Positions 1 through 64,000 of a DNA stretch of 64,000 bases are shown here, piece by piece (the stretch's first letter is position 1; the number at the start of each line of letters is the position of its first letter). Source of the DNA: Nostoc sp. NMS2 (GTDB lineage Bacteria > Cyanobacteriota > Cyanobacteriia > Cyanobacteriales > Nostocaceae); the NCBI RefSeq assembly GCF_017115105.1, contig NZ_JABXKH010000058.1:1-64000 (forward strand), written 5' to 3'. The notes under the pieces were generated by a model. It did not search any database. It worked only from the letters and a program-made list of their open reading frames with translations, and was not told the DNA's origin. The translations under genes and the position numbers were made by a program.

Positions 1-54
1 CGTAATTCGTAATTCGTAATTCGTAATTCGTAATTCGTAATTCGTAATTCGTAA
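1..54. repeat. Heptamer tandem array (cgtaatt)n
   Basis: Between seven and eight head-to-tail copies of cgtaatt run from the window edge, so the array may extend further left. This is the short tandemly repeated repeat type known from heterocystous cyanobacteria. It recurs at 4203, 13685, 17657, 48768, 52122 and 57966. Confidence 0.95.
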
Positions 55-108
55 TAGAGCCTCCGGCACGCTCCGCGTTAAGCGAAGCTATGCCGCAGGC
101 TTCACGCA
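55..108. repeat. Palindromic interspersed repeat (agagcctccggcacgct type)
   Basis: The block directly after the heptamer array begins agagcctccggcacgct and continues with a gcgttaagcgaagc core. Related copies follow the heptamer array at 13716, stand alone at 44945, and occur inverted near 61129-61185. The repeated adjacency to heptamers suggests a composite repeat. Confidence 0.8.
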
Positions 109-124
109 ATTCGTAATTAAAAAG

Positions 125-805
125 ATGGCTAATGATAGTAAGAAACTTTCGGTTTTGCTGGTAGATGACGAAGAACGGTTTCGTCAAGGGTTACGTACTC
201 TCTTGAATTTTTATAGTATTAATTCTGCGTTACCTGTAGAAGTTATGGGTGATGCGGATTCTGTGGAGCAGGTTTTAAAGTTTACAGCCCAGAAGTGTCC
301 AGATTTAATTTTGCTGGATATGCAATTGAAGGGATGTGACGGGATTACAGTTCTGGCACGTCTTAAGGAAACTGGTTACACTGGAAAGGTTTTAGTGTTG
401 TCGGCTCATCAAGAAGACGACTGGATTTTTAGAGCAATGCAGGCGGGAGCCGCAGGTTATGTGTTTAAAAATCGTGTGGCAACACAATTGTGTGAGGCGA
501 TTGAGACTGTTACAAGAGCGGAAATTTATCTACCTTCAGAAGTTGCTAGTCGGTTTTTCCGGTTTTTTCAGGCTTATTCAGATTCTTGTCTGAAAGCATG
601 TCATGAGGTGCATTTAACCGAAAGAGAGCAAGAGGTTTTATACTGGTTAACTCAAGGTGCTTCTAATGAAGAAATTGCTAAACATTTATATGTAACAGTT
701 GCTACTGTTAAGGCGCATCTCACCAGTATTTTTGAAAAATTGAAGGTTACTAGTCGGACTCAAGCGATTGTGGCTGCCCTCAAGTTAGGATTAGTTCACG
801 CTTGA
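125..805 (+). CDS. NarL/FixJ-family response regulator
   Basis: A two-component output regulator of 226 residues. The receiver domain covers about residues 8-130: acidic pair D14-D15, phospho-acceptor D65 in LILLDMQ, switch residue S93 and conserved K116. A LuxR-type helix-turn-helix covers about 162-224 (LTEREQEVL then TVATVKAHLTSIFEKL), so it should bind DNA when phosphorylated. No histidine kinase gene lies next to it. It is followed after 34 bp by the kinase-like gene and then the FHA gene, which suggests one signalling operon. The start is an ATG just after the repeats; the ribosome site is weak (aaaaag). The target genes cannot be read from the sequence. Confidence 0.93.
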   Translation: MANDSKKLSVLLVDDEERFRQGLRTLLNFYSINSALPVEVMGDADSVEQVLKFTAQKCPDLILLDMQLKGCDGITVLARLKETGYTGKVLVLSAHQEDDWIFRAMQAGAAGYVFKNRVATQLCEAIETVTRAEIYLPSEVASRFFRFFQAYSDSCLKACHEVHLTEREQEVLYWLTQGASNEEIAKHLYVTVATVKAHLTSIFEKLKVTSRTQAIVAALKLGLVHA

Positions 806-839
806 TAGCTCTTTGAATTTTGAATTTTGAATTGGTTAT

Positions 840-2978
840 ATGCCTTCATTTGAATCTTTTTATCAAGAATACCCCTGCTCATATAATTCTCCCTTAAGTT
901 GCGATCGCCCTTTCCAAACGGCGCAGCAAATCAAGGGGGCTAAGTTTTGCTTGGAATGTGGTTTTCCGGCAACTTTACCACAGGAGGCTGAGATTAAAGG
1001 AAGTCAGGGAACTTATCAAATAGCTAGTTTTATCGGTGTACGGGGTTTAGGCCGCTTATACTCAGGTATTCAACTCAAGGACAAACAACCTGTCATCATC
1101 AAAGAATACCTGCTACCCAGTCGTTGTTTTAATGAAAGCGAGACTCTGAAGCGCAAAGAGACTTTCAAACGGGTGGGTGGTGTAAGTTTAGCCGATAGTC
1201 GAATTCAAAACTTCCGGCTTGTAGAAACGAAAGAAGCGATCGCAGATGAAAAAGGACAACGCTGTTATCTTATCACTCAAGGAATAGAGTCATCCCAAAC
1301 TTTAGGTAAGTATCTCATAGAAAAGGGCGCAATGACATCTCCTGATGTGCGCGAGGTACTAAATCAAGGTTTACAAACTCTCCAGTTTCTCCACACCCAA
1401 AAGCTGCGTTTTCCCTCAAATCAAGTACAACTGGGGATAACTCACGGCAATATTAGTTTAGATAGTACTTTAATTAAAGTAGAAAATAATCAAAAATTCT
1501 CTATATACTTTTGCGATTTAGCTACCTGGGAAAACTTATTTATTCCACCGATTATTCCTCAACCCGCGCCCGCCAGACCTGAACAAGATTTAGAATCATT
1601 AGGATTGCTAGCCTTTTATCTATGGGTAGGACGGACAACTAATTTTTCATCCCACCAGCCTCTCGATTTTAGAGATAATCAACAATGGCCAGATACTGAT
1701 AGCCATTTAAAACAGTTTATTTATCGCCTCATTGGTCTAGAAACTCCTTTCGAGAATGCGGAAACTGCTCGTCAAGCACTACTACAACTTCCCAAAGAAG
1801 AGCGTCGCAAAAGTTCAGTGCGTTCGCCAGGCTCTCAAGTAATAGAAAAGCGTTTGCCAATGCCTTTAATCCTGATAGGAATTCTGGCTTTATTATTGCT
1901 CGGCGGAGGAATTTTGTATTGGCTTTTGGGCAAGAAAACAGATAACCCTAATCAATATATACTATGGTCTAGACTTGTGCAAAATTTCTCCGAAGTCCCC
2001 AATGTTCCTGCGGGACAATTTACTTACACAGGAGAAAAGGATAGTACATGGAGTTATGTTTTAACGCAACCAGTGGACAACAGTCGTTTAGGAGAGTTAT
2101 TGACCAGACCAAAGCCAGATGCGACAGCAACATTTAATTATGAACCTGTTTTGTCATCAAACGTAAAGAATCCGATTAAAAGTATCGAAGAAGTCCAAAC
2201 AAACAGAAAAGATTTTGCAATTACTAGTTTGGTAGAGAACATTACAGATAAACTTTCTAAAAAACAAGTTGCTTATGATGGATTAATTGTTTTTGTAGCA
2301 TTTAATAAGAGAGACTCTAATCTTGCTAATGCTCTTGGAGGGCAAATAAGTCTTGAGCAATTGCGTCAAATTTACACAGGTAAAATTACCAATTGGCAAC
2401 AAATTAGTCCCAAACTTCCAAATCTACCTGTGAAACCTTTTGCCCCAACAGAACCGGAAGCAATCAGTAAATTTCAAGAAATAGTTCTCAAAAACGTCCC
2501 TCAAGACGAAGCTTTATTTGCTGCAAATGTTACTAAACTGGATACAACAAAAACCCAAAATCAGATACGCAGCGAGACTTTAGAGGGGCGAACCACTGGT
2601 ATTATAAGTTTTGGCATTATCAGTAAAACTTCGAGTCAGTGTACTGGTTATCCGCTTGCGATCGCAGATGGCAAAAAATCAGCGATTCAACCTCTGTTTC
2701 AACGGCGCTCGCGCCGCTCAATTAATCCCTCAGATGACTTGTGTCAACATGATGATTATTATGTTGATGTCACAACATTCCAAAGCTACCCCTTGGGATA
2801 TCCTATTTTTGTAGTGTACCCTAAAGACACCAGTCGCCTGCCTGGTGGTTCTACATTTGCCCAGATGCTAACCACTCGTCAGGGTCAGTGTTTACTTAGT
2901 AAAGTAGGTCTTGTAGCTTTACAACCTATGCCTGATGATATAAATTCCTATGCCTGCAAATCGGTGCCCCAATCCTAG
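840..2978 (+). CDS. Zinc-ribbon / degenerate kinase / PstS-like binding domain membrane protein
   Basis: A 712-residue composite protein. Residues 13-40 hold cysteines (C13, C21, C37, C40) that could bind zinc. Residues about 60-320 look like a Ser/Thr kinase fold with a glycine-rich loop and K88 in VIIKEY. The catalytic HRDxxxxN, however, reads HGNISLDS (H202-S209), so the catalytic Asp and the metal-binding Asn are both replaced; only D226 of the DFG position remains. This predicts a pseudokinase. One membrane helix lies at about 341-363. The outside part (about 380-712) resembles phosphate-type periplasmic binding proteins, with GGQISLEQLRQIYTGKITNW the clearest stretch. Likely role (inference): sensing a solute outside and passing it to a phospho-signalling complex inside. 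Its last 29 bases overlap the FHA gene. Confidence 0.8.
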   Translation: MPSFESFYQEYPCSYNSPLSCDRPFQTAQQIKGAKFCLECGFPATLPQEAEIKGSQGTYQIASFIGVRGLGRLYSGIQLKDKQPVIIKEYLLPSRCFNESETLKRKETFKRVGGVSLADSRIQNFRLVETKEAIADEKGQRCYLITQGIESSQTLGKYLIEKGAMTSPDVREVLNQGLQTLQFLHTQKLRFPSNQVQLGITHGNISLDSTLIKVENNQKFSIYFCDLATWENLFIPPIIPQPAPARPEQDLESLGLLAFYLWVGRTTNFSSHQPLDFRDNQQWPDTDSHLKQFIYRLIGLETPFENAETARQALLQLPKEERRKSSVRSPGSQVIEKRLPMPLILIGILALLLLGGGILYWLLGKKTDNPNQYILWSRLVQNFSEVPNVPAGQFTYTGEKDSTWSYVLTQPVDNSRLGELLTRPKPDATATFNYEPVLSSNVKNPIKSIEEVQTNRKDFAITSLVENITDKLSKKQVAYDGLIVFVAFNKRDSNLANALGGQISLEQLRQIYTGKITNWQQISPKLPNLPVKPFAPTEPEAISKFQEIVLKNVPQDEALFAANVTKLDTTKTQNQIRSETLEGRTTGIISFGIISKTSSQCTGYPLAIADGKKSAIQPLFQRRSRRSINPSDDLCQHDDYYVDVTTFQSYPLGYPIFVVYPKDTSRLPGGSTFAQMLTTRQGQCLLSKVGLVALQPMPDDINSYACKSVPQS

Positions 2979-3597
2979 TTGCGAATATTTCAACCGCGCC
3001 CTGCCTAACAATGCTAAGGTTTGTCCCTGGTGTTCCACTCCTGTGGGTAATGTAGTTTCCCCGACACCACAACAACCGCCTAGTCAACCGCCGCCTATTC
3101 AGCAACAACCTAGTCAACCACCACCTGCTCAGTATCAACGGCCGCCTACAGAGCAACCTAATTACCAACCTCCCCAACAAGCTCCCGTTGATTATTCAAC
3201 AGTCTATCAGCAACGAGTCTCTTATCAACCAACACCGCCTGTTTATACCCCTCCGCCTCAAAGAGCGCCAGCTTTAAAGCTGATTCATACTACTGGCAGA
3301 GAATTTCACCTCGTTGGGGAAGGAGGTTATATTGGTCGCCGCAGTCAGAGTCCAGGAATAGCGCCGCCAGAAATTGATTTGACTGGTATTCCCAGTGAGG
3401 GAATAGTCTCTCGTCGTCATGCGCGAGTCGATTGGGACTGGTCGCAAAATGCATACATGATTGTTGATATGAGTACAAATGGTATTTATTTAAACAACAA
3501 TCCTCTCACTCCTGGTATGCAATATCGGCTGCTTAATGGTGATTCTTTGCGATTTGGTCAGGATAATCTAGTTAATTTTACGGTGTATATTGTGTAG
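2950..3597 (+). CDS. Zinc-ribbon and FHA-domain protein
   Basis: A 215-residue phosphothreonine-reader candidate. The N-terminus has a zinc ribbon (C6, C11, C25, C28), followed by a Pro/Gln-rich linker at about 36-105 and a C-terminal FHA domain at about 120-215. The FHA signature is intact: GRR at 129-131, SRRHA at 154-158 and STNG at 175-178. The start codon lies inside the end of the upstream kinase-like gene (29-bp overlap), which implies translational coupling. An FHA partner beside a degenerate kinase suggests the phosphate is placed by another kinase, perhaps the active one at 31335 (inference). Family assignment is secure; partner is unknown. Confidence 0.9.
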   Translation: MPANRCPNPSCEYFNRALPNNAKVCPWCSTPVGNVVSPTPQQPPSQPPPIQQQPSQPPPAQYQRPPTEQPNYQPPQQAPVDYSTVYQQRVSYQPTPPVYTPPPQRAPALKLIHTTGREFHLVGEGGYIGRRSQSPGIAPPEIDLTGIPSEGIVSRRHARVDWDWSQNAYMIVDMSTNGIYLNNNPLTPGMQYRLLNGDSLRFGQDNLVNFTVYIV

Positions 3598-3643
3598 TAA
3601 AGCTCTTGGCTAATGGGCTAGAGTTGCAAAAAGCTGTCAAATT

Positions 3644-3901
3644 TTACGGGGTAGTTGATCGATCAACTACCCTCAGTTGTCTTTGGTGTCGCCGCATTCC
3701 TTCTAGCATTGCCTGTTCGCTGTCATCCAATCCATCGGCATAGGCATCATTGATGCTCTGAAGCAGCTTTTGACTATGGTGACGATGTAGATACTCCTCA
3801 AGTGCTAACGAAAATAAATCAGAGGGGGAAATTTGCATTTCCTGCGCCAGATTAGAAGCTTGTTCGTAGAGGGAATCAGGAATTGAAATCTCTTGAATCA
3901 T
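3644..3901 (-). CDS. Ribbon-helix-helix antitoxin-like protein (orphan)
   Basis: An 85-residue protein. The N-terminus (MIQEISIPDSLYEQASNLA) followed by a helix and LFSLALEEYLHRH has the shape of a CopG/MetJ-type ribbon-helix-helix DNA-binding domain, as in MazE-like antitoxins. The C-terminal half would normally wrap a toxin. No toxin gene follows it: the next bases on its strand run into the FHA gene. It is therefore an orphan, a remnant of a toxin-antitoxin pair, or a plain regulator. The ATG is clear and no upstream start extends it. Confidence 0.7.
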   Translation of the reverse strand: MIQEISIPDSLYEQASNLAQEMQISPSDLFSLALEEYLHRHHSQKLLQSINDAYADGLDDSEQAMLEGMRRHQRQLRVVDRSTTP

Positions 3902-4360
3902 GATCGTAAAGGTTTGGGAAGCAATCGGTTGGGTATTTCTAGCTTAAGTAAGTTGGCGCGAAAAGACCCAAGTATATTACGAAACGTAAATAGACTAAAA
4001 GCGCTTACTAATGACCAATACTTCGACTTACCTCGACTTCGCCCTTCGGCTACGCTCAGGACAGGCTCGGCACAAGTCACTCAGTACAAGTGACAAAAGA
4101 CAGCCTTTGCCAGTTAGCTTTAACGAACTTTGGGGGTTTAAGTCCCCTGTCTCTACAGACAGCGCGTTTTGGGTCGGGGTCTAAATCCCCGTCACAAAAC
4201 TTAATTACGAATTACGAATTACGAATTACGAATTATTTAATTGCGCCGACCTACTTACAGTATTTTTATGAAATAAAATTGGAAGATAAGAAAATCACAC
4301 TTGATCAACCCTCCTATTTGAGCGATCGCATTTTGAGTCAGAATGGAGAGGGCGATCGCC
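3902..4360. other. Intergenic region with heptamer repeats
   Basis: 459 bp without a convincing gene. It holds a cttcggctacgctcagg-type interspersed repeat (about 4021-4085) that recurs near 23725-23780, and a heptamer array in reverse orientation (aattacg, 4203-4235). The upstream regions of the antitoxin-like gene and the 3' side of the Uma2 gene bound it. Confidence 0.7.
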
Positions 4361-4972
4361 CTAAACTACATCCTCGGCATCAGCTGCTAATACTTGGTCA
4401 AGGGTTAAGGTTAAGTTGGGAAAAGTAAGACATGGAATTGTTTCTCCTTCAAGGTACTCAGAGCGTTGATACTCACCATTTTCTAAGGTCATGACGATCG
4501 CCTTTTTTCCTTTTCCACGCAGACAATACTTAGCAGGAATTTGACCTCTGTAGTCGATAATCCAATATTCCGGTACTCCCAAGGCAAGATATTCTTCTTG
4601 CTTGTCTATGAGGTCAGTTGACCAGTTAAATGAGGCGATCTCGACAATCATGAATGGCTGAGTTTGGATGCCCATCCTTGGTCGATCGTCGGGGTAAAAC
4701 TGGGGGCGTTGGATAATGGCAATATCAGGTCGTCGGCTTTGTGTCTCGTTAATCTGTAGCGCGTTTCGCTTCCGCACTGAGTATTTCAGTTGACGCTTGC
4801 GGTAGGCAAGTTCAAACATGAAGGATAGGAATTCAAGAATTTCTTCATGTAGTTCGCTGGGTTCTGGCATTAACATCAGCCTCCCAGCAACCAACTCATA
4901 CTCATTAAGTTCATTACCATCGTCAAAATCAAGGAATTGCTTAAAGGTTAGTGGTAATGGGGTTGTGATCAT
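4361..4972 (-). CDS. Uma2-family (DUF820) putative restriction-endonuclease-fold protein
   Basis: A 203-residue member of a family strongly amplified in cyanobacteria. It has the PD-(D/E)xK-type layout: E in ELVAGRLMLMPEPS, D83 in RRPDIAI, E111 in VEIAS, and the typical closing stretch LGVPEYWIIDYRG at about 131-143. The family's substrate is not established; nuclease activity is inferred from the fold. It is a single gene with no partner. A Uma2 gene next to repeats is common in these genomes. The start ATG at 4972 matches the usual N-terminus (TFKQFLDFDD). Confidence 0.88.
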   Translation of the reverse strand: MITTPLPLTFKQFLDFDDGNELNEYELVAGRLMLMPEPSELHEEILEFLSFMFELAYRKRQLKYSVRKRNALQINETQSRRPDIAIIQRPQFYPDDRPRMGIQTQPFMIVEIASFNWSTDLIDKQEEYLALGVPEYWIIDYRGQIPAKYCLRGKGKKAIVMTLENGEYQRSEYLEGETIPCLTFPNLTLTLDQVLAADAEDVV

Positions 4973-5322
4973 GGCGATCGCTCTTAAAGGTAACAGAGTT
5001 GTCTTGAAATTGGAAATTGATCTAATTCTCGATTAATATACCAAATCCAGATATGAGTATCTAGGATAATTATTTCAGACATTCCCAATCTTGATAAATT
5101 TCTTTGCGCTTTTCGTCGTAGATTTTAGACTTCGACTACGCTCAGTCGAACGATTTTGGATTTTAGATTTATTCTCGCGTTTCAATTCGGGGGCAACTCT
5201 TGGAGACGCTGTGTTTCGACTCCGCTCAACATAAATTCGCGTTCAGACCTTTTTAAATTTGGGATTTTGAATCTTCAATTCCATTATCCAAAATTTAAAA
5301 TCTAAAATTCGGTGAGTAAAGT

Positions 5323-5574
5323 TCAGTTGCTAGGTAATTCTGCTTCTCTTAACTGTTCATAAGGATTCCAATCAGGAGGAGGAGAGGTAGATGAACTCCA
5401 CCACTTAGCACCAGATTGAATCCAATTGTGACGCAAAGTGGCATGATCCGTTTCTGCATCATCATAACCAAACTCTGTTCCACAAGAGGGACATATTTCA
5501 AACGAGGGTGAGCCAGCAACATCGAAGGGAGGTTCTTCTAGTCCGTTATAACCACATACTGGGCATCTATACAT
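5323..5574 (-). CDS. CPCC-type cysteine-rich small protein
   Basis: An 83-residue protein with two CxxC knuckles, YRCPVCGYNG at the start and EICPSCGTEFGYDD at about residues 27-40, followed by a Trp-rich tail (HNWIQSGAKWWSS). It matches the general pattern of the small CPCC-type zinc-ribbon proteins often found near toxin genes. It lies directly downstream, on the same strand, of the DUF4157 gene with a toxin-like C-terminus (147-bp gap). That makes it a candidate immunity protein, but this is inference from position only. No catalytic residues are seen. Confidence 0.7.
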   Translation of the reverse strand: MYRCPVCGYNGLEEPPFDVAGSPSFEICPSCGTEFGYDDAETDHATLRHNWIQSGAKWWSSSTSPPPDWNPYEQLREAELPSN

Positions 5575-5721
5575 CGTTAATTTTTAACTCATTGAATATT
5601 GACTCAGTGCTTACTACTAGAGCATATTATTGTTCACACTGTCTGGCAATGGTTCCACAGTTAGGCTTTTACACAATTTGGCTTGTTTTCCCTTTACCGC
5701 AGACAGATTGTTTAACTCTGC

Positions 5722-6795
5722 CTATATCTGCTTAGTGTAATATGCCAATGGGTTGCCAGGAACAAACATTGTTAAAATTTTACCAGCACTATTTGTTGCG
5801 ACGAACTGGCCAGTAGTTTGATTGAGGTAGTATGTCTTGCCCGTTCCCCCAGTTTTCTGCAAGGAGGTTGGATCGCTTACGATAGCATCGGCTGCCGCTT
5901 CGTAGTCTGCTTCATTAGCGTATGCGGCACCAGCATCGTTTTGTACGCTAACATGCTTGGTGAAGTGGCTAGATAATGACCCAGAGCTGGCGAAAACACA
6001 TTGTAATCTAGGCAGAGATACAGAGGATATATGGAATGTATGTGGGAGAGAGCTTCTTGACAAGTGATTGTCGTTCTGCTGAACGACGTGAGTAAGCTCG
6101 TGAGCAATCAACTCTTGCCCCCCTCGACTCCCAGGGTTATATTCCCCCTGCCGAAAGAACACATCCTGTCCCGTAGTGAAAGCCCGCGCCTGAATTGAGC
6201 GATTCAACTGGTCAGATTGACCATCTGTGTGAACCTTCACCCCACTAAAATCAGCCCCAAATGCCTGTTCCATCGGTTCGCGGATGTTGTCTGCGATCGC
6301 CTGTCCACCACCCTTAGCTTGGTTAATGGACGCTTCCAGGTCAGGCGCAGCAGCCATTCCAGCCTCAGCCTGATGCACCATCGGCTTCATCTGCAATTCT
6401 TCTTCTTCCTCTGGCAATGCTTCTCGTTGCACTAAAGGCGTGATGGAATTTGCCAGAGGTTTCATCTGTAATTCTTCTTCTTCCTCTGGCAATGCTTCTC
6501 GTTGGATAGACTGGTGATTTACAGGTTGCGCCATTCTTTGCATTACCTGCTGTGCTACGCTATCAGCTTCCTGTTCGTAAATGTCTCCAGGCTGACTAAT
6601 TGAGAGTTTTGCTTGAGAACGCAGTGGTATGCGACTGATATCGTGAGTAACTGGTTGATGGAGTGGTTGTATTTCAGAAACCGCTTGGCGTGAAATTGCC
6701 GACGACTCCAAACCAAAGCTGGGTGTCGCGTGTTTCAGGGATGGAATTGAGAAGCCTGTAGTAGTTTTTTTATTCTGGCTGACGTGTTCTCTCAT
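5722..6795 (-). CDS. DUF4157 (eCIS core) protein with C-terminal RNase-toxin-like domain
   Basis: A 357-residue protein. The eCIS-core domain spans about residues 155-242 and has the HExxH motif HELTH (232-236) preceded by SRGGQELIA. The N-terminal part is disordered and contains a duplicated block QREALPEEEEELQMKP (98-113 and 123-138), typical of these proteins. After the core, residues about 268-357 form a separate domain with LSSHFTKH (274-281), YYLNQTTGQFVATNSAG and a final PLAYYTKQ. This pattern resembles the BECR (barnase/EndoU/colicin E5-D/RelE) toxin family seen at toxin tips. DUF4157 proteins are known eCIS-associated cargo, and this one is divergent from the CIS operon. Start supported by an aggaga ribosome site. 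Confidence 0.85.
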   Translation of the reverse strand: MREHVSQNKKTTTGFSIPSLKHATPSFGLESSAISRQAVSEIQPLHQPVTHDISRIPLRSQAKLSISQPGDIYEQEADSVAQQVMQRMAQPVNHQSIQREALPEEEEELQMKPLANSITPLVQREALPEEEEELQMKPMVHQAEAGMAAAPDLEASINQAKGGGQAIADNIREPMEQAFGADFSGVKVHTDGQSDQLNRSIQARAFTTGQDVFFRQGEYNPGSRGGQELIAHELTHVVQQNDNHLSRSSLPHTFHISSVSLPRLQCVFASSGSLSSHFTKHVSVQNDAGAAYANEADYEAAADAIVSDPTSLQKTGGTGKTYYLNQTTGQFVATNSAGKILTMFVPGNPLAYYTKQI

Positions 6796-6987
6796 TTTCT
6801 TCTCCTGTTGCCCAAGCAGTAGCTAGATGAATATTTTGCTGTTATTAACATCTAGGATACTGCGATCGCATTTATTACACAATTTATCAAAAGTCTTGAA
6901 TCAATGCAAAAACTAAGTTCGACTTTTGGCTACTTTTGATTCTGATGCAGTACCTTTAGCCTGGATTCTAGGAGAGTTTTTTTATTT
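6796..6987. promoter_or_regulatory. Divergent intergenic region, CIS cargo versus CIS operon
   Basis: 192 bp separate the DUF4157 gene (leftward) from the CIS operon (rightward) and must hold both promoters. A gcgatcgc HIP1 site lies at about 6862. No operator could be identified by eye. Confidence 0.5.
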
Positions 6988-7227
6988 ATGGACTCAAAAC
7001 AGCAACAAAGTTTTTTCACCTTCGATGGAGATGTTGGCGGTACTGCTGGATACGCCGGGATTTCGGCGACATCTAATGCTAGCAAGGCGGCTAAAACGGC
7101 AAGTAAATATCTCAACGACTCACGGCTGATAAACCAGCTTACAGAACACGTATATAAACTTTTGCTAGAAGACTTGCGATCGCAGCGTGAAAGGGTAGGT
7201 AATTATGATTCCCAGAGGTGGTTGTGA
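6988..7227 (+). CDS. Small CIS-associated protein sharing a C-terminal motif with the giant protein
   Basis: A 79-residue protein not recognised as a named family. The first 40 residues are Gly/Ala/Ser-rich. The C-terminal helix HVYKLLLEDLRSQRERVG followed by NYDSQRW resembles the last 25 residues of the 1102-residue protein two genes downstream (EIYNRLRQRIEIERERHG followed by GYSGRLPW). The shared pattern is Y-x2-L-x8-RER-x-G-x-Y. Its stop overlaps the ATG of the tube gene (TGATG), so the two are translationally coupled. A docking or assembly peptide for the CIS tube or hub is plausible (inference). A ggagag ribosome site lies 11 bp upstream. Confidence 0.75.
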   Translation: MDSKQQQSFFTFDGDVGGTAGYAGISATSNASKAAKTASKYLNDSRLINQLTEHVYKLLLEDLRSQRERVGNYDSQRWL

Positions 7228-7751
7228 TGGCTACAGGCGCTAACAATGGCAACATTACTCACGAATTAAATTATGTCACTACTAATCGGTTCTACGTAGA
7301 GATAGACAGTTCTATTGCTGCATCTTTCGCTGAATGTTCAGGATTAAGTGTTCAAATTAAGAAAAATGTTTTTCAGGAAGGCGGTGTCAACGATCAGCAA
7401 AGAATTTATTTAGGTCATACAGAATTTGCAGACGTAACTCTTAAACGTGGAGTTACCGATCATCCAGGTTTTTGGAACTGGATGAATGCAGTTTTTGATG
7501 AACAAAAGAAAACATCTCGGCGTAATGTCAATATTCTGATTTTCAATCAAGCTGGTGAAACGATGATGAGTTGGACTTTGATTGGTGCTATTCCTATAAC
7601 CTGGAAAACACCTGCATTTCAAGCAGATGGGAAAGCCGTTGCGATTGAAGAATTAACTTTAGCTTATGAAGGTTTACAAGTTGCAAGGTCTACAGGAGGA
7701 GGGACTTCTGTACAACGAAATCAAAAATCAGGCTATTTCGTTTCTAGTTAA
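7227..7751 (+). CDS. CIS/phage tail tube protein (gp19-like)
   Basis: A 174-residue tail tube protein of the type that forms the inner tube of contractile injection systems. Recognisable features are TTNRFYVEIDSSIAASFAEC near the start, the GLSVQIK strand, TLKRGVTDHPGFWNWM at about residues 75-90 and the closing IEELTLAYEGLQV. I place the start at ATG 7227, one base into the preceding stop, with agagg 8 bp upstream, instead of the GTG at 7218. Complete CIS clusters usually carry sheath genes beside the tube gene; here the next gene is the giant Ser/Thr-rich protein. Confidence 0.9.
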   Translation: MATGANNGNITHELNYVTTNRFYVEIDSSIAASFAECSGLSVQIKKNVFQEGGVNDQQRIYLGHTEFADVTLKRGVTDHPGFWNWMNAVFDEQKKTSRRNVNILIFNQAGETMMSWTLIGAIPITWKTPAFQADGKAVAIEELTLAYEGLQVARSTGGGTSVQRNQKSGYFVSS

Positions 7752-7774
7752 TTGGCTACTCTTAAACTATAACT

Positions 7775-10700
7775 ATGCAAATTATTCAATCTCCACTAGG
7801 AAACAATATTCATCCCCTTGGGGTAATATCATCTTTATCTAATTTTCAGAGAAAAATATCAAAAAAAGAATCTCATTCTTTGCATTCACGAAGTAATTTT
7901 ATCAGTGCAATACAAACTAAACCACCATTAGTTAAATCCTCTAAATTTTTATTGTCTCGTCAGTATGAACAATCAATTCAACCATTAATAGGTTGGGATA
8001 GTTGGGATACTCAGGACATAAATAGTGAATTTCCATTGCTTGAGTCTGATGTTTATAATTCAATAACTTTATCCGAAAATAGTAATATTACTGAATCAGG
8101 AAAAGATAGTCTTTCAAAAATATTACCAAGTTCTATTGAAACCAATCCGATTAATGGTACTTCAAAAGTACAGAAAATTAAGGGTAAGTCTAAATCAAAA
8201 AAAACAAATAAATCTCAAAAGCCACCAGTAAAAAAATCAAAATCTAGAACTAAAAAGCTTCTCACATCATCTGTGGCGAAGAATATTGAGCAATTTGTTG
8301 AAGAAAACAATATTACTGTTAACCTGAATGAAAATAGCTTCTTAGAATCAGACGAGCCTCTGTCTATTGACGCTAATTCTGAAACTCCCAGATTACAACT
8401 GGATATTAGTTCAGATAATACTACAAACCAGTCTGATTATGTTAGTAATATAACACCTAGCATAGCGGCATCAACTTCGCCTACTGTTGAAGATAAATCG
8501 ACTGTTGTCAGAAATATTGCTACCAATAATCTGCAATTTAATTCTGAGTTACCATCTAGCGATTATAGTACAGATTTGTCTACAACAGAAAGAATTATGC
8601 CATCACAAGAGAAGATTGAAATAGACAGTAATGTAAGTGAATTGGTTGAAGATTCACCTGTAGAATTTTCTTCGGATAATAATGTTGCAGAAACATTTTA
8701 TCCATCTAGTAACTTTGCTAATAATCAACAAGAGATAATTACTGAAACATCAGAATTAGCTAATATTTCAGATGTTCCAGTCAAAAAAACTTCAAAAAAA
8801 CAGGATATTAAAAAACATCAAATACAGAAGGAATTTGATGATAAAAGCAGCACAAACCAAATTAATTTAATCCAAGCGAAAGAGGTTTCGCCAATCTTAA
8901 ATTCTCCATCACCGGAAGATGAATTGCCAAATGCTAATAGTAACTTCGATGCAATTCCAGTCATTAAATCAGACTTAATATTAGAAAGTACAGCAAATGA
9001 TTTTGTCACAAATAATGCGGTTGCTGATAATTCTTTAACTTTAACTGATGTTGATGATACACCTAAACTACTCCATCCTTTAGACACTGAAGACAATATC
9101 ATAGGGCCGTATATTACTACATCTAATTCTGGGTCTTCAGTTACAAAAAATCCTATTCCAGTAGAACAAGAAATTGATTCTGACCTTTCACACTATGTGG
9201 AAAAACCAACCAAAAATCTAACCCCTAAGTCCCCTTTATTACCAGAGAATGGGGAGAGTTTAAAGCCTCTGTTCTTTCAGGAACAAGGCTTTCTAGATCC
9301 CATGAAAAATCAGGAAATTGATTCTGGTTTTACGAGTGAGTCTCCAGACAGTACGCTTGTTCAGTTAACACCTACCTTAGCCAATATTGAAAACACACCT
9401 AGTTTATTCAGCAACTCTGATAGCGATGAACAATTAGTCACTTTAGAGTCACAGGCTGCTATGGGGGTTAATGTTTTAGATATCTCAGCAAATGTAAGTT
9501 CAGTGCAACGTGATAGCAATTTTGAGAATACTACCAGCGAGTTTACAGAAAGTCATTCCATCTTAGCAGCGCCTGAAATTACTGAAACACCAATCATTAC
9601 CGCCACATCGCCTGAAATTAGTGAAGCACTGGTAGTTAGCACTACATCGCCTGAAATTGCTGAAACACCAACAATTACCGCCATATCGCCTGAAATTGAT
9701 GAAATACCAACAATTACCGCCATATCGCCTGAAATTGCTGAAACATCGGTAGTTAGCGCCAGTTCAATTGAAATTGATGAAATACCAACAATTACCGCCA
9801 CATCCCCTGAAATTAGTGAAGCATTGGTAGTTAGCGCCAGTTCACCTGAAATTGATGAGACACCAACAATTACCGCCATATCCCCTGAAATTGTTGAAAC
9901 ACCAACAATTACTGCCACATTCCCTGAAATTATTGAAGCATTGGTAGTTAGCGCCAGTTCACCTGAAATTGATGAGACACCAACAATTACCGCCATATCC
10001 CCTGAAATTGTTGAAGAAACAAGTGTCTTTAGGAAAATTATTGATAAAGAACAAACAGGAGAATCAGAAAATCCTGAAATATCAACCTTTGCTGATACCT
10101 GGGATAATCCAGATATTCTAGAAAACCCAACTTCTCTGCAAGATGAGGTAAGCACAGCACCTAAAGTTGAGCAAAATGCGATCGCACCTAAAGGTTATGC
10201 TACTGGTGGTTATGTGACAGACTCCCAGGTTGAAAATCGCCAGCAGATAGCACCTTCAGATATAGTACCTGCAATGCTTACACCTGGGGAGTTTGTGATT
10301 AATACCAGGGATGCACAGAAAAATTTACCTCTACTGCATCACATCAACACTGGTGGAACACCGCAGGATATTATTCTTCCAAGTTTACAGACATCCAATC
10401 CTACAGAGCCAGAAGAAACAATTTCTCGAGAGACTCCGACTAAAGTCGATTCTTTTTCAGACACTTCATTACAGCTAAAAAGCATTGAGACTGATTCACC
10501 TCAGATATTCAATTCTTTAATTCCTTCTTCCTTGGGGTTAAATATTAGTAAACAGAAACTTTCGATTCTAAATTCTCCCCATCATACTCTTCAAAATGAA
10601 ACAATAGATGTAGGTGAATCTTCGCCTCAATACTCATCGCCTCCTCTGATTTTCCGAAAAGCAAATTCTACAACTAATACATCTTCCCAATGGTCAAATA

Positions 10701-11083
10701 CACCTTCTCAATGGTCAAGTGTGGAAGATTTACTAAATGGAAATAATGATGATTTTACTAGCTTTAATTTTAATGATGGAGAATCAAACAGTCAAAATTA
10801 TGAATTTCCTCATGTTTCAGAATCGCCACAAGTTTTTGCTAAACACCTTCCTTCACCTAGAGGCTTTGTTGATGGTGGAGAAGTCACTCTACCCGATATA
10901 TCTAGAGAAATACAACCTGTAACTGAGACAATAGATAACAAGTCTTTGTCTTCTGCAGAAGATAATAAAGATGATACGGCTAATCTGGAAGCTCTAGCCC
11001 GTGAAATTTATAATAGATTACGACAAAGGATAGAAATTGAGCGAGAGCGTCATGGTGGTTACTCAGGTCGATTACCTTGGTAA
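7775..11083 (+). CDS. Giant Ser/Thr-rich CIS protein with tape-measure-like motifs
   Basis: 1102 residues, mostly low-complexity Ser/Thr/Asn/Glu-rich and AT-rich at the DNA level. A Lys-rich patch lies at about 130-160. A 13-residue repeat block covers about 601-748. At about 806-850 comes ATGGYVTDSQVENRQQIAP followed by SDIVPAMLTPGEFVIN, the GG(x)V...IPAMLSPGEFVIN motif common in phage tape-measure proteins. A second, weaker copy (RGFVDGGEV) lies at about 1020-1035. The C-terminus ends RERHGGYSGRLPW, a motif shared with the small protein at 6988. Position between tube and adaptor genes fits a tape measure or tube-filling protein, though the hydrophobic segments typical of many tape measures are not visible. 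Inference only; no homolog recognised over the full length. Confidence 0.8.
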   Translation: MQIIQSPLGNNIHPLGVISSLSNFQRKISKKESHSLHSRSNFISAIQTKPPLVKSSKFLLSRQYEQSIQPLIGWDSWDTQDINSEFPLLESDVYNSITLSENSNITESGKDSLSKILPSSIETNPINGTSKVQKIKGKSKSKKTNKSQKPPVKKSKSRTKKLLTSSVAKNIEQFVEENNITVNLNENSFLESDEPLSIDANSETPRLQLDISSDNTTNQSDYVSNITPSIAASTSPTVEDKSTVVRNIATNNLQFNSELPSSDYSTDLSTTERIMPSQEKIEIDSNVSELVEDSPVEFSSDNNVAETFYPSSNFANNQQEIITETSELANISDVPVKKTSKKQDIKKHQIQKEFDDKSSTNQINLIQAKEVSPILNSPSPEDELPNANSNFDAIPVIKSDLILESTANDFVTNNAVADNSLTLTDVDDTPKLLHPLDTEDNIIGPYITTSNSGSSVTKNPIPVEQEIDSDLSHYVEKPTKNLTPKSPLLPENGESLKPLFFQEQGFLDPMKNQEIDSGFTSESPDSTLVQLTPTLANIENTPSLFSNSDSDEQLVTLESQAAMGVNVLDISANVSSVQRDSNFENTTSEFTESHSILAAPEITETPIITATSPEISEALVVSTTSPEIAETPTITAISPEIDEIPTITAISPEIAETSVVSASSIEIDEIPTITATSPEISEALVVSASSPEIDETPTITAISPEIVETPTITATFPEIIEALVVSASSPEIDETPTITAISPEIVEETSVFRKIIDKEQTGESENPEISTFADTWDNPDILENPTSLQDEVSTAPKVEQNAIAPKGYATGGYVTDSQVENRQQIAPSDIVPAMLTPGEFVINTRDAQKNLPLLHHINTGGTPQDIILPSLQTSNPTEPEETISRETPTKVDSFSDTSLQLKSIETDSPQIFNSLIPSSLGLNISKQKLSILNSPHHTLQNETIDVGESSPQYSSPPLIFRKANSTTNTSSQWSNTPSQWSSVEDLLNGNNDDFTSFNFNDGESNSQNYEFPHVSESPQVFAKHLPSPRGFVDGGEVTLPDISREIQPVTETIDNKSLSSAEDNKDDTANLEALAREIYNRLRQRIEIERERHGGYSGRLPW
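9575..10018 (+). repeat. 39-bp in-frame tandem repeats in the giant CIS gene
   Basis: Eleven units of 39 bp plus a partial one encode 13-residue repeats of the form EIxExPTITAxSP, alternating with a variant EIxEALVVSASSP. Units differ by point changes but keep length and frame, so the array is under coding constraint and can change in copy number. Confidence 0.92.
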
Positions 11084-11121
11084 GTTTTCATTTAAAAACT
11101 AATTTTTGGAGAACTATTAAA

Positions 11122-11685
11122 ATGGCAAGTCCAGCAATTATTGTTATTCAGAAGCGTCAACCGCAACTTGAAAAAGCAAAACTTGTAGCTTATAACAACG
11201 AAGCACCAGATATTGAATTAATGTTTAATCCTACAGATATTAGTTTTACTCGGACTGTTAAATGGGAAAGCAAGGATGGTAATAGAGGAACTACTCTCCT
11301 GCCGAAAGTAAACTTTTCTGGTGTTGAACCTTATAAGTTTACACTTAAACAGTTACTTTATGATACTTATGAAACGAAAGAGTCGGTGATGAAAAAATAT
11401 ATAGATAATATTAAAAAAGGTGTAGAAACTATCAGTAAAGCAACTGATAAACGCCCACCAGTTTATATATTTACATGGGGGAATGAATATTTTTATTGTG
11501 TGATCACGAGTTTAACCTACACTTTAAATATGTTTTTGAGTGATGGTACACCAGTCAGGGCACTAGTAGATATAGCCTTGCAAGAAGTAGATAAGAATAA
11601 TCTTCCTGGAGGACGGGAATCTGCTTCTAAAGGAGATTCTCGCAATTCAGATAAGAAGGGACAAAAACTGAATAAGCAGAAATAA
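11122..11685 (+). CDS. CIS tube/baseplate adaptor protein (Afp7-like), without LysM
   Basis: A 187-residue CIS_tube-type protein. Characteristic stretches are IELMFNPTDISFTRTVKW near residues 27-44, GVEPYKFTLKQLLYDTYE at about 66-83, and PPVYIFTWGNEYFYCVITSL at about 114-133 leading to GTPVRALVDIALQEVD. In related systems it joins tube to spike and often carries a C-terminal LysM domain; here the tail after residue 160 is only a short Lys/Ser-rich stretch. I choose ATG 11122 over the upstream GTG at 11077 because ggaga lies 10 bp before it and the family N-terminus begins there. A miniature element at 11700 separates it from the spike gene. Confidence 0.88.
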   Translation: MASPAIIVIQKRQPQLEKAKLVAYNNEAPDIELMFNPTDISFTRTVKWESKDGNRGTTLLPKVNFSGVEPYKFTLKQLLYDTYETKESVMKKYIDNIKKGVETISKATDKRPPVYIFTWGNEYFYCVITSLTYTLNMFLSDGTPVRALVDIALQEVDKNNLPGGRESASKGDSRNSDKKGQKLNKQK

Positions 11686-11699
11686 TAAAGTGAGAAATT

Positions 11700-11884
11700 G
11701 GGATGATCCCAATGCAAGCAAATTTACCAAGTTAGCAGGTAGTCATTGCGAATGGAGCGAAGCGGAATGAAGCAATCGCAGCATCTAGACTTTGCGATTG
11801 CAACTCTAAGAGACGCTCCGCGAACGCTTCATTTCATTACGCTCACAATCACAAAATATGTCTTTACACATTTGGGATGCTCCC
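11700..11884. mobile_element. Miniature inverted-repeat element, copy 1
   Basis: 185 bp bounded by gggatgatcccaa on the left and ttgggatgctccc on the right (inverted repeats with two mismatches). Both sides carry the same 8 bp, gagaaatt (11692-11699 and 11885-11892), a perfect target duplication. There is no transposase gene. The interior contains an aatggagcgaagcgg-type repeat and differs from copies 2 and 4. It lies between the adaptor and spike genes. Confidence 0.9.
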
Positions 11885-11952
11885 GAGAAATTAGTATTTG
11901 TTTTGTTATTAAAGGTTGCTCTAAACATTTCATAAATTATCAAATAATAGTC

Positions 11953-13686
11953 ATGCCTCCTAAAAAAAGCCTTTATTTAAGCGAACCTAAAATACAGATA
12001 GATGGAAAACAAGCTTCTCCTGAATTAATGAAGGATGTGTTGCAAATCACAATAGAAGAAAGCCTTCATTTGCCAGCAATGTTTACGCTAGTAATTCATA
12101 ATAGCTATATTCCCACATCTGACCGACCAGAAAACAAGGCTTGGCGACATGAGCAGTTATTTAAAATTGGGAAAAAAGTGAAGTTAGGTTTTACTTCTAG
12201 TACTACTCTAGATAATAATTTTCAAGAGGAAGTAGAAGAATTCCTGATTGAAGGCGAAATTACAGCAATGGAAGTTCACTTCAATGAAAAATCTGAAGCT
12301 GATATCATTGTTCGTGGTTATGATATTTCGCACCGTCTACACAGAGGTCGTTATAATCGTTCTTTTTTAAATGAAACTGATAGCGGAATAGTCAAGAAAA
12401 TAATTCAAGAAGTAGGTATAAGACCTGGTAATATAGAGGCAACGGGTGAAGTTCATAAGTATGTTTTCCAAGAAAATCAAACTAATATGGAATTTTTGCG
12501 AGAAAGGGCTGCTCGCATTGGTTTCGAGTTATTTATTACAGAGGAAAAATTAAATTTTTGTAAGCCAAAAACTCAAGGAGCTTTATCACTAAAATGGCTA
12601 GTTGATATTAATAAATTTAGTACCCGCGTTACCAGTGCCGAACAGATAAGTTCTGTGGAAGTACGCGCTTGGGACTATACCCAGAAAAAATTGATTAGTG
12701 GAACAGCCAAGAAAGAGAAGCAAATAACCGAAACGGGTAATCGGCTAGGAAGTAGTACCAGTACTGCATTTTCTAATCTGAAGTCTCCCAAAATGATTGT
12801 TGTAGATAAACCTGTTGCCAGCAAAAAACAAGCAGAGACGATGGCTCAGGCTTTGTGTGATGAACTAGGAGGAGAATTTGTTTACGCAGATGCCAAAGCA
12901 GAAGGGAATCCTGAGATTCGTCCTGGACGGGTTATTAATCTTGAGGGTATGGGCGATCGCTATAGTGGTAAGTATTATGTTACAGAAACTCGCCATTTCT
13001 TCAGTCAGCGCGTTTATGAAACTGATTTTAGCGTCCGGGGACTCCGTTCTGGTAACTTATTCACAACTTTATCCCCAGAAAAACGTCTACAGCCATCTGA
13101 GACTTTATTGGTGGGAATTGTAACTGATAACAAAGACCCAGAGAAAATGGGCAGAGTAAAAGTCAAGTTTCCCACTCTCACAGAAGACCATACAAGTGAC
13201 TGGGCGAGAGTTGTAGCTGTGGGAGCAGGCCAAAACAGAGGTTTCGACTGTTTACCAGAGGTAAACGATGAAGTCTTAGTAGGTTTTGAACATGGGGATA
13301 TTCACCGTCCTTACGTCATTGGTGGGGTATGGAACGGGAAGGATGCGCCACCAGAAAAGGTGGGTGATTCTGTTACAAGTGGTGTAAGATTACGCACCAT
13401 TAAGACTCGCGTTGGTCATGTTCTACAGTTTGTTGAAGAGGATAAAGGCAGTAGTAAAACTGGTATTCGTGTAGAAACTAAAGACGGTCATAAAATATAT
13501 CTCAATGATAGTCAAAGGTGCATAGAGATTGAAACCAAAGGCGGTCATAAAATCAAAATGGACGACATGGGTAAATCTGTTTCAGTCAAATCAACAGGTA
13601 ATATGTCATTAGATGCTGCCGGAAATATAGACATTTCAGCTAACGGCACAATTACAGTTAAAGGTGCATTGATTCGACTTAATTAA
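11953..13686 (+). CDS. VgrG-like CIS spike protein
   Basis: A 577-residue hub/spike protein (Afp8/VgrG type). The N-terminal half is the phage late-control-D/gp27-like hub (RGYDISHRLHRGRYNRSF, NMEFLRERAARIGFELF). At about 375-470 comes the gp5-type OB fold (VGIVTDNKDPEKMGRVKVKF, then VNDEVLVGFEHGDIHRPYVI). The end is a short beta-helix-like needle with KGGHKIKMDD and SLDAAGNIDISANGTI repeats. The open frame extends left to 11746 through the miniature element, so I start at ATG 11953, where the conserved N-terminus begins. The PAAR-like gene follows and should cap the needle. The stop lies beside a heptamer array. Confidence 0.93.
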   Translation: MPPKKSLYLSEPKIQIDGKQASPELMKDVLQITIEESLHLPAMFTLVIHNSYIPTSDRPENKAWRHEQLFKIGKKVKLGFTSSTTLDNNFQEEVEEFLIEGEITAMEVHFNEKSEADIIVRGYDISHRLHRGRYNRSFLNETDSGIVKKIIQEVGIRPGNIEATGEVHKYVFQENQTNMEFLRERAARIGFELFITEEKLNFCKPKTQGALSLKWLVDINKFSTRVTSAEQISSVEVRAWDYTQKKLISGTAKKEKQITETGNRLGSSTSTAFSNLKSPKMIVVDKPVASKKQAETMAQALCDELGGEFVYADAKAEGNPEIRPGRVINLEGMGDRYSGKYYVTETRHFFSQRVYETDFSVRGLRSGNLFTTLSPEKRLQPSETLLVGIVTDNKDPEKMGRVKVKFPTLTEDHTSDWARVVAVGAGQNRGFDCLPEVNDEVLVGFEHGDIHRPYVIGGVWNGKDAPPEKVGDSVTSGVRLRTIKTRVGHVLQFVEEDKGSSKTGIRVETKDGHKIYLNDSQRCIEIETKGGHKIKMDDMGKSVSVKSTGNMSLDAAGNIDISANGTITVKGALIRLN

Positions 13687-13775
13687 TTCGTAATTCGTAA
13701 TTCGTAATTCGTAATAGAGCCTCCGGCACGCTACGCGGTTTTCATGTCCAAAGGGCTGTACGTAATTCGTAATAA
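13685..13775. repeat. Composite repeat: heptamers plus palindromic block
   Basis: About four copies of cgtaatt start at the VgrG stop codon, followed by agagcctccggcacgct (13716) and, after a spacer, two more heptamers at 13761. The order matches 1-108. The ribosome site aggagg of the next gene follows at 13783. Confidence 0.88.
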
Positions 13776-13793
13776 ACACAATAGGAGGTTGTG

Positions 13794-14291
13794 ATGGGTA
13801 AACCAGCAGCAAGAATTACCGACAATGTAGCGCACCCCTTACCCCCAGTTTTAACAGGAGGGCCGGGTAGTCCCAATGTGTTGATTGGGTCTTTACCTGC
13901 GTGGCGAGGTGTGCTTGCAGCAGCAGTACCAGGTTTGCAGTCTGCCAAAACATCTTCTGATATAGCTATCAAAGCAGCTGAGGCTGCTACCCTAGCGGCA
14001 GCAGGTACACCAGGCGCACCTGCTGCTTTAGCCGCCGAACAAACTACAAAGGCAACATCTGCTGCTACTATGGGTAGTGCGATCGCTGCTGCTGCTGCTG
14101 GTGCTGATATTCATAATTGCGCTACACCCTTACCCTTACCTCCCCACGGGCCTGGGGTTGTGATTGACGGTAGTCAGACTGTGCTGATTAACAATTTGCC
14201 AGCCTCTCGGATGGGCGACACAATTATAGAAGCATTAGGGCCACCGAATAAAATTATCAAAGGTGAGTTTACTGTTTTGATTGGCGGCTGA
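13794..14291 (+). CDS. PAAR-like spike-tip protein
   Basis: A 165-residue protein with two PAAR-like halves around an Ala-rich insert. The first half has KPAARITDNVAHPLPPVL then GSPNVLIGSLPAWR; the second has HNCATPLPLPPHGPGVV then SQTVLINNLPASRMGDTI and ends GEFTVLIGG. Conserved His and Cys residues would bind the metal at the tip of the VgrG needle. The insert (about 50-110) is Ala/Thr-rich and probably helical. Start at ATG 13794: aggagg lies five bases upstream, too close for the GTG at 13791. It follows vgrG as expected in CIS clusters. Confidence 0.9.
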   Translation: MGKPAARITDNVAHPLPPVLTGGPGSPNVLIGSLPAWRGVLAAAVPGLQSAKTSSDIAIKAAEAATLAAAGTPGAPAALAAEQTTKATSAATMGSAIAAAAAGADIHNCATPLPLPPHGPGVVIDGSQTVLINNLPASRMGDTIIEALGPPNKIIKGEFTVLIGG

Positions 14292-14375
14292 TTGGAGAAG
14301 TAGGGGGATCTAGAACTTTTTGCTACAGATAAGAGGACTTTTCAAACATGCTTTTACACTTAAAAGCCAGCTATC

Positions 14376-14741
14376 TTAAGGATTTGCGCTTTTATTAGTT
14401 CTATTCGCCTCTGTACCAGATTTTGTAACACGCTCTGTAGGATACTCGCAGCGATCTGCTTCAACATCAAATATTAAGCCAGTCGGACATGGCATTAGTA
14501 CAAGGCCATAAGGCGCGCATTGATAGAACGAATTAGGATCTTCAGGGTTTGGGTAGAGTTTATCAAAATCAGAAGATGTACATGGAAAGTTAGGAATTCT
14601 ATTGCTACTTGTATCTTGAATGACACTACTGACAATACTCAGATTTAAAAGTGATTGGGCATTTGCACTACCCGTTGTCAACCCTATGACCGCTACAATC
14701 GCTATAAAGCTACAAATGATTTGCTTGATTAACTTTGTCAT
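14376..14741 (-). CDS. Secreted peritrophin/CBM14-like chitin-binding protein
   Basis: A 121-residue exported protein. A signal peptide covers about 1-28 (KQIICSFIAIVAVIGLTTG, cleavage after SANA). The mature part has C54, C75, C85 and C98, with NSFYQCAPYGLVLMPCPTGL (70-89), FDVEADRCEYP (91-101). This matches the inner core of the peritrophin-A/CBM14 chitin-binding domain; the usual six cysteines are reduced to four here. The domain is mainly known from animals and is unusual in cyanobacteria. It is coded on the strand opposite to the CIS genes that surround it. A link to the CIS (surface or prey glycan binding) is only suggested by position. Confidence 0.75.
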   Translation of the reverse strand: MTKLIKQIICSFIAIVAVIGLTTGSANAQSLLNLSIVSSVIQDTSSNRIPNFPCTSSDFDKLYPNPEDPNSFYQCAPYGLVLMPCPTGLIFDVEADRCEYPTERVTKSGTEANRTNKSANP

Positions 14742-15054
14742 AAAACTCTACCTCCAATTGGTCTATTAATTAATTACGGACTTATTGAAAACTGATGTTT
14801 GTATTGTCTTATAATCGGTATTAAAAATACAAGGACAGTTAAGACAGTTAAGCAAATTGTTGAGACAATAAAGCAGATTTACGCTATACAACATCCACGC
14901 GACAAATTTAAAAAATCAGTTTTTTACTACTCATTAATACTCCAACAGCATTATTTATGGGAATTTTAAATTACCCGCAGGGTTCGACCTTTGGCGAATA
15001 GGCTTAAACCTTCTGTGCCTATATCTTTGAAGATATCCATGTAAAACTGTCTAA
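14742..15054. promoter_or_regulatory. Intergenic region between CBM14-like gene and gp25-like gene
   Basis: 313 bp, AT-rich, that must contain the leftward promoter of the CBM14-like gene and probably a second rightward promoter for the baseplate genes. A ggacagttaagacagttaag direct repeat lies at about 14833. Nothing else is recognisable. Confidence 0.45.
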
Positions 15055-15477
15055 GTGCCAGATATGGTTTACGGTCGTGAACGAGCCTATTTGGGAACAG
15101 GTTGGGCTTATCCACTGCATTTAAGTGTGCAAGGTGGGATACAACTTAGCCGTGAAGATCAAAAAGTCAAAGAATCTATTTGGATTATCCTCCGCACGGG
15201 AGTAGGTGAGCGGGTTTATCGACCTACCTTTGGTTCGCGCTTGTCAGAACTGGCGTTTGCACCTTTGAATACCGATACCCTACTGCGAATCCGTCTTTAT
15301 GTCTTGGAAGCTTTAGAAGTTTGGGAACCACGCATTACTATCGATGAAGTTGTTGCCGATCCTGACCCTGTGCGTGGCAGGGTAGATATTATCATCAATT
15401 ATCGACTTAAAGATAGTCCCGATATTTATAGTTTTGTTTATCCTTATTATTTGGTTTCAGCTGGGGAGGAATCGTGA
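15055..15477 (+). CDS. gp25-like CIS baseplate protein
   Basis: A 140-residue GPW/gp25-family baseplate wedge protein (Afp9-like). Typical elements are YLGTGWAYPLHL near the N-terminus, SIWIILRTGVGERVYRPTFG at about 41-60, the LNTDTLLRIRLYVLEAL helix and RITIDEVVADPDP. A stop codon sits directly before the GTG at 15055; the alternative is ATG at 15064. Neither has a good ribosome site, so the exact start is open by three residues. The stop overlaps the next start (GTGA), coupling it to the baseplate J gene. Confidence 0.92.
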   Translation: MPDMVYGRERAYLGTGWAYPLHLSVQGGIQLSREDQKVKESIWIILRTGVGERVYRPTFGSRLSELAFAPLNTDTLLRIRLYVLEALEVWEPRITIDEVVADPDPVRGRVDIIINYRLKDSPDIYSFVYPYYLVSAGEES

Positions 15478-17672
15478 ACTTTGATTTTTTACCGAAATTA
15501 CCTTCTTCCAACTTAGACGATCGCGCCTTCGATGATTTGGTGGAAGAATGTATTATGCGTATTCCTCGCTACTGTCCAGAATGGACTGACCACAACCTCA
15601 GCGACCCAGGAATTACGCTAATTGAATTATTTGCTTGGTTAACTGACCAAATGTTGCTCAGATTTAACCAAGTACCTCGAAAAAATTATGTCGCTTTCCT
15701 CGAATTACTGGGTATTCGTCTTCAGCCTCCCGCCCCAGCCCGCACGGAATTAACTTTTTATTTAAGCGCTGCATTACCCGAAGCCTACACTATTCCAGCC
15801 GGATTGGAAGCTTCAACTATCCGCACTGAAACAACAGAAGCGATTACTTTTAGTACAGATTCTCCTCTAATTATCGGCAAACCCCGCATCCAACACTTCT
15901 TAACTGCCCAAACTATCGAAGATATTCCCCAATCTCTGCGCGAAAGAGTCACAACTTCATGGACTCGTCAATCTAACGGTTTCTGGACAGGTAATGAACA
16001 AGCGATTTTTGAAGAGGAACCCCAGCCTGGTAACTGCTTTTATTTAGCAATTAATTCTGACGAGCCACTAGACGCTAATGTTTTAGAAATTATTTTTCAA
16101 GGGGCTGCGGCTACCCCGGCCGGGATTAACCCCAATCAACCTCCCCGCAAGTGGGAAGCCTGGGATGGGGAAAATTGGCAAACAGTTTTATTACAAGAGT
16201 CGGATGATAAAACTCGCGGTTTCAGTTTTTATGAAATCGCCCAACAGGGTGGAAATCCGTCTCAAGGTGCAGAGGTACGTTTGCATTTACCTCAGATTTG
16301 GCCTGTGGCTAATTTTACTTCTTACCGGGGTCGCTGGCTGCGCTGTAGTTTTATTTCCACAGAAGGCAATGAATCTGGTTACAATCGTCCACCAAGAATT
16401 ATTGGTTTAGCAGTGCAGTCAATTGGCGGTACTGTTAGAGCTAGCCACAGTATGCTGATTATCGATGAACGATTAGGAATTAGTGACGGTACACCCGGTC
16501 AGAGTTTCCAGTTACAAACAGCGCCAATTTTAGAACGCCGAGAAAATGAGTATATTTTAGTTACTCCCAGTGGTGGTTTGCCTCAGAAGTGGACTGAGGT
16601 GAGAGATTTTGCTGATTCTGGGCCACATAACTTTCATTACACCATCGATTCGATCACTGGTACAATCCAGTTTGGGCCGTTGATTCGGGAACCTAGCCAA
16701 CTTAAACAGCATACCCAAGTCCGAACGCGCATTCAGCAACCATCACTAGATGAGACATCTGTACAAGTTCTGGAAAATAACCAATCAGAACATCAATATG
16801 GGGCGATTCCTGCCCGTGGTGCAGAGATTAAAATGGTTGCTTATCGTACAGGTGGCGGTAGAGAAGGCAATGTGCAAACTGGGGCAATCCAGTTTTTGAA
16901 GTCTGCGTATCCATACATTGCTAGTGTAGTCAATCGTATACCTGCAATCAATGGTGCGGATGCCGAATCGCTGGAGCAGGCTGTAATGAAGGCTCCCCGC
17001 ATCCTCCGCACACGCGATCGCGCCGTCACTGCGGAAGATTTTGAAGTTTTGACTCAACAAGCGGGTGCTGGTGCGATCGCGCGTGTCCGGTGTTTGCCAG
17101 CAAATTCTCGCAGACAAGCTGGTATAGTTAGTTTACTAGTAGTTCCATTCGCAAATACAGATGCGATCGCCCAAGGTGATGGCATGACACCAGAAGAATT
17201 TGCCCTTAGTAATGCACTGCAAGAGCAAATTTTGAGTTATTTAGATGAAAGACGGTTATTAGGGGTACAAATAGAATTACAAGAACCAAATTACGTAGGT
17301 GTTTCTGTACAGACAGAAATTGCTTTAGAACCTGCTTATGAGAATCCTTTTGCCAGAGAAGAAATTCGGCGTAATTTAAGGGTATTACTGTATAAATATT
17401 TAAATCCATTAACTGGAGGAATGGACGGTAAAGGTTGGCCATTTGGGCGACCCGTTTATACATCAGATATTGTCGCATTACTGCAACAAACCCCAGGCGT
17501 GCGTCATTTAGGCCCAGTCCTGCTATTTCCCATCCGCAAGCAAGGAGAAAATTGGCGACGACAACCATCACCAGAACAATTAATTGATCCAGGATCAGAA
17601 GGTTTGATATGTTCTTGGGCTGATACCAATCTACGTTCAAATCACGACATTCAAATAATTCGTAATTCGTAA
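15474..17672 (+). CDS. Baseplate J-like CIS protein
   Basis: A 732-residue baseplate wedge protein (Afp11/gp6-like). The N-terminus DDLVEECIMRIPRYCPEWTD and NLSDPGITLIELFAWLTDQM (about 21-65) is the hallmark of this CIS family. The J-like core at about 430-560 includes GGREGNVQTG, INGADAESLEQA, RDRAVTAEDFE and GAIARVRCLP. The GTG start at 15474 overlaps the previous stop. The C-terminus is unusual: the last residues IRNS and the stop codon come from a cgtaatt array, so the gene end has been overwritten by the repeat. Confidence 0.93.
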   Translation: MNFDFLPKLPSSNLDDRAFDDLVEECIMRIPRYCPEWTDHNLSDPGITLIELFAWLTDQMLLRFNQVPRKNYVAFLELLGIRLQPPAPARTELTFYLSAALPEAYTIPAGLEASTIRTETTEAITFSTDSPLIIGKPRIQHFLTAQTIEDIPQSLRERVTTSWTRQSNGFWTGNEQAIFEEEPQPGNCFYLAINSDEPLDANVLEIIFQGAAATPAGINPNQPPRKWEAWDGENWQTVLLQESDDKTRGFSFYEIAQQGGNPSQGAEVRLHLPQIWPVANFTSYRGRWLRCSFISTEGNESGYNRPPRIIGLAVQSIGGTVRASHSMLIIDERLGISDGTPGQSFQLQTAPILERRENEYILVTPSGGLPQKWTEVRDFADSGPHNFHYTIDSITGTIQFGPLIREPSQLKQHTQVRTRIQQPSLDETSVQVLENNQSEHQYGAIPARGAEIKMVAYRTGGGREGNVQTGAIQFLKSAYPYIASVVNRIPAINGADAESLEQAVMKAPRILRTRDRAVTAEDFEVLTQQAGAGAIARVRCLPANSRRQAGIVSLLVVPFANTDAIAQGDGMTPEEFALSNALQEQILSYLDERRLLGVQIELQEPNYVGVSVQTEIALEPAYENPFAREEIRRNLRVLLYKYLNPLTGGMDGKGWPFGRPVYTSDIVALLQQTPGVRHLGPVLLFPIRKQGENWRRQPSPEQLIDPGSEGLICSWADTNLRSNHDIQIIRNS

Positions 17673-17689
17673 TTCGTAATTCGTAATTT
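17657..17689. repeat. Heptamer array supplying a stop codon
   Basis: About four copies of cgtaatt. In the frame of the baseplate J gene they read att cgt aat tcg taa, giving the final IRNS and the stop at 17672. Confidence 0.9.
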
Positions 17690-17737
17690 GTCACTAGTTC
17701 TTCATTCCGCAATTCCCAATTCCCAATCCCTAATCCT

Positions 17738-18766
17738 ATGGTTCAAAGTCGCTCTAGTCCGGCTGTAAGCATTCAATTAACACCAATGCAAATACCTGAA
17801 GCTTTACCTGTAGCGGGTTTAGGATTTGCAAATGCGGATATGGATGTAGGTGGACGTACTTTACTTTTGCATCCTGGACATCCCAGCGAGATGATTGTAC
17901 AAGTGCAAAACTTAGAACAACGTCCTTTGCGGGTAAGCTTAAGCGTTGAGGGAAACTTTCCATCCCAATGGTGTCAAATTGGCACAGAAGGCAGTGAAAT
18001 ACCGCCACGTGGACAAATGGATGCTGTTCTCTATTTCTCAATTCCCGACACATTTTTTGAAGACCAAGAAGCAATTTCCCCTGAAAAAAAAGACAAACTA
18101 ACTCTCAATTTTCGCAGCCTAGTCACTCTACATATAGACAGAGGCACTGACAACGAAAAAATCGAGAGAAGCGAGTATTTCGATTTATATATCCGTCCTT
18201 ACACTGCCTACATGGAGTTCTTGCCAATTTTGTATCGGGAAGTGGACTTTATTGGTCGCTTCATGAAGATATTTGAGCAAGCTTTTCAACCAATAGTTGA
18301 TAGTTACAATGTCATGTGGGCAAACCTCGATCCTTTGACAGCACCACAAGCATTACTACCTTTTATGGCTCATTGGGTTGCTTGGCAAGTAGATTCAGTT
18401 TGGGATCTCCACCAACAACGGCGTTTAATTCGTCGGGCTGTAGAACTTTATCGCTGGCGGGGAACTCGTAAAGGATTGCGTCTCTATTTACATCTTTATA
18501 CTGGTTTACCACTCGATGAAGATTTACCTAATGAAGCTGATAAACATATCAGTATCACAGAACCTTTTGGCCCAAGTTTCATTATCGGAGATGCCCAATT
18601 AGGAAATGCAGTTTTAGCAGGTGGGCAACCATATCATTTTATAGTCCGTTTGCGTTCAAATATTTCTAGTGGCATCATTAATGAGCAACTTATACAAAGA
18701 ATCATAGAACAAGAAAAACCTGCTTTTTGCACTTATGAATTATCTATAGAAAATCCCTCTAATTAG
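17738..18766 (+). CDS. Tail protein I-like CIS baseplate protein
   Basis: 342 residues in two parts. Residues about 20-150 form a beta-rich domain (GGRTLLLHPGHPSEMIVQVQ, FPSQWCQIGTEGSEIPPRGQ). Residues about 155-340 match the phage tail protein I family: YMEFLPILYREVDFIGRFMK, AFQPIVDSYNVMWANLDPLT, LLPFMAHWVAWQVD, then RRLIRRAVELYRWRGTRKGL and a C-terminal domain. It sits in the normal place after baseplate J. A TerL, capsid or integrase gene, which would indicate a prophage, is absent nearby. The intergenic gap before it is filled with heptamers. Confidence 0.88.
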   Translation: MVQSRSSPAVSIQLTPMQIPEALPVAGLGFANADMDVGGRTLLLHPGHPSEMIVQVQNLEQRPLRVSLSVEGNFPSQWCQIGTEGSEIPPRGQMDAVLYFSIPDTFFEDQEAISPEKKDKLTLNFRSLVTLHIDRGTDNEKIERSEYFDLYIRPYTAYMEFLPILYREVDFIGRFMKIFEQAFQPIVDSYNVMWANLDPLTAPQALLPFMAHWVAWQVDSVWDLHQQRRLIRRAVELYRWRGTRKGLRLYLHLYTGLPLDEDLPNEADKHISITEPFGPSFIIGDAQLGNAVLAGGQPYHFIVRLRSNISSGIINEQLIQRIIEQEKPAFCTYELSIENPSN

Positions 18767-18832
18767 GTAATTCGTAATTAGGTAAAATTAAATTGTAGTG
18801 GCATGGCAAGATTAAAATAGTGCATTAGATGT

Positions 18833-18990
18833 AGGTTGGGTGAAGCGGAGCGCAACCCAACATATAACAATCCTAAATGAGTCGTGAAAAATATAGATAA
18901 GGAAACGAACCGCCAAGAACGCCAAGGACGCAAAGAGAAGAAAGAAAAAAGAGATATATAATTTTCACAAATGATTTAGGACTGCTATAT
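18833..18990. repeat. Inverted-repeat (MITE-like) sequence
   Basis: A gtaggttgggt...acccaacat palindrome (18833-18862) abuts a hairpin element at 18862-18990. The latter has long imperfect terminal inverted repeats built around tcctaaat at 18871 and atttagga ending at 18981, extending about 35 bp on each side, around an aaccgccaagaacgcc core. No target duplication was found. Confidence 0.65.
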
Positions 18991-19109
18991 ATCAGAATGT
19001 TGGGTTACGCAAAGCCTCCAACGCCAATTGCTACAAGGCGGGAAACCCACGCAACGCAGTGGCTCCCCAACATACAATTTTTTTGCAATATTTTAGCCTT
19101 GCCGCGCCA

Positions 19110-19182
19110 GTAGGGTGTGTTATCGCTGTAACGTACCATCAATAATTAAAGGTGCATTATGCCAAAGGCTAACGCACCCTAC
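19110..19182. repeat. Inverted repeat, gtagggtgtgtta type
   Basis: gtagggtgtgtta on the left faces taacgcaccctac on the right across about 50 bp. This is a common cyanobacterial interspersed palindrome. It fills the gap between the tail protein I and DUF4159 genes. Confidence 0.7.
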
Positions 19183-19214
19183 ATCTAATCTAAAATCCAA
19201 AATCTAAAATTGCT

Positions 19215-20414
19215 ATGTCCCATCCTTTCCCACCCCCACCAATCAGATCCTTGGAACGCCTGCAAGCCGCAGATGGCTTACTAATCAATGCAGAACGCTG
19301 GCGTACAGCCCATGATTATCACCGCAATCGGCAAAATGCCCAATATCAAAGTTTAAACCAACCAGGAATTGTTTGTGGTTTAGGCGTTCGAGATGTGACA
19401 GCCCCAAGTCAAGTAGAAGCTAGATATCGAGATGGGCGTTGGGTGCAAATTCAACCTGGTATTGCAATTGATTTAGCAGGTAATCTAATTGTTGTACCGA
19501 CTTCTTATGATTTTCCCATTGATATAGAAGTAGTAAGTTCTGAACCACTCATGATCTACTTAGTAGTTAGCTATGTAGACCCTGATGAATTGCGGCGTGG
19601 ACAGCAAAGAGATATTGTTCAAGAAACTTATCGAATTGACCAAAGAAACTCTATACCAGTCAGTTCAGAAATAGAAATATGTCGGATACTTCTGCAACCA
19701 GCACATACTGAAATTACCCAACCCGCCGATGCTTTCTTTCCTGGATATAATAATATTGATTTGCGTTATCGCCGTCAAGCACAAATGCGTCCCCAAGCAC
19801 TTGTCTGTATGGCAGAGGCGAATCATAGCGATCCTGAATGTGCGCGTAATTTTTTCAGCCTTTCCTATTTGTTACAAGCAGTAGAACCCCTATATCCCAG
19901 TTTGCGAGGGGCTGATGAACCAGGTCAGGTTTCTTTAGGAGAAAATATTCAAGATTATGACCTACTTTATCTGACAGGCGGACAGGCCATTTCTTTAAAT
20001 AGTCTTGAATTTGAATCCCTTAAAAATTACTTAAATTTAGGTGGTGTGCTTCTCGTTGATGCGCCAACAAATGCTAATGCTCTAATTGAGAGTACTCAAG
20101 CATTAGCACAACAGTTAGAAAGTTCTTTAAGACCTTTAGAAGAATTGCAACGGAGTCATCCTTTAAGGACAAAACCTTTCTTATTTGCTGCCTTGCCAAT
20201 GGTTAATCAACAGCAGATTAAAATGTTAATCGGTGGCGGAATTATTTTAGTAATTGGTGATTTAGCAACCGCTTGGGGATTGGATAGAGATTTGAATTTA
20301 CCCAGATTGACGATTCGCACAGCCCAGGAACTTGGAATTAATATTCTTCACTATGCTTGGAAGCGCCGACAGTTGATAGGTTTGCAACAGGAAGATAATT
20401 CAGGACAGTGGTAA
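19215..20414 (+). CDS. CIS-linked protein with C-terminal DUF4159-like domain
   Basis: A 399-residue protein. Residues about 10-190 carry RLQAADGLLINAERWRTAHD and PGIVCGLGVRDV, then GIAIDLAGNLIVVP and a beta-rich stretch; this resembles proteins that follow baseplate genes in cyanobacterial and actinobacterial CIS clusters. Residues about 205-385 resemble DUF4159, a glutamine-amidotransferase-like fold (YDLLYLTGGQAISL, LKNYLNLGGVLLVDAP). No catalytic Cys is seen in the expected place, so a binding or structural role is more likely than catalysis. It is the last recognisable gene of the cluster. Function is inferred from context. Confidence 0.75.
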   Translation: MSHPFPPPPIRSLERLQAADGLLINAERWRTAHDYHRNRQNAQYQSLNQPGIVCGLGVRDVTAPSQVEARYRDGRWVQIQPGIAIDLAGNLIVVPTSYDFPIDIEVVSSEPLMIYLVVSYVDPDELRRGQQRDIVQETYRIDQRNSIPVSSEIEICRILLQPAHTEITQPADAFFPGYNNIDLRYRRQAQMRPQALVCMAEANHSDPECARNFFSLSYLLQAVEPLYPSLRGADEPGQVSLGENIQDYDLLYLTGGQAISLNSLEFESLKNYLNLGGVLLVDAPTNANALIESTQALAQQLESSLRPLEELQRSHPLRTKPFLFAALPMVNQQQIKMLIGGGIILVIGDLATAWGLDRDLNLPRLTIRTAQELGINILHYAWKRRQLIGLQQEDNSGQW

Positions 20415-20632
20415 AAGCAAAAAAATTAAGGGAAGATACGCGATAAATCGCCGTCTCTACAAAGGGCTAATTATTGTAAAGACGGCGATTTATCTCGTCT
20501 TTGCGATCTATAACTTTCATCAAAAAACCTTATCCGAACCGTATTGAGGGTGGGCATTGCTGCAAATAATATTGCACCCATTCCACATTTTTTTGCCAAT
20601 GTTTATCCCATAACCCACATTCTGCATCGTAG

Positions 20633-20792
20633 GGGAGCATCCCAATTTTGCCAAAAGACACAGGACTGGGGCAAAAAACCTGTACAAACCTCTTCCCTTT
20701 GCGTTCTTGGCGTCCTTGGCGGTTCGTCATTTCATTCTCGGTCTAAGTCCAAACACCGTATAATAATAAACTTGCACATTTGGGATGCTCCC
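20633..20792. mobile_element. Miniature inverted-repeat element, copy 2
   Basis: 160 bp with perfect 13-bp terminal inverted repeats gggagcatcccaa / ttgggatgctccc and a perfect 8-bp target duplication catcgtag (20625-20632 and 20793-20800). It has the same length as copy 4 at 63749 and a closely similar interior. No coding capacity of its own. A TATAAT box (20759-20764) near its right end faces the methyltransferase gene, which starts 55 bp further on. Confidence 0.95.
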
Positions 20793-20846
20793 CATCGTAG
20801 TGGGTTTGTCCAATTGATTATCAATATAGCGGTTATCAGTTTATCT

Positions 20847-22175
20847 ATGCGTAAAATTCGGTTTGTAGATTTATTTTCAGGAATAGGAGGAATTAGATTA
20901 GCTTTTAAACAGGCGGCTGATTCTTTAAATATAAAAAGTGAATGTGTTTTCAGCAGTGAAATCAATTCAGATGCTCAATTAGTTTATGAAAAAAACTTTG
21001 GTCAAAAAGCATTAGGTGATATTCGATTAATTGATCAACTACCAGAACATGAATTTTTATTAGCTGGGTTTCCTTGCCAGTCTTTTTCTCATGCTGGCAA
21101 AAAAGAAGGATTTGTCGATACACGAGGCACACTATTTTTTGAAATAACAAGATTACTCGATACCTATAAACCACAGGCTTTTATTTTTGAAAATGTCCGA
21201 GGGCTTTATAGTCACGATCAAGGGCGAACCTTAGCAACAATTAAGCATGAAATTCAAAAAAGAGGCTATAGTTTTCATTCTTTTTTACTCAACAGTGCAA
21301 ACTTTGGCTTACCGCAAAATCGCGTCCGCATTTATCTGGTAGGAATTTTAGATGCTTCTCCCACTTTTGAATTGATTTCTGATGTGGGGCCTAAAGACTC
21401 GCATTCATATAATCCTCAGCAGTTATCTTTGTTCTATCCACCAAAAAAATCTGTGGCTGTTGCCGACATTTTGGAGACTAATCCAGATGAAAAGTATAAT
21501 TGCTCAGAAAAGTTTGTCAATGCGTTGAAACGAATATTTAATAATGATTTAAATCGCTTACATGGAATAAGGCTGATTGATTATCGGGGGGGGAACTCTA
21601 TTCATTCCTGGGATTTAGGATTGCGTGGTGAGTGTAGTGCCGAGGAAGTTGAACTAATGAACCGTTTCATATTAAAGAGACGGAATAAAGAATTTGGACA
21701 AGAACAAGATGGTAAACTATTAACTCAGGAGCAAATAGCTAGCTTTTTTGAGCATCCCAATTTAGGGGAAGTTTTGAATTCACTAGTTACAAAAAAATAT
21801 CTAAAACTTATTAATGATAAATATAAACCTCTGTCGGGTAACTTTTCATTTGAAGTTTATAAGTTTGTAGATCCAAATAAGATTTCGGTAACGTTGGTTG
21901 CTAGTGATGCTAATAGATTAGGAGTTTATCATAATCAGAGAGTGCGGCGACTAACTCCACGAGAAGCTGCAAGGCTGCAAGGTTTTCCTGATAGCTTTAC
22001 ACTTCATCCAAATGATGATACGGCTTACCATCAACTAGGAAATTCTGTGAGTATTAATGTAGTCAAATCTGTGGCTCAAGAAGTGATTATGAAAGCCTTA
22101 AATCATACTCAAGAAAGAATAGAGAAATCTGGGCAATCGCTTTGTTCTGTAACATCCTTAAATCACAAATCCTAG
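20847..22175 (+). CDS. DNA (cytosine-5) methyltransferase
   Basis: A 442-residue m5C methyltransferase. All key motifs are present: I (VDLFSGIGGIRLAF), IV with the catalytic Cys (GFPCQSFSHAG), VI (FENVRGL), VIII (QNRVRIYLVG), and IX-X (RRLTPREAARLQGFPDSF, QLGNSVSINV). The target-recognition region (about 210-370) is not one I can assign to a sequence. The open frame continues left to 20544 through the miniature element; the conserved N-terminus begins at ATG 20847, so I start there. No cognate restriction enzyme is adjacent, so it is an orphan or its partner is elsewhere. Expression could start within the element (inference). Confidence 0.93.
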   Translation: MRKIRFVDLFSGIGGIRLAFKQAADSLNIKSECVFSSEINSDAQLVYEKNFGQKALGDIRLIDQLPEHEFLLAGFPCQSFSHAGKKEGFVDTRGTLFFEITRLLDTYKPQAFIFENVRGLYSHDQGRTLATIKHEIQKRGYSFHSFLLNSANFGLPQNRVRIYLVGILDASPTFELISDVGPKDSHSYNPQQLSLFYPPKKSVAVADILETNPDEKYNCSEKFVNALKRIFNNDLNRLHGIRLIDYRGGNSIHSWDLGLRGECSAEEVELMNRFILKRRNKEFGQEQDGKLLTQEQIASFFEHPNLGEVLNSLVTKKYLKLINDKYKPLSGNFSFEVYKFVDPNKISVTLVASDANRLGVYHNQRVRRLTPREAARLQGFPDSFTLHPNDDTAYHQLGNSVSINVVKSVAQEVIMKALNHTQERIEKSGQSLCSVTSLNHKS

Positions 22176-22184
22176 AACTACATT

Positions 22185-22286
22185 TTAACCCCTGGCGTTT
22201 ATGCCATCTCCAACAACACTATCCCAAGCAGCAATTTCAGCTTGATATTCTGGATCTTCAGCATCCTGCTTGAGGGCTGCAATCAT
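22185..22286 (-). pseudogene. Possible gene remnant downstream of tab2
   Basis: Just after the tab2 stop, on the same strand, a short frame reads MIAALKQDAEDPEYQAEIAA and on to a stop after WDSVVGDGINARG (33 residues). The upstream frame LAAE suggests a truncated N-terminus. It looks like the tail of a small antitoxin-like or hypothetical protein; no family is recognised. Confidence 0.35.
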
Positions 22287-22301
22287 TTCTGCCGCTAAAA
22301 T

Positions 22302-23102
22302 TCAATATAAATCTTCTGCCCGTAATAACCAAAAGCCGCTATAAGTCATGCCGGAATCATCTGGTTGAACTAACAAAAAATGCAATCCTCGGCAATGCTT
22401 TTTTCGCTGTTGATATGTTTGGGCTGCTGTTGTAACTTCTGGATCTTCAAAAGTGGCAACAATCCACCTATCTACTAAGCCAGCCTCTAATATTAAGCCG
22501 TCTGGTGCGCCAGAAATATAGTTTAACGCCACAGGACGGGCTTGCTGCAACCACCGTGCTAGGCGCATCGATTGCCGTCCACCATAAATTACTACACCAG
22601 GGACGGGCACTGTTGATGCTAAACCCAAGTTGATGGGTTTAAGATGTTCTGGGATGTGCAAAATGGGAATGGGGCGATCGCTAAATCTCGTTTCTACATC
22701 ACTAGCAGCTAGAGTCGCAAACCGCCATTGTTCTCCCCAGAGGTTCTCTGCTAATGGTGCTGGAGGTGGTTTATCCAGCGCTGAGGGATATTGCTTTTCT
22801 TGTAACCACTGCTTCAACGCCAAAGTGTGGCGCGTAGGTTCGACATTGATACTTAAATTGCGTCCCGCCGCCTCAATTAAGCTTAGAGACTGAGGACGAA
22901 ATACCTGAATCACATCCGGCAATTTTTCACCAGCAGCTAACTCAAGTTGATCTGCAACCCAACTCGAATTCGCTGCTGACTGGAGACAGGTAGCTTCATA
23001 CTCAAAGCTGCGATTTGCGTCACAAATCAACAACTCCCATAAAATTTGTCCAGATGCATCTTGCAAGGGACGGCGATAAAAATCAACTTGCCAAATTTTC
23101 AT
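22302..23102 (-). CDS. Tab2/Atab2-family RNA-binding protein
   Basis: A 266-residue protein of the cyanobacterial and chloroplast Tab2/Atab2 family, in plants and algae needed for translation of photosystem I mRNAs. Recognised from MKIWQVDFYRRPLQDASGQI at the start, the LLICD and FRPQSLSLIEAAG stretches, YGGRQSMRLARWLQQ at about 185-200 and a C-terminal SGFWLLRAEDLY. The ORF could extend 24 residues upstream, but that extension reads through low-complexity repeats, so I start at ATG 23102. A 21-bp tandem array lies about 120 bp upstream, in its probable promoter region. Confidence 0.9.
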   Translation of the reverse strand: MKIWQVDFYRRPLQDASGQILWELLICDANRSFEYEATCLQSAANSSWVADQLELAAGEKLPDVIQVFRPQSLSLIEAAGRNLSINVEPTRHTLALKQWLQEKQYPSALDKPPPAPLAENLWGEQWRFATLAASDVETRFSDRPIPILHIPEHLKPINLGLASTVPVPGVVIYGGRQSMRLARWLQQARPVALNYISGAPDGLILEAGLVDRWIVATFEDPEVTTAAQTYQQRKKHCRGLHFLLVQPDDSGMTYSGFWLLRAEDLY

Positions 23103-23221
23103 ATTATGTGGGCATGGGGCATTGGGCACTTGTACTGAGCGAAGTCGAAGTATTGGGCATGGGGCATGGGGCATTGGGGGGATGCGAGAGATCGGTGAGA
23201 GTTAAAACTGAAAGTTTTAAG

Positions 23222-23410
23222 TTCAGAGGCTCAACGTTCATGTTCAGAGGCTCAACGTTCATGTTCAGAGGCTCAACGTTCATGCTCAGAGGCTCAACGT
23301 TCATGCTCAGAGGCTCAACGTTCATGCTCAAAGGCTCAACGTTCATGCTCAAAGGCTCAACGTTCATGCTCAGAGGTTCAACGTTTATGCTCAAAGGCTC
23401 AACGTTCATG
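23222..23410. repeat. 21-bp tandem repeat array
   Basis: Nine copies of a 21-bp unit (ttcagaggctcaacgttcatg and close variants). Unit length is a multiple of three, so both strands stay open; the minus strand would read MNVEPLS repeats. Changes drift gradually along the array (ttcaga, ctcaga, ctcaaa), the mark of unit-wise duplication. There are no spacers, so it is not a CRISPR array. Confidence 0.93.
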
Positions 23411-23436
23411 CTCATCTCCCGATACCCAACACCAAT

Positions 23437-23706
23437 TTATAAAGCCTGAATCCACTCTTTGACAGAATATTCAGTCCAGATGCCATTTTTCCAGTAGGGA
23501 TCATTTTCAATCAACTGGCGCACAGTGGCTTCGTCTTCGGCTTCGTAAATCCCAAAAACTTTTGTGACATCCTTGGTGGGGCCGATGGTAATCAGCACAC
23601 CGGATTCTTTCTGTTTTGCTAATCCGTCTAAGTGAGCTTGGCGGTGGGGGGTGCGTTTTTCGAGAACGTCTTCGCAGTAAGTTCCCCAGAGTACATATTT
23701 AGGCAT
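23437..23706 (-). CDS. YciI-like protein
   Basis: An 89-residue small protein of the YciI family (dimeric alpha-beta ferredoxin-like fold). Features are KYVLWGTYCEDVLEKRTPHR at the start, HLDGLAKQKESGVLITIGP at about 24-42 with the conserved His, and the EDEATVRQLIENDPYWKNGI helix-turn at about 57-76. The biochemical role of the family is mostly unknown. Single gene, same strand as tab2 and pheT, with repeats on both sides. Confidence 0.9.
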   Translation of the reverse strand: MPKYVLWGTYCEDVLEKRTPHRQAHLDGLAKQKESGVLITIGPTKDVTKVFGIYEAEDEATVRQLIENDPYWKNGIWTEYSVKEWIQAL

Positions 23707-23853
23707 AACTTTACCAATTTTGGATTTTAGATACTTCGACTTACCTCGACTTCGCTCGGCACAAGTCGCTCAGTACAAGTTTTGGATTTTGGATTGTGAG
23801 TGCGGAGTGAGGAATTATTAACTCCTAACTAACAAATGACAAATGACAAATGA

Positions 23854-26304
23854 CTAACTTCTAAGGTTTACGCCGAATTTTTCCACCAGGGCTTCGCGGA
23901 CTTTATTGTGTACTGGTTCGACTTCTGCCTCAGTAAGGGTGCGATCGCTAGCCCGATAAATTAGACGAAATGCTAAACTCCTCTGTCCTTCGGGGACGTT
24001 TTCGCCCCGATATTCATCAAATAATTCCACAGATTCGAGCAAATCTTTACCCGCTTTGGTAATTACTTTTTGAATTTCGGTAACTGAGATTTTTACGGGT
24101 GCGAAAAAGGCGATGTCGCGATCGCTAGCTGGATAGGTAGAATAGGGCTGAAATGCCGGAACTAGGACTTCATCTTGTCCTAGAGATTCTAAAAGCACAT
24201 CTAAATCCAACTGAAAAATATAAACGGAATCTGGTAAACCTTTTTCTCGTCGCAATTGGGGATGGAGTTGTCCAAAAATACCTAGCCTGTTACCCCGAAT
24301 CCACAAAGAAGCGGTGCGTCCTGGATGTAAACGATGATCTCGGCAATCGGGTTGAAATTCTACCTGCAAGGCAAGTTGCCGAAATACACTTTCTAAAATG
24401 CCTTTGGCTTCAAACCAGGTGATGGGTTCTTCGCGTCCACTTTTTGACCATTTGCCAACGGTGCGATCGCCTCCTATAATCCCAGCTAGGGCTTCTGTCT
24501 CTTGCAAACCGTCTTCTTCTCGCCAGAAAATTTGCCCGATTTCAAAGCCGTTCAGCGCACCATTACCTTGCTCTAAATTGTATTGAAAGGCATCAATCAA
24601 CCCAGATATCAAATCGTTTCGCAGCGCTGAATATTCGGCAAATAATGGGTTTGACAGTACTATCTGTCTGTCTTCTCCTGGTTTAACTAAAGAATAGTGG
24701 ATTAATTCTGTCAATCCTTCAGCCCGGAGGAAAGCCCGTAACTTGCGAATCAGTTCCTCGTCTAAAGGCAGATAACCACCTTCAGCTTTTTCTGGTAAAG
24801 TATCACAGAATCTGTTGTAACCATAGAGACGGGCGATTTCTTCAATTAAATCAATTTCTCGCTCTAAGTCGCGGTAACGATAGGGTGGGACGGAAACTGA
24901 CCATGTAGGTTGATGGTTGCTATCTTCACCTGAAGGAGTCAACTGACATCCTAGTGCAGTCAGGATGCGCTCAACATCTTGTTCTTGGAGTTCACCTGTG
25001 TCCTCTCCCAAATCGATTGGCCCTAGTATCTGATTAACTCGGTCTAAACGCAGTGCGATCAAATGACTCCAGGTAGAAGGATCGGGGCGAGTGTCGGCAA
25101 TTTCCTGCTGGACAAGAATTCCACTAGCCAATTCGCTAATTAAGGATAAGGCGCGGCGATTAGCTATTTCTAACTCAGCGCGGTTAACTCCCCGTTCATA
25201 TCTGCCAGAAGCTTCACTTCTTAAGCCTACACTGCGAGAAGAACGGCGAATTGCCACGGAATCAAATAAAGCTGCTTCTAAAACTAAGCTTTGAGTCCCT
25301 TCATGCACTTCTGTTTCTTCTCCACCCATAACTCCCGCCAATGCAACGGGTTTGTCGTTAGCAGTGATTAACAAATTTTGGGTTGCCAGGGTGCGAATTT
25401 GTCCATCCAGGGTTTTGAGGGATTCTCCATTATTAGCGAAGCGAACGCCGATGGTTAAATTTTCGCTACTTGCAACTGATTTTAAGCGATCGCAATCAAA
25501 GGCGTGCAGTGGTTGTCCCCATTCCAACAAAACATAGTTAGTAATATCCACCACATTACTTATAGGACGTACCCCAGCCGCCCGCAAACGCTGTTGCAAC
25601 CATTCGGGAGATGGAGCAATTTTGACCTGTTCAATTACCGTACCGATGTATGCAGGACAAGCTTGGGTATCGGCAATTTTTAAAGTTAAATTTCCAGTAT
25701 TTTTGCTAATAGAGACTTCACCAGGTTCAGGAATGCTCAACTTTCCACCAGTTAAAGCTGCTACTTCCCGTGCTACGCCTACCATACTCAGAGCATCAGC
25801 GCGATTAGCAGTTGCAGTTAAGTCTAAAATTACATCATCTAAACCCAACAACGGCCGCACATCACTACCCAATGGTAAATTTTCTTGGGTAAAAATATGA
25901 ATTCCGTCTACATCGGTGGGCAAACCGAGTTCCTTTAAAGAACAAATCATGCCCTGAGATGCGACACCACGGAGTTTTGCAGGTTTAATTTTTAAATCGA
26001 TATTGGGTAAGTAAGTACCCGTAGTTGCGATCGGTACATAGATATCTGCCTTCACATTGGCAGCGCCACAGACAATATTTAAAGCCTCATCAGCACCGAT
26101 ATCGACTTGACAAACACTTAATTTATCGGCGTTGGGGTGGGGTTGACGCTCAAGCACTTTCCCTACAACCACGCCATTTGCCCAAGTGCGGCGATCTTCA
26201 ATATCTTCAACCTCAAACCCTGCCATTGTCAGGGTTTCGGCTAATTCTTCTGGACTAAGTTTTATCTCTACTAGTTCGCGCAGCCAATTTAGAGAAATAC
26301 GCAT
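23854..26304 (-). CDS. pheT: Phenylalanine-tRNA ligase beta subunit
   Basis: 816 residues, the full length for bacterial PheT. Order of domains: N-terminal [20 protein letters not shown]; tRNA-binding OB fold at about 39-150 ([31 protein letters not shown]); B3/B4 editing domain at about 210-390 ([32 protein letters not shown]); B5 domain at about 410-490; catalytic-like core (FEIGQIFW); and the anticodon-binding FDX-ACB domain at the end ([34 protein letters not shown]). It pairs with PheS, which is not in this window, as is usual in cyanobacteria. Ordinary housekeeping gene. Confidence 0.98.
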
Positions 26305-26523
26305 GGAGTGTGCTTGTTTTAGGAATCGTCTTTTGTTCTTATTTTAGGGTGCAAAAAGCGATCGATGGCTACTCATCCCGCAAAGCATACCCTTTCACTT
26401 GAACAATCCTACTACGTTAGACTGGCAGAACAATCTCTCATGCTAATCTTTTCTTGTCGTCTTGGGTTATGTCAATGTGGGAGAGATGTTTGCTAGGAGA
26501 GATTCAGTAGCTTCTATATACAA

Positions 26524-26700
26524 ATGGAACCCACGATTGAACAGTTAAAGGCTTTCTACGATTTATGTGTGCGAGTAAGTAACCTACTACAAACAATTGA
26601 GCTAACCAGGTATGACACGCGATCGCAAAGAATAGTAGTGCTAATCGGTCAAACAATTCAAGTAGAAATTTTGAGTAACGGAGAGGAAATTATCCAATGA
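26524..26700 (+). CDS. Small cyanobacterial protein, first of a coupled pair (DUF6888-like)
   Basis: A 58-residue frame starting MEPTIEQLKAFYDLCVRVSN and ending EEIIQ. Its stop overlaps the ATG of the next gene (ATGA), the classic layout of a coupled two-gene unit. The sequence recalls the small cyanobacterial family annotated DUF6888, which is regularly found next to a DUF6887 gene. The function of the pair is unknown; size and coupling recall toxin-antitoxin modules, but no catalytic motif is seen. Confidence 0.7.
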   Translation: MEPTIEQLKAFYDLCVRVSNLLQTIELTRYDTRSQRIVVLIGQTIQVEILSNGEEIIQ

Positions 26701-26879
26701 GTAATTTAGATTATCAGCAATTAACTGAAGCAGAATTACGGGAATATGTAAAGCATCATCCCCAGGATGAAGAAGCTTTTCAGCATTATCTGAGAATTGT
26801 TAGAGCCAAGCCAAATAGGGTTGTAGTTAGCACGGGTGAACAGTTGGAGGCTGAGTTAAGGAAAAGACTGGCATTATGA
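26697..26879 (+). CDS. Small cyanobacterial protein, second of a coupled pair (DUF6887-like)
   Basis: A 60-residue protein: MSNLDYQQLTEAELREYVKH, then HPQDEEAFQHYLRIVRAKP and a charged C-terminal helix ending ELRKRLAL. It resembles the DUF6887 family from memory. It starts four bases before the end of the upstream small gene, so the two are translated together, with gagag as ribosome site. Unknown function. Confidence 0.75.
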   Translation: MSNLDYQQLTEAELREYVKHHPQDEEAFQHYLRIVRAKPNRVVVSTGEQLEAELRKRLAL

Positions 26880-27184
26880 ACAAAACCCTTTATTTACTAC
26901 AGACATTATTATCTCTTAGGTTGTTAGGTGCGTAGGCGTAGCCCGCACTTCGACTTCGCTCAGTGACCGTCGTAGACATCGCCTGAGATTAAAATAATGG
27001 TTTTTAACCCACGGAGGTGGGTAAAGTCTCGTGTAGCCAAGCCAGTGCGTTGGGCGGGCAATGCCCGACTTGAAGCACCTGGCGCGCGACTTATAGTCGC
27101 CAGGCCTTTTAAGCTAAAACACATCTAATTTGCATATTAAAATTTTCTCAATATCTTGTGGGGTGGGCAACATGAGCGCCCTGA
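26880..27184. other. Repeat-rich intergenic region
   Basis: 305 bp without a gene. It contains cgacttcgctcag, aacccacggaggtgggt (27007-27023, also at 45030) and ggcgggcaatgcccgac/ggcgcgcgacttatagtcgcc palindromes, all interspersed repeats seen elsewhere in the window. Confidence 0.7.
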
Positions 27185-27265
27185 TTATGCAACTTGAATG
27201 CTGATTAGCTTAAAACATCCTCTGAGAGCTAAAGACCAGACTGAAGTATCAACAATGACTTTCAT
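27185..27265 (-). pseudogene. vapC: Truncated vapC (PIN-domain toxin) remnant
   Basis: The frame begins MKVIVDTSVWSLALRG, the standard start of VapC PIN-domain RNases including the first catalytic Asp (D6), and overlaps the antitoxin stop (ATGA) as in intact vapBC operons. After about 16 residues the similarity ends and a stop follows at residue 27. The other acidic residues and the rest of the roughly 130-residue domain are missing, so the toxin is dead. The break lies near 27217, next to repeat-rich DNA. Confidence 0.8.
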
Positions 27266-27462
27266 CCACTCCGGCGCTGTTGCTTGTAGTCATAATCATC
27301 GTCGTATTCAATCGTGCCAAATAGCTCCATAATCTTCAATTGCTTTTGACGCTCTACATCCTCTCGTAATGCCTCTTCAACAACGGCATCCTTAGTTGGA
27401 TGACCACCAAGTTCGATAGCTTCCTTAATTAAGTTTTCGTCCATTTCTAAATTAGTAGCCAT
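27262..27462 (-). CDS. vapB: VapB-type antitoxin (DUF2191-like)
   Basis: A 66-residue antitoxin: MATNLEMDENLIKEAIELGG then HPTKDAVVEEALREDVERQK gives a ribbon-helix-helix-like DNA-binding part, and LKIMELFGTIEYDDDYDYKQ is the toxin-binding tail with the typical L-F-G-I-(E/D)-(Y/W) pattern. It is intact while its vapC partner is truncated. It may have been kept as a regulator, as an anti-toxin against related VapC proteins, or simply not yet lost. Confidence 0.88.
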   Translation of the reverse strand: MATNLEMDENLIKEAIELGGHPTKDAVVEEALREDVERQKQLKIMELFGTIEYDDDYDYKQQRRSG

Positions 27463-27515
27463 GTGCAGATTCTGATAATTACGAATTACGAATTTTCAAA
27501 GGTTTCGTGGTTAAT

Positions 27516-28901
27516 TTAAGTCAAATGCATGAAGACTATTTTCAGTAATTCGGCGCGAGTAAACGGTTTAGTCAGATATCCAGATGCCCCAACCAATTTA
27601 GCTTTTACTTTATCGACAATTCCTTTATTCCCAGTCACAAAAATGATGGGAGTTTTTTGAAATATTGAATTATTTCGTATAATCCGACACAACTCATAAC
27701 CATCTATTCCTAGCATATTTAAATCCAACAAAATTAAGTCCGGTTTGTGCCTTATAATTGATAAAACGGCTTTTACTGGATCGTTAATAGTCACCACAGA
27801 AAAATTTTCATTTTCTAAGAAACGGCTGATTTCTTTGAGAATTGTCGGGCTATCATCTACAGAAACGATTTTGTGAACTTTTTGTGCCGTTACAGTAGCA
27901 GCTGTTACTTTTTGGGAAGCAGGATTTATGTTATTTGATATTGTTGGTTCCTGAAAGTTTTCTTGGGGAGGAGGAGAAATCTGTGGTAATCGTTGAACAT
28001 GAGATATATTCTCTTCAGCAATATCGGGGAAAGAGTTGACGGTGCTATTTAGCTCTTTTGTGGTATAATCTATCTCTGGAATTAGTTTTGAGAAAAGCGA
28101 TTGCTCTTCAAATAGCTTTGGTAACTTATCAAATGGTGGATCGGGTTCATGCAAGATAATCGCACCATTAAGTATGTAAGGGTATAAATTACGAGCTAGT
28201 TGGATTTCATCTTGATTCAAAATTGTTGCCAGATGACACAAGCTGAAACCCTTCATCCAATTAATTAAATCTGACTGAAGTTCTGGTAAATCTTTTTCCT
28301 CAATTTTGCTATTAATCAACAGATATGGACGTTGATATGGAGAAGAAATTTGTGGAACAAAAGCTTGCCAATTATCTAATCTTCCTTGGCAACGTTCTAG
28401 AATCTTTTCTACATCTAGCCTACAAATTCTTGGCATTTTCTCAAGTGGTTCTGTTAATTCATAAGTACCTTCTTTAATGAGCAAAAATGATTCAATCACC
28501 TCTTTAACTAATTCTTGAATCAGCACTGCTGCTTGTGTAGAATGTAGATGTTGTTGACTAACAAGCCATGATATCGCCTGATATTCAGGAGGGTGGCTTC
28601 TGCAATTGCTGTCATATTCGAGTAACTGAATGTGGGAGTCAGGTTCAAACATCAGACGGACTTGAACCCGAACCTCGCTAGTAAGCAGGGGAATTTGGTG
28701 GCTGAGGCGGCGCAAATGGCGTTCTAGTCGGTCAAAAGGTTCCACTGAATGGGTAGCGTAAGTTATTTTGCCCTGTTCTAAGTAAATTGACCAACGAACT
28801 GAGTTACTTAATGCTTGTAAACAAGTACTGTCAAAGCAATTGGATAACTGTCTTAACAAACTTAGAGGACGTAGTTTGATGAATGCACCTGAGTTATTCA
28901 T
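27516..28901 (-). CDS. PatA/PixG-type response regulator with PATAN domain
   Basis: A 461-residue protein. The N-terminal and middle parts (WSIYLEQGKITYATHSVEPF, a DRLERHLRRL helix, then RPYLLINSKIEE and MKGFSLCHLATIL) match the PATAN-containing regulators of cyanobacteria such as PatA, PixG and phototaxis regulators. The C-terminal receiver (about 340-461) is complete: VSVDDSP acidic pair, LILLDLNMLGIDGYE with the phospho-acceptor Asp, VTGNKG and GYLTKPF. ATG 28901 is preferred over the TTG at 28958 because family members begin near SGAFIKLRPLSLL. No DNA-binding domain. PatA itself affects heterocyst pattern, but orthology is not claimed. Confidence 0.88.
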   Translation of the reverse strand: MNNSGAFIKLRPLSLLRQLSNCFDSTCLQALSNSVRWSIYLEQGKITYATHSVEPFDRLERHLRRLSHQIPLLTSEVRVQVRLMFEPDSHIQLLEYDSNCRSHPPEYQAISWLVSQQHLHSTQAAVLIQELVKEVIESFLLIKEGTYELTEPLEKMPRICRLDVEKILERCQGRLDNWQAFVPQISSPYQRPYLLINSKIEEKDLPELQSDLINWMKGFSLCHLATILNQDEIQLARNLYPYILNGAIILHEPDPPFDKLPKLFEEQSLFSKLIPEIDYTTKELNSTVNSFPDIAEENISHVQRLPQISPPPQENFQEPTISNNINPASQKVTAATVTAQKVHKIVSVDDSPTILKEISRFLENENFSVVTINDPVKAVLSIIRHKPDLILLDLNMLGIDGYELCRIIRNNSIFQKTPIIFVTGNKGIVDKVKAKLVGASGYLTKPFTRAELLKIVFMHLT

Positions 28902-28958
28902 ATTTTTCAAGTTTTTTGCGGAATCAACAACTGAACATTTGTAGATTGAAAATATCAA

Positions 28959-29742
28959 CTATGAAGTATTTTCTTCTTGGTAATATTTATCTACGTACAA
29001 GTTATTCCTTTTAAAATATATACATATTTTAAAAATTATAAGTTTTATAACTCATTTGTTACATTTGGTACTTTTTACTTAATTTATCTCAAACCACAAG
29101 GAAGTAAGTATGAATAAAGATAAACATTGATCTATAGGAATCCGATTTGATTAATGAACATACTTGTGTAGGGAGGGAATAGGGAACAGGGAACAGAAAA
29201 GAAGGGAGTTAGAGGTGTACTGAGTTTTTTCAGAAATCAAATATGAGTCCTATAGCTAGACTATTCAGTAGATGTTGGTTAACTCTGGATAGCCACTCTC
29301 GACAACTCTTCCCTTAAGACCTTAGCAATGGCGTTTATGCCTACTCACACAAAGCAGGCAAATTTGATTCAAAGTTCACACAGTTACGCTGGTATACTTC
29401 TAAAGTTAACGATCTTGATTATGGTTAATAATTTTTCTGTAAAGGAAGGATTCTTCTACATACAATCTTTAAAAACTTATCTAGGAAAGTTTACGTATTT
29501 ATTGTACTGTAGGTTTAATGGATATAAATTTTTGGTAGATACATTACAACAGGTAACACTGGGTTTTGATAAACTCTTTTTTGCTAAACTAAGCTGTACT
29601 CAAGTTTTTCTTAAAAAATATATTGAGAACTTCATGAAAATAATTTGTTTAATAAATATTAGAGCATCTACCACTAGATACTATATTCTATAGTCGCCTC
29701 GACGACTGAAATTATATACTCGGACAAAAAGGAAATAAAGCT
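28959..29742. other. Long intergenic region before the vWA/PP2C/kinase genes
   Basis: 784 bp, AT-rich. It holds a 124-bp inverted-repeat element (29132-29255). An open frame at 29328-29693 lacks a recognisable product and has AT-driven composition. The rest must include the promoters of the PatA-like gene and of the vWA gene. Confidence 0.6.
29132..29255. repeat. Miniature inverted-repeat element, ctataggactcat type
   Basis: Terminal inverted repeats of about 21 bp: ctataggaatccgatttgat on the left and atcaaatatgagtcctatag on the right, four mismatches. The core is a gggaatagggaacagg tandem stretch. No clear target duplication. Distinct from the gggagcatccc family. Confidence 0.75.
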
Positions 29743-30444
29743 TTGAACTTTAACATAACACAAAAAGTTATGCATGATACATTAAGACTTGATGAAGTAG
29801 TAGAATTTGCTGAGAACCCAGAACCACGTTGTCCTTGTGTACTTTTACTAGATACATCTGGCTCGATGCAAGGAGATCCGATTGAGGCTTTAAATCAGGG
29901 TTTACTCAGTTTAAAGGATGAATTAGTCAAAAATTCCTTAGCTGCCAGACGGGTGGAAGTGGCGATCGTAACTTTTGATAGTAATGTCAATGTAGTACAA
30001 GACTTTGTGACTGCCGATCAATTCACTCCGCCCATTTTAACGGCACAGGGCTTGACTACAATGGGTGCAGGCATTCATAAAGCTTTGGACATAATTCAAG
30101 AGCGGAAATCTCAGTATCGGACTAATGGGATTGCTTACTATCGTCCCTGGGTATTCATGATTACCGATGGAGAACCCCAAGGTGAGTTAGAGAATGTGGT
30201 AGAGCAAGCATCCGTGCGTTTACAGGGAGATGAAGCAAATAAACGGGTAGCATTTTTTACAGTAGGTGTCGAAAATGCGAATATGACCCGTTTGAATCAA
30301 ATAACTGTGCGTACACCTTTGAAACTCAAAGGATTAAATTTCATTGAGATGTTTGTCTGGCTATCAACTAGTATGTCAGCTGTTTCTCATTCGCAGGTGG
30401 ATGAACAGGTAGCACTACCGCCGATTGGTTGGGGGACTGTTTAA
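29743..30444 (+). CDS. TerY-like von Willebrand factor A protein
   Basis: A 233-residue vWA domain protein. The metal-ion site is intact: CVLLLDTSGSMQGDP (D37-x-S39-x-S41), LTTMGAGIHKAL with the Thr, and VFMITDGEPQGE with the second Asp. It lies directly upstream of a PP2C phosphatase and a Ser/Thr kinase. This is the TerY-phosphatase-kinase triad described for Ter-type stress systems, here without ter genes. I keep the TTG at 29743 because aaagga lies nine bases before it; the ATG at 29770 has no ribosome site. Likely a scaffold for the kinase/phosphatase switch (inference from known triads). Confidence 0.9.
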   Translation: MNFNITQKVMHDTLRLDEVVEFAENPEPRCPCVLLLDTSGSMQGDPIEALNQGLLSLKDELVKNSLAARRVEVAIVTFDSNVNVVQDFVTADQFTPPILTAQGLTTMGAGIHKALDIIQERKSQYRTNGIAYYRPWVFMITDGEPQGELENVVEQASVRLQGDEANKRVAFFTVGVENANMTRLNQITVRTPLKLKGLNFIEMFVWLSTSMSAVSHSQVDEQVALPPIGWGTV

Positions 30445-30462
30445 TTTAAAAATCGCAGCTTG

Positions 30463-31278
30463 ATGTTTACACAGCGAGCTGTTGAAAAAAAATCTATGAA
30501 AATATCAAAACAGATTGCTCAATGGCGGATTGTGGCTGCATCTGTATGTGGTACAAGTCACTTAAAAAACAAGCAGTTATGTCAGGATGCTCATCACTGG
30601 CAAATATTGTCCGATAATGTTTTGGTGGCAGCCGCAGCAGATGGCGCGGGTTCTGCTACCCTTGGGAAAGTGGGAGCGATGATTGCTGTGGAAACAGCAA
30701 TAGAAAGCATTTCCACCAAAGGAATCACCCGAAAAATTTTGAGTGATGATGCATTTGTGCGATCGCTCTTAAATGATGCCATACTAGCCGCCAAAAAAGC
30801 TGTGGAGGCGGAAGCGGCTACTTGTGACAAACAGCCTCAAGACTTAGCAACTACCTTAATTATGATGGTTGCCACACCCGAAGTTGTAGCTGTAGTGCAA
30901 ATAGGTGATGGTTTGGCAGTGGCAAAAGATAGCATGGGCAATCTCCTCGCTCTGACTATACCTGATAGCGGCGAGTACATTAACGAAACCACTTTTTTAA
31001 CTTCTCCTACTGCCTTAGATACAGCGCAGATGAGATTATGGCGCACCGACATAGTTAATGTTGGTATCATCACCGACGGACTACAAATGCTGGCTTTGAA
31101 TATGGTTGTTGGAGAACCTCACAAACCATTCTTTTTTCCACTGTTTGAATTTGTAGCTAATACTGAAGATAAGACAGAAGCGAAGGAGCAGTTAGTAAAG
31201 TTTTTACGATCAGACCGAATTACACAACGCACTGATGATGATTTAACACTCATCATAGCTGCATTTAACGACTCATGA
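30463..31278 (+). CDS. PP2C-type Ser/Thr phosphatase
   Basis: A 271-residue protein phosphatase. Metal-binding motifs are visible: CQDAHHW, AAADGAGSA, IGDGLAV, TDGLQM and the final TDDDLTLIIA. The alternative start is ATG 30496 (MKISKQIAQWRIV); neither start has a strong ribosome site. It is 18 bp downstream of the vWA gene and 56 bp upstream of the kinase, which fits one operon with opposing kinase and phosphatase activities. Confidence 0.92.
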   Translation: MFTQRAVEKKSMKISKQIAQWRIVAASVCGTSHLKNKQLCQDAHHWQILSDNVLVAAAADGAGSATLGKVGAMIAVETAIESISTKGITRKILSDDAFVRSLLNDAILAAKKAVEAEAATCDKQPQDLATTLIMMVATPEVVAVVQIGDGLAVAKDSMGNLLALTIPDSGEYINETTFLTSPTALDTAQMRLWRTDIVNVGIITDGLQMLALNMVVGEPHKPFFFPLFEFVANTEDKTEAKEQLVKFLRSDRITQRTDDDLTLIIAAFNDS

Positions 31279-31334
31279 GCAATCAATTTACAGGTTTCAC
31301 ATCTTAGATAACTTCCGTTAGCGGTAATTTCATT

Positions 31335-33503
31335 ATGCAGGTACTACGTTGTTCCCCTAGAAAAGAAATCCTCAGCCTCAATGTCAGTTTGGGGCGTGGC
31401 GGAGAAGCTTGTGTTTATGCAGTGCCATCTGATAACGACTTGGTGGCGAAGATTTACCACAAGCCAACTACAGCCCATGCTGATAAATTAGAGGCGATGC
31501 TTGCCAACCCGCCAGAAAACCCTACAGCTAGTTTGGGGCATATCTCTATCGCTTGGCCAGAGGATTTATTGCGGACACCAGATGGCAAAAATAGCATCTT
31601 AGGCTTTTTGATGCCACGGATTCAGGGGATGCGTCCAATCATCGACTTTTACAACCCCAGAACCCGTCGTCAACACTGTCCCCTATTCAACTATCAGTAC
31701 CTGCTCCGCACGGCTCGTAACTTGGCGGCAGCAATTGCTGCTTTGCACGCTAGTGGATATTGTATTGGTGATGTGAACGAGTCCAATATCCTCGTCAGTG
31801 ATACCGCCCTGGTGACTTTGATAGACACAGACTCTTTCCAAGTACTCGACCCCAACAGCAATGTTGTTTATCGTTGCCCAGTTGGAAAACCAGAGTTTAC
31901 GCCACCAGAATTACAGAATAAAACTTTTGCCCAACACGATCGCGAAATTTCTCACGATTTATTTGGGTTAGCGGTGCTGGTATTCCAACTCTTAATGGAA
32001 GGCACTCACCCATTTTCGGGGATTTTTCAAGGCTCTATTGAGCCACCACCTTATGAAGCTCGCATTGCATCGGGGCATTTCACTTATAGCCAAAAGCGGT
32101 ACGTACCCTACCTACCTACCCCCATTGCACCCCCTTGGGAAATTCTTCATCCCAGCCTCCAAGAACTATTTGTGCGTTGTTTTGAAGAGGGTCATAACAA
32201 CCCAGAGTTGCGCCCCAATGCCCAGACTTGGCTCTCAGCCATCGCTGAAGCCGAAGATTCCTTAATTACCTGCACCACAAATCCCCAGCATCGCTACAAC
32301 AACCACATACGTAGCTGTCCGTGGTGTGAACGTACCGTGCGATTAGGCGGACGCGACCCCTTCCCATCACATCGGGCTATAGAAGCTAGAGAACATCTCC
32401 AACCGCGAATCAAAGCGAAAAAGCGCTACACCCAGACACCGCATTTTCCCCAACGAAGTATGTCACCGCACTCAGTTAATTATTGGCAGCCAATAATTAC
32501 CCCAAGCGGTGCATCTTATAAACCTTCCAAGAAGTCAAAATTGTACCCAGTTATTTGCTGCTTACTGGGTTTCGGTTTATTGGGATATGCGGACGTAATG
32601 ATTAAATTTACTCAGCCGTTGGTTTCACAAAATGCTTACACTCAACAAACATTAAAGTCTCGCCAGACAATTAATAAACTCAGCTTCGCTGATTACTTTC
32701 AGCAGGGTGATGCTGCTTACAAAGACCGAGACTACGAAAAAGCAGTTGCCAGCTTTACCGGAGCAATTGAACAACAACCGACACACGCTATGGCAATTGT
32801 AAATCGGGGCAATGCCCGCTATAACCTCAAAGACTACGAAGGGGCAGTCGCAGATTATAGCCAAGCTCTCAAAATCAATCCCAATCAAACCAAAGCCCTT
32901 GTGAATCGGGGTAATGCCCGCTATATGCTTGCCGAATATAGCAACGATCCTGATACAGAGTATAACCTAGCGATCGCAGACTATAATCGAGCCATCGGTC
33001 TGGATGATCACGAAATTGAAGCTTATATCAGACGGGGGATTGTCCGCACCCAAATGGCTAAATATAGCGGTGAATCTCAACAAGTTTACAAAAAAGCGAT
33101 CGCAGATTTTACTCAAGCCATAAAACGTAATGTATCCCAAGCAGAAGCTTACTTTCAGCGAGGTGTTGTCTATTATCAAATTGCTCAATATAGCAGCAAT
33201 TATGAGCAAGAATATAATCTAGCGATCGCTGACTTTAACCATGCATTAACCCTAAGCCCTAAACTAGCAAAAGTATATCTCAAACGAGGTATGGTTCGTT
33301 ATGAACTAGCACAATATGGTGGTAGTGAATCTAACAAAAATCAGGCGAAAGCTATCGAAGATGTAGAGGTATCTGCCAAAATGTTTCTTGAGCAAGATGA
33401 TATGGATAATTATCAGCAAGCACTTAGTAACTTATGTGTAGTCGTAGAACGCAAATGCGATCCTTTATTTCAAAGCTCAACTAATTTAGAAAAAACTAAC
33501 TAA
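31335..33503 (+). CDS. Ser/Thr protein kinase with zinc ribbon, membrane helix and TPR repeats
   Basis: 722 residues. The kinase domain is at about 12-305: glycine loop GRGGEACVY (20-28), Lys K39, catalytic GDVNESN with D146 and N151, and D164 in LIDTDSF at the DFG place; the residues needed for catalysis are present. A zinc ribbon follows (C313, H319, C328, C331). A membrane helix lies at about 403-420, and TPR units at about 440-700, each with A(I/V)ADYxxAI-type helices and irregular insertions (AEYSNDPDTEYNLA, AKYSGESQQVYKKA). This kinase type is the third member of the TerY triad. A hairpin terminator follows at 33561. A possible source of phosphate for the FHA protein at 2950, unproven. 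Confidence 0.92.
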   Translation: MQVLRCSPRKEILSLNVSLGRGGEACVYAVPSDNDLVAKIYHKPTTAHADKLEAMLANPPENPTASLGHISIAWPEDLLRTPDGKNSILGFLMPRIQGMRPIIDFYNPRTRRQHCPLFNYQYLLRTARNLAAAIAALHASGYCIGDVNESNILVSDTALVTLIDTDSFQVLDPNSNVVYRCPVGKPEFTPPELQNKTFAQHDREISHDLFGLAVLVFQLLMEGTHPFSGIFQGSIEPPPYEARIASGHFTYSQKRYVPYLPTPIAPPWEILHPSLQELFVRCFEEGHNNPELRPNAQTWLSAIAEAEDSLITCTTNPQHRYNNHIRSCPWCERTVRLGGRDPFPSHRAIEAREHLQPRIKAKKRYTQTPHFPQRSMSPHSVNYWQPIITPSGASYKPSKKSKLYPVICCLLGFGLLGYADVMIKFTQPLVSQNAYTQQTLKSRQTINKLSFADYFQQGDAAYKDRDYEKAVASFTGAIEQQPTHAMAIVNRGNARYNLKDYEGAVADYSQALKINPNQTKALVNRGNARYMLAEYSNDPDTEYNLAIADYNRAIGLDDHEIEAYIRRGIVRTQMAKYSGESQQVYKKAIADFTQAIKRNVSQAEAYFQRGVVYYQIAQYSSNYEQEYNLAIADFNHALTLSPKLAKVYLKRGMVRYELAQYGGSESNKNQAKAIEDVEVSAKMFLEQDDMDNYQQALSNLCVVVERKCDPLFQSSTNLEKTN

Positions 33504-33560
33504 AAACAAGTAAGTTTTTTGACTTGCATATTATCGGTTTTGATTGGAGAAATCAAGCCT

Positions 33561-33590
33561 AACTAGGGTTAGCATCAGCTAGCCCTAGTT
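33561..33590 (+). terminator. Rho-independent-type hairpin after the kinase gene
   Basis: aactagggttagc, loop atca, gctagccctagtt: a 13-bp stem with one G-T pair, followed by atttattt. It separates the signalling operon from the HEP island. Confidence 0.75.
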
Positions 33591-33830
33591 ATTTATTTGG
33601 TAACATTTTTATTTAATTAAATAATTTAATTTTCATGTTTATAGATATTCATAGAGCTTTTACATAGAAAAGATGTTAATTTATCTTTCCTTTATAATTT
33701 CGGGGAAAATTACAGTTAGATTATTGACTGAGAAAAACAAATCAGAAATCAATTTTTCTCAATCTAAGTGCATCCTCTTCATGTCGAAAAGTCAAAAAAT
33801 AATATCCCTACAAATCTCCGAGGTAATTGC

Positions 33831-34604
33831 ATGAAAGCGGTGATTTTGGCTGGAGGGCTTGGTACACGCCTCAGTGAAGAAACTAGTATCAGACCCAAGC
33901 CGATGGTTGAAATTGGTGGTAAGCCAATTCTCTGGCACATAATGAAGACTTACTCCGCCCACGGCATTAATGACTTCATCATTTGTTGCGGTTACAAAGG
34001 TTACATAATTAAGGAGTATTTTGCTAACTACTTCTTACACATGTCAGATGTTACCTTTGATATGCGATTTAACCAGATGAACGTGCATTCTGGTTATGCT
34101 GAACCTTGGCGTGTTACCTTAGTAAATACGGGTGATAATACCATGACAGGCGGACGCTTAAAGCGAATCAGCGAACATCTTGGTAATGAAACTTTTTGCT
34201 TTACTTATGGTGATGGTGTAAGTAATATTAATATCACCGAGCTAGTGAAGTTTCACAAAGAACAAAAGACATTAGGAACACTCACAGCCGTTCAACCAGC
34301 CGGACGTTTTGGAGCCATTTCCCTGGGATATGAGCAAACTAAAATTACCAGCTTTCGAGAAAAACCTGAAGGTGATGGAGCTTGGATTAATGGCGGTTAT
34401 TTTGTGTTAGAACCAGAAGTAATCAATTTGATTGCTGATGACTCTACAGTCTGGGAGCAAGAGCCATTAGAAAAGTTAGCTGATATGGAACAACTATCTG
34501 CTTTTAAACATGATGGTTTTTGGCAACCAATGGATACTTTACGCGATAAAAACTATCTAGAGGGGCTATGGAAGAATAGTCAGGCTCCTTGGAAGGTATG
34601 GTAA
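33831..34604 (+). CDS. rfbF: Glucose-1-phosphate cytidylyltransferase
   Basis: A 257-residue nucleotidyltransferase that makes CDP-glucose from glucose-1-phosphate and CTP, the first step to CDP-linked deoxysugars. The pyrophosphorylase signature MKAVILAGGLGTRLSEETSI then RPKPMVEIGGKPILWHIMK is complete, as are FTYGDGVSNIN and EKPEGDGAWINGGYFVLEP. Start at ATG 33831 with gagg nine bases upstream; the frame extends to 33768 without a better start. It opens the island that, from memory, parallels alr2825-alr2841 of Anabaena PCC 7120. Confidence 0.96.
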   Translation: MKAVILAGGLGTRLSEETSIRPKPMVEIGGKPILWHIMKTYSAHGINDFIICCGYKGYIIKEYFANYFLHMSDVTFDMRFNQMNVHSGYAEPWRVTLVNTGDNTMTGGRLKRISEHLGNETFCFTYGDGVSNINITELVKFHKEQKTLGTLTAVQPAGRFGAISLGYEQTKITSFREKPEGDGAWINGGYFVLEPEVINLIADDSTVWEQEPLEKLADMEQLSAFKHDGFWQPMDTLRDKNYLEGLWKNSQAPWKVW

Positions 34605-34792
34605 GGAGAGTGGGGGATGAGGGAGATGTGGTTCGACTTCGCTCACCAACCGGGAGATGGGGAGCAGGGAGCAAGGGAGCAAAGGAGAAGAGTTTTCCCC
34701 CTGCCCCCCGCCCCTCTGCCTTTTTTCCATGCCCCATGCCCCATACCCAATGACTTTATAGATTTACTGTAATTTGAAGTACGATAATACTA
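34605..34792. other. Intergenic region with purine/pyrimidine-rich repeats
   Basis: 188 bp with gggagatgggg/ccccctgccccc-type low-complexity blocks and a gttcgacttcgctca repeat. No gene. Confidence 0.6.
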
Positions 34793-36007
34793 ATGTATGA
34801 TTTTGCGATTATAGGTGGGGGAATAGTTGGACTCTCTACAGCGTTGGCTTTAGGAAAACGCTATCCCAATGCGCGTATTTTAGTACTAGAAAAAGAGAGT
34901 CAATGGGCATTTCACCAAACCGGCAATAATAGCGGGGTAATTCATTCTGGCATTTACTACAAGCCAGGGAGTTTCAAAGCTAAATTTTGTCGTGATGGTT
35001 CTCGCTCTATGGTAGAATTCTGCCAAGAGCATGGAATAGAACATGAAGTTTGTGGTAAAGTGATTGTTGCAACCGAAGAACAAGAACTACCACGTCTTGA
35101 AAATCTCTACCAACGCGGCTTAGACAATGGCATAGAAGTTAAGAGAATCAGCCCCGAAGAAGTCAGGGAAATTGAACCTCACGTAAAATGTGTAGGCGGG
35201 CTTCGGGTATTCTCAACTGGTATTGTTAATTACAAGCAAGTTTGTTTGAAATATGCCCAGCTAATTCAACAGCAGGGTGGAGAATTGCATCTCAATACAA
35301 AAGTTCTGAAAATCTCCCCAAGCGGTAAAAATCAGGTACTGGAAACAAACAAAGGTAACTTTGCAACCCGCTTTGTAATTAATTGTACAGGATTGCATAG
35401 CGATCGCACCGCCAAATTAGGTAAAGTTGAACCCCAAGCCAAAATCGTCCCATTCCGGGGAGAATACTACGAACTCACAAGAGAAAAACGCCATCTCGTC
35501 AAGACATTAATTTACCCAGTTCCCAATCCCGATTTTCCCTTCCTTGGTGTCCACTTTACCAGGATGATAGATGGTAGCGTTCACGCAGGGCCAAACGCGG
35601 TTCTATCGCTCAAACGCGAAGGTTACAAAAAAACCGACTTTGACTTACGGGATTTTCTTGAAGTCATCACCTATCCCGGTTTCTGGAAATTGGCAGCCAA
35701 ACACGCGCCTGAAGGCATCCAAGAAATCATTCGTTCCTTTAGTAAAGCAGCCTTCACCAGAAGTTTGCAAAAACTAATCCCCGAAGTCCAAGCAGAAGAC
35801 TTAGTTCCCACCCACGCAGGAGTCCGCGCTCAAGCCTTAATGAACGACGGCAAACTTGTAGACGACTTTTTGATTGTTTCCGGTCAAAACTCCATCCATG
35901 TTTGCAATGCTCCTTCTCCAGCTGCCACATCTTCTCTAGAAATCGGCAAAGCGCTTGTAGCAGAAATTCCCCAACTCTCGCATCTAAATAATGTAGTAAC
36001 TGCATAG
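34793..36007 (+). CDS. lhgO: L-2-hydroxyglutarate oxidase-like FAD enzyme
   Basis: A 404-residue FAD-dependent oxidoreductase of the LhgO family (DAO fold), which oxidises L-2-hydroxyglutarate to 2-oxoglutarate in characterised members. It has the N-terminal FAD site YDFAIIGGGIVGLSTALALG, the family stretch HQTGNNSGVIHSGIYYKPGS at about 41-60, the GLHSDR motif, and the C-terminal HAGVRAQ and APSPAATSSLEIG. It lies inside the polysaccharide island between rfbF and an epimerase, all on the same strand. Its role there is unclear; it could act on a sugar-derived acid (inference). Confidence 0.92.
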   Translation: MYDFAIIGGGIVGLSTALALGKRYPNARILVLEKESQWAFHQTGNNSGVIHSGIYYKPGSFKAKFCRDGSRSMVEFCQEHGIEHEVCGKVIVATEEQELPRLENLYQRGLDNGIEVKRISPEEVREIEPHVKCVGGLRVFSTGIVNYKQVCLKYAQLIQQQGGELHLNTKVLKISPSGKNQVLETNKGNFATRFVINCTGLHSDRTAKLGKVEPQAKIVPFRGEYYELTREKRHLVKTLIYPVPNPDFPFLGVHFTRMIDGSVHAGPNAVLSLKREGYKKTDFDLRDFLEVITYPGFWKLAAKHAPEGIQEIIRSFSKAAFTRSLQKLIPEVQAEDLVPTHAGVRAQALMNDGKLVDDFLIVSGQNSIHVCNAPSPAATSSLEIGKALVAEIPQLSHLNNVVTA

Positions 36008-36464
36008 ATATCATAGTTATTATTTCCGGGACTGCTGAATTAAGGGATGAATCTTGTATAGTGGGCATCTTTACCTGCCTCGAAATACAAGGGACGGGTA
36101 AGATACCCATCCCACAACAAACAAAAAAGTGTCCTGCATCAATTCAGAACCGCTATAGAGTGCTGCTACCCAATGGGTTAGTCGGCAAACTATGTAATGA
36201 CTGTTAGCAGAGTTATTTATTATATATAGCGCTTCTGGGTTGAGTTCAATAACCTAACCCCCAACCCCAACCCTTGTAGCGTTGGGGAGCAAGATTCAAA
36301 GCCTCTCTCCTAAAAGGAGACAGGAATGGAAGTGAGGTCAAGTTATTCCATACAAACGAAAAATATAGCGGTTCCCTTCTGGATGCAACACGCTGTAAGG
36401 CGCACATATGTGCATCCCGACTAAACAAAGAATTTAACTCATCAATACAAAGGCGTTAACCACA
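36008..36464. other. Intergenic region without a gene
   Basis: 457 bp with interspersed repeats: a cctaacccccaaccccaaccc stretch at about 36252 and a ctctcctaaaaggagac palindrome at about 36305. It presumably contains the promoter of the epimerase gene, but no element could be singled out. Confidence 0.6.
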
Positions 36465-37493
36465 ATGAAAATATTAGTAACTGGAACAGAAGGCTATCTA
36501 GGTTCATTATTACCGCCTCTGTTAATCGAACGTGGACATGAAGTTATCGGTCTAGATACCGGTTTCTATAAAGTCGGTTGGCTATACAACGCTAATGGGG
36601 TAACACCCAAAACCCTTAACAAAGACATTCGCAACATCACCCCTGATGATTTGGAAGGCGTTGAAGCAATAGTTCACATGGCGGAACTCTCCAACGACCC
36701 AGCCGGACAATTAGCACCGAATATTACCTACGAAATTAATCATGTAGGTTCAGTACGTCTCGCTAGCCTAGCTAAGGCTATGGGTGTGCGTCGCTTCGTA
36801 TATATGTCTTCGTGCAGCGTCTACGGCGTTGCTACCGCAGGTGATGTCACAGAAGAATCCCCGATTAATCCCCAAACAGCTTATGCAGAGTGCAAAACTC
36901 TCGTAGAACGGGATGTCAGACCACTCGCTGACGATGACTTCTCCCCCACCTTTATGCGGAATGCCACAGCCTTTGGTGCTTCTCCCAGAATGCGCTTTGA
37001 TATTGTTTTAAACAACTTAGCAGGGTTGGCATGGACTAGCAAACAAATCAAAATGACCAGTGATGGTACACCTTGGCGGCCATTAGTCCACGCACTGGAT
37101 ATTTGCAAAGCAATAGTCTGTACCTTAGAAGCACCACGGGACATTGTACATAATCAAATCTTCAATGTGGGAGACACAGCAAACAACTACCGCGTTAAAG
37201 AAATCGCAGAAATTATTGCTGATATTTTCCCAGATTGTAAATTGTCCTTTGGTGACAACGGCTCAGATAACCGCAGCTATCGGGTATCCTTCGAGAAAAT
37301 CAACACAATTCTCCCCGGATTTAAGTGTGATTGGAATGCCCGACTTGGTGCCCAGCAGCTATTTGATTTATTCAGTCAAATAGATATGGCTGAAGATACT
37401 TTCTTATTTAGAGGATTTACCCGCTTAAAACAGCTAGAGTATCTAATTCGTACCGAGCAAATTGACAAAGATTTCTTCTGGAATAAAAAGTAG
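36465..37493 (+). CDS. NAD-dependent epimerase/dehydratase (extended SDR)
   Basis: A 342-residue nucleotide-sugar enzyme. Rossmann motif VTGTEGYLGSLL (GxxGxxG), VHMAELSNDP, active-site Ser in YMSSCSVYG and YxxxK as YAECK are all present, followed by RNATAFGASPRMRFDIVLNN. The substrate is likely a CDP- or dTDP-linked sugar, judged by the cytidylyltransferase and the C-methyltransferase near it. Start at ATG 36465 with an aaagg site upstream. Confidence 0.93.
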   Translation: MKILVTGTEGYLGSLLPPLLIERGHEVIGLDTGFYKVGWLYNANGVTPKTLNKDIRNITPDDLEGVEAIVHMAELSNDPAGQLAPNITYEINHVGSVRLASLAKAMGVRRFVYMSSCSVYGVATAGDVTEESPINPQTAYAECKTLVERDVRPLADDDFSPTFMRNATAFGASPRMRFDIVLNNLAGLAWTSKQIKMTSDGTPWRPLVHALDICKAIVCTLEAPRDIVHNQIFNVGDTANNYRVKEIAEIIADIFPDCKLSFGDNGSDNRSYRVSFEKINTILPGFKCDWNARLGAQQLFDLFSQIDMAEDTFLFRGFTRLKQLEYLIRTEQIDKDFFWNKK

Positions 37494-37822
37494 ATAGAGT
37501 TGCCTAGCAGCAAAGAAGAAATAATCTAAGTTTCCGAATCAAATATTGTTGATTCGGACTTATCGAACAGAATTCAGGAGTCGGGAGTCAGAATTCAGTT
37601 GGGTATTCTGACCGAAAAAGCGGATGAATAATCGGCGTTTTTGCACCCTCACAAAACAAGAAAATTTGGTGGTCAACAAGATAGTCGCGGGTCTGAATCC
37701 CCGACTGATGGCTACTGAGCGTAGCCGAAGTATTGATTCTGACTCCTGAATTCTGACTTCTGAATTCTGAATTCTTCTTCAATTCATCCATCCAACTATT
37801 TGTAATCAGTGAGTTGAAAATT
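37494..37822. other. Intergenic region with gaattcagaattc-type repeats
   Basis: 329 bp. It has imperfect inverted repeats built from aggagtcgggagtcagaattc (37576) and gactcctgaattctgacttc (37740), with a cgcgggtctgaatcccc block between them. No gene. Confidence 0.65.
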
Positions 37823-39091
37823 ATGGCGAACGCAAAATGTCGTTTCAGTGGTCAACCTCTGCACCAAACCTTTATTGATTTAGGAATGTCACCTTTAGCC
37901 AATGCTTATCTGACAGCAGAACAGCTAAATCATGCCGAAAAATTTTATCCGCTCCATGCTTATGTCTCCGAAGACACTCTTTTAGTTCAATTAGAACAAT
38001 TTGAAACTCCCGATCATATTTTTAGCGACTATGCTTACTTTTCTTCTTACTCAGTAAGTTGGCTAAAACACGTCGAAGTTTACACCGATATGATGGTAGA
38101 AAAATTTGGCTTGAATCATCATAATCAAGTTATTGAAATTGCCAGCAACGATGGCTACCTACTGCAATATTTTGTAGAAAAGGGAATCCCAGTTTTAGGA
38201 ATAGAACCAGCCACAAATATAGCTAAGATAGCTCAAGACAGAGGTATTCCTAGTATCAACAAGTTTTTTGGGGTTGAAACTGCCAAAGAACTTGTGATAC
38301 AAGGAAAACTAGCCGATCTTTTGATAGGCAATAATGTTTTAGCTCATGTACCAGATTTAAATGATTTCATAGCTGGAATGAAACTCATCCTTAAACCGAA
38401 TGGTATTTTGACGATGGAGTTTCCTCACATTTTGCAATTGATTCAACAAAATCAATTTGATACTATTTATCACGAGCATTTTTCTTACTTTTCACTTCTT
38501 GCTATCGAAAAGATTTTTGCGGCGCACAATTTGCAACTTTTTGATGTGGAGGAATTATCAACTCATGGCGGTTCACTAAGAATTTATGCCAAACATGAAG
38601 ATGCTGATAGTCTTGGCATCAGTGACCGAGTTAGACATCTAAAAGCAAAAGAAATTGCTGCTGGACTGCATCGGATAGAGACTTATATTACATTTTGCGA
38701 AAAAGTCAGACAAACAAAGCACAAGCTATTAAATTTTCTTCTGAGTGCAAAAGCAGAAGGAAAATCAATTGTTGGTTATGGCGCACCAGCCAAAGGCAAC
38801 ACATTGCTTAATTACTGTGGGATTGGGAAAGATTTTATCGATTACACAGTCGATTGCAATCCTTACAAACAAGACTTGTATTTACCTGGGACTCATATTC
38901 CCATCTTTGAACCAGACAAAATCCGCGAAACTAAACCAGATTATGTCCTAATTTTACCTTGGAATCTCAAGGAAGAAATTATGGAACAAATGGCATTTAT
39001 TGGCGAATGGGGTGGACAGTTTGTTGTGCCAATTCCTGAAGTAAAAATTTATCCTTCTCCTATTCCGGATAGGCTTTTAATAGCATCGTAA
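37823..39091 (+). CDS. SAM-dependent sugar C-methyltransferase
   Basis: A 422-residue protein of the NovU/TylC3 type that adds a methyl group to a carbon of a keto-deoxysugar. The N-terminal part has FIDLGMSPLANAYL; the SAM-binding motif is VIEIASNDGYLLQYF at about 103-117; YHEHFSYFS and THGGSLRIYA are active-site stretches; the C-terminal domain has GYGAPAKGNTLLNYCGIG. The N-terminal zinc knuckle usually seen in the family keeps only one Cys (C6). I start at ATG 37823 instead of TTG 37814. It fits a branched or C-methylated sugar in the heterocyst polysaccharide. Confidence 0.92.
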   Translation: MANAKCRFSGQPLHQTFIDLGMSPLANAYLTAEQLNHAEKFYPLHAYVSEDTLLVQLEQFETPDHIFSDYAYFSSYSVSWLKHVEVYTDMMVEKFGLNHHNQVIEIASNDGYLLQYFVEKGIPVLGIEPATNIAKIAQDRGIPSINKFFGVETAKELVIQGKLADLLIGNNVLAHVPDLNDFIAGMKLILKPNGILTMEFPHILQLIQQNQFDTIYHEHFSYFSLLAIEKIFAAHNLQLFDVEELSTHGGSLRIYAKHEDADSLGISDRVRHLKAKEIAAGLHRIETYITFCEKVRQTKHKLLNFLLSAKAEGKSIVGYGAPAKGNTLLNYCGIGKDFIDYTVDCNPYKQDLYLPGTHIPIFEPDKIRETKPDYVLILPWNLKEEIMEQMAFIGEWGGQFVVPIPEVKIYPSPIPDRLLIAS

Positions 39092-39291
39092 TTACTAAAT
39101 ATAACCCAAAAAGCGCCTTTTGTTACTATTTCTCTGTTGTTATTATGAGCATAGACAATAGGTAAAAAGTAATTAAAAGGCGTAGTTCCAGAAAGCTTTT
39201 GTTGTCAAATATCAAAAAATTAAACTAGAAAGCAGCTTTTTAATAAATAAGCTGTTGTTAGTAGCCTCTTAACTATAGATTCAAGCTTAAT

Positions 39292-40299
39292 ATGAATAAA
39301 CTGCTGACTATTGCCATACCTACTTATAATCGTGCCGATTTACTTGATAAACAGTTAACATGGTTGGCTCAAGCTGTCAAAGGTTTTGAAGATGAGTGTG
39401 AGATTTTAGTATCTGATAATTGTTCAACAGATAATACTCAGCAGGTGATCCAAAAATGGCAAACAACTCTTAACAATATTACATTTAAATCAAATAAAAA
39501 CTCACGGAATTTAGGCGTAGTCAAAAATATTATGTATTGCCTAAAGTCTACAACAACAAAATATATTTGGACAATCGGTGATGATGACCCAATTCAAGAT
39601 AGAGCCGTTGCTTATGTGATTAGCAAGCTCAGACAACACGAAGATTTATCATTATTGTTCCTCAACTTTTCCGGTCGTAACCAAATTACTGGTGAACCAG
39701 TTCATCCACCAAAAATCGTTGGTAATCGCTGGTTTGACCTTGATAGTGAAGATGGCAAGGGTGATGGTAAATCTATATTTGAGCATTGTTTTTCAAAAAG
39801 TGTCGGTGCAGTTATTTTTCTGACTGCTACAGTCTATCGCACTGACTTAGTAAAACGCGCTCTCCAAAATTGGCAAGATGCTGAGAATAACTGGATATCT
39901 TTAGCATATTTAGCCGGATATTGCGCTGCTAATGGTAGTGTAATTGTCACTAAAGAGACTTATTTAGAATGTGTTGTTGGTGTGAGTTATTGGCAGAAAG
40001 AACCAAAATCAGCACTATTAATGCAATACAAACACATCCCTGAAGTGATTTTGAAATTAGAGCAGAGTGGATATTCTAAGCAGTTTTGTAGACGGATGCT
40101 TTTGCAGAACGGTAAAGAAGTTAACTTGAAAGTTTTCTTGGGTGCTTTAAGAAGATGGCCGATGTCCGCCATCAAAACAATAGTTCCATTTTTGGCTTTA
40201 GTCAGCTTGTGCGCTTTTGACGTGATGGTTTCTAAAGAATTCAGTTTAGCAGAATCAAGCGAGATATCTACTGAAGAAGTACGTAGCTATAAGTCATAA
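39292..40299 (+). CDS. Family 2 glycosyltransferase
   Basis: A 335-residue GT-A enzyme. TIAIPTYNRADLLDKQLTWL at the start, LVSDNCSTDNT at about 40-50 and the metal-binding IGDDDP at about 97-102 define the family. The C-terminal part (from about residue 240) has a hydrophobic stretch (AIKTIVPFLALVSLCAFDVM) that may touch the membrane. Acts in the cytoplasm on the lipid-linked oligosaccharide (family knowledge); donor unknown. Confidence 0.92.
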   Translation: MNKLLTIAIPTYNRADLLDKQLTWLAQAVKGFEDECEILVSDNCSTDNTQQVIQKWQTTLNNITFKSNKNSRNLGVVKNIMYCLKSTTTKYIWTIGDDDPIQDRAVAYVISKLRQHEDLSLLFLNFSGRNQITGEPVHPPKIVGNRWFDLDSEDGKGDGKSIFEHCFSKSVGAVIFLTATVYRTDLVKRALQNWQDAENNWISLAYLAGYCAANGSVIVTKETYLECVVGVSYWQKEPKSALLMQYKHIPEVILKLEQSGYSKQFCRRMLLQNGKEVNLKVFLGALRRWPMSAIKTIVPFLALVSLCAFDVMVSKEFSLAESSEISTEEVRSYKS

Positions 40300-40348
40300 A
40301 CTACCAAATTACTAACAAATATATATCAAAAAGAGAGGGATTTACGTC

Positions 40349-41200
40349 ATGTTCAATGCTATTAGACACAAAATAGCTACACTCTCGTCTGACCTTGAAT
40401 ATTACCTAGCTCGTTGGAAGCATAGCAGAAATTTGCCAGCATTGGAAGGGCGCGATCGCAACATCCTTAATGCTCTCAAAAAAGATGGTGTTTACGTCAC
40501 AACCTTGGCAGATTTAGGGTTCGACTCTAGCTCCGAACTGCTCAAAGCTGCTCACCATCAATTGTCTCAGATGGAAAATCCCACCAATGAGCATCTAGAT
40601 GAAAGGTTGCCACAAATTTATACAGTTACAGGTTTACCAGAATTTTATGCCTGGGGGGTAGAGAAAAGGCTAGTCAACATCATCGAAAATTATATTGGTC
40701 TTCCTATTGCTTTTCATGGTGTACATTTACGCAAAGATTTTAATAATAGGCATCAGTTTGGGACACTACTATGGCATAGCGATGCAGAAGACCGTCGGAT
40801 TATCAAAATCATTATTTACTTGAATGATGTAGAAGAAAAAACTGGGCCTTTTCAATACATCCCCCGCTCTTTAACTCCCTTATTTAGTTGGAATTATTTT
40901 CAACTTTACTACAAACTTTGGAAGTCAAGCTATATGGGTATCGACGATGAACAAGTAAAACCAGTCATCCCTAAATCAGCTTGGAAATCCTGCCCAGGCC
41001 CAGCAGGTACTGTCATTCTTGTAGATACGAAAAATACTCTGCATCACGGCACAGTTCGTACAGAAGACCGGTCAACACTATTCTTGTGTTACACCACCAA
41101 CCCTCCTGAAAGACCAGACCTCTGCACTCAATACTGGGATGATACTTATCCCAGAGTCGAGTTACATTCTGCATCTAATACAGTTAAAGTTTCGACTTAA
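40349..41200 (+). CDS. Phytanoyl-CoA dioxygenase-like Fe(II)/2-oxoglutarate oxygenase
   Basis: A 283-residue PhyH-type protein. The iron site is visible as HxD in LLWHSDAEDR and the distal His in NTLHHGTVRTEDR. Such enzymes hydroxylate or otherwise modify small molecules; in polysaccharide clusters they may modify a sugar or its lipid. A gagaggg ribosome site precedes the ATG. The substrate cannot be read from the sequence. Confidence 0.85.
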   Translation: MFNAIRHKIATLSSDLEYYLARWKHSRNLPALEGRDRNILNALKKDGVYVTTLADLGFDSSSELLKAAHHQLSQMENPTNEHLDERLPQIYTVTGLPEFYAWGVEKRLVNIIENYIGLPIAFHGVHLRKDFNNRHQFGTLLWHSDAEDRRIIKIIIYLNDVEEKTGPFQYIPRSLTPLFSWNYFQLYYKLWKSSYMGIDDEQVKPVIPKSAWKSCPGPAGTVILVDTKNTLHHGTVRTEDRSTLFLCYTTNPPERPDLCTQYWDDTYPRVELHSASNTVKVST

Positions 41201-41222
41201 AAACGTAAATTTAATTTAATTA

Positions 41223-41340
41223 ACCGCAGAGGCGCAGAGAACACAGAGGAAGAGAAAGAAAAGAGTTGCACGCGATGAAATTTGTAGATTACTGACACAA
41301 AATATCTCTCAAACTCTCATCTCTCTGTGCCCTCTGCGGT
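41223..41340. repeat. Inverted repeat, accgcagagg type
   Basis: accgcagaggcgcagag on the left faces ctctgtgccctctgcggt on the right across about 80 bp. Variants of the half-unit occur at 55720. It fills the gap before rfbC. Confidence 0.75.
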
Positions 41341-41383
41341 TCGTTTAATTTCTTTACTCAACATTCATCTCAAAGGAATCATA

Positions 41384-41938
41384 ATGATTTTCACCGCAAC
41401 CGCACTAAAAGACGCATTCATTATTGACTTAGAAGAAAAGCCAGACCACCGTGGTTTTTTTGCTCGGTCTTTCTGCGCTCAAGAATTTGAAGCACACGGA
41501 TTAAAGCCAACTGTTGCCCAATGCAACCTGTCTTTTAACTACAAAAAAGGCACTATCCGGGGAATGCACTATCAAATTCTACCAGCCGCAGAAACGAAGT
41601 TAATTCGCTGTACTAAAGGCGCTATCTATGACGTAATTATTGATATGCGTCCTGAATCTCCTAGCTTTTTGTCACACATCGGTGTGGAACTAACACCAGA
41701 AAACCGCCGCGCTTTGTATGTTCCAGAAATGTTTGCTCACGGGTATCAAGCACTGACGGATGAAACTGAAGTTGTATATCAAGTAGGCGAATTTTACACG
41801 CCAGGGTATGAAAGGGGTTTACGCTATGATGACCCATTTTTTAATATTGATTGGCCTCTAGATGTGACTGAAATCTCTGAGAAAGATTTAAGTTGGCCTT
41901 TGTTGAGAATGATGACTGTTGGCGGTACTTCTAGATAA
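41384..41938 (+). CDS. rfbC: dTDP-4-dehydrorhamnose 3,5-epimerase family protein
   Basis: A 184-residue cupin-fold epimerase. Family signatures: EEKPDHRGFFARSFCAQEFE at about 16-35, QCNLSFNYKKGTIRGMHYQ with the catalytic His, and YVPEMFAHGYQAL. Start at ATG 41384 with aaagga nine bases before; the upstream extension to 41327 is in repeats. Within the island the substrate could be a CDP- or dTDP-linked 4-keto sugar. Members with altered specificity exist, so the exact sugar is open. Confidence 0.93.
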   Translation: MIFTATALKDAFIIDLEEKPDHRGFFARSFCAQEFEAHGLKPTVAQCNLSFNYKKGTIRGMHYQILPAAETKLIRCTKGAIYDVIIDMRPESPSFLSHIGVELTPENRRALYVPEMFAHGYQALTDETEVVYQVGEFYTPGYERGLRYDDPFFNIDWPLDVTEISEKDLSWPLLRMMTVGGTSR

Positions 41939-42099
41939 ATATAGGGGGATTCAATGGTTTGTGAATTATTTTTTAAACGAACCGCCAAGAACGCCAAGAA
42001 CGCCAAGTTAGGAAAGATAAATTAGAATTGATGTATATGCAACTATCAATTACTAATTAAAGTTTGAGATTTTAAGTTAATGAAATTAGGTAGAAATAA

Positions 42100-43338
42100 A
42101 TGTCAAATAGTATTCTATCTCGTGTCGCTAATACTATCTCTTTTGTCTCCAACAAAGTACAAGCTCGTATTAATTATGCGAAAACATTAAAGGTTGTTTC
42201 TCTAAAGCCAAAACAACTTTCTCAAGGGAATGTACTTCTTTCTTATCGGATTGAACCATTCCTCTTAAAACCTGGTCAGCCAATGCCTAATGACCACACT
42301 TGGTACTGGGAAGTTTGGCAAATAGCCCAAACTTTTTTAGACTTGGGCTATAACGTTGATGTTATCCAGTTCCACAATGATAAATTCGTTCCGCAAAAGG
42401 ACTACGCATTTTTCATTGATATCCGTCATCGGATGGAAGCACTGGCACCAAAACTGAACAAGGATTGCATCAAAATTTTTCATGTTGACATTGCGAATAT
42501 GGTGTTTCGCAATGCAGCTGAATGCAACAGGCTTTTAGAAGTACAACAGCGCAAAGGTGTAACCTTAAAACCACAGCGATTTGAGGTTCCTAATTTGGGA
42601 ATTGAATATGCCGATTGTGCCATTGTGTTGGGTAACGATTTCACAACTGATACATTCAAGTATGCTAATAAACCAATGTATCGTATCCCAATTTCTTCGC
42701 CTGTTGTTTATCCCTATCCAGATAAGAAAGATTTTGAAGCGGTAAGAAAGCGTTTTCTCTGGTTTGGTGGTAGTGCTTTAGTCCTTAAAGGGTTAGATTT
42801 AGTTTTAGATGCCTTTGCCCAAATGCCAGAATACCATTTAACAATTTGTGGCCCGGTAAGTAATGACAAAGAATTTGAAAAAGCTTTCTATAAAGAACTG
42901 TACGAAACACCTAATATTCACACTTATGGGTGGATTGATGTTAGCAGTCCTGACTTTATAGAGGTGACAAATAACTGTTTGGGGCTGGTTTATCCTTCTG
43001 TTTCTGAAGGACAGTCAGGAGCGGTAATAAGTTGCTTACAAGCTGGGCTAATTCCCATTTTAAGCTACGAATCTGGTGTGGATGTTCACGATTTTGGTGT
43101 GATTTTCGATAATCTTTCCCTTGAAGAAATTAAGGCGAAAGTTATAAGTATTTCCAATTTACCTGAAGAAGATTTAAAGCTGATGTCTCGTCAGGCTTGG
43201 GAATATGCAAGAGCAAATCATACTAAAGAAAAGTTTGCCCAAGTTTATAGAAATGTTGTGGAGCAAATTATCGAAAATCACAGCCAGAAAAAACATACTG
43301 GTTCTATGGTATATAGCAAACAACCAGTTAGTATTTAG
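42100..43338 (+). CDS. Family 1/4-type glycosyltransferase
   Basis: A 412-residue GT-B protein. The N-terminal half has HTWYWEVWQIAQTFLDLGY; the C-terminal nucleotide-sugar half has RFLWFGGSALVLKGLDLVLD, LTICGPVSND and PSVSEGQSGAVISCLQAGLI with the conserved Glu region. The first 40 residues are an extension with no recognised motif. A family member seen in HEP-type islands; donor and acceptor unknown. Confidence 0.87.
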   Translation: MSNSILSRVANTISFVSNKVQARINYAKTLKVVSLKPKQLSQGNVLLSYRIEPFLLKPGQPMPNDHTWYWEVWQIAQTFLDLGYNVDVIQFHNDKFVPQKDYAFFIDIRHRMEALAPKLNKDCIKIFHVDIANMVFRNAAECNRLLEVQQRKGVTLKPQRFEVPNLGIEYADCAIVLGNDFTTDTFKYANKPMYRIPISSPVVYPYPDKKDFEAVRKRFLWFGGSALVLKGLDLVLDAFAQMPEYHLTICGPVSNDKEFEKAFYKELYETPNIHTYGWIDVSSPDFIEVTNNCLGLVYPSVSEGQSGAVISCLQAGLIPILSYESGVDVHDFGVIFDNLSLEEIKAKVISISNLPEEDLKLMSRQAWEYARANHTKEKFAQVYRNVVEQIIENHSQKKHTGSMVYSKQPVSI

Positions 43339-43558
43339 CCCTGGCGATTATAAATCGCGGCTATACAAACCAAGTCCGCCTGCGCGGACTGATGAAAATT
43401 AAGGGTTTTGCCTGTGTAGCTGTGACTTCTAGTCGCTTGGTGCAAGCTAATCTTAATTCCCATGAAAATGTACTTAATATTTAGTTGTAAAAATTATTAA
43501 GTGCAAGTTTATAGAGAATTTGTATCACAACCAACAGTTCCAAAAAGGAGTTTAGTTC
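43339..43558. repeat. Interspersed repeat (aagtccgcctgcgcggact type)
   Basis: The gap holds gattataaatcgcggcta and ccaagtccgcctgcgcggact (about 43367-43390), which also occurs at about 44985-45004. The ribosome site aaggag of the next gene lies at about 43543. Confidence 0.7.
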
Positions 43559-44872
43559 ATGATTATTATCGATCGCGCCTTACAAGCCCGTGCAGCAGCA
43601 GGAAATCCTATCAAGGTGGGAATGATTGGTGCTGGTTTTATGGGTCGAGGAATTGCCAACCAAATTGTCAATTCAGTGCCAGGAATGGAGTTAGTTGCTA
43701 TCTCCAATCGCCAGATTGATGCAGCTAAACAAGCTTATTCGGAAGCAGGAATTGAAGATATTCAAGTTGTTGCAACTGTCAGCGAATTAGAAGATGCGAT
43801 CGCAAACGGTAAATATGCAGTCACAGAAGACGCAAAATTACTGTGTCGGGCTGAGGGCATCGAGGCCATAATCGAAGTTACAGGGGCAGTGGAATTTGGC
43901 GCTCACATCGTAATGGAAGCGATCGCTCATTGCAAACATGTGATCATGATGAATGCCGAACTCGACGGCACTATTGGCCCCATCCTGAAAGTCTATGCCG
44001 ACAAAGCAGGCGTGATTCTCAGCGCTTGTGATGGCGATCAGCCAGGGGTGCAAATGAACCTTTACCGCTTTGTAAAAAGCATTGGTTTAACTCCCTTATT
44101 GTGCGGTAACATTAAAGGACTCCAAGACCCCTATCGCAATCCCACCACCCAGGAAGGATTTGCTAAACGTTGGGGTCAAAAGCCCCACATGGTGGCTAGC
44201 TTCGCTGACGGAACCAAAATTTCCTTTGAGCAAGCGATCGTTGCCAATGCCACAGGCATGAAAGTCGCCAAACGGGGAATGCTGGGATATGACTTCAACG
44301 GTTATGTCGAGGAAATGACCCATTTATATGATGTTGAACAACTCAAAGAACTGGGCGGCATTGTCGATTATGTAGTTGGAGCCAAACCAGGCCCAGGCGT
44401 ATATGTATTTGCCACTCATGACGACCCCAAGCAACGCCACTATCTCAACTTATACAAATTAGGCGAAGGCCCACTTTACAGCTTCTATACTCCTTATCAC
44501 CTCTGTCATTTTGAAGTTCCCTTGTCTGTAGCGCGTGCTGTCCTGTTCGGTGATGCCGTCATGTCTCCACTAGCAGGCCCATTAGTAGATGTTGTCACCA
44601 CTGCCAAAATCGACCTGAAAGCTGGAGAAACCTTAGATGGCATCGGTTACTACATGACCTACGGACAATGTGAGAATTCTGATATCGTCCAACAGCAAAA
44701 TCTTCTACCAATCGGTTTAGCTGAAGGGTGTCGCCTCAAACGAGATATTTCTAAGGATCAAGTCCTCACTTATGAGGATGTAGAATTACCTGAAGGCAGA
44801 CTCTGCGACCAACTAAGAACTGAGCAAAACAATTATTTCGCCCCAGAAAAAATCTTAGTAGCAGTTGGGTAA
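43559..44872 (+). CDS. NAD(P)-dependent oxidoreductase with SAF domain (homoserine-dehydrogenase-like)
   Basis: A 437-residue enzyme. The nucleotide-binding motif is VGMIGAGFMGRGIANQIVNS at about 20-39. IIEVTGAVEFGAHIVMEAI and HVIMMNAELDGTIGP resemble the homoserine dehydrogenase catalytic core, and the C-terminal part (about 365-437) is SAF-like (LLPIGLAEGCRLKRDISKDQ). The family is found in sugar clusters and in other operons, and its substrate is not known to me. aaggag ribosome site. Same strand as the rest of the island. Confidence 0.85.
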   Translation: MIIIDRALQARAAAGNPIKVGMIGAGFMGRGIANQIVNSVPGMELVAISNRQIDAAKQAYSEAGIEDIQVVATVSELEDAIANGKYAVTEDAKLLCRAEGIEAIIEVTGAVEFGAHIVMEAIAHCKHVIMMNAELDGTIGPILKVYADKAGVILSACDGDQPGVQMNLYRFVKSIGLTPLLCGNIKGLQDPYRNPTTQEGFAKRWGQKPHMVASFADGTKISFEQAIVANATGMKVAKRGMLGYDFNGYVEEMTHLYDVEQLKELGGIVDYVVGAKPGPGVYVFATHDDPKQRHYLNLYKLGEGPLYSFYTPYHLCHFEVPLSVARAVLFGDAVMSPLAGPLVDVVTTAKIDLKAGETLDGIGYYMTYGQCENSDIVQQQNLLPIGLAEGCRLKRDISKDQVLTYEDVELPEGRLCDQLRTEQNNYFAPEKILVAVG

Positions 44873-44939
44873 TATTGGTTTCAAAAACATTTGCAACAAA
44901 TGAATTGGCTGTAGGGGCGGGGCGTAGAGCCAGGGCGAA

Positions 44940-45070
44940 TAGAATAGAGCCTCCGGCACGCTACGCAAACGCGGCTACACAAACGAAGTCCGCCTGCGCG
45001 GACTAAGGAAAAATTGAGGGTTCTTAACCCACGGAGGTGGGTTTTGCCTGTGTAGACGCGGTTTCTAACC
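44940..45070. repeat. Cluster of interspersed repeats
   Basis: agagcctccggcacgctacgc (44945), aagtccgcctgcgcggact (about 44985) and the hairpin aacccacggaggtgggtt (about 45029-45046) follow each other. Each is repeated elsewhere in the window. Confidence 0.75.
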
Positions 45071-45138
45071 GCCGATTTAACTGCGGGGCTTGCTGGGGAG
45101 TATTGAAACAAACCCGATCGAAACTTTAGGTCAAATTG

Positions 45139-46239
45139 ATGAAAATTGCTCTAGTCCACGATTATTTAACCCAGCGAGGTGGGGCAGAGCGTGTATTTGA
45201 ACTGCTTTGTAAGCGTTATCCTGAAGCAGACATTTTCACATCTCTGTACGATCGCCAAAAAACTATTGATCTAGGCGATCGCATAGTCAACACAACCTTC
45301 TTACAAAAAATCCCTGGTGCAGCAAAATATTTCAGGGCAATGGCTCCTCTATATTTTCCTGCCTTTCGCGCCTTGGATCTGCAAGACTACGATCTAATTA
45401 TTAGCAGTAGCACCAGCTTCGCCAAAGCAGTCCGAAAAAACCCCAATGCTCGTCACATTTGCTTTTGCCATAACGTCACCCGTTTCTTATGGGATACAGC
45501 AACTTATTTAAGAGAATACGGAGACTATAGATACTTTGCACCTTTAATCGAACAAGTATTTCAAGTAATGAGAAAGGTAGACCTGAAATATGCACAGGAA
45601 CCTGACCTTTACATTGCTAATTCTAGTGTTGTTGCCCGCCGTATCGAAAATATTTACGGCAAAAAGGCAATGATGGTTAACTATCCAATTGATACGAGTA
45701 AATTTCTTTTCTCCGATATAAAAGATGAATATTATCTGGCTTCAGCCCGGATGATTAGCTATAAACGCCTTGATATAATAGTCGAAGCTTTTAACTGGTT
45801 AGGATGGCACTTATTAATATCAGGTGACGGGCCAGAACTAGCACGGTTAAAATCCAAAGCATTACAAAATATTGTCTTCTTAGGACACGTAAGTGATAGA
45901 ACCCGCAAAGACTTGTTTTCCAAAGCAAAATCTATTATTGTTGCAGCATTAGAAGATTACGGATTAGTTCCAGTAGAAGCTAACGCTAGCGGCACACCAG
46001 TCATCGCTTATGGAGCAGGTGGAGTATTAGATACTCAAATCCCAGGTGAAACAGGAGTCTTTTTCAAAAGACAAACACCCGAATCTCTACAAATTGCATT
46101 ACAAGAAGCCAATAGCATCTCTTGGGATTACGATCGCATCCGTAATCATGCAGTAACAAACTTTTCAGAAAATGCCTTCTTTGGAAAAGTTGAGCAAATT
46201 ATTAGCCAAGTTTGTGGCGGACATCAAATATTCATTTGA
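45139..46239 (+). CDS. Family 4 glycosyltransferase
   Basis: A 366-residue GT-B enzyme. MKIALVHDYLTQRGGAERVF is the usual N-terminus; HICFCHNVTRFLWD, the LASARMISYKRLDIIVEAF Lys/Arg site, LLISGDGPELARLK and AALEDYGLVPVEANASGTPV with the E-x7-E motif identify family 4. Start ATG 45139; the TTG three bases earlier is the alternative. It probably adds a mannose- or rhamnose-like residue (family inference only). Confidence 0.92.
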   Translation: MKIALVHDYLTQRGGAERVFELLCKRYPEADIFTSLYDRQKTIDLGDRIVNTTFLQKIPGAAKYFRAMAPLYFPAFRALDLQDYDLIISSSTSFAKAVRKNPNARHICFCHNVTRFLWDTATYLREYGDYRYFAPLIEQVFQVMRKVDLKYAQEPDLYIANSSVVARRIENIYGKKAMMVNYPIDTSKFLFSDIKDEYYLASARMISYKRLDIIVEAFNWLGWHLLISGDGPELARLKSKALQNIVFLGHVSDRTRKDLFSKAKSIIVAALEDYGLVPVEANASGTPVIAYGAGGVLDTQIPGETGVFFKRQTPESLQIALQEANSISWDYDRIRNHAVTNFSENAFFGKVEQIISQVCGGHQIFI

Positions 46240-46527
46240 TAAAGTGGTCATTAGTCATTAGTTATTATTTTTTGGTACAAACCTCACCTTAAAAGTAGCA
46301 AAAAAACTTTCTGATATCAGACTAATTTAAACCACCTTCTTTATAAGCGTGGTATTTCAAGGAATAATGCCTCTTGCCTTGCTTATTTCTTAATCTTTTC
46401 CCACTATAAAATTACCTATTTGTTTTCTCTCATCCTTGGCGTACTTGGCGCACTTGGCGGTTCGTAAAAAAATAGGCATTCTTCGGGATATCTCTTAGCG
46501 TAAGTCTCAAAGACAAGGATAACAAAA

Positions 46528-48753
46528 GTGGTTCATAGTCTAAATCCTCAAATAACTCCAGCCTCTGAAACTGAACCAAGTTACGGACAATTGTTTGCTG
46601 TATTTGTGCGAAGATTTCCTTGGTTTTTAGCAGTATTAATTAGTTCTATTGCTATCGCCAGCATAGTAACTTTAAATACTAAACCAACTTATAAAAGTTC
46701 AATGCAACTGCTAGTAGAACCTAACTATCAAGGCAAGAAGGAAGGAGCAGGGGTAGACAGCCAGTTTACTGACTCTAATGTTGTGATAGATACTGCCACC
46801 CAACTTAACTTGATGCAGAGTTCAGGACTCATTCAAAAAGCAGTTGATAAACTTCAGTCTGATTATCCAGACATCAGTGCAGGTGAAATTAAATCTTCTT
46901 TAGTCTTAACTCAATTGAGAAGCAAAGAAGATAATGTCGCTACAAAAATCTTTCAAGTTGAATACACTGCCGGCGATCCAGAAAAGACACAAAAAGTTTT
47001 GGGTGCAATTCGACAAGTTTATCTGGAATATAACAAAGAACAACAGAGTTCGCGGTTACAAAAAGGTCTGCAAATTATTAGAGAACAGTTAAGTAAAGCC
47101 AGTGAAGAAGTAAACGCATCTGAGACTAATTTACAAAGATTTCGCAGAAATCAGAACTTAATCGATCCAGAGTCACAAGCCAAAGCCATTGAAACAGCTT
47201 TAAATAATATTGCTCAAGAAAGACAGACAACTCGCGCTCAGTATGGCGAAGCCTTAGCACGCCAAAAATCTTTGGAAGAACAACTGAACCGTTCTCCTCA
47301 AAATGCTTTAGTTGCTTCTCGTCTGAGTCAGTCTACTCGCTATCAAGGCTTACTAAACGAAATCCAAAAAAGCGAACTAGCACTAGCACAAGAACGCTTA
47401 CGCTTTACAGATCAGACTCCAAATGTGCAAAAGCTCAGAGAACAGCTTCAGGGACAGAAGGAATTATTACAACAAGAAGTAGGAAGAACTTTAGGCGGAA
47501 AGTCTGCTGGTGGATTCACTTCTGGAGACTCTCTTCTCGAAAAAGGACAACTTGGCCAAATTGATCTTAGTCTCGCTGGTCAGTTAGTAGAAACCCAGAC
47601 AACTATAGTTGCTTTAACTGCTCGCGATCAAAGTTTAGCTCAGAAAGAAAACGAGCTACGTTTGGAAATCAAACGCTTTCCGCCTTTGTTAGCTTATTAC
47701 AATCGGATGTTACCACAGTTGCAATTTAGTCGTGAAAGATTAGAGCAGCTTTTAAGAGCAGAACAGCAATTACGGCAAGAACTTTCCAAGGGTGGATTTA
47801 ATTGGGAAGTGGTAGAAGATCCCCAAAAAGGCGCACAATTAGGCCCCAATCTTCAACAGAACTTGCTGTTAGGTGCTGTCGTTGGGTTGATGTTAGGAGG
47901 AATTGCTGCCTTTATTCGAGATTCGGCTGATGATGCAGTTCACACCACTGCTGAGTTAGAGAAACAAATGGCTCTACCATTGTTGGGAACAACCCCCAAG
48001 TTACCGCCAGCCAAACCCAGAGAATCAATGATCAAATTGCCCTTTGGCAAGCCAGAAGTTCTCGCCCCTTGGACAATTCAGGTATTGCAATCTCCCCCGC
48101 GTTGGGAATCGCTGGATCTGATTTACAAGAACATTGAACTTTTAAATACTGTTGCTAACTTGAAGTCTTTGATGATTACCTCAGCTTTACCCGATGAGGG
48201 TAAGTCAGCTTTGGCGTTGGGTCTGGCGATGAGTGCAGCCCGTTTACACAAAAGGGTGTTACTAATTGATGCCAATTTACGCGATCCCAGCCTGCACCAC
48301 CAACTGAATCTTCCTAATGAACAGGGGCTTTCAACTCTACTGGCGAGTGATGCAAGTCTACCCAACCAGATTAGTCTTCAATACTCAGGTTCCTCCTACA
48401 TCGATATTTTGACTGCTGGCCCCAAACCTACTGACCCAGCTAATCTGTTGAGTTCCCCCCGGATGATGCAATTGATGGCAGCTTTTGAGGAAAATTATGA
48501 TTTGGTACTCATAGATGCTCCCCCAGTTCTCGGTTTGGTAGATGCCATGCTCACCGCATCATCTTGTCGTAGCGTGGTCATGGTGGCAAGCATTGGTATT
48601 GTGACGCGAAGCCAGCTAACTCAGGCTACGGCAATGCTGAGTAAGTTAAACCTGATTGGGGTTGTAGCTAATGGGGTATCAAACTCTAGCAGTAATTACG
48701 TACCTTATGTAAAACAACAGCAATTGGCTTTGCGACAAGCTGTAGAAAAATAG
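46528..48753 (+). CDS. Wzc-like polysaccharide chain-length regulator and tyrosine kinase
   Basis: 741 residues. N-terminal Wzz-type domain with a first membrane helix at about 30-48 (FLAVLISSIAIASIVTLN), a long coiled coil at about 170-430 (LQIIREQLSKASEEVNASET), and a second helix at about 446-463 (LLLGAVVGLMLGGIAAFI). The cytoplasmic BY-kinase has Walker A SALPDEGKSALALG, Walker A' VLLIDANLRDPS and Walker B LVLIDAPPVLG. The C-terminal tyrosine cluster is poor (two Tyr in NYVPYVK). It controls polymer length and export with the Wzy-like protein at 58192. GTG start with aaggat upstream. Confidence 0.94.
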   Translation: MVHSLNPQITPASETEPSYGQLFAVFVRRFPWFLAVLISSIAIASIVTLNTKPTYKSSMQLLVEPNYQGKKEGAGVDSQFTDSNVVIDTATQLNLMQSSGLIQKAVDKLQSDYPDISAGEIKSSLVLTQLRSKEDNVATKIFQVEYTAGDPEKTQKVLGAIRQVYLEYNKEQQSSRLQKGLQIIREQLSKASEEVNASETNLQRFRRNQNLIDPESQAKAIETALNNIAQERQTTRAQYGEALARQKSLEEQLNRSPQNALVASRLSQSTRYQGLLNEIQKSELALAQERLRFTDQTPNVQKLREQLQGQKELLQQEVGRTLGGKSAGGFTSGDSLLEKGQLGQIDLSLAGQLVETQTTIVALTARDQSLAQKENELRLEIKRFPPLLAYYNRMLPQLQFSRERLEQLLRAEQQLRQELSKGGFNWEVVEDPQKGAQLGPNLQQNLLLGAVVGLMLGGIAAFIRDSADDAVHTTAELEKQMALPLLGTTPKLPPAKPRESMIKLPFGKPEVLAPWTIQVLQSPPRWESLDLIYKNIELLNTVANLKSLMITSALPDEGKSALALGLAMSAARLHKRVLLIDANLRDPSLHHQLNLPNEQGLSTLLASDASLPNQISLQYSGSSYIDILTAGPKPTDPANLLSSPRMMQLMAAFEENYDLVLIDAPPVLGLVDAMLTASSCRSVVMVASIGIVTRSQLTQATAMLSKLNLIGVVANGVSNSSSNYVPYVKQQQLALRQAVEK

Positions 48754-48767
48754 CTAGTACCGCAGGG

Positions 48768-48801
48768 CGTAATTCGTAATTCGTAATTCGTAATTCGTAA
48801 T
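48768..48801. repeat. Heptamer array (cgtaatt)n
   Basis: Nearly five head-to-tail heptamers, 14 bp downstream of the tyrosine kinase stop codon. Confidence 0.92.
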
Positions 48802-48880
48802 TGCTGTACCGTAAGGGTTTCATTGATTTGGAATGGGTGGTTTATTTACGCCGCGCTGTACTAGTACCGCGAGATGTATA

Positions 48881-48911
48881 GATCCCCGACTTCTTAAAGA
48901 AGTCGGGGATC
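48881..48911. terminator. Perfect hairpin, repeat-type terminator
   Basis: gatccccgacttctt, one base, aagaagtcggggatc: two perfect 15-bp arms, followed by ttgtctttt. It can end transcription from the left. A degenerate copy overlaps the end of the polymerase gene at about 59613, so it also is an interspersed repeat. Confidence 0.8.
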
Positions 48912-49456
48912 TTGTCTTTTGTATTTATAAACAAAATTTCATTTTATTGCTATCAGGAAAATTTTAGTATATTTATGCGATCTTTATGGGTTTTCAGAGA
49001 AATTACTGGCTCTTTAAAGAGTAAATAAAGAATTTATTTGAGCGATCGCTATTTCTAGATAGTCTTATATTCTAGAGATTAAAGCACCTTCATAAAGGCT
49101 AGAAGACAAGGGTGGACTGGTTTTGTTAAATCTATCGACACAATAAACACCTCAGTACAATTAAACGTAGATATAGATTTATGGGTAATTTCCCTCTACA
49201 TATTTCTACTTTCAGTAGTTACCGGAAAATACCGATTGCCCATGAATATTGATAGTAACGTTGATTTATAAACCTCTACACCAGCAGAATCCTGGACGAT
49301 ATGTGCTTTGCTGAGTGGCAAATAGCAATAACATATTTTTGCCCTCAATTATCTCCAACTTTTTGGACTTACAACAAGATTCGGATTTGGGTCTTTGGCA
49401 TTAATAGCCTTTGATAGCGCCTCAGTAATTCACTCCTGTATAAACCCAAAGACATT
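48912..49456. promoter_or_regulatory. Long upstream region of hepC
   Basis: 545 bp with no gene. AT-rich with a gcgatcgc site at about 49042. By analogy with Anabaena, hepC and hepA expression depends on long upstream regions, so this is a likely regulatory region; no NtcA-type or heterocyst-type motif could be assigned by eye. Confidence 0.45.
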
Positions 49457-50173
49457 ATGACAACTTCAATAATTCCAACTCTAGAGAATTTATATGATAT
49501 AACCCAGGAACAGCAAGATAAGGGTGAGTACTGCACACTCCTGTGGCGGCGGGGTCAGTTGTTGGTAAAGCAGCCTGGACGAGTGAAACAACCATATCTG
49601 CCTGTATTAGATAGTAAGCGATCGCTAGTCAAATGCTTACAACATTCTCCTATAAGTTTGGTAAGCATAGATCCAAAGCTGGGTGAGGCTTTGCTCAAGT
49701 TTTGGGCAGATGCATGTCAAGAAGCTCAAAAACCAATATTCCTCAGCATACCAGCCGGCAATAAACCTTCTAATCAACCCTGGAGACAATTGCAGCGACT
49801 AATTGATTGGATTGCTGCTTTAATATTGCTGCTATTACTCAGTCCAGTCATGCTGGTATTGATTGTACTAGTGCAAGTTTACTCACCAGGATCACTCTTT
49901 TGCCATGAATGGCGTGTTGGAGAACGAGGTAAACTCTTTCAAGCAATGAAATTTTGCACACACAATATCACACCGCTAGGTTGGATGAGTAAATACAATC
50001 TCGACAATCTGCCTCAGTTATTTAATGTGCTGCGGGGTGACATGAGTTTGACCGGATCTCATTGTTGGACTTTAGAAGATGCAGTACAGCTAAATAAACT
50101 ACCAGACATTAAAGCTTCCTGGGAAGTAGAGGCACAGTCTCACCTCTTACATCTAGATAGCCAAACACTGTAA
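49457..50173 (+). CDS. hepC: HepC-like polyprenyl-phosphate sugar transferase
   Basis: A 238-residue protein next to hepA, as in Anabaena. It has a soluble N-terminal part (1-115), one membrane helix (DWIAALILLLLLSPVMLVLI) and a C-terminal bacterial sugar transferase core (YSPGSLFCHEWRVGERGKLF, FQAMKFCTHN, DNLPQLFNVLRGDMSLTGSH). In typical members the last stretch reads LDELPQ...GDMSLVGPRP; here the DE pair is DN and GPRP is replaced by GSHCWT. HepC is needed for the heterocyst polysaccharide layer in Anabaena. Whether this short form primes lipid carrier transfer is uncertain. Confidence 0.88.
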   Translation: MTTSIIPTLENLYDITQEQQDKGEYCTLLWRRGQLLVKQPGRVKQPYLPVLDSKRSLVKCLQHSPISLVSIDPKLGEALLKFWADACQEAQKPIFLSIPAGNKPSNQPWRQLQRLIDWIAALILLLLLSPVMLVLIVLVQVYSPGSLFCHEWRVGERGKLFQAMKFCTHNITPLGWMSKYNLDNLPQLFNVLRGDMSLTGSHCWTLEDAVQLNKLPDIKASWEVEAQSHLLHLDSQTL

Positions 50174-50287
50174 CTTATCTGTGCGGTAATTGATGATTTC
50201 ATTTACCGCACTGAGACTAACGCAAAAATTGCTTACATCGCATCTATAACGGTCTATCTACCTTGCCAAACTATTATTCTAAAATCA

Positions 50288-52129
50288 ATGAATTCTCAAC
50301 TCCCTCAAAAATTCCGCAATCTGCTCAAAGCTTCCAGCTTTTGGCAAGATAACTATTTGATATTGCGAGAATTTAAACACTTTCGCAAAATAGTAATTTT
50401 AGCTCTAATATTCTCAATTTTAGCAGCAACCTTTGAAGGAGTAAGTATTGGTTTTTTACTTTCCTTCTTGCAAAGCTTAACTAGTCCAAATGCTCAACCT
50501 GTCCAAACAGGAATAGAATGGTTTGATACTTTAGTCTTAGGCTCGAAGTCATCAGCAATTAACCGTCTATACCGCATATCTTCGCTGATATTATTAAGTA
50601 CTTGGTTACGTGTTGCTTTTAATTATTTTGCACTAGTTTATACAGAATTATCTCAACTGCATTTTGGCGATCGCTTACGCAAGCAAATTTTTGAACAGTT
50701 ACAATCCTTATCGTTAAGTTACTTTGCTAAAACTCGTTCTGGTGAACTGATTAACACAATAACCACAGAAATCGAAAGAATCAGGCAGGGTTTCAGTGGT
50801 GGAGCATTTTTAGTAAGTAGAGGAATAACAACTCTTGTCTACTTAATATCAATGTTTTTGATATCATGGCAACTGACTATAATTTCAGCATTACTATTTA
50901 CACTTTTAGGTGTAGGGTTATCTAATCTGAATGCCAGAGTTAGAGAATCCAGTTTTGGTATGACAACTGCTAATGCTAACTTTACATCAACAGCCATAGA
51001 ATTTATTAATGGTATTCGCACTGTTCATTCTTGTGGTACTCAAGAATTTGAGCGTCAGCGTTATTACAAAGCTAGCGATAAGGTAGTAAGCTCTACAACT
51101 AAAGTTGTATTCACTTGGACACTTGTCAAGCCAATTGCTGAAGGGGTAGCTACTACCGTCTTGGTGGGAATGATTATTTTAGCATTCACTAGCTTGGTTA
51201 GTAATGGAACACTACAAGTTGCTTCTTTACTAACATTCTTCTTTGTACTATTTCGCTTCATTCCGTTTGTTCAAGATATTAATGGTACGCGGGCATTTCT
51301 CAGTACCCTACATGGTTCAGCAGACAATATTAAAAGCCTGTTGAAAAGTGATGATAAATATTATTTCCAAAATGGAAAATTGCAATTTAAAGCTTTAGAA
51401 AGGGCAATAAATTTAGTATCTGTAGATTTCGGTTACGATGACCAAAACATAGTACTACATAACATTACCCTAACCATTGAGAAGGGAAAAATGACTGCAC
51501 TAGTCGGAGCATCTGGTGCTGGTAAAACAACTCTGGCTGATTTAATCCCTCGCTTTTATAATGCTACAGAGGGAAATGTTTATATCGATGAAGTTGATAT
51601 AAGACTGTTTGAAATTAACTCTCTACGTCGTCAAATAGCTGTTGTCAGTCAAGATACGTTTATCTTCAATACTGATGTTTGGCAAAATATTGCTTATGGC
51701 ACTCCACAAGCCACTAATGAGCAAATTCAAGAAGCCGCTAAACTAGCGAATGCGCTGGAATTTGTTTTAGAAATGCCCCAAGGTTTTAATACCCAATTGG
51801 GAGATCGGGGTGTTAGATTATCTGGAGGACAAAGACAGCGAATTGCGATCGCGCGGGCGCTACTACGAAACCCCGAAATTTTGATTTTGGATGAAGCAAC
51901 TAGCGCTTTAGATTCGGTATCCGAGCGTTTAATTCAAGATTCATTAGAAAAGCTATCTGTTGGTAGAACAGTAATTGCGATCGCTCACCGTCTTTCTACT
52001 ATTTCTAAAGCAGATAAAGTCGTAGTTTTGGAAGCGGGGCGAATAGTAGAACAGGGTAAGTATCAAGAATTACTTGCACGCCAAGGCAAACTTTGGGAAT
52101 ATCACCAGATGCAATACTATAATTCGTAA
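50288..52129 (+). CDS. hepA: HepA heterocyst polysaccharide ABC exporter
   Basis: 613 residues, close to the length of Anabaena HepA. The membrane domain spans about 30-330 with several helices (IVILALIFSILAATFEGVSI, GMIILAFTSLVSNG). The ATPase domain is at about 365-600: Walker A ALVGASGAGKTTLADL, Q-loop VVSQDTF, signature LSGGQRQRIAIARALL, Walker B ILILDEATSALDS and H-loop IAIAHRLS. It is a half-transporter that should act as a homodimer. hepA mutants in Anabaena lack the polysaccharide envelope. The stop codon is formed by the heptamer array, and the last residues (NS) come from it. Confidence 0.95.
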   Translation: MNSQLPQKFRNLLKASSFWQDNYLILREFKHFRKIVILALIFSILAATFEGVSIGFLLSFLQSLTSPNAQPVQTGIEWFDTLVLGSKSSAINRLYRISSLILLSTWLRVAFNYFALVYTELSQLHFGDRLRKQIFEQLQSLSLSYFAKTRSGELINTITTEIERIRQGFSGGAFLVSRGITTLVYLISMFLISWQLTIISALLFTLLGVGLSNLNARVRESSFGMTTANANFTSTAIEFINGIRTVHSCGTQEFERQRYYKASDKVVSSTTKVVFTWTLVKPIAEGVATTVLVGMIILAFTSLVSNGTLQVASLLTFFFVLFRFIPFVQDINGTRAFLSTLHGSADNIKSLLKSDDKYYFQNGKLQFKALERAINLVSVDFGYDDQNIVLHNITLTIEKGKMTALVGASGAGKTTLADLIPRFYNATEGNVYIDEVDIRLFEINSLRRQIAVVSQDTFIFNTDVWQNIAYGTPQATNEQIQEAAKLANALEFVLEMPQGFNTQLGDRGVRLSGGQRQRIAIARALLRNPEILILDEATSALDSVSERLIQDSLEKLSVGRTVIAIAHRLSTISKADKVVVLEAGRIVEQGKYQELLARQGKLWEYHQMQYYNS

Positions 52130-52158
52130 TTCGTAATTCGTAATTCGTAAATTACGAA
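52122..52158. repeat. Heptamer array with inverted end
   Basis: Four cgtaatt units carrying the hepA stop codon, then a short inverted copy (aattacgaatt) at 52149-52158, so the right end can form a hairpin. Confidence 0.88.
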
Positions 52159-52204
52159 TTCATTTCCCTACTCAGTTATTGATAATTTTAATGAGGAAAA
52201 ATAA

Positions 52205-53044
52205 ATGGTAAATATAGGCTACCACACTGCTAAAATTCAGGGTAGATTTAATCGCTCTCTATATAAAGCAGCCCTTTCTCAGATTGTCAGTATTCCCATC
52301 AAACAAACTCGGCAAGTTCCGGTAAGTATCTATGCCTTATCATGCGAACGCGATTTACCAGAACAAGTGGCAAGTATTCGGTCATTCATTCGTCATGTGG
52401 GCATTCCAGAGACATTTACTGTCGTTTCCGATGGTAGTTATACTGATTCTAGTTGTAATTTACTCCGCCGTATTCATCCCTGCGTTCAGGTAATACTTTT
52501 ACAAAACTTCTTGAGAACAGATTTACCTCAATGTGTTCTTGATTATGCCCAACTGCATCCAATGGGTAGAAAGTTGTCGGCATTGATGTCGATTCCTGTT
52601 AATGGTACTACGATTTACACTGATTCAGATATTTTATTTTTTCCTGGCGGGATTGACTTAATTGATTTGAGTAAGTCGGACGAAAAATATTCTCTTTATC
52701 TACCTGATTGTTCTATGTCGCTTGACGAGCGAATTATTTATGATGAGTCTGAAAAGTCAAATCCCGTAAATGGTGGATTTATATTATTTAGGCATGAATT
52801 CGACTGGAGTTTTGCCATCGAACGGTTAGCAAATCTTCAAGAATCTCCTACTTATTTTACTGAACAAACAATTGTCCATTTGACCATGCACCACAATCAT
52901 GGTCAGCCTCTATGCTCAAATAAATATGTTCTCAATGTAGAAGATCAGTTCATCTATCCAGATAAATCTGCAAGTAAAAACATTGCTCTCAGACATTATG
53001 TGAGTGATGTTAGACATAAGCTTTGGTTTAATGTTGGCATATAA
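52205..53044 (+). CDS. Putative GT-A-fold glycosyltransferase of the HEP island
   Basis: A 279-residue protein. The central TIYTDSDILFFPGGIDLIDL carries a DxD motif (TDSD) typical of metal-dependent GT-A transferases; PVSIYALSCERDLPEQVASI at about 40-59 and NPVNGGFILFRHEFDWSF at about 180-197 are other conserved-looking stretches. It does not belong to a family I can name with confidence. It follows hepA by 75 bp with a gagg ribosome site. In Anabaena a gene of this kind follows hepA (memory). Confidence 0.75.
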   Translation: MVNIGYHTAKIQGRFNRSLYKAALSQIVSIPIKQTRQVPVSIYALSCERDLPEQVASIRSFIRHVGIPETFTVVSDGSYTDSSCNLLRRIHPCVQVILLQNFLRTDLPQCVLDYAQLHPMGRKLSALMSIPVNGTTIYTDSDILFFPGGIDLIDLSKSDEKYSLYLPDCSMSLDERIIYDESEKSNPVNGGFILFRHEFDWSFAIERLANLQESPTYFTEQTIVHLTMHHNHGQPLCSNKYVLNVEDQFIYPDKSASKNIALRHYVSDVRHKLWFNVGI

Positions 53045-53114
53045 GTTGATAAAGATAAGCCTCTAATTCTATGAGGAATCTAATTAATAATAAGGTAAAA
53101 ATAAATGGTGATGA

Positions 53115-54317
53115 ATGCTTAACTCAATTAATGATGCCAAACAAGATAATAAACAATTGCATAGAGGGATTTTTGAAGAAGACCTGATTTATCAATGCTC
53201 CAATTTTAATGTAGGTGAGGGCGGAGGTGTTGAAACTTATTTAGCTTCTCTGTTTGAACATCGACCACCTGAAGTTAGCGATCGCGTGATAAAATCGCTC
53301 AAGAATGTTGACCAAGGTCAATTCAAGCTGCTGCACATCCACAGCCCAGATTTATTATTGCAGCTTACGGGCGAATGTCCTACTGTATTTAGTGTTCATA
53401 ATCACTCATTATACTGTCCTAGTGGCACAAAGTACTTAGCAGGGCAACGCACAATCTGCAATCGCAATTTTTCTTACTTAGGTTGTACTTGGGGTAAACT
53501 AGCAGATAAATGTGGTAGCCGTAGACCATTAAGAACTCTTAAAGAACTTCAAATTACTCATCAGTTATTAGATACCTTAAAAAAAGTAAAAATTACTTTT
53601 GTTGCTAATAGCGAATACGTGCGTCAAGAGTTGATTAAAAACGGTGTACCCCCTGAGCAAACTGTAACGCTACACTGTGGTATCTCTATACCAAAAATAA
53701 CAACTGCACCCTTAAGTTTAGAAGTCCACCAAAATCATAGAATTTTGTTTGTTGGTCGCATTGTTTCTGATAAAGGTTTGGAATGGCTGCTCAAAAGCTT
53801 AATACATACAAACCCGCAAATTCAGCTTGATATTGCAGGTGAAGGCTGGGAACGACCACGGTTAGAAAAGTTAGCAAATACCCTTGGATTAAGTAAGCGG
53901 ATCTCTTGGCATGGTTGGTGCGATGCTGACAAGATAAATCAACTTTATCAACAGTGTTTTGCAGTCATCTTCCCTAGTATCTGGCCTGAACCTGCCGGTC
54001 TTGTAACTCTGGAAGCATACTCTAATTATCGACCTGTAATTGGTAGTGCAGTCGGAGGGATTCCAGAACATTTACGAGATGGAGAAACAGGTATTTTGGT
54101 TCCAGGTAATAATATCAAAAAGCTGGTTGATGCTATTAATTATTTGTATGGAGATCACCAAAAAAGCCGACAAATGGGCGAACAAGGCCATGCTTTATTG
54201 ATGAAGGAATTTACAATGGCTGCTCATGTAAATAATCTGCGAACAATTTATGCAAAAACAATAGCTGAATTTCCTTCGAGAACCAAAAAATTATATAGCA
54301 TTCCTCAAGTGAAATAA
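53115..54317 (+). CDS. Family 4 glycosyltransferase
   Basis: A 400-residue GT-B protein. NFNVGEGGGVETYLASLFE, FSVHNHSLYCPSGTKYLAGQ and a Cys-rich insert (CNRNFSYLGCTWGKLADKCG, about 115-135) are in the N-terminal half. ILFVGRIVSDKGLEWLLKSL, LDIAGEGWERPRLEK and SIWPEPAGLVTLEAYSNYRP with E-x7-E are in the C-terminal half. The Cys insert occurs in some glycosyltransferases of capsule clusters. Several start codons are nearby; ATG 53115 keeps the longest plausible frame. Confidence 0.9.
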   Translation: MLNSINDAKQDNKQLHRGIFEEDLIYQCSNFNVGEGGGVETYLASLFEHRPPEVSDRVIKSLKNVDQGQFKLLHIHSPDLLLQLTGECPTVFSVHNHSLYCPSGTKYLAGQRTICNRNFSYLGCTWGKLADKCGSRRPLRTLKELQITHQLLDTLKKVKITFVANSEYVRQELIKNGVPPEQTVTLHCGISIPKITTAPLSLEVHQNHRILFVGRIVSDKGLEWLLKSLIHTNPQIQLDIAGEGWERPRLEKLANTLGLSKRISWHGWCDADKINQLYQQCFAVIFPSIWPEPAGLVTLEAYSNYRPVIGSAVGGIPEHLRDGETGILVPGNNIKKLVDAINYLYGDHQKSRQMGEQGHALLMKEFTMAAHVNNLRTIYAKTIAEFPSRTKKLYSIPQVK

Positions 54318-54542
54318 GCTTAAGTCGGTTGGCGCAATTAAAGCTAACTGGTAAGGGCTGTCCTTTGTCCTCCCTTCGGCTCCGCTCAGTGCAAGTTGTC
54401 ATTGGTCATTAGTAAAGACTTTAAGCCTGTTTACGTTTCGTAACATAATTTGCTTTATTTCTACTAACTTACTTAGTTTGGTTAAAACCTCAAATAAACC
54501 TCATCTATGTTGAAACCTAGAGTTTTTTAAAAGATATATTTA

Positions 54543-54625
54543 TGTAGGTTGGGTGGAGTGAAACGCAACCCAACATTATCACCAAATTTTATGTTGGGTT
54601 ACGCTATCGCTGCACCCAACCTACA
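54543..54625. repeat. Inverted repeat, tgtaggttgggt type
   Basis: tgtaggttgggtggagtgaa then cgcaacccaacat faces atgttgggttacgc then gcacccaacctaca. A half of it also occurs at 18833. Common cyanobacterial palindrome; the rest of the 376-bp gap (54318-54693) shows a cttcggctccgctcag repeat and nothing else. Confidence 0.75.
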
Positions 54626-54693
54626 AAACTACGGTTCTCAAGGTAGATGAAGTTTAGTGCATCTTTTATCTATGAAATATAAAGGAAAAAAAT

Positions 54694-55686
54694 ATGTCAT
54701 TATCTCAAGAATGCCAACAGCCTTTAGTCAGCGTTATTATCCCCACCTATAACCGACCAGATTATCTCAAGCAAGCGATCGGTAGTGCTATTAAACAGAC
54801 TTATCAAAATATCGAAATTATTGTTTCAGATAATTGTAGTGAAGAAAATACCCAAGCTATTGTTGCATCTTTTGGTGATTCACGCATTCGATTTTGGCGA
54901 CATCAGCAAAATGTCGGTATGCTTGCTAATCAGCAACACGGCTTCAAGATGGCGCGAGGTAAATATGTTGCTAGTCTTCATGATGATGATATGTGGAATG
55001 AAGACTTTTTAGCAAAGCTTGTACCACCACTAGAAGAAAATCCTGACTTAATTATTGCTTTCTGCGACCAATATATTATAGATGCAAATGGCATTATTAA
55101 TGATATTGGAACTGAAGAGAATACACGCGGTTATAAGCGAGATAAATTAGCAAAAGGAATTCATCAACCTTTCTACAAAATTGGATTGGTAGATAAGAGT
55201 ATACCTACTGCTGCATCTTGTTTGATTCGCAATAATCTTGTGGATTGGGATAGTATTCCTCCAGAAGTTGGCGGGATGTGGGATTTATATTTAACTTACC
55301 TTTGTTGTATATCGGGTTATGGCGCTTACTACTATCCAGAAAGATTGACGCGATATCGTGCCCACGAGCAAACTGATACTATGCTCAGTGGTAGTCGAGA
55401 TGTGCAGGCAAAAATCCGCAAGGCTAAAAGCGAAATGTTCTGTTATCAAGTATTCATGGAAGACGCTCGTTTACAGCAATTTAGGACGTATTTTCAACAG
55501 AAATGGTTAGAAGCTAATACAACTTTTGGAATTGGTTTGCTACGAAGTGAACAGATAGCGGTAGCACGTCCTTATTTTTGGCAAGCATTGAGAAAGCAAA
55601 AGTTTAATACCCGAACTCTAGTCGCACTCGCTCTTAGTTTTACTCCAAAAATTTTGGCAAATAAGTTAATAGGATTTTCTAAATAA
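54694..55686 (+). CDS. Family 2 glycosyltransferase
   Basis: A 330-residue GT-A enzyme: PLVSVIIPTYNRPDYLKQAI, IVSDNCSEENTQ and SLHDDDMWNEDFLAKL (metal-binding DDD) in the first 110 residues, then an acceptor-binding domain. A hydrophobic stretch near the C-terminus (TRTLVALALSFTPKILAN) may associate with the membrane. aaagga ribosome site. Confidence 0.92.
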   Translation: MSLSQECQQPLVSVIIPTYNRPDYLKQAIGSAIKQTYQNIEIIVSDNCSEENTQAIVASFGDSRIRFWRHQQNVGMLANQQHGFKMARGKYVASLHDDDMWNEDFLAKLVPPLEENPDLIIAFCDQYIIDANGIINDIGTEENTRGYKRDKLAKGIHQPFYKIGLVDKSIPTAASCLIRNNLVDWDSIPPEVGGMWDLYLTYLCCISGYGAYYYPERLTRYRAHEQTDTMLSGSRDVQAKIRKAKSEMFCYQVFMEDARLQQFRTYFQQKWLEANTTFGIGLLRSEQIAVARPYFWQALRKQKFNTRTLVALALSFTPKILANKLIGFSK

Positions 55687-55756
55687 TAGAGCAATCGTAT
55701 AAGTTGTTTTTTTCTAGAACCGCAGAGACACAGAGGACGCAGAGAGAATAAAAAAC

Positions 55757-55822
55757 ATCCCAAATTTTATTTTGGGATGGGTGTCCGCACTACGTGCCGC
55801 TACGCTAACACCCGTTCCATAT
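55757..55822. repeat. Interspersed repeat with hairpin (catcccaaa...tttgggatg)
   Basis: The hairpin catcccaaattttattttgggatg-like arms lie at 55757-55781, followed by gggtgtccgcactacgtgcc and gctacgctaacaccc (an outer inverted pair). A related outer sequence (ggggtgttagcgtagcgg) is at about 63565. It resembles the termini of the gggagcatccc elements only partly and has no target duplication. Confidence 0.6.
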
Positions 55823-55936
55823 TCAGGGCGGGCAGGATGTCCACCCCACAAGATGGATAATTTATTTCTTGAAGTTCTTTATGTGTGAGCAAACAAAATA
55901 TTTATGCAATACGTTTATCTTTAAGGAAGATAGTGA

Positions 55937-57139
55937 ATGAAACTTTGTATTGTTACTCATAAAATTAAGAAAGGTGATGGACAGGGACGAGTAAACTATG
56001 AGGTTGCTAATGAAGCAATTCGTCGTGGTCATCAACTGACATTAATAGCTAGTGAAGTTGCACCAGAACTAGAAAATAATAGTCAAGTTAATTGGATTCC
56101 AATTCCAGTCAAAGACTATCCGACAGAATTTGTGCGGAATTTCATATTTGCTCAAAAAAGTGCAGATTGGTTGCAAAAACATCGCTCTGAGATTGATTTA
56201 GTTAAAGTCAATGGCGCAATTAATCTGGCTGCGGCTGATGTGAATGCTGTACATTTTGTCCACAGTTCATGGTTGCGATCGCCTGTTCATATTTCCCGCA
56301 ATCGTCGAGATTTGTATGGTTTTTACCAATGGCTATTTACGGCTTTTAATGCGCGTTGGGAAAAACAGGCTTTCCAAAAGGCGCAGGTTGTCGTAGCAGT
56401 ATCCGAAAAGGTAGCTCATGAATTAGTCAACATTGGTGTACCTCGTTCTCGCATTCGCGTAATCGTCAATGGCGTTGACTTAGAAGAGTTTGCCCCTGGT
56501 GAAAGCGATCGCCAAAAGTTGGGTTTACCGGAGAATGTAACCCTAGCATTGTTCGCCGGAGACATCCGCACACCCAGAAAGAACTTAGATACAGTACTGC
56601 ACGCCTTGGTGAAAGTTCCCGATTTACATTTGGTGGTAGTGGGACACACCCAAAATAGCCCTTTTCCGCAGCTAGCAGCATCGTTAGGGTTAAATGAACG
56701 GGTGCATTTTGTGGGATTTCGCCGTGATATCCCCCAAATTATGCAAGGAGTAGATTTATTTGTTTTTCCTTCCCGATACGAAGCTTGCAGCCTCGTATTG
56801 TTAGAAGCACTTTCTTCAGCACTGCCAGTAATTACTGCCACAGCCACCGGGGGCGGAGAGTTGGTGACACCAGAATGTGGCATCGTCTTATCCGACTCAG
56901 ATGATGTTGATGCTTTGACTGTGGCGTTGATGACTTTGGTGAGCAGTCCCGCTCTCATACAGCAAATGGGCAAAGCTGCTCGTTCTGTGGCAGAACAACA
57001 TAGCTGGAGTACTATGGCACAAACTTATGTGGATCTATTCGAGGAGTTAAGCAAGAATGCGGAACACCGTTCTGATACCAACTTATCGCCGTCCACAAGA
57101 CCTATCACGCTGCCTTTTGGCGCTACAGGAGCAAATTAA
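55937..57139 (+). CDS. Family 4 glycosyltransferase
   Basis: A 400-residue GT-B enzyme: KLCIVTHKIKKGDGQGRVNY, FVHSSWLRSPVHISRNRRDL, VVAVSEKVAHELVNIGVPRS, ALFAGDIRTPRKNLDTVLHA and PSRYEACSLVLLEALSSALP (E-x7-E). The normal domain ends near residue 375 (TYVDLFEELSK). The last 27 residues read through the first 83 bp of the next gene in another frame, which is unusual; the original stop may have been lost. aagga ribosome site. Confidence 0.9.
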   Translation: MKLCIVTHKIKKGDGQGRVNYEVANEAIRRGHQLTLIASEVAPELENNSQVNWIPIPVKDYPTEFVRNFIFAQKSADWLQKHRSEIDLVKVNGAINLAAADVNAVHFVHSSWLRSPVHISRNRRDLYGFYQWLFTAFNARWEKQAFQKAQVVVAVSEKVAHELVNIGVPRSRIRVIVNGVDLEEFAPGESDRQKLGLPENVTLALFAGDIRTPRKNLDTVLHALVKVPDLHLVVVGHTQNSPFPQLAASLGLNERVHFVGFRRDIPQIMQGVDLFVFPSRYEACSLVLLEALSSALPVITATATGGGELVTPECGIVLSDSDDVDALTVALMTLVSSPALIQQMGKAARSVAEQHSWSTMAQTYVDLFEELSKNAEHRSDTNLSPSTRPITLPFGATGAN

Positions 57140-57986
57140 ACCCGTCGGTCAGGTGATAGTGGTTGTCCGCGATACGGATGCAGAAACTTGGCAATTTTTG
57201 GCGCAATTAAACGCGCCCAATCTGCCACTGCATACTGTGAAAGTGACACAACCGGGGGTAGTAGCAGCCCTCAATGCCGGACTAGCAGCAGTGGAGGGCG
57301 ATATTGTCTCCATCACTGATGATGATGCCGCACCTCACCCAGATTGGTTAGAGCGCATCGCCGCTTACTTTACCTCAGATAGTCGTCTCGGCGGTTTGGG
57401 AGGGCGTGATTGGATACACCACGGCAGCAAATTAGAAGACGAATCCCGTCCAGTAGTGGGACAGTTGCAGTGGTTTGGGCGAGTGATTGGCAACCATCAC
57501 CTGGGAGTGGGAGAACCCCGCGAAGTCGATATTCTCAAAGGCGTAAACATGAGTTTTCGTAAAGAGGCAATCGGGCAACTGCGCTTTGACGAACGGATGC
57601 GCGGTACTGGAGCGCAGGTACATTTTGAAATGGCATTTACTCTGGCATTAAAACGGGCTGGTTGGAAGATAATTTACGATCCTAATGTTGCCGTAGATCA
57701 CTATCCAGCACAACGTTTTGATGAAGATCAGCGAAACAATTTTAACGAAATTGCCTTTATTAATTTAGTCCATAATGAAACCTTAGTTTTACTAGAGCAT
57801 CTGCCATTTATCCGCCGAATTGTATTTTTATTCTGGGCAGTATTTGTTGGTACATGCGATAGTTTGGGTTTCGTACAATGGCTAAGATTTTTACCTAGCC
57901 AAGGGGAATTGGCGGGTAAAAAGTTGCTGGCATCTTGGCGTGGGCGTTGGCAAGGATATAAAGAGTTCGTAATTCGTAATTCGTAA
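57057..57986 (+). CDS. Family 2 glycosyltransferase
   Basis: A 309-residue GT-A enzyme: MRNTVLIPTYRRPQDLSRCL, IVVVRDTDAETWQFLAQL, GDIVSITDDDAAPHPDWLER (metal-binding DDD) and a C-terminal VFLFWAVFVGTCDSLGFVQW hydrophobic segment. The gene begins 83 bp inside the previous glycosyltransferase gene. The last residues VIRNS and the stop codon come from a heptamer array, as in the baseplate J gene. Confidence 0.92.
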   Translation: MRNTVLIPTYRRPQDLSRCLLALQEQIKPVGQVIVVVRDTDAETWQFLAQLNAPNLPLHTVKVTQPGVVAALNAGLAAVEGDIVSITDDDAAPHPDWLERIAAYFTSDSRLGGLGGRDWIHHGSKLEDESRPVVGQLQWFGRVIGNHHLGVGEPREVDILKGVNMSFRKEAIGQLRFDERMRGTGAQVHFEMAFTLALKRAGWKIIYDPNVAVDHYPAQRFDEDQRNNFNEIAFINLVHNETLVLLEHLPFIRRIVFLFWAVFVGTCDSLGFVQWLRFLPSQGELAGKKLLASWRGRWQGYKEFVIRNS

Positions 57987-58010
57987 TTCGTAATTCGTAA
58001 TTCGTAATTG
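57966..58010. repeat. Heptamer array supplying a stop codon
   Basis: Six or more cgtaatt units begin inside the glycosyltransferase frame and give its final residues and stop (57986). Confidence 0.9.
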
Positions 58011-58063
58011 CAGATAGGTTATTTTATTTTGAATTCTTTTTAAGCCTTGAGATTTATTTATTA

Positions 58064-58160
58064 GGACTTACGCAAATCTACACTTTTTAGGGGCAATTCA
58101 TGAATTGCCCCTACCTGAAAATCAGGGTTTTACCTATTGTTTATGTAAGTTCCGCTTATC
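58064..58160. repeat. ggacttacgca-type inverted-repeat element with perfect palindrome
   Basis: ggacttacgcaaa (about 58064) faces tttatgtaagttcc (about 58138-58152), and the centre holds an exact 24-bp palindrome at 58089-58112 built from aggggcaattca and its complement. It is a miniature-element-like repeat common in cyanobacteria. Confidence 0.7.
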
Positions 58161-58191
58161 TGAAAATCTAAAATCCAAAATTTAAAATTGA

Positions 58192-59637
58192 ATGAATTCT
58201 AGACAGATACTTTTCAATAGTTTTTCACAAGAAAACTATTCTCCCGAAGAGCGATCGCAGCAGGGGTGGATGGCGATCGCAGGCTTTATACTACTAACTG
58301 TAGTTTGCTATTTTGCTGGTGCTACTGCTGCACTGCGCCTAATTTACCCGGTGACGGCTTTAGCAGTAGCCGTGTTTTTATACTTGCGGCATCCCATTCT
58401 CTACATCAGCTTTACCTGGTGGATATGGTTTCTCACACCCTTAGCTACCCGCTTAGTTGACTATCGGGTGGGTTGGGATGCTACCCGTCAGATGCTCATA
58501 GCACCATATTTGGTAGTTTTTGTAACTATAGCAACATTCTTGCGCCACTTTCCCCGCGCCTCTCGTCAAGGGGGTTTGCCGTTTGTTATGGCTTTTATCG
58601 GAGTCTTTTATGGCTTTCTCATCGGTCTGATTTATAACCCACCTATCCCCGTAGCGCGAGGACTGATGGATTGGCTCAGTCCGATCATTTTCGCTTTTCA
58701 CTTATTTATAAATTGGCGAGATTATCCCAGCTATCGCCAGAATATTCAGCGAACATTTCTCTGGTGCGTGTTGATTTTAGGAACTTATGGCATATATCAA
58801 TTTGTAGTAGCTCCTGAGTGGGATAAGTATTGGCTCATCCAATCAAAACTATTCATGAGTTCTGGAAACCCTGTACCTTTCGGGATGCGTGTCTGGAGTA
58901 CATTGCACTCAGTCGGCCCCTTTGGTTCTGTCATGCAAGCCGGTTTACTGTTGTTATTTACCAGTTCGGGAAGTTTAATTTTTCCGGCTTCAGCTGTTGG
59001 TTACTTGTCCTTTCTACTGACACAAGCGCGGACTAATTGGGGAGGCTGGTTATTTGGAATAATTATGATTGTGGGTTCAGTCAAGACGCGAATTCAAATG
59101 CGCTTAATCATTATAATTGTGGTGATGGCAATTTGTGTTGTACCATTGACAACTATTCAGCCAATTGCTGGGGTTGTATCAGCCCGTTTAGAAACTTTTT
59201 CTAATCTTCAAGAAGATAACAGTTTTAAAGATAGATCGGGAAGTTATGACAAAAATCTTGGTCTAGCTCTTTCTAATGCTTTAGGTAACGGCTTAGGAAA
59301 TATCTGGAAAGTCAACGAAAAAACTGGTCAAATCGAAGTAGTGGTAATTGATAGTGGCATTTTAGATATGTTTTTCACCCTTGGTTGGTTTGGAGCCATA
59401 TTTTATATGGGTGGATTAATATTGTTAATTATTAGTGTTAGCAGTTATGGTGAAGGACGTTTTGATAGTTTTATCAGTGCTGCTCGTGCGATTGGTATCA
59501 GTTCTGCTACACAGCTAATTATTGGTAGTGGGATGTTAAGTGTGGCAGGGATGATTCTTTGGGGATTTTTAGCTATGGCTATGGCAGGACATAAATACTA
59601 TAGCAATTCCAAGATTCCCGACTTTTTAGAGAAGTAG
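58192..59637 (+). CDS. Wzy-like polysaccharide polymerase / O-antigen ligase family membrane protein
   Basis: A 481-residue multi-pass membrane protein with about ten hydrophobic segments (GWMAIAGFILLTVVCYFAGA, PFVMAFIGVFYGFLIGLIY, MQAGLLLLFTSSGSLIFPAS, MRLIIIIVVMAICVVPLTTI, TLGWFGAIFYMGGLILLIIS). It has a large loop with EDNSFKDRSGSYDKNLGLAL, a pattern seen in O-antigen ligase/polymerase proteins, then NGLGNIW and IDSGILDMFFTLGWFG. It should polymerise or ligate repeat units outside the membrane. The last codons (IPDFLEK and stop) lie in a degenerate copy of the gatccccgacttctt hairpin. Confidence 0.87.
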   Translation: MNSRQILFNSFSQENYSPEERSQQGWMAIAGFILLTVVCYFAGATAALRLIYPVTALAVAVFLYLRHPILYISFTWWIWFLTPLATRLVDYRVGWDATRQMLIAPYLVVFVTIATFLRHFPRASRQGGLPFVMAFIGVFYGFLIGLIYNPPIPVARGLMDWLSPIIFAFHLFINWRDYPSYRQNIQRTFLWCVLILGTYGIYQFVVAPEWDKYWLIQSKLFMSSGNPVPFGMRVWSTLHSVGPFGSVMQAGLLLLFTSSGSLIFPASAVGYLSFLLTQARTNWGGWLFGIIMIVGSVKTRIQMRLIIIIVVMAICVVPLTTIQPIAGVVSARLETFSNLQEDNSFKDRSGSYDKNLGLALSNALGNGLGNIWKVNEKTGQIEVVVIDSGILDMFFTLGWFGAIFYMGGLILLIISVSSYGEGRFDSFISAARAIGISSATQLIIGSGMLSVAGMILWGFLAMAMAGHKYYSNSKIPDFLEK

Positions 59638-59681
59638 GGGATCTGATAAATCTTACAACTTAAATAGGACTGATATAAATT

Positions 59682-60812
59682 ATGAAAGCAATTATTGTAA
59701 TGCCACTAGCCGAGCAACGAGGCGGCGGTGAAATGATGCTTTGGGATTTAGTACAGCAAGGACGTAATGCTGGTGTTGAGTGGCTGGTGATATTTTTAGA
59801 ACCCGGCCCGATGGTAGAACAAGTAAAGTCCCTTGGCATTGATGCGCGAGTTGTAGAAAGTGGACGTTTACGCCAAATCCACCGTTTTATTGGCGCTGTT
59901 TTTCGGATAGCTGCGATCGCACGCCGCGAACGTGCAGATATAATTGTCAATTGGATGTGGATTACGCATATATCTGGAGGCTTGGCGGCGATGCTGGCTG
60001 GTTTGCCTGCTGTATGGTATCAACTAGAAGTACCTAGCGATAAAACTTGGTTAGTCCGACTCGCCACTTTAATCCCAGCCCAAGCAATTATCACCCTTTC
60101 TCAAGATGGTAAGCAAGCACAAGCAGAAATTTGGCCCCACAGGCCAACACCCTTAGTTTATCCTGGTGTCGCCCTAGACCGATTTGAGCCTAATGCTTTG
60201 CCAACTCCTGAAGAAGCACGCCGCAAACTCGGCTTACCCTTACACGGGCCGTTGATTGGAATCGTGGGACGATTGCAACGATGGAAGGGAATGCACGTAT
60301 TGGTGCAAGCAATGCCCAAAATTTTAGAGAAGTATCCTGATGCTCATTGTGTGGTAGTTGGCGGTAAGCACGATTTAGAACCCGACTATGAGGACTTTTT
60401 AAAAGCCGAAATTGCCAGCTTGGGCTTGAAAGAGCAAGTAATTATGGCTGGACTACAGCGTAATATCCCGGAGTGGGTGCAGGCGATGGATGTATTCGTT
60501 CATGCCTCGGATAAGGAACCGTTTGGAATTGTGATTATTGAGGCGATGGCGCTGGGTAAACCTGTGATTGCTGGTAATGCAGGCGGGCCAACGGAGATTA
60601 TTACCGATGGCATGAATGGACTATTAACACCTTACGGCGATGCGGATAAATTAGCGATCGCAATTCTCCTCTATCTTGACGAGCAAGAATTTGCCCAAAG
60701 TGCAGGAATAGCTGCCAGGCAACGCGCCTTGGATTTCTCAACACAGAATTATGCTCAAAACTTTATTAGTGTAATTCGTTCTGCAATACCAAGTGTTTCA
60801 TCTGCTGAATGA
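59682..60812 (+). CDS. Family 4 glycosyltransferase
   Basis: A 376-residue GT-B enzyme: MKAIIVMPLAEQRGGGEMML at the start, GIVGRLQRWKGMHVLVQAMP at about 193-212, CVVVGGKHDLEPDYE, and HASDKEPFGIVIIEAMALGK with E-x7-E and GNAGGPTEIITDGMNGLLTP. It is the last gene of the island, followed by a terminator hairpin at 60846. Confidence 0.93.
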   Translation: MKAIIVMPLAEQRGGGEMMLWDLVQQGRNAGVEWLVIFLEPGPMVEQVKSLGIDARVVESGRLRQIHRFIGAVFRIAAIARRERADIIVNWMWITHISGGLAAMLAGLPAVWYQLEVPSDKTWLVRLATLIPAQAIITLSQDGKQAQAEIWPHRPTPLVYPGVALDRFEPNALPTPEEARRKLGLPLHGPLIGIVGRLQRWKGMHVLVQAMPKILEKYPDAHCVVVGGKHDLEPDYEDFLKAEIASLGLKEQVIMAGLQRNIPEWVQAMDVFVHASDKEPFGIVIIEAMALGKPVIAGNAGGPTEIITDGMNGLLTPYGDADKLAIAILLYLDEQEFAQSAGIAARQRALDFSTQNYAQNFISVIRSAIPSVSSAE

Positions 60813-60845
60813 AGTAGTAAACTTTTTGCAAAAGTCAATTTTATG

Positions 60846-60877
60846 AAAAACTCCATCCCCTTGTGGGTGGAGTTTTT
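60846..60877 (+). terminator. Rho-independent terminator
   Basis: aaaaactccatcc, loop ccttgt, gggtggagttttt: a 13-bp stem with one G-T pair and a U-tract on the 3' side, 34 bp after the last HEP-island gene. Confidence 0.88.
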
Positions 60878-60927
60878 GAGCATGGGGAGTGGGGAGTGTA
60901 GGATGAGGGGGATGAGGAGGAATTATT

Positions 60928-61223
60928 GGGAGCATCCCGTTTTGGCGGATTGCCCTCAGACTAGCAGTCTGGGGCTATACAAACTAAACCCGCCTTTCCT
61001 TCTGTACGAGAGGCTGCGCCAACGGAACGCTACGCGAACGCGGGTTCAGAGAGTCCGCGTTCGCTCTTAGCGTTCTCGAAGAGTAGGCGGACTTCGTTTG
61101 TGTAGCCGCGTAAAGCCAACTCTTAGAGACGCTGCGCGAACGGCATAGCTTCGCTTAGCGCGTCAGCGTGCCGGAGGCTCTATTCCAATCGCCCGGTGTT
61201 TCTTGCCATTTGTGGATGCTCCC
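60928..61223. mobile_element. Miniature inverted-repeat element, copy 3
   Basis: 296 bp from gggagcatccc to ggatgctccc, flanked by an exact 8-bp duplication gaattatt (60920-60927 and 61224-61231). The interior includes other interspersed repeats (an aagtccgcc-type block and an inverted agagcctccggcacgct block at 61129-61185), so this copy is longer than the others. It lies downstream of the HEP island. Confidence 0.88.
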
Positions 61224-61500
61224 GAATTATTGAATAAATCTCTCCCTTGTCTCCCCCCTCTTCCTTGTCTCCCTTGTCTCTTTTCCATGCACAATGCCCA
61301 ATGCCCCAAGCGGCGGGGCGAGATATAAAGTGATTTAAATGTTAATAGCTTGACAACAAGTGATTATATGAAATAATTATCATCTATCTTAATAGAGATA
61401 CCTTGATATCTCTCAATAGGTTTTCACATTGAAGAAGAATTCAGAAGTCAAAATTCTGTTTTGATAAAACTGTTAAATTATTTAAGTTTTACGATCGCGC
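61224..61500. other. Intergenic region upstream of the channel gene
   Basis: 277 bp containing a ctcccttgtctccc tandem stretch, a ccatgcacaatgcccaatgc block and an AT-rich part that should hold the channel promoter. No gene. Confidence 0.55.
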
Positions 61501-63084
61501 ATGAATATATTGATCATCTTAGCTGAAGTCAGCCTTGTAATCTTTGTTTTTTTATTACTGAACTGGCTTGTAAGCAAGTTATTCAAGCTATTTACAAAGA
61601 CCTCTATAATAAAAAGCGAAGATAGGAATATCAAAACCTTGCGTCGGAACATCACAGGGTTATTGTTACTTGCTTGCTTGGTGTCATGTATTTTGATTGT
61701 GGGTGCTAACGGTTATCTAGTTTATCGTGGCGAAAACCTTCAACAATACAACTTAGCACTGATTGAGCGTATCCCATCAGGATTTTGGATAACTCTAGGA
61801 ATTGGCATAGCTCAGAGCATTGGCAGTTTAATTTTAGCAGCGATCGCACTGAAATTTCTGAAATATTGGCTGAAGGTAGCTAGTACTCGCGCCAAGAACT
61901 TAGAAAAAAATACTGCCGATGATGAAAATATTGATGCTTTCTTTAACGCCCTATATCACAGAATTAGCGGTGGAATGTGGCTGTGGGCTGTCATCTTGTG
62001 TGCCCAGTTTCTCAAATTGCCAGCAACGGTTTCGGAATATTTGTACATTGCACTGCGAATCTATCTAATTATCGCCGTTGGGTTGCTGATTCTCAAAGCA
62101 GTTGCTGCGATCGTTGATTTTCTGGATGCTCTCAGCGTCAGATACTCCAACCCTGAAAACCTCTTGAGATTCTACGATCGCCTCCGACACCTGATACCCT
62201 TTTTAAAGCGGTGTCTAGAATTTGTGATTTATGTCTGCATGGCAACATTGGTGATTCAGCAGGTGCAATTAATCGCCAATATCGCAGCTTTTGGCCCGCG
62301 AATAATCAAGATCATCGGCATCATCTTCATTAGTCGTGTGTTGTTTGAAGTCGTTTACTTACTTGTTGAAGAGGTGCTGTTCAAAGACCGAAATCTAACT
62401 GATATTCAAAGAAGTAGACGCTTGACACTCGTTCCTCTTTTTCGTAGTTTCTTACAATACTTTGTGTACTTTGCTGCTATTATCTCTATTCTATATACTG
62501 TTGACATTGATCCAACTCCTATACTTGCAGGTGCGGGTATTGTCGGTATAGCTGTAGGTTTAGGGGCACAGACACTGATAAACGATATAGTTTGCGGCTT
62601 CTTTATTCTGTTTGAAAACTACTACTTAGTGGGTGATTATATCGAAGCTGGGAAAGCCGAAGAGAAAGTTGTCGAAGGTGTAGTTGAAGCAATTGAACTC
62701 AGAACCACCCGTATTAGACATCCCAATGGTCAATTGCAGATAATTCGGAATGGGGATATTGGCTCAATTACTAATTACTCCAAACAGTATATCTTTGCAG
62801 TAGTGGAAGTTGGTGTGCCTTATGATTCAAACTTAACGCATGTATACAAAGTGATTGAGGAGGTAGGACAACAGTTAAAAACAGATGATCCAGATGTACT
62901 CGAAGGTACACAAATAGATGGAGTGGAAAGCCTTGGAGAGTCTAACTTGTTGCTGCGGACATTAACTAAAGTGAAGCCAGGAAAACATCTTCAGATTCAA
63001 CGTGTACTTCGGAAGATTTTTACCGATGCACTGCTGCGCGAAGGAATTGTAATTCCCATCCGTGCCGAAAGTGCTGAAGGTTAA
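61501..63084 (+). CDS. MscS-family mechanosensitive channel
   Basis: A 527-residue channel with about five to seven membrane helices: three near the N-terminus and in the middle (ILIILAEVSLVIFVFLLLNW, GLLLLACLVSCILIVGANGY, GMWLWAVILCAQFL), and the pore-lining segment ILAGAGIVGIAVGLGAQTLI at about 343-362. The MscS beta domain (FFILFENYYLVGDYIEAGKA, VVEAIELRTTRIRHPNGQLQ, GDIGSITNYS) and the C-terminal alpha/beta domain follow. It protects against osmotic downshock in characterised members. Single gene. The start ATG lies after a gatcgc site, without a strong ribosome site. Confidence 0.94.
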   Translation: MNILIILAEVSLVIFVFLLLNWLVSKLFKLFTKTSIIKSEDRNIKTLRRNITGLLLLACLVSCILIVGANGYLVYRGENLQQYNLALIERIPSGFWITLGIGIAQSIGSLILAAIALKFLKYWLKVASTRAKNLEKNTADDENIDAFFNALYHRISGGMWLWAVILCAQFLKLPATVSEYLYIALRIYLIIAVGLLILKAVAAIVDFLDALSVRYSNPENLLRFYDRLRHLIPFLKRCLEFVIYVCMATLVIQQVQLIANIAAFGPRIIKIIGIIFISRVLFEVVYLLVEEVLFKDRNLTDIQRSRRLTLVPLFRSFLQYFVYFAAIISILYTVDIDPTPILAGAGIVGIAVGLGAQTLINDIVCGFFILFENYYLVGDYIEAGKAEEKVVEGVVEAIELRTTRIRHPNGQLQIIRNGDIGSITNYSKQYIFAVVEVGVPYDSNLTHVYKVIEEVGQQLKTDDPDVLEGTQIDGVESLGESNLLLRTLTKVKPGKHLQIQRVLRKIFTDALLREGIVIPIRAESAEG

Positions 63085-63748
63085 TTTAGCACTTTCTTTT
63101 TAACGATTGCGAGTTGGTGTTATATCAGACTTGAAGAAATTTGAAAGCTAGCAAAAATTGTGTCCATTCATACAACAAAACAGTAATGATTGTTATAGGC
63201 TTGAAAAGCCCTTTACTTTTATACTTTTGGCGAAACTTCACCGCCAAAAAAGCACCAGAGCGATAGGAAATTACTTATGACCAAATGCGATTGATACTTA
63301 TCAAACGTAAATCTGGTGAAGTTGAACATATCCCTGTCAGCAGCATAAGTGACTTCCTACGCTCTGGTTATCTCTTTTAACAAACTTCGGCGGGTTTAAG
63401 TTTAAGTCCCCGGCTTCTAAGAAGCCGCAAGTATGTAAGTCTTGTTCTAAATCCCCGTTACAAAACTGTACTTCCTCTCTTCGTAGCGGGGCGTAGCCCA
63501 TTCCGACTTCCGACTTCTTTAATACTAGTTTCGCCCACGAACGCGAGTGCGTCTCGTAGAGATGGGGTGTTAGCGTAGCGGTACGAAGTACAATTTTAAA
63601 CCAATATTCATTACCCATTCGTACACAATTCATACTGAATTCTGACTCCTGAGTTCTGAATTCTTCTTATTGAAACAATCGGGTCTAAAACCTCGCCTTT
63701 TAAGGCGAAAAGTTTTTGGAGCGGGGCATAAATCCCCGTTACAAAAAC
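63085..63748. other. Repeat-rich intergenic region after the channel gene
   Basis: 664 bp. A short possible frame lies at 63285-63380. The rest has a ccccggcttctaagaagcc hairpin (about 63409-63428), cgtagcggggcgtagccc repeats and gcggggcataaatccccg blocks. No convincing gene. Confidence 0.65.
63285..63380 (+). other. Short possible reading frame, unassigned
   Basis: MRLILIKRKSGEVEHIPVSS then ISDFLRSGYLF and a stop (31 residues). Codon use looks gene-like, but there is no clear ribosome site and no family is recognised. It could be a remnant of a larger gene. Confidence 0.25.
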
Positions 63749-63908
63749 GGGAGCATCCCAATTTTGCCAAAAGGCACAGGACTGGCACAAAAACCCTGTA
63801 AAAACCTCTTTCCTTGGCGCTCTTGGCGTCCTTGGCGGTTCGTTATTTCATTATTGTTCTAAGCCAAAATCCCGTATAAAAATAAACTTGCACATTTGGG
63901 ATGCTCCC
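63749..63908. mobile_element. Miniature inverted-repeat element, copy 4
   Basis: 160 bp with 13-bp terminal inverted repeats gggagcatcccaa / ttgggatgctccc and an exact 8-bp duplication acaaaaac (63741-63748 and 63909-63916). The site before insertion is visible: the same target sequence (cataaatccccgttacaaaa then acggcctcctg) stands uninterrupted at about 63970-64000 with only one acaaaaac. Closely similar to copy 2 at 20633. Confidence 0.97.
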
Positions 63909-64000
63909 ACAAAAACGGCCTCCTGCCTCCGAATTCTGTTGGTTCTGCTAGCGCGAGTAGTTTAATGGGCATAAATCCCCGTTACAAAAACGGCCTCCTG

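Follow-up and report, generated by a model that had tools for sequence, protein, structure and literature searches.

Miniature elements in a Nostoc genome with ends like those of ISKra4-family insertion sequences

The transposase superfamily to which the ISKra4 insertion sequences (IS) belong is described in PMC3942029 as having 8-9-bp repeats and 18-39-bp ends. As set out in the accessible part of this paper, the ISAzba1, ISMich2 and ISKra4 groups together form p-MULT 4; the ISMich2 group has a two-frame transposase, and all ISMich2 elements are plain IS. Cyanobacteria also harbor MITEs, short elements with inverted ends that lack a transposase of their own. One of these is Nezha (Zhou 2008), with which the elements reported here have in common that they are cyanobacterial MITEs. 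By description, our elements resemble the MITEs of Anabaena sp. 90, which according to the available text of PMC3542288 measure 77-541 bp, are intergenic in 132 of 147 cases and had no parent found in their genome. A 187-nt MITE of Microcystis, as presented in the accessible portion of PMC11448079, is similar in size, has 8-nt repeats and was assigned its parent, an ISL3 element, through matching ends, but it differs from our elements in these ends and in the transposase family. A MITE family connected with ISKra4 does not appear in the accessible part of PMC9208149, and a literature search for the end sequence described below returned only papers that are unrelated by title.

Here, we describe four elements from a 64,000-nt stretch of Nostoc sp. 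NMS2 DNA (contig NZ_JABXKH010000058.1, positions 1 to 64,000; in the following, the window), which corresponds to contig C118 in our analysis of the draft host genome (G000; 7.57 Mb, 183 contigs). Very probably, these elements are MITEs, non-coding and ending in copies of the terminal inverted repeats found in insertion sequences of the ISKra4 family (Mutator-like DDE). The observation is real; it is ordinary in kind and adds a new member.

Copy 1 (11700-11884, minus strand, 185 bp) starts with GGGATGATCCC and lies between two exact repeats of GAGAAATT (11692-11699 and 11885-11892), with a contractile-injection tube gene on one side and a VgrG-related gene on the other; these contractile-injection-system genes (CIS_tube, VgrG-related) surround it at 11077-13686. 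Copy 2 (20633-20792, plus strand) is bordered by exact repeats of CATCGTAG (20625-20632 and 20793-20800) and precedes a C5-cytosine methyltransferase gene. Copy 3 (60928-61223, plus strand, 296 bp), with the terminus TGGATGCTCCC and exact repeats of GAATTATT at 60920-60927 and 61224-61231, has a glycosyltransferase gene and a mechanosensitive-channel gene as neighbors, and past the same channel gene follows copy 4 (63749-63908, plus strand), flanked by exact repeats of ACAAAAAC (63741-63748 and 63909-63916). The initial annotation had picked out these four stretches by their shared ends and 8-bp direct repeats, all of which proved exact. It had also described copies 2 and 4 as similar elements of 160 bp, and both indeed have this length, agree at 143 of 160 positions and carry ends of the ISKra4 group-i type defined below. 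Its statement that no copy encodes a transposase is borne out by the open reading frames: those of at least 70 aa that cross the window copies are either start-codon extensions of the neighboring VgrG-related and methyltransferase genes or frames of 75-77 aa, and the 75-aa frame in copy 3 gave no match in a Pfam scan. Folding of copy 2 as DNA (z = -1.41) revealed nothing notable, its paired ends aside. A repeat of about 115 bp adjoins copy 2 (20433-20547) and has dozens of matches in the same-genus genomes that were searched, and a local direct repeat, GGGCATAAATCCCCGTTACAAAAACGG, surrounds copy 4 (63726-64000).

The exact 11-bp end, GGGAGCATCCC, occurs 78 times in the host genome (37 forward, 41 reverse), compared to 11 occurrences (6 + 5) of the reversed pattern. 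In the window alone, with two mismatches allowed, it was seen 19 times against a mean of 8.5, and since this enrichment is only mild, we built our case on pairs of ends with duplications. For this, the surroundings of all 78 ends were examined for partners within 400 bp at a minimum length of 60 bp; the search covered elements with at least one exact end, and a duplication-bearing partner was favored when several were possible. The result is a set of 35 elements, 73-296 bp long and bounded by inverted ends, one of them truncated by a contig start. Perfect duplications flank 30 of the 34 elements with both flanks, 21 of them 8 bp and nine 9 bp long, whereas a shifted-position control with fixed pairs produced 0 matches in 1,972. 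Among the remaining four, L038 and L050 match in 7 of 8 positions, and L015 and L017 have no duplication. The genome-wide search for paired ends and their flanks, which the initial annotation had proposed as a check, therefore shows that the duplications are not due to chance. The 8-bp length that it had given is perfect in all four window copies, but has to be widened to 8 or 9 bp for the genome as a whole. Unpaired ends account for 22 of the 78, several of them at contig ends, and some are probably chance matches, of which the reversed pattern implies about 11.

A scan of 38 loci from relatives brought up 17 more short elements with perfect duplications (15 of 8 bp, two of 9 bp). At L188 of a relative (1501-1549), we observed a 49-bp element with two exact ends and a perfect 9-bp repeat, which perhaps comes close to the shortest mobile size; as it falls below our 60-bp minimum, very short copies are undercounted here. 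The starts of contigs C7, C9, C19, C23, C125, C126 and C168 and the end of C178 in the host assembly lie in or at element copies, so these repeats probably broke the assembly.

The interiors define three subfamilies. Subfamily A, which includes copies 2 and 4, comprises 16 copies of 160 bp that are 87.5-100% identical (14 of 120 pairs are fully identical) and one copy of 215 bp, while subfamily B has seven members of 116-161 bp. The nine complete members of subfamily C (73, 160, 160, 161, 185, 209, 210, 256 and 296 bp) are copy 3, which is the largest, and L040, L049, L055, L008, L001, L015, L009 and L033. In their alignment, sizes climb from 73 to 296 bp through inserted blocks, several of them near 24 nt, of repeats that are seen elsewhere. 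Copy 3 is an expanded member of this subfamily. Part of its extra sequence (61107-61161, plus strand; query positions 180-234) is present as a standalone, dispersed segment elsewhere in the genome with 95-98% identity, and an 18-bp motif of this extra sequence recurs without mismatch at 12 places in the genome, one of which lies within copy 1, compared to 0 in the control. This extra sequence resembles the small dispersed repeats of cyanobacteria (Elhai 2008, as cited in the accessible part of PMC3116915). Copy 1 has close relatives in other genomes, L271 (97.5% identity over 157 bp) and L272 (92.2% over 179 bp). Copies 1 and 3, whose interiors the initial annotation had called unrelated, are therefore not lone oddities.

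Uninterrupted versions of the target exist for copies 1 and 4, out of three copies compared (1, 2 and 4). The surroundings of copy 1 were compared across at least 53 genomes of the genus, and 29 relative loci were aligned: in nine, the junction is uninterrupted and contains the 8-bp target once; L254 preserves GAGAAATT exactly, and the remaining eight carry one or two changes to it. In two further loci, the alignment begins no earlier than 15 bp left of the junction, and 18 show no alignment across it. Copy 4 lies in one unit of a local repeat; the other unit, 59 bp downstream (63967-64000, plus strand), is, by sequence comparison, an uninterrupted paralogue with an intact target, a single ACAAAAAC at 63984-63991. 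For copy 2, no locus in the relatives joins both flanks, and conservation of the right flank there begins about 40 bp past the element. The window elements hence have the features by which MITEs are recognized: they are short, with inverted ends, without a transposase and with target-site duplications, and copies 1 and 4 have an empty site.

The initial annotation had further suggested looking for a full-length IS with like ends, and such elements are found in relatives, with a transposase of the ISKra4 family. We fetched 30 loci with the extended end and read the 15 that lack a near partner for frames. A single one of them, L165 from G122, encodes an ISKra4-type transposase after its end; frames are also present in L184, L185 and L187, and those of L184 and L187 gave no match in a Pfam scan. 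Further full-length elements were then recruited by a protein search with the L165 transposase. Because they were found through protein similarity, that these elements are ISKra4 follows from the selection itself, and it is the ends and duplications that provide the independent result. We examined 24 loci, chosen from 38 (L189-L226), and found matching ends with a perfect duplication in 13, but not in L189, L192, L193, L195, L200, L201, L205, L219, L221, L224 and L225. L191 is the same place as L165, and one record underlies both L192 and L221.

The 13 elements represent three groups. Group i consists of L191 (1773 bp), L223 (1773 bp, annotated as ISMic1 family) and L194 (1784 bp, with two stops in the transposase frame), each with an 8-bp duplication, and of L222 (1775 bp) with a 9-bp duplication; its sources are a plasmid of Fischerella NIES-4106, a plasmid of Allocoleopsis PCC 7113 (annotated ISMic1), G122 and L194. 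Group ii (L196, L197, L198 and L226) measures 1172-1173 bp and has 8-bp duplications, and group iii includes four elements of 1166-1184 bp with 9-bp duplications (L206, L207, L208 and L213) and one of 1218 bp with an 8-bp duplication (L210). The transposases are 46-56% identical between groups. Two from group i and one each from groups ii and iii were scanned with the ISKra4 profile NF033572 (cut-off 205 bits) and scored 277.8 (L165), 266.3 (L223), 277.8 (L198) and 276.4 bits (L206). In group i, the transposase is encoded in two frames, the second at -1 to the first (L165/L191 and L223), with a run of 8-9 T in their overlap (L191, L222 and L223). Together with the profile, this arrangement is a likeness to ISKra4-family IS, and the two-frame transposase with a -1 shift is also found in the ISMich2 group. 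Group i departs from that group in one respect: a second frame follows the transposase, of 136 aa in L223 (2953-3363), where it has no Pfam or NCBIfam match, and annotated genes similar in size and place occur in L221, L222 and L224, whereas ISMich2 elements, as described in the accessible part of PMC3942029, are plain IS without further genes.

The MITEs and these full-length elements, like ISKra4-family IS in general (here of the ISMic1-like type), have the same type of ends and duplications of 8-9 bp. The left ends of copies 2 and 4 agree at 23 of 24 positions with ends of L192 and L222, and their right ends at 20 of 24 with group i. At copy 1, the right end, GGGAGCATCCCAAATGTGTAAAGA, matches its counterpart in the full-length L191 at 23 of 24 positions, while the left end, GGGATGATCCCAATGCAAGC, is of the kind seen in subfamily B and reaches only 16 of 24 with the best surveyed parent. 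Similarly, the 'AATGCAAGC' end of subfamily B has no good parent in the survey (17 of 24 at best). The left end of copy 3 agrees at 22 of 24 positions with L198 of group ii, its right end is tied between groups ii and i at 19 of 24, and right ends of its subfamily-C relatives, such as L049, match L226 of group ii at 23 of 24. Judged by these comparisons, the ends match those of full-length ISKra4 elements whose duplications have the same lengths, weakly at the left of copy 1 and with a tie at the right of copy 3. Group i (1.77 kb, ISMic1-like) fits copies 2 and 4 as well as copy 1 at one of its ends, and group ii (1.17 kb) fits the left end of copy 3.

In a blastn comparison with 16 full-length elements, the matches listed lie mostly at the ends and extend up to 33 bp; internal ones among them cover 20 bp between copy 4 and L192, and 12 bp in copies 1 and 3. 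Among these matches, none marks the MITEs as internal-deletion derivatives of the parents. In contrast to ISKra4-family IS, the window elements are 160-296 bp long and lack a transposase, and what they have in common with the parents is end sequence only. The idea that only the ends matter survives as far as this parental similarity is concerned, but fails in part, since the subfamilies are told apart by their interiors and the parental group indicated by copy 3 differs from that of copies 2 and 4.

In the host assembly itself, we found no intact parent with these ends. What remains is a 135-bp stub in L034, which is identical to the first 134 bp of L165, i.e. the group-i left end, in 127 of 135 columns and stops just short of the transposase start at 137. 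Nested remnants are seen at this place (L034 3186-4011), where the ISKra4 left end is followed by an IS982-like fragment and then an IS1634 fragment. The ISKra4 profile matched the host in two places, L189 and L190, neither of which resembles the parent. L189 is open over its full length, scores 378 bits and is the sole host transposase over the cut-off; it has no GGGAGCATCCC-like end in the stretch searched, and its one match among the group proteins is L207, with 25.7% identity over 179 aa; L190 is a remnant with 22-28% identity to groups i-iii. A UPF0236 (PF06782) profile found no match in the host, but its control had no match anywhere either. As the host assembly is a draft, an intact parent may lie in a gap, and given that none with these ends was found, we infer mobilization in the host from the relatives.

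The ISL3 and IS1595 families both make 8-bp duplications, and it was an element of one of these families that the initial annotation had proposed as the parent. ISL3 would also have a precedent in the Microcystis MITE with its ISL3-type ends and 8-nt repeats (PMC11448079, accessible part), yet the one published Microcystis end that we compared starts with GGCTCTTCG, unlike GGGAGCATCCC. Moreover, the full-length elements found with our ends and duplications carry ISKra4-type transposases instead, and the 9-bp duplications in 9 of 34 elements fit the Mutator-like group, all of which makes an ISL3 or IS1595 parent very improbable. Two other candidates come from frames located behind the end itself, and we give them hardly any credence. 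In the host, an IS982-like fragment and an IS1634 (DUF4277) frame come after the GGGAGCATCCC end at L034. Its first 135 bp, however, match the ISKra4 group-i left end, and the rest therefore represents later insertions or fusions. Relatives of both elements also show different ends: those of IS1634 have ends of their own, CCCACATTCCGCAC, with 6-bp repeats in three of eight loci examined (the other five are without clear ends), and for IS982, where 54 of 85 relative loci were examined, 37 have ends resembling ACGTGAGTTCGAC, 23 of the 37 with a 7-10-bp repeat. We rejected IS1634 on account of these ends and 6-bp repeats and IS982 on account of its ends, and a parent of either kind is next to inconceivable. 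The same holds, with virtually equal force, for an IS4/5-type parent, as the single end in L176 might suggest: 153-719 nt inward from this end is a frame that matches DDE_Tnp_1 and DUF4096. This is one case only, and the stretch searched contains no right end with a duplication; a neighboring or inserted IS is therefore the likelier source of this frame.

Finally, the elements could be intergenic repeats that do not depend on an IS transposase for movement, in the manner of REPINs or of the 'type II' MITEs of Anabaena sp. 90, which bear this name because no IS in that genome shares their ends (PMC3542288, available text). The host assembly, with no intact parent that has such ends, would be in line with this. 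The 8-9-bp duplications, the empty sites with a single target and the full-length relatives with like ends all contradict it, and we regard this explanation as highly unlikely. Mobilization by an ISKra4 transposase is the reading we prefer. That the copies are miniature, non-autonomous elements moved in trans, as the initial annotation had it, is supported at the sequence level by the shared ends, target duplications, empty sites and full-length elements with like ends. The transposase, supplied from elsewhere in the cell, would bind ends starting with GGGAGCATCC, mobilize the element and join it to a staggered 8- or 9-bp cut in the target, which would leave a duplication of that length. The spread may have been driven by a former ISKra4 element of the host's own, or by one arriving on a plasmid.

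A search of 145 genomes of the family found the extended end in 73, with 0 control hits among the matches listed, and 11 of the 145 contain at least 10 ends (G000, G002, G006, G067, G083, G089, G092, G108, G123, G124 and G142). Among these 11, G067 and G083 have a group-i transposase and G108 one of group ii, and the other eight, including the host, have none at E <= 1e-60 in a search of 192 genomes that by implication includes all 145, a count weakened by the single query and by draft assemblies. This suggests that the MITEs outlast their parents. In plasmid searches, copy 1 is found in four records, with 32-48% covered, and a subfamily-C copy in two, with 34-41% covered; copy 4 has no match there, and a phage search with copy 3 gave none.

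It is conceivable, though we advance it only tentatively and with some doubt, that the MITE pool is an orphan load shared between genomes, kept mobile by any arriving ISKra4 element, sometimes plasmid-borne, and outliving each of them. Such a pool would be usable by any of these elements because the GGGAGCATCC core is, with small changes, common to three ISKra4 transposase lineages. For cyanobacterial MITEs that seem parentless within one genome, the result supplies a transposase family, and it shows that a search across relatives can resolve them. The elements could serve to mark insertion history, and they offer a test case for the persistence of MITEs after the loss of their parent.
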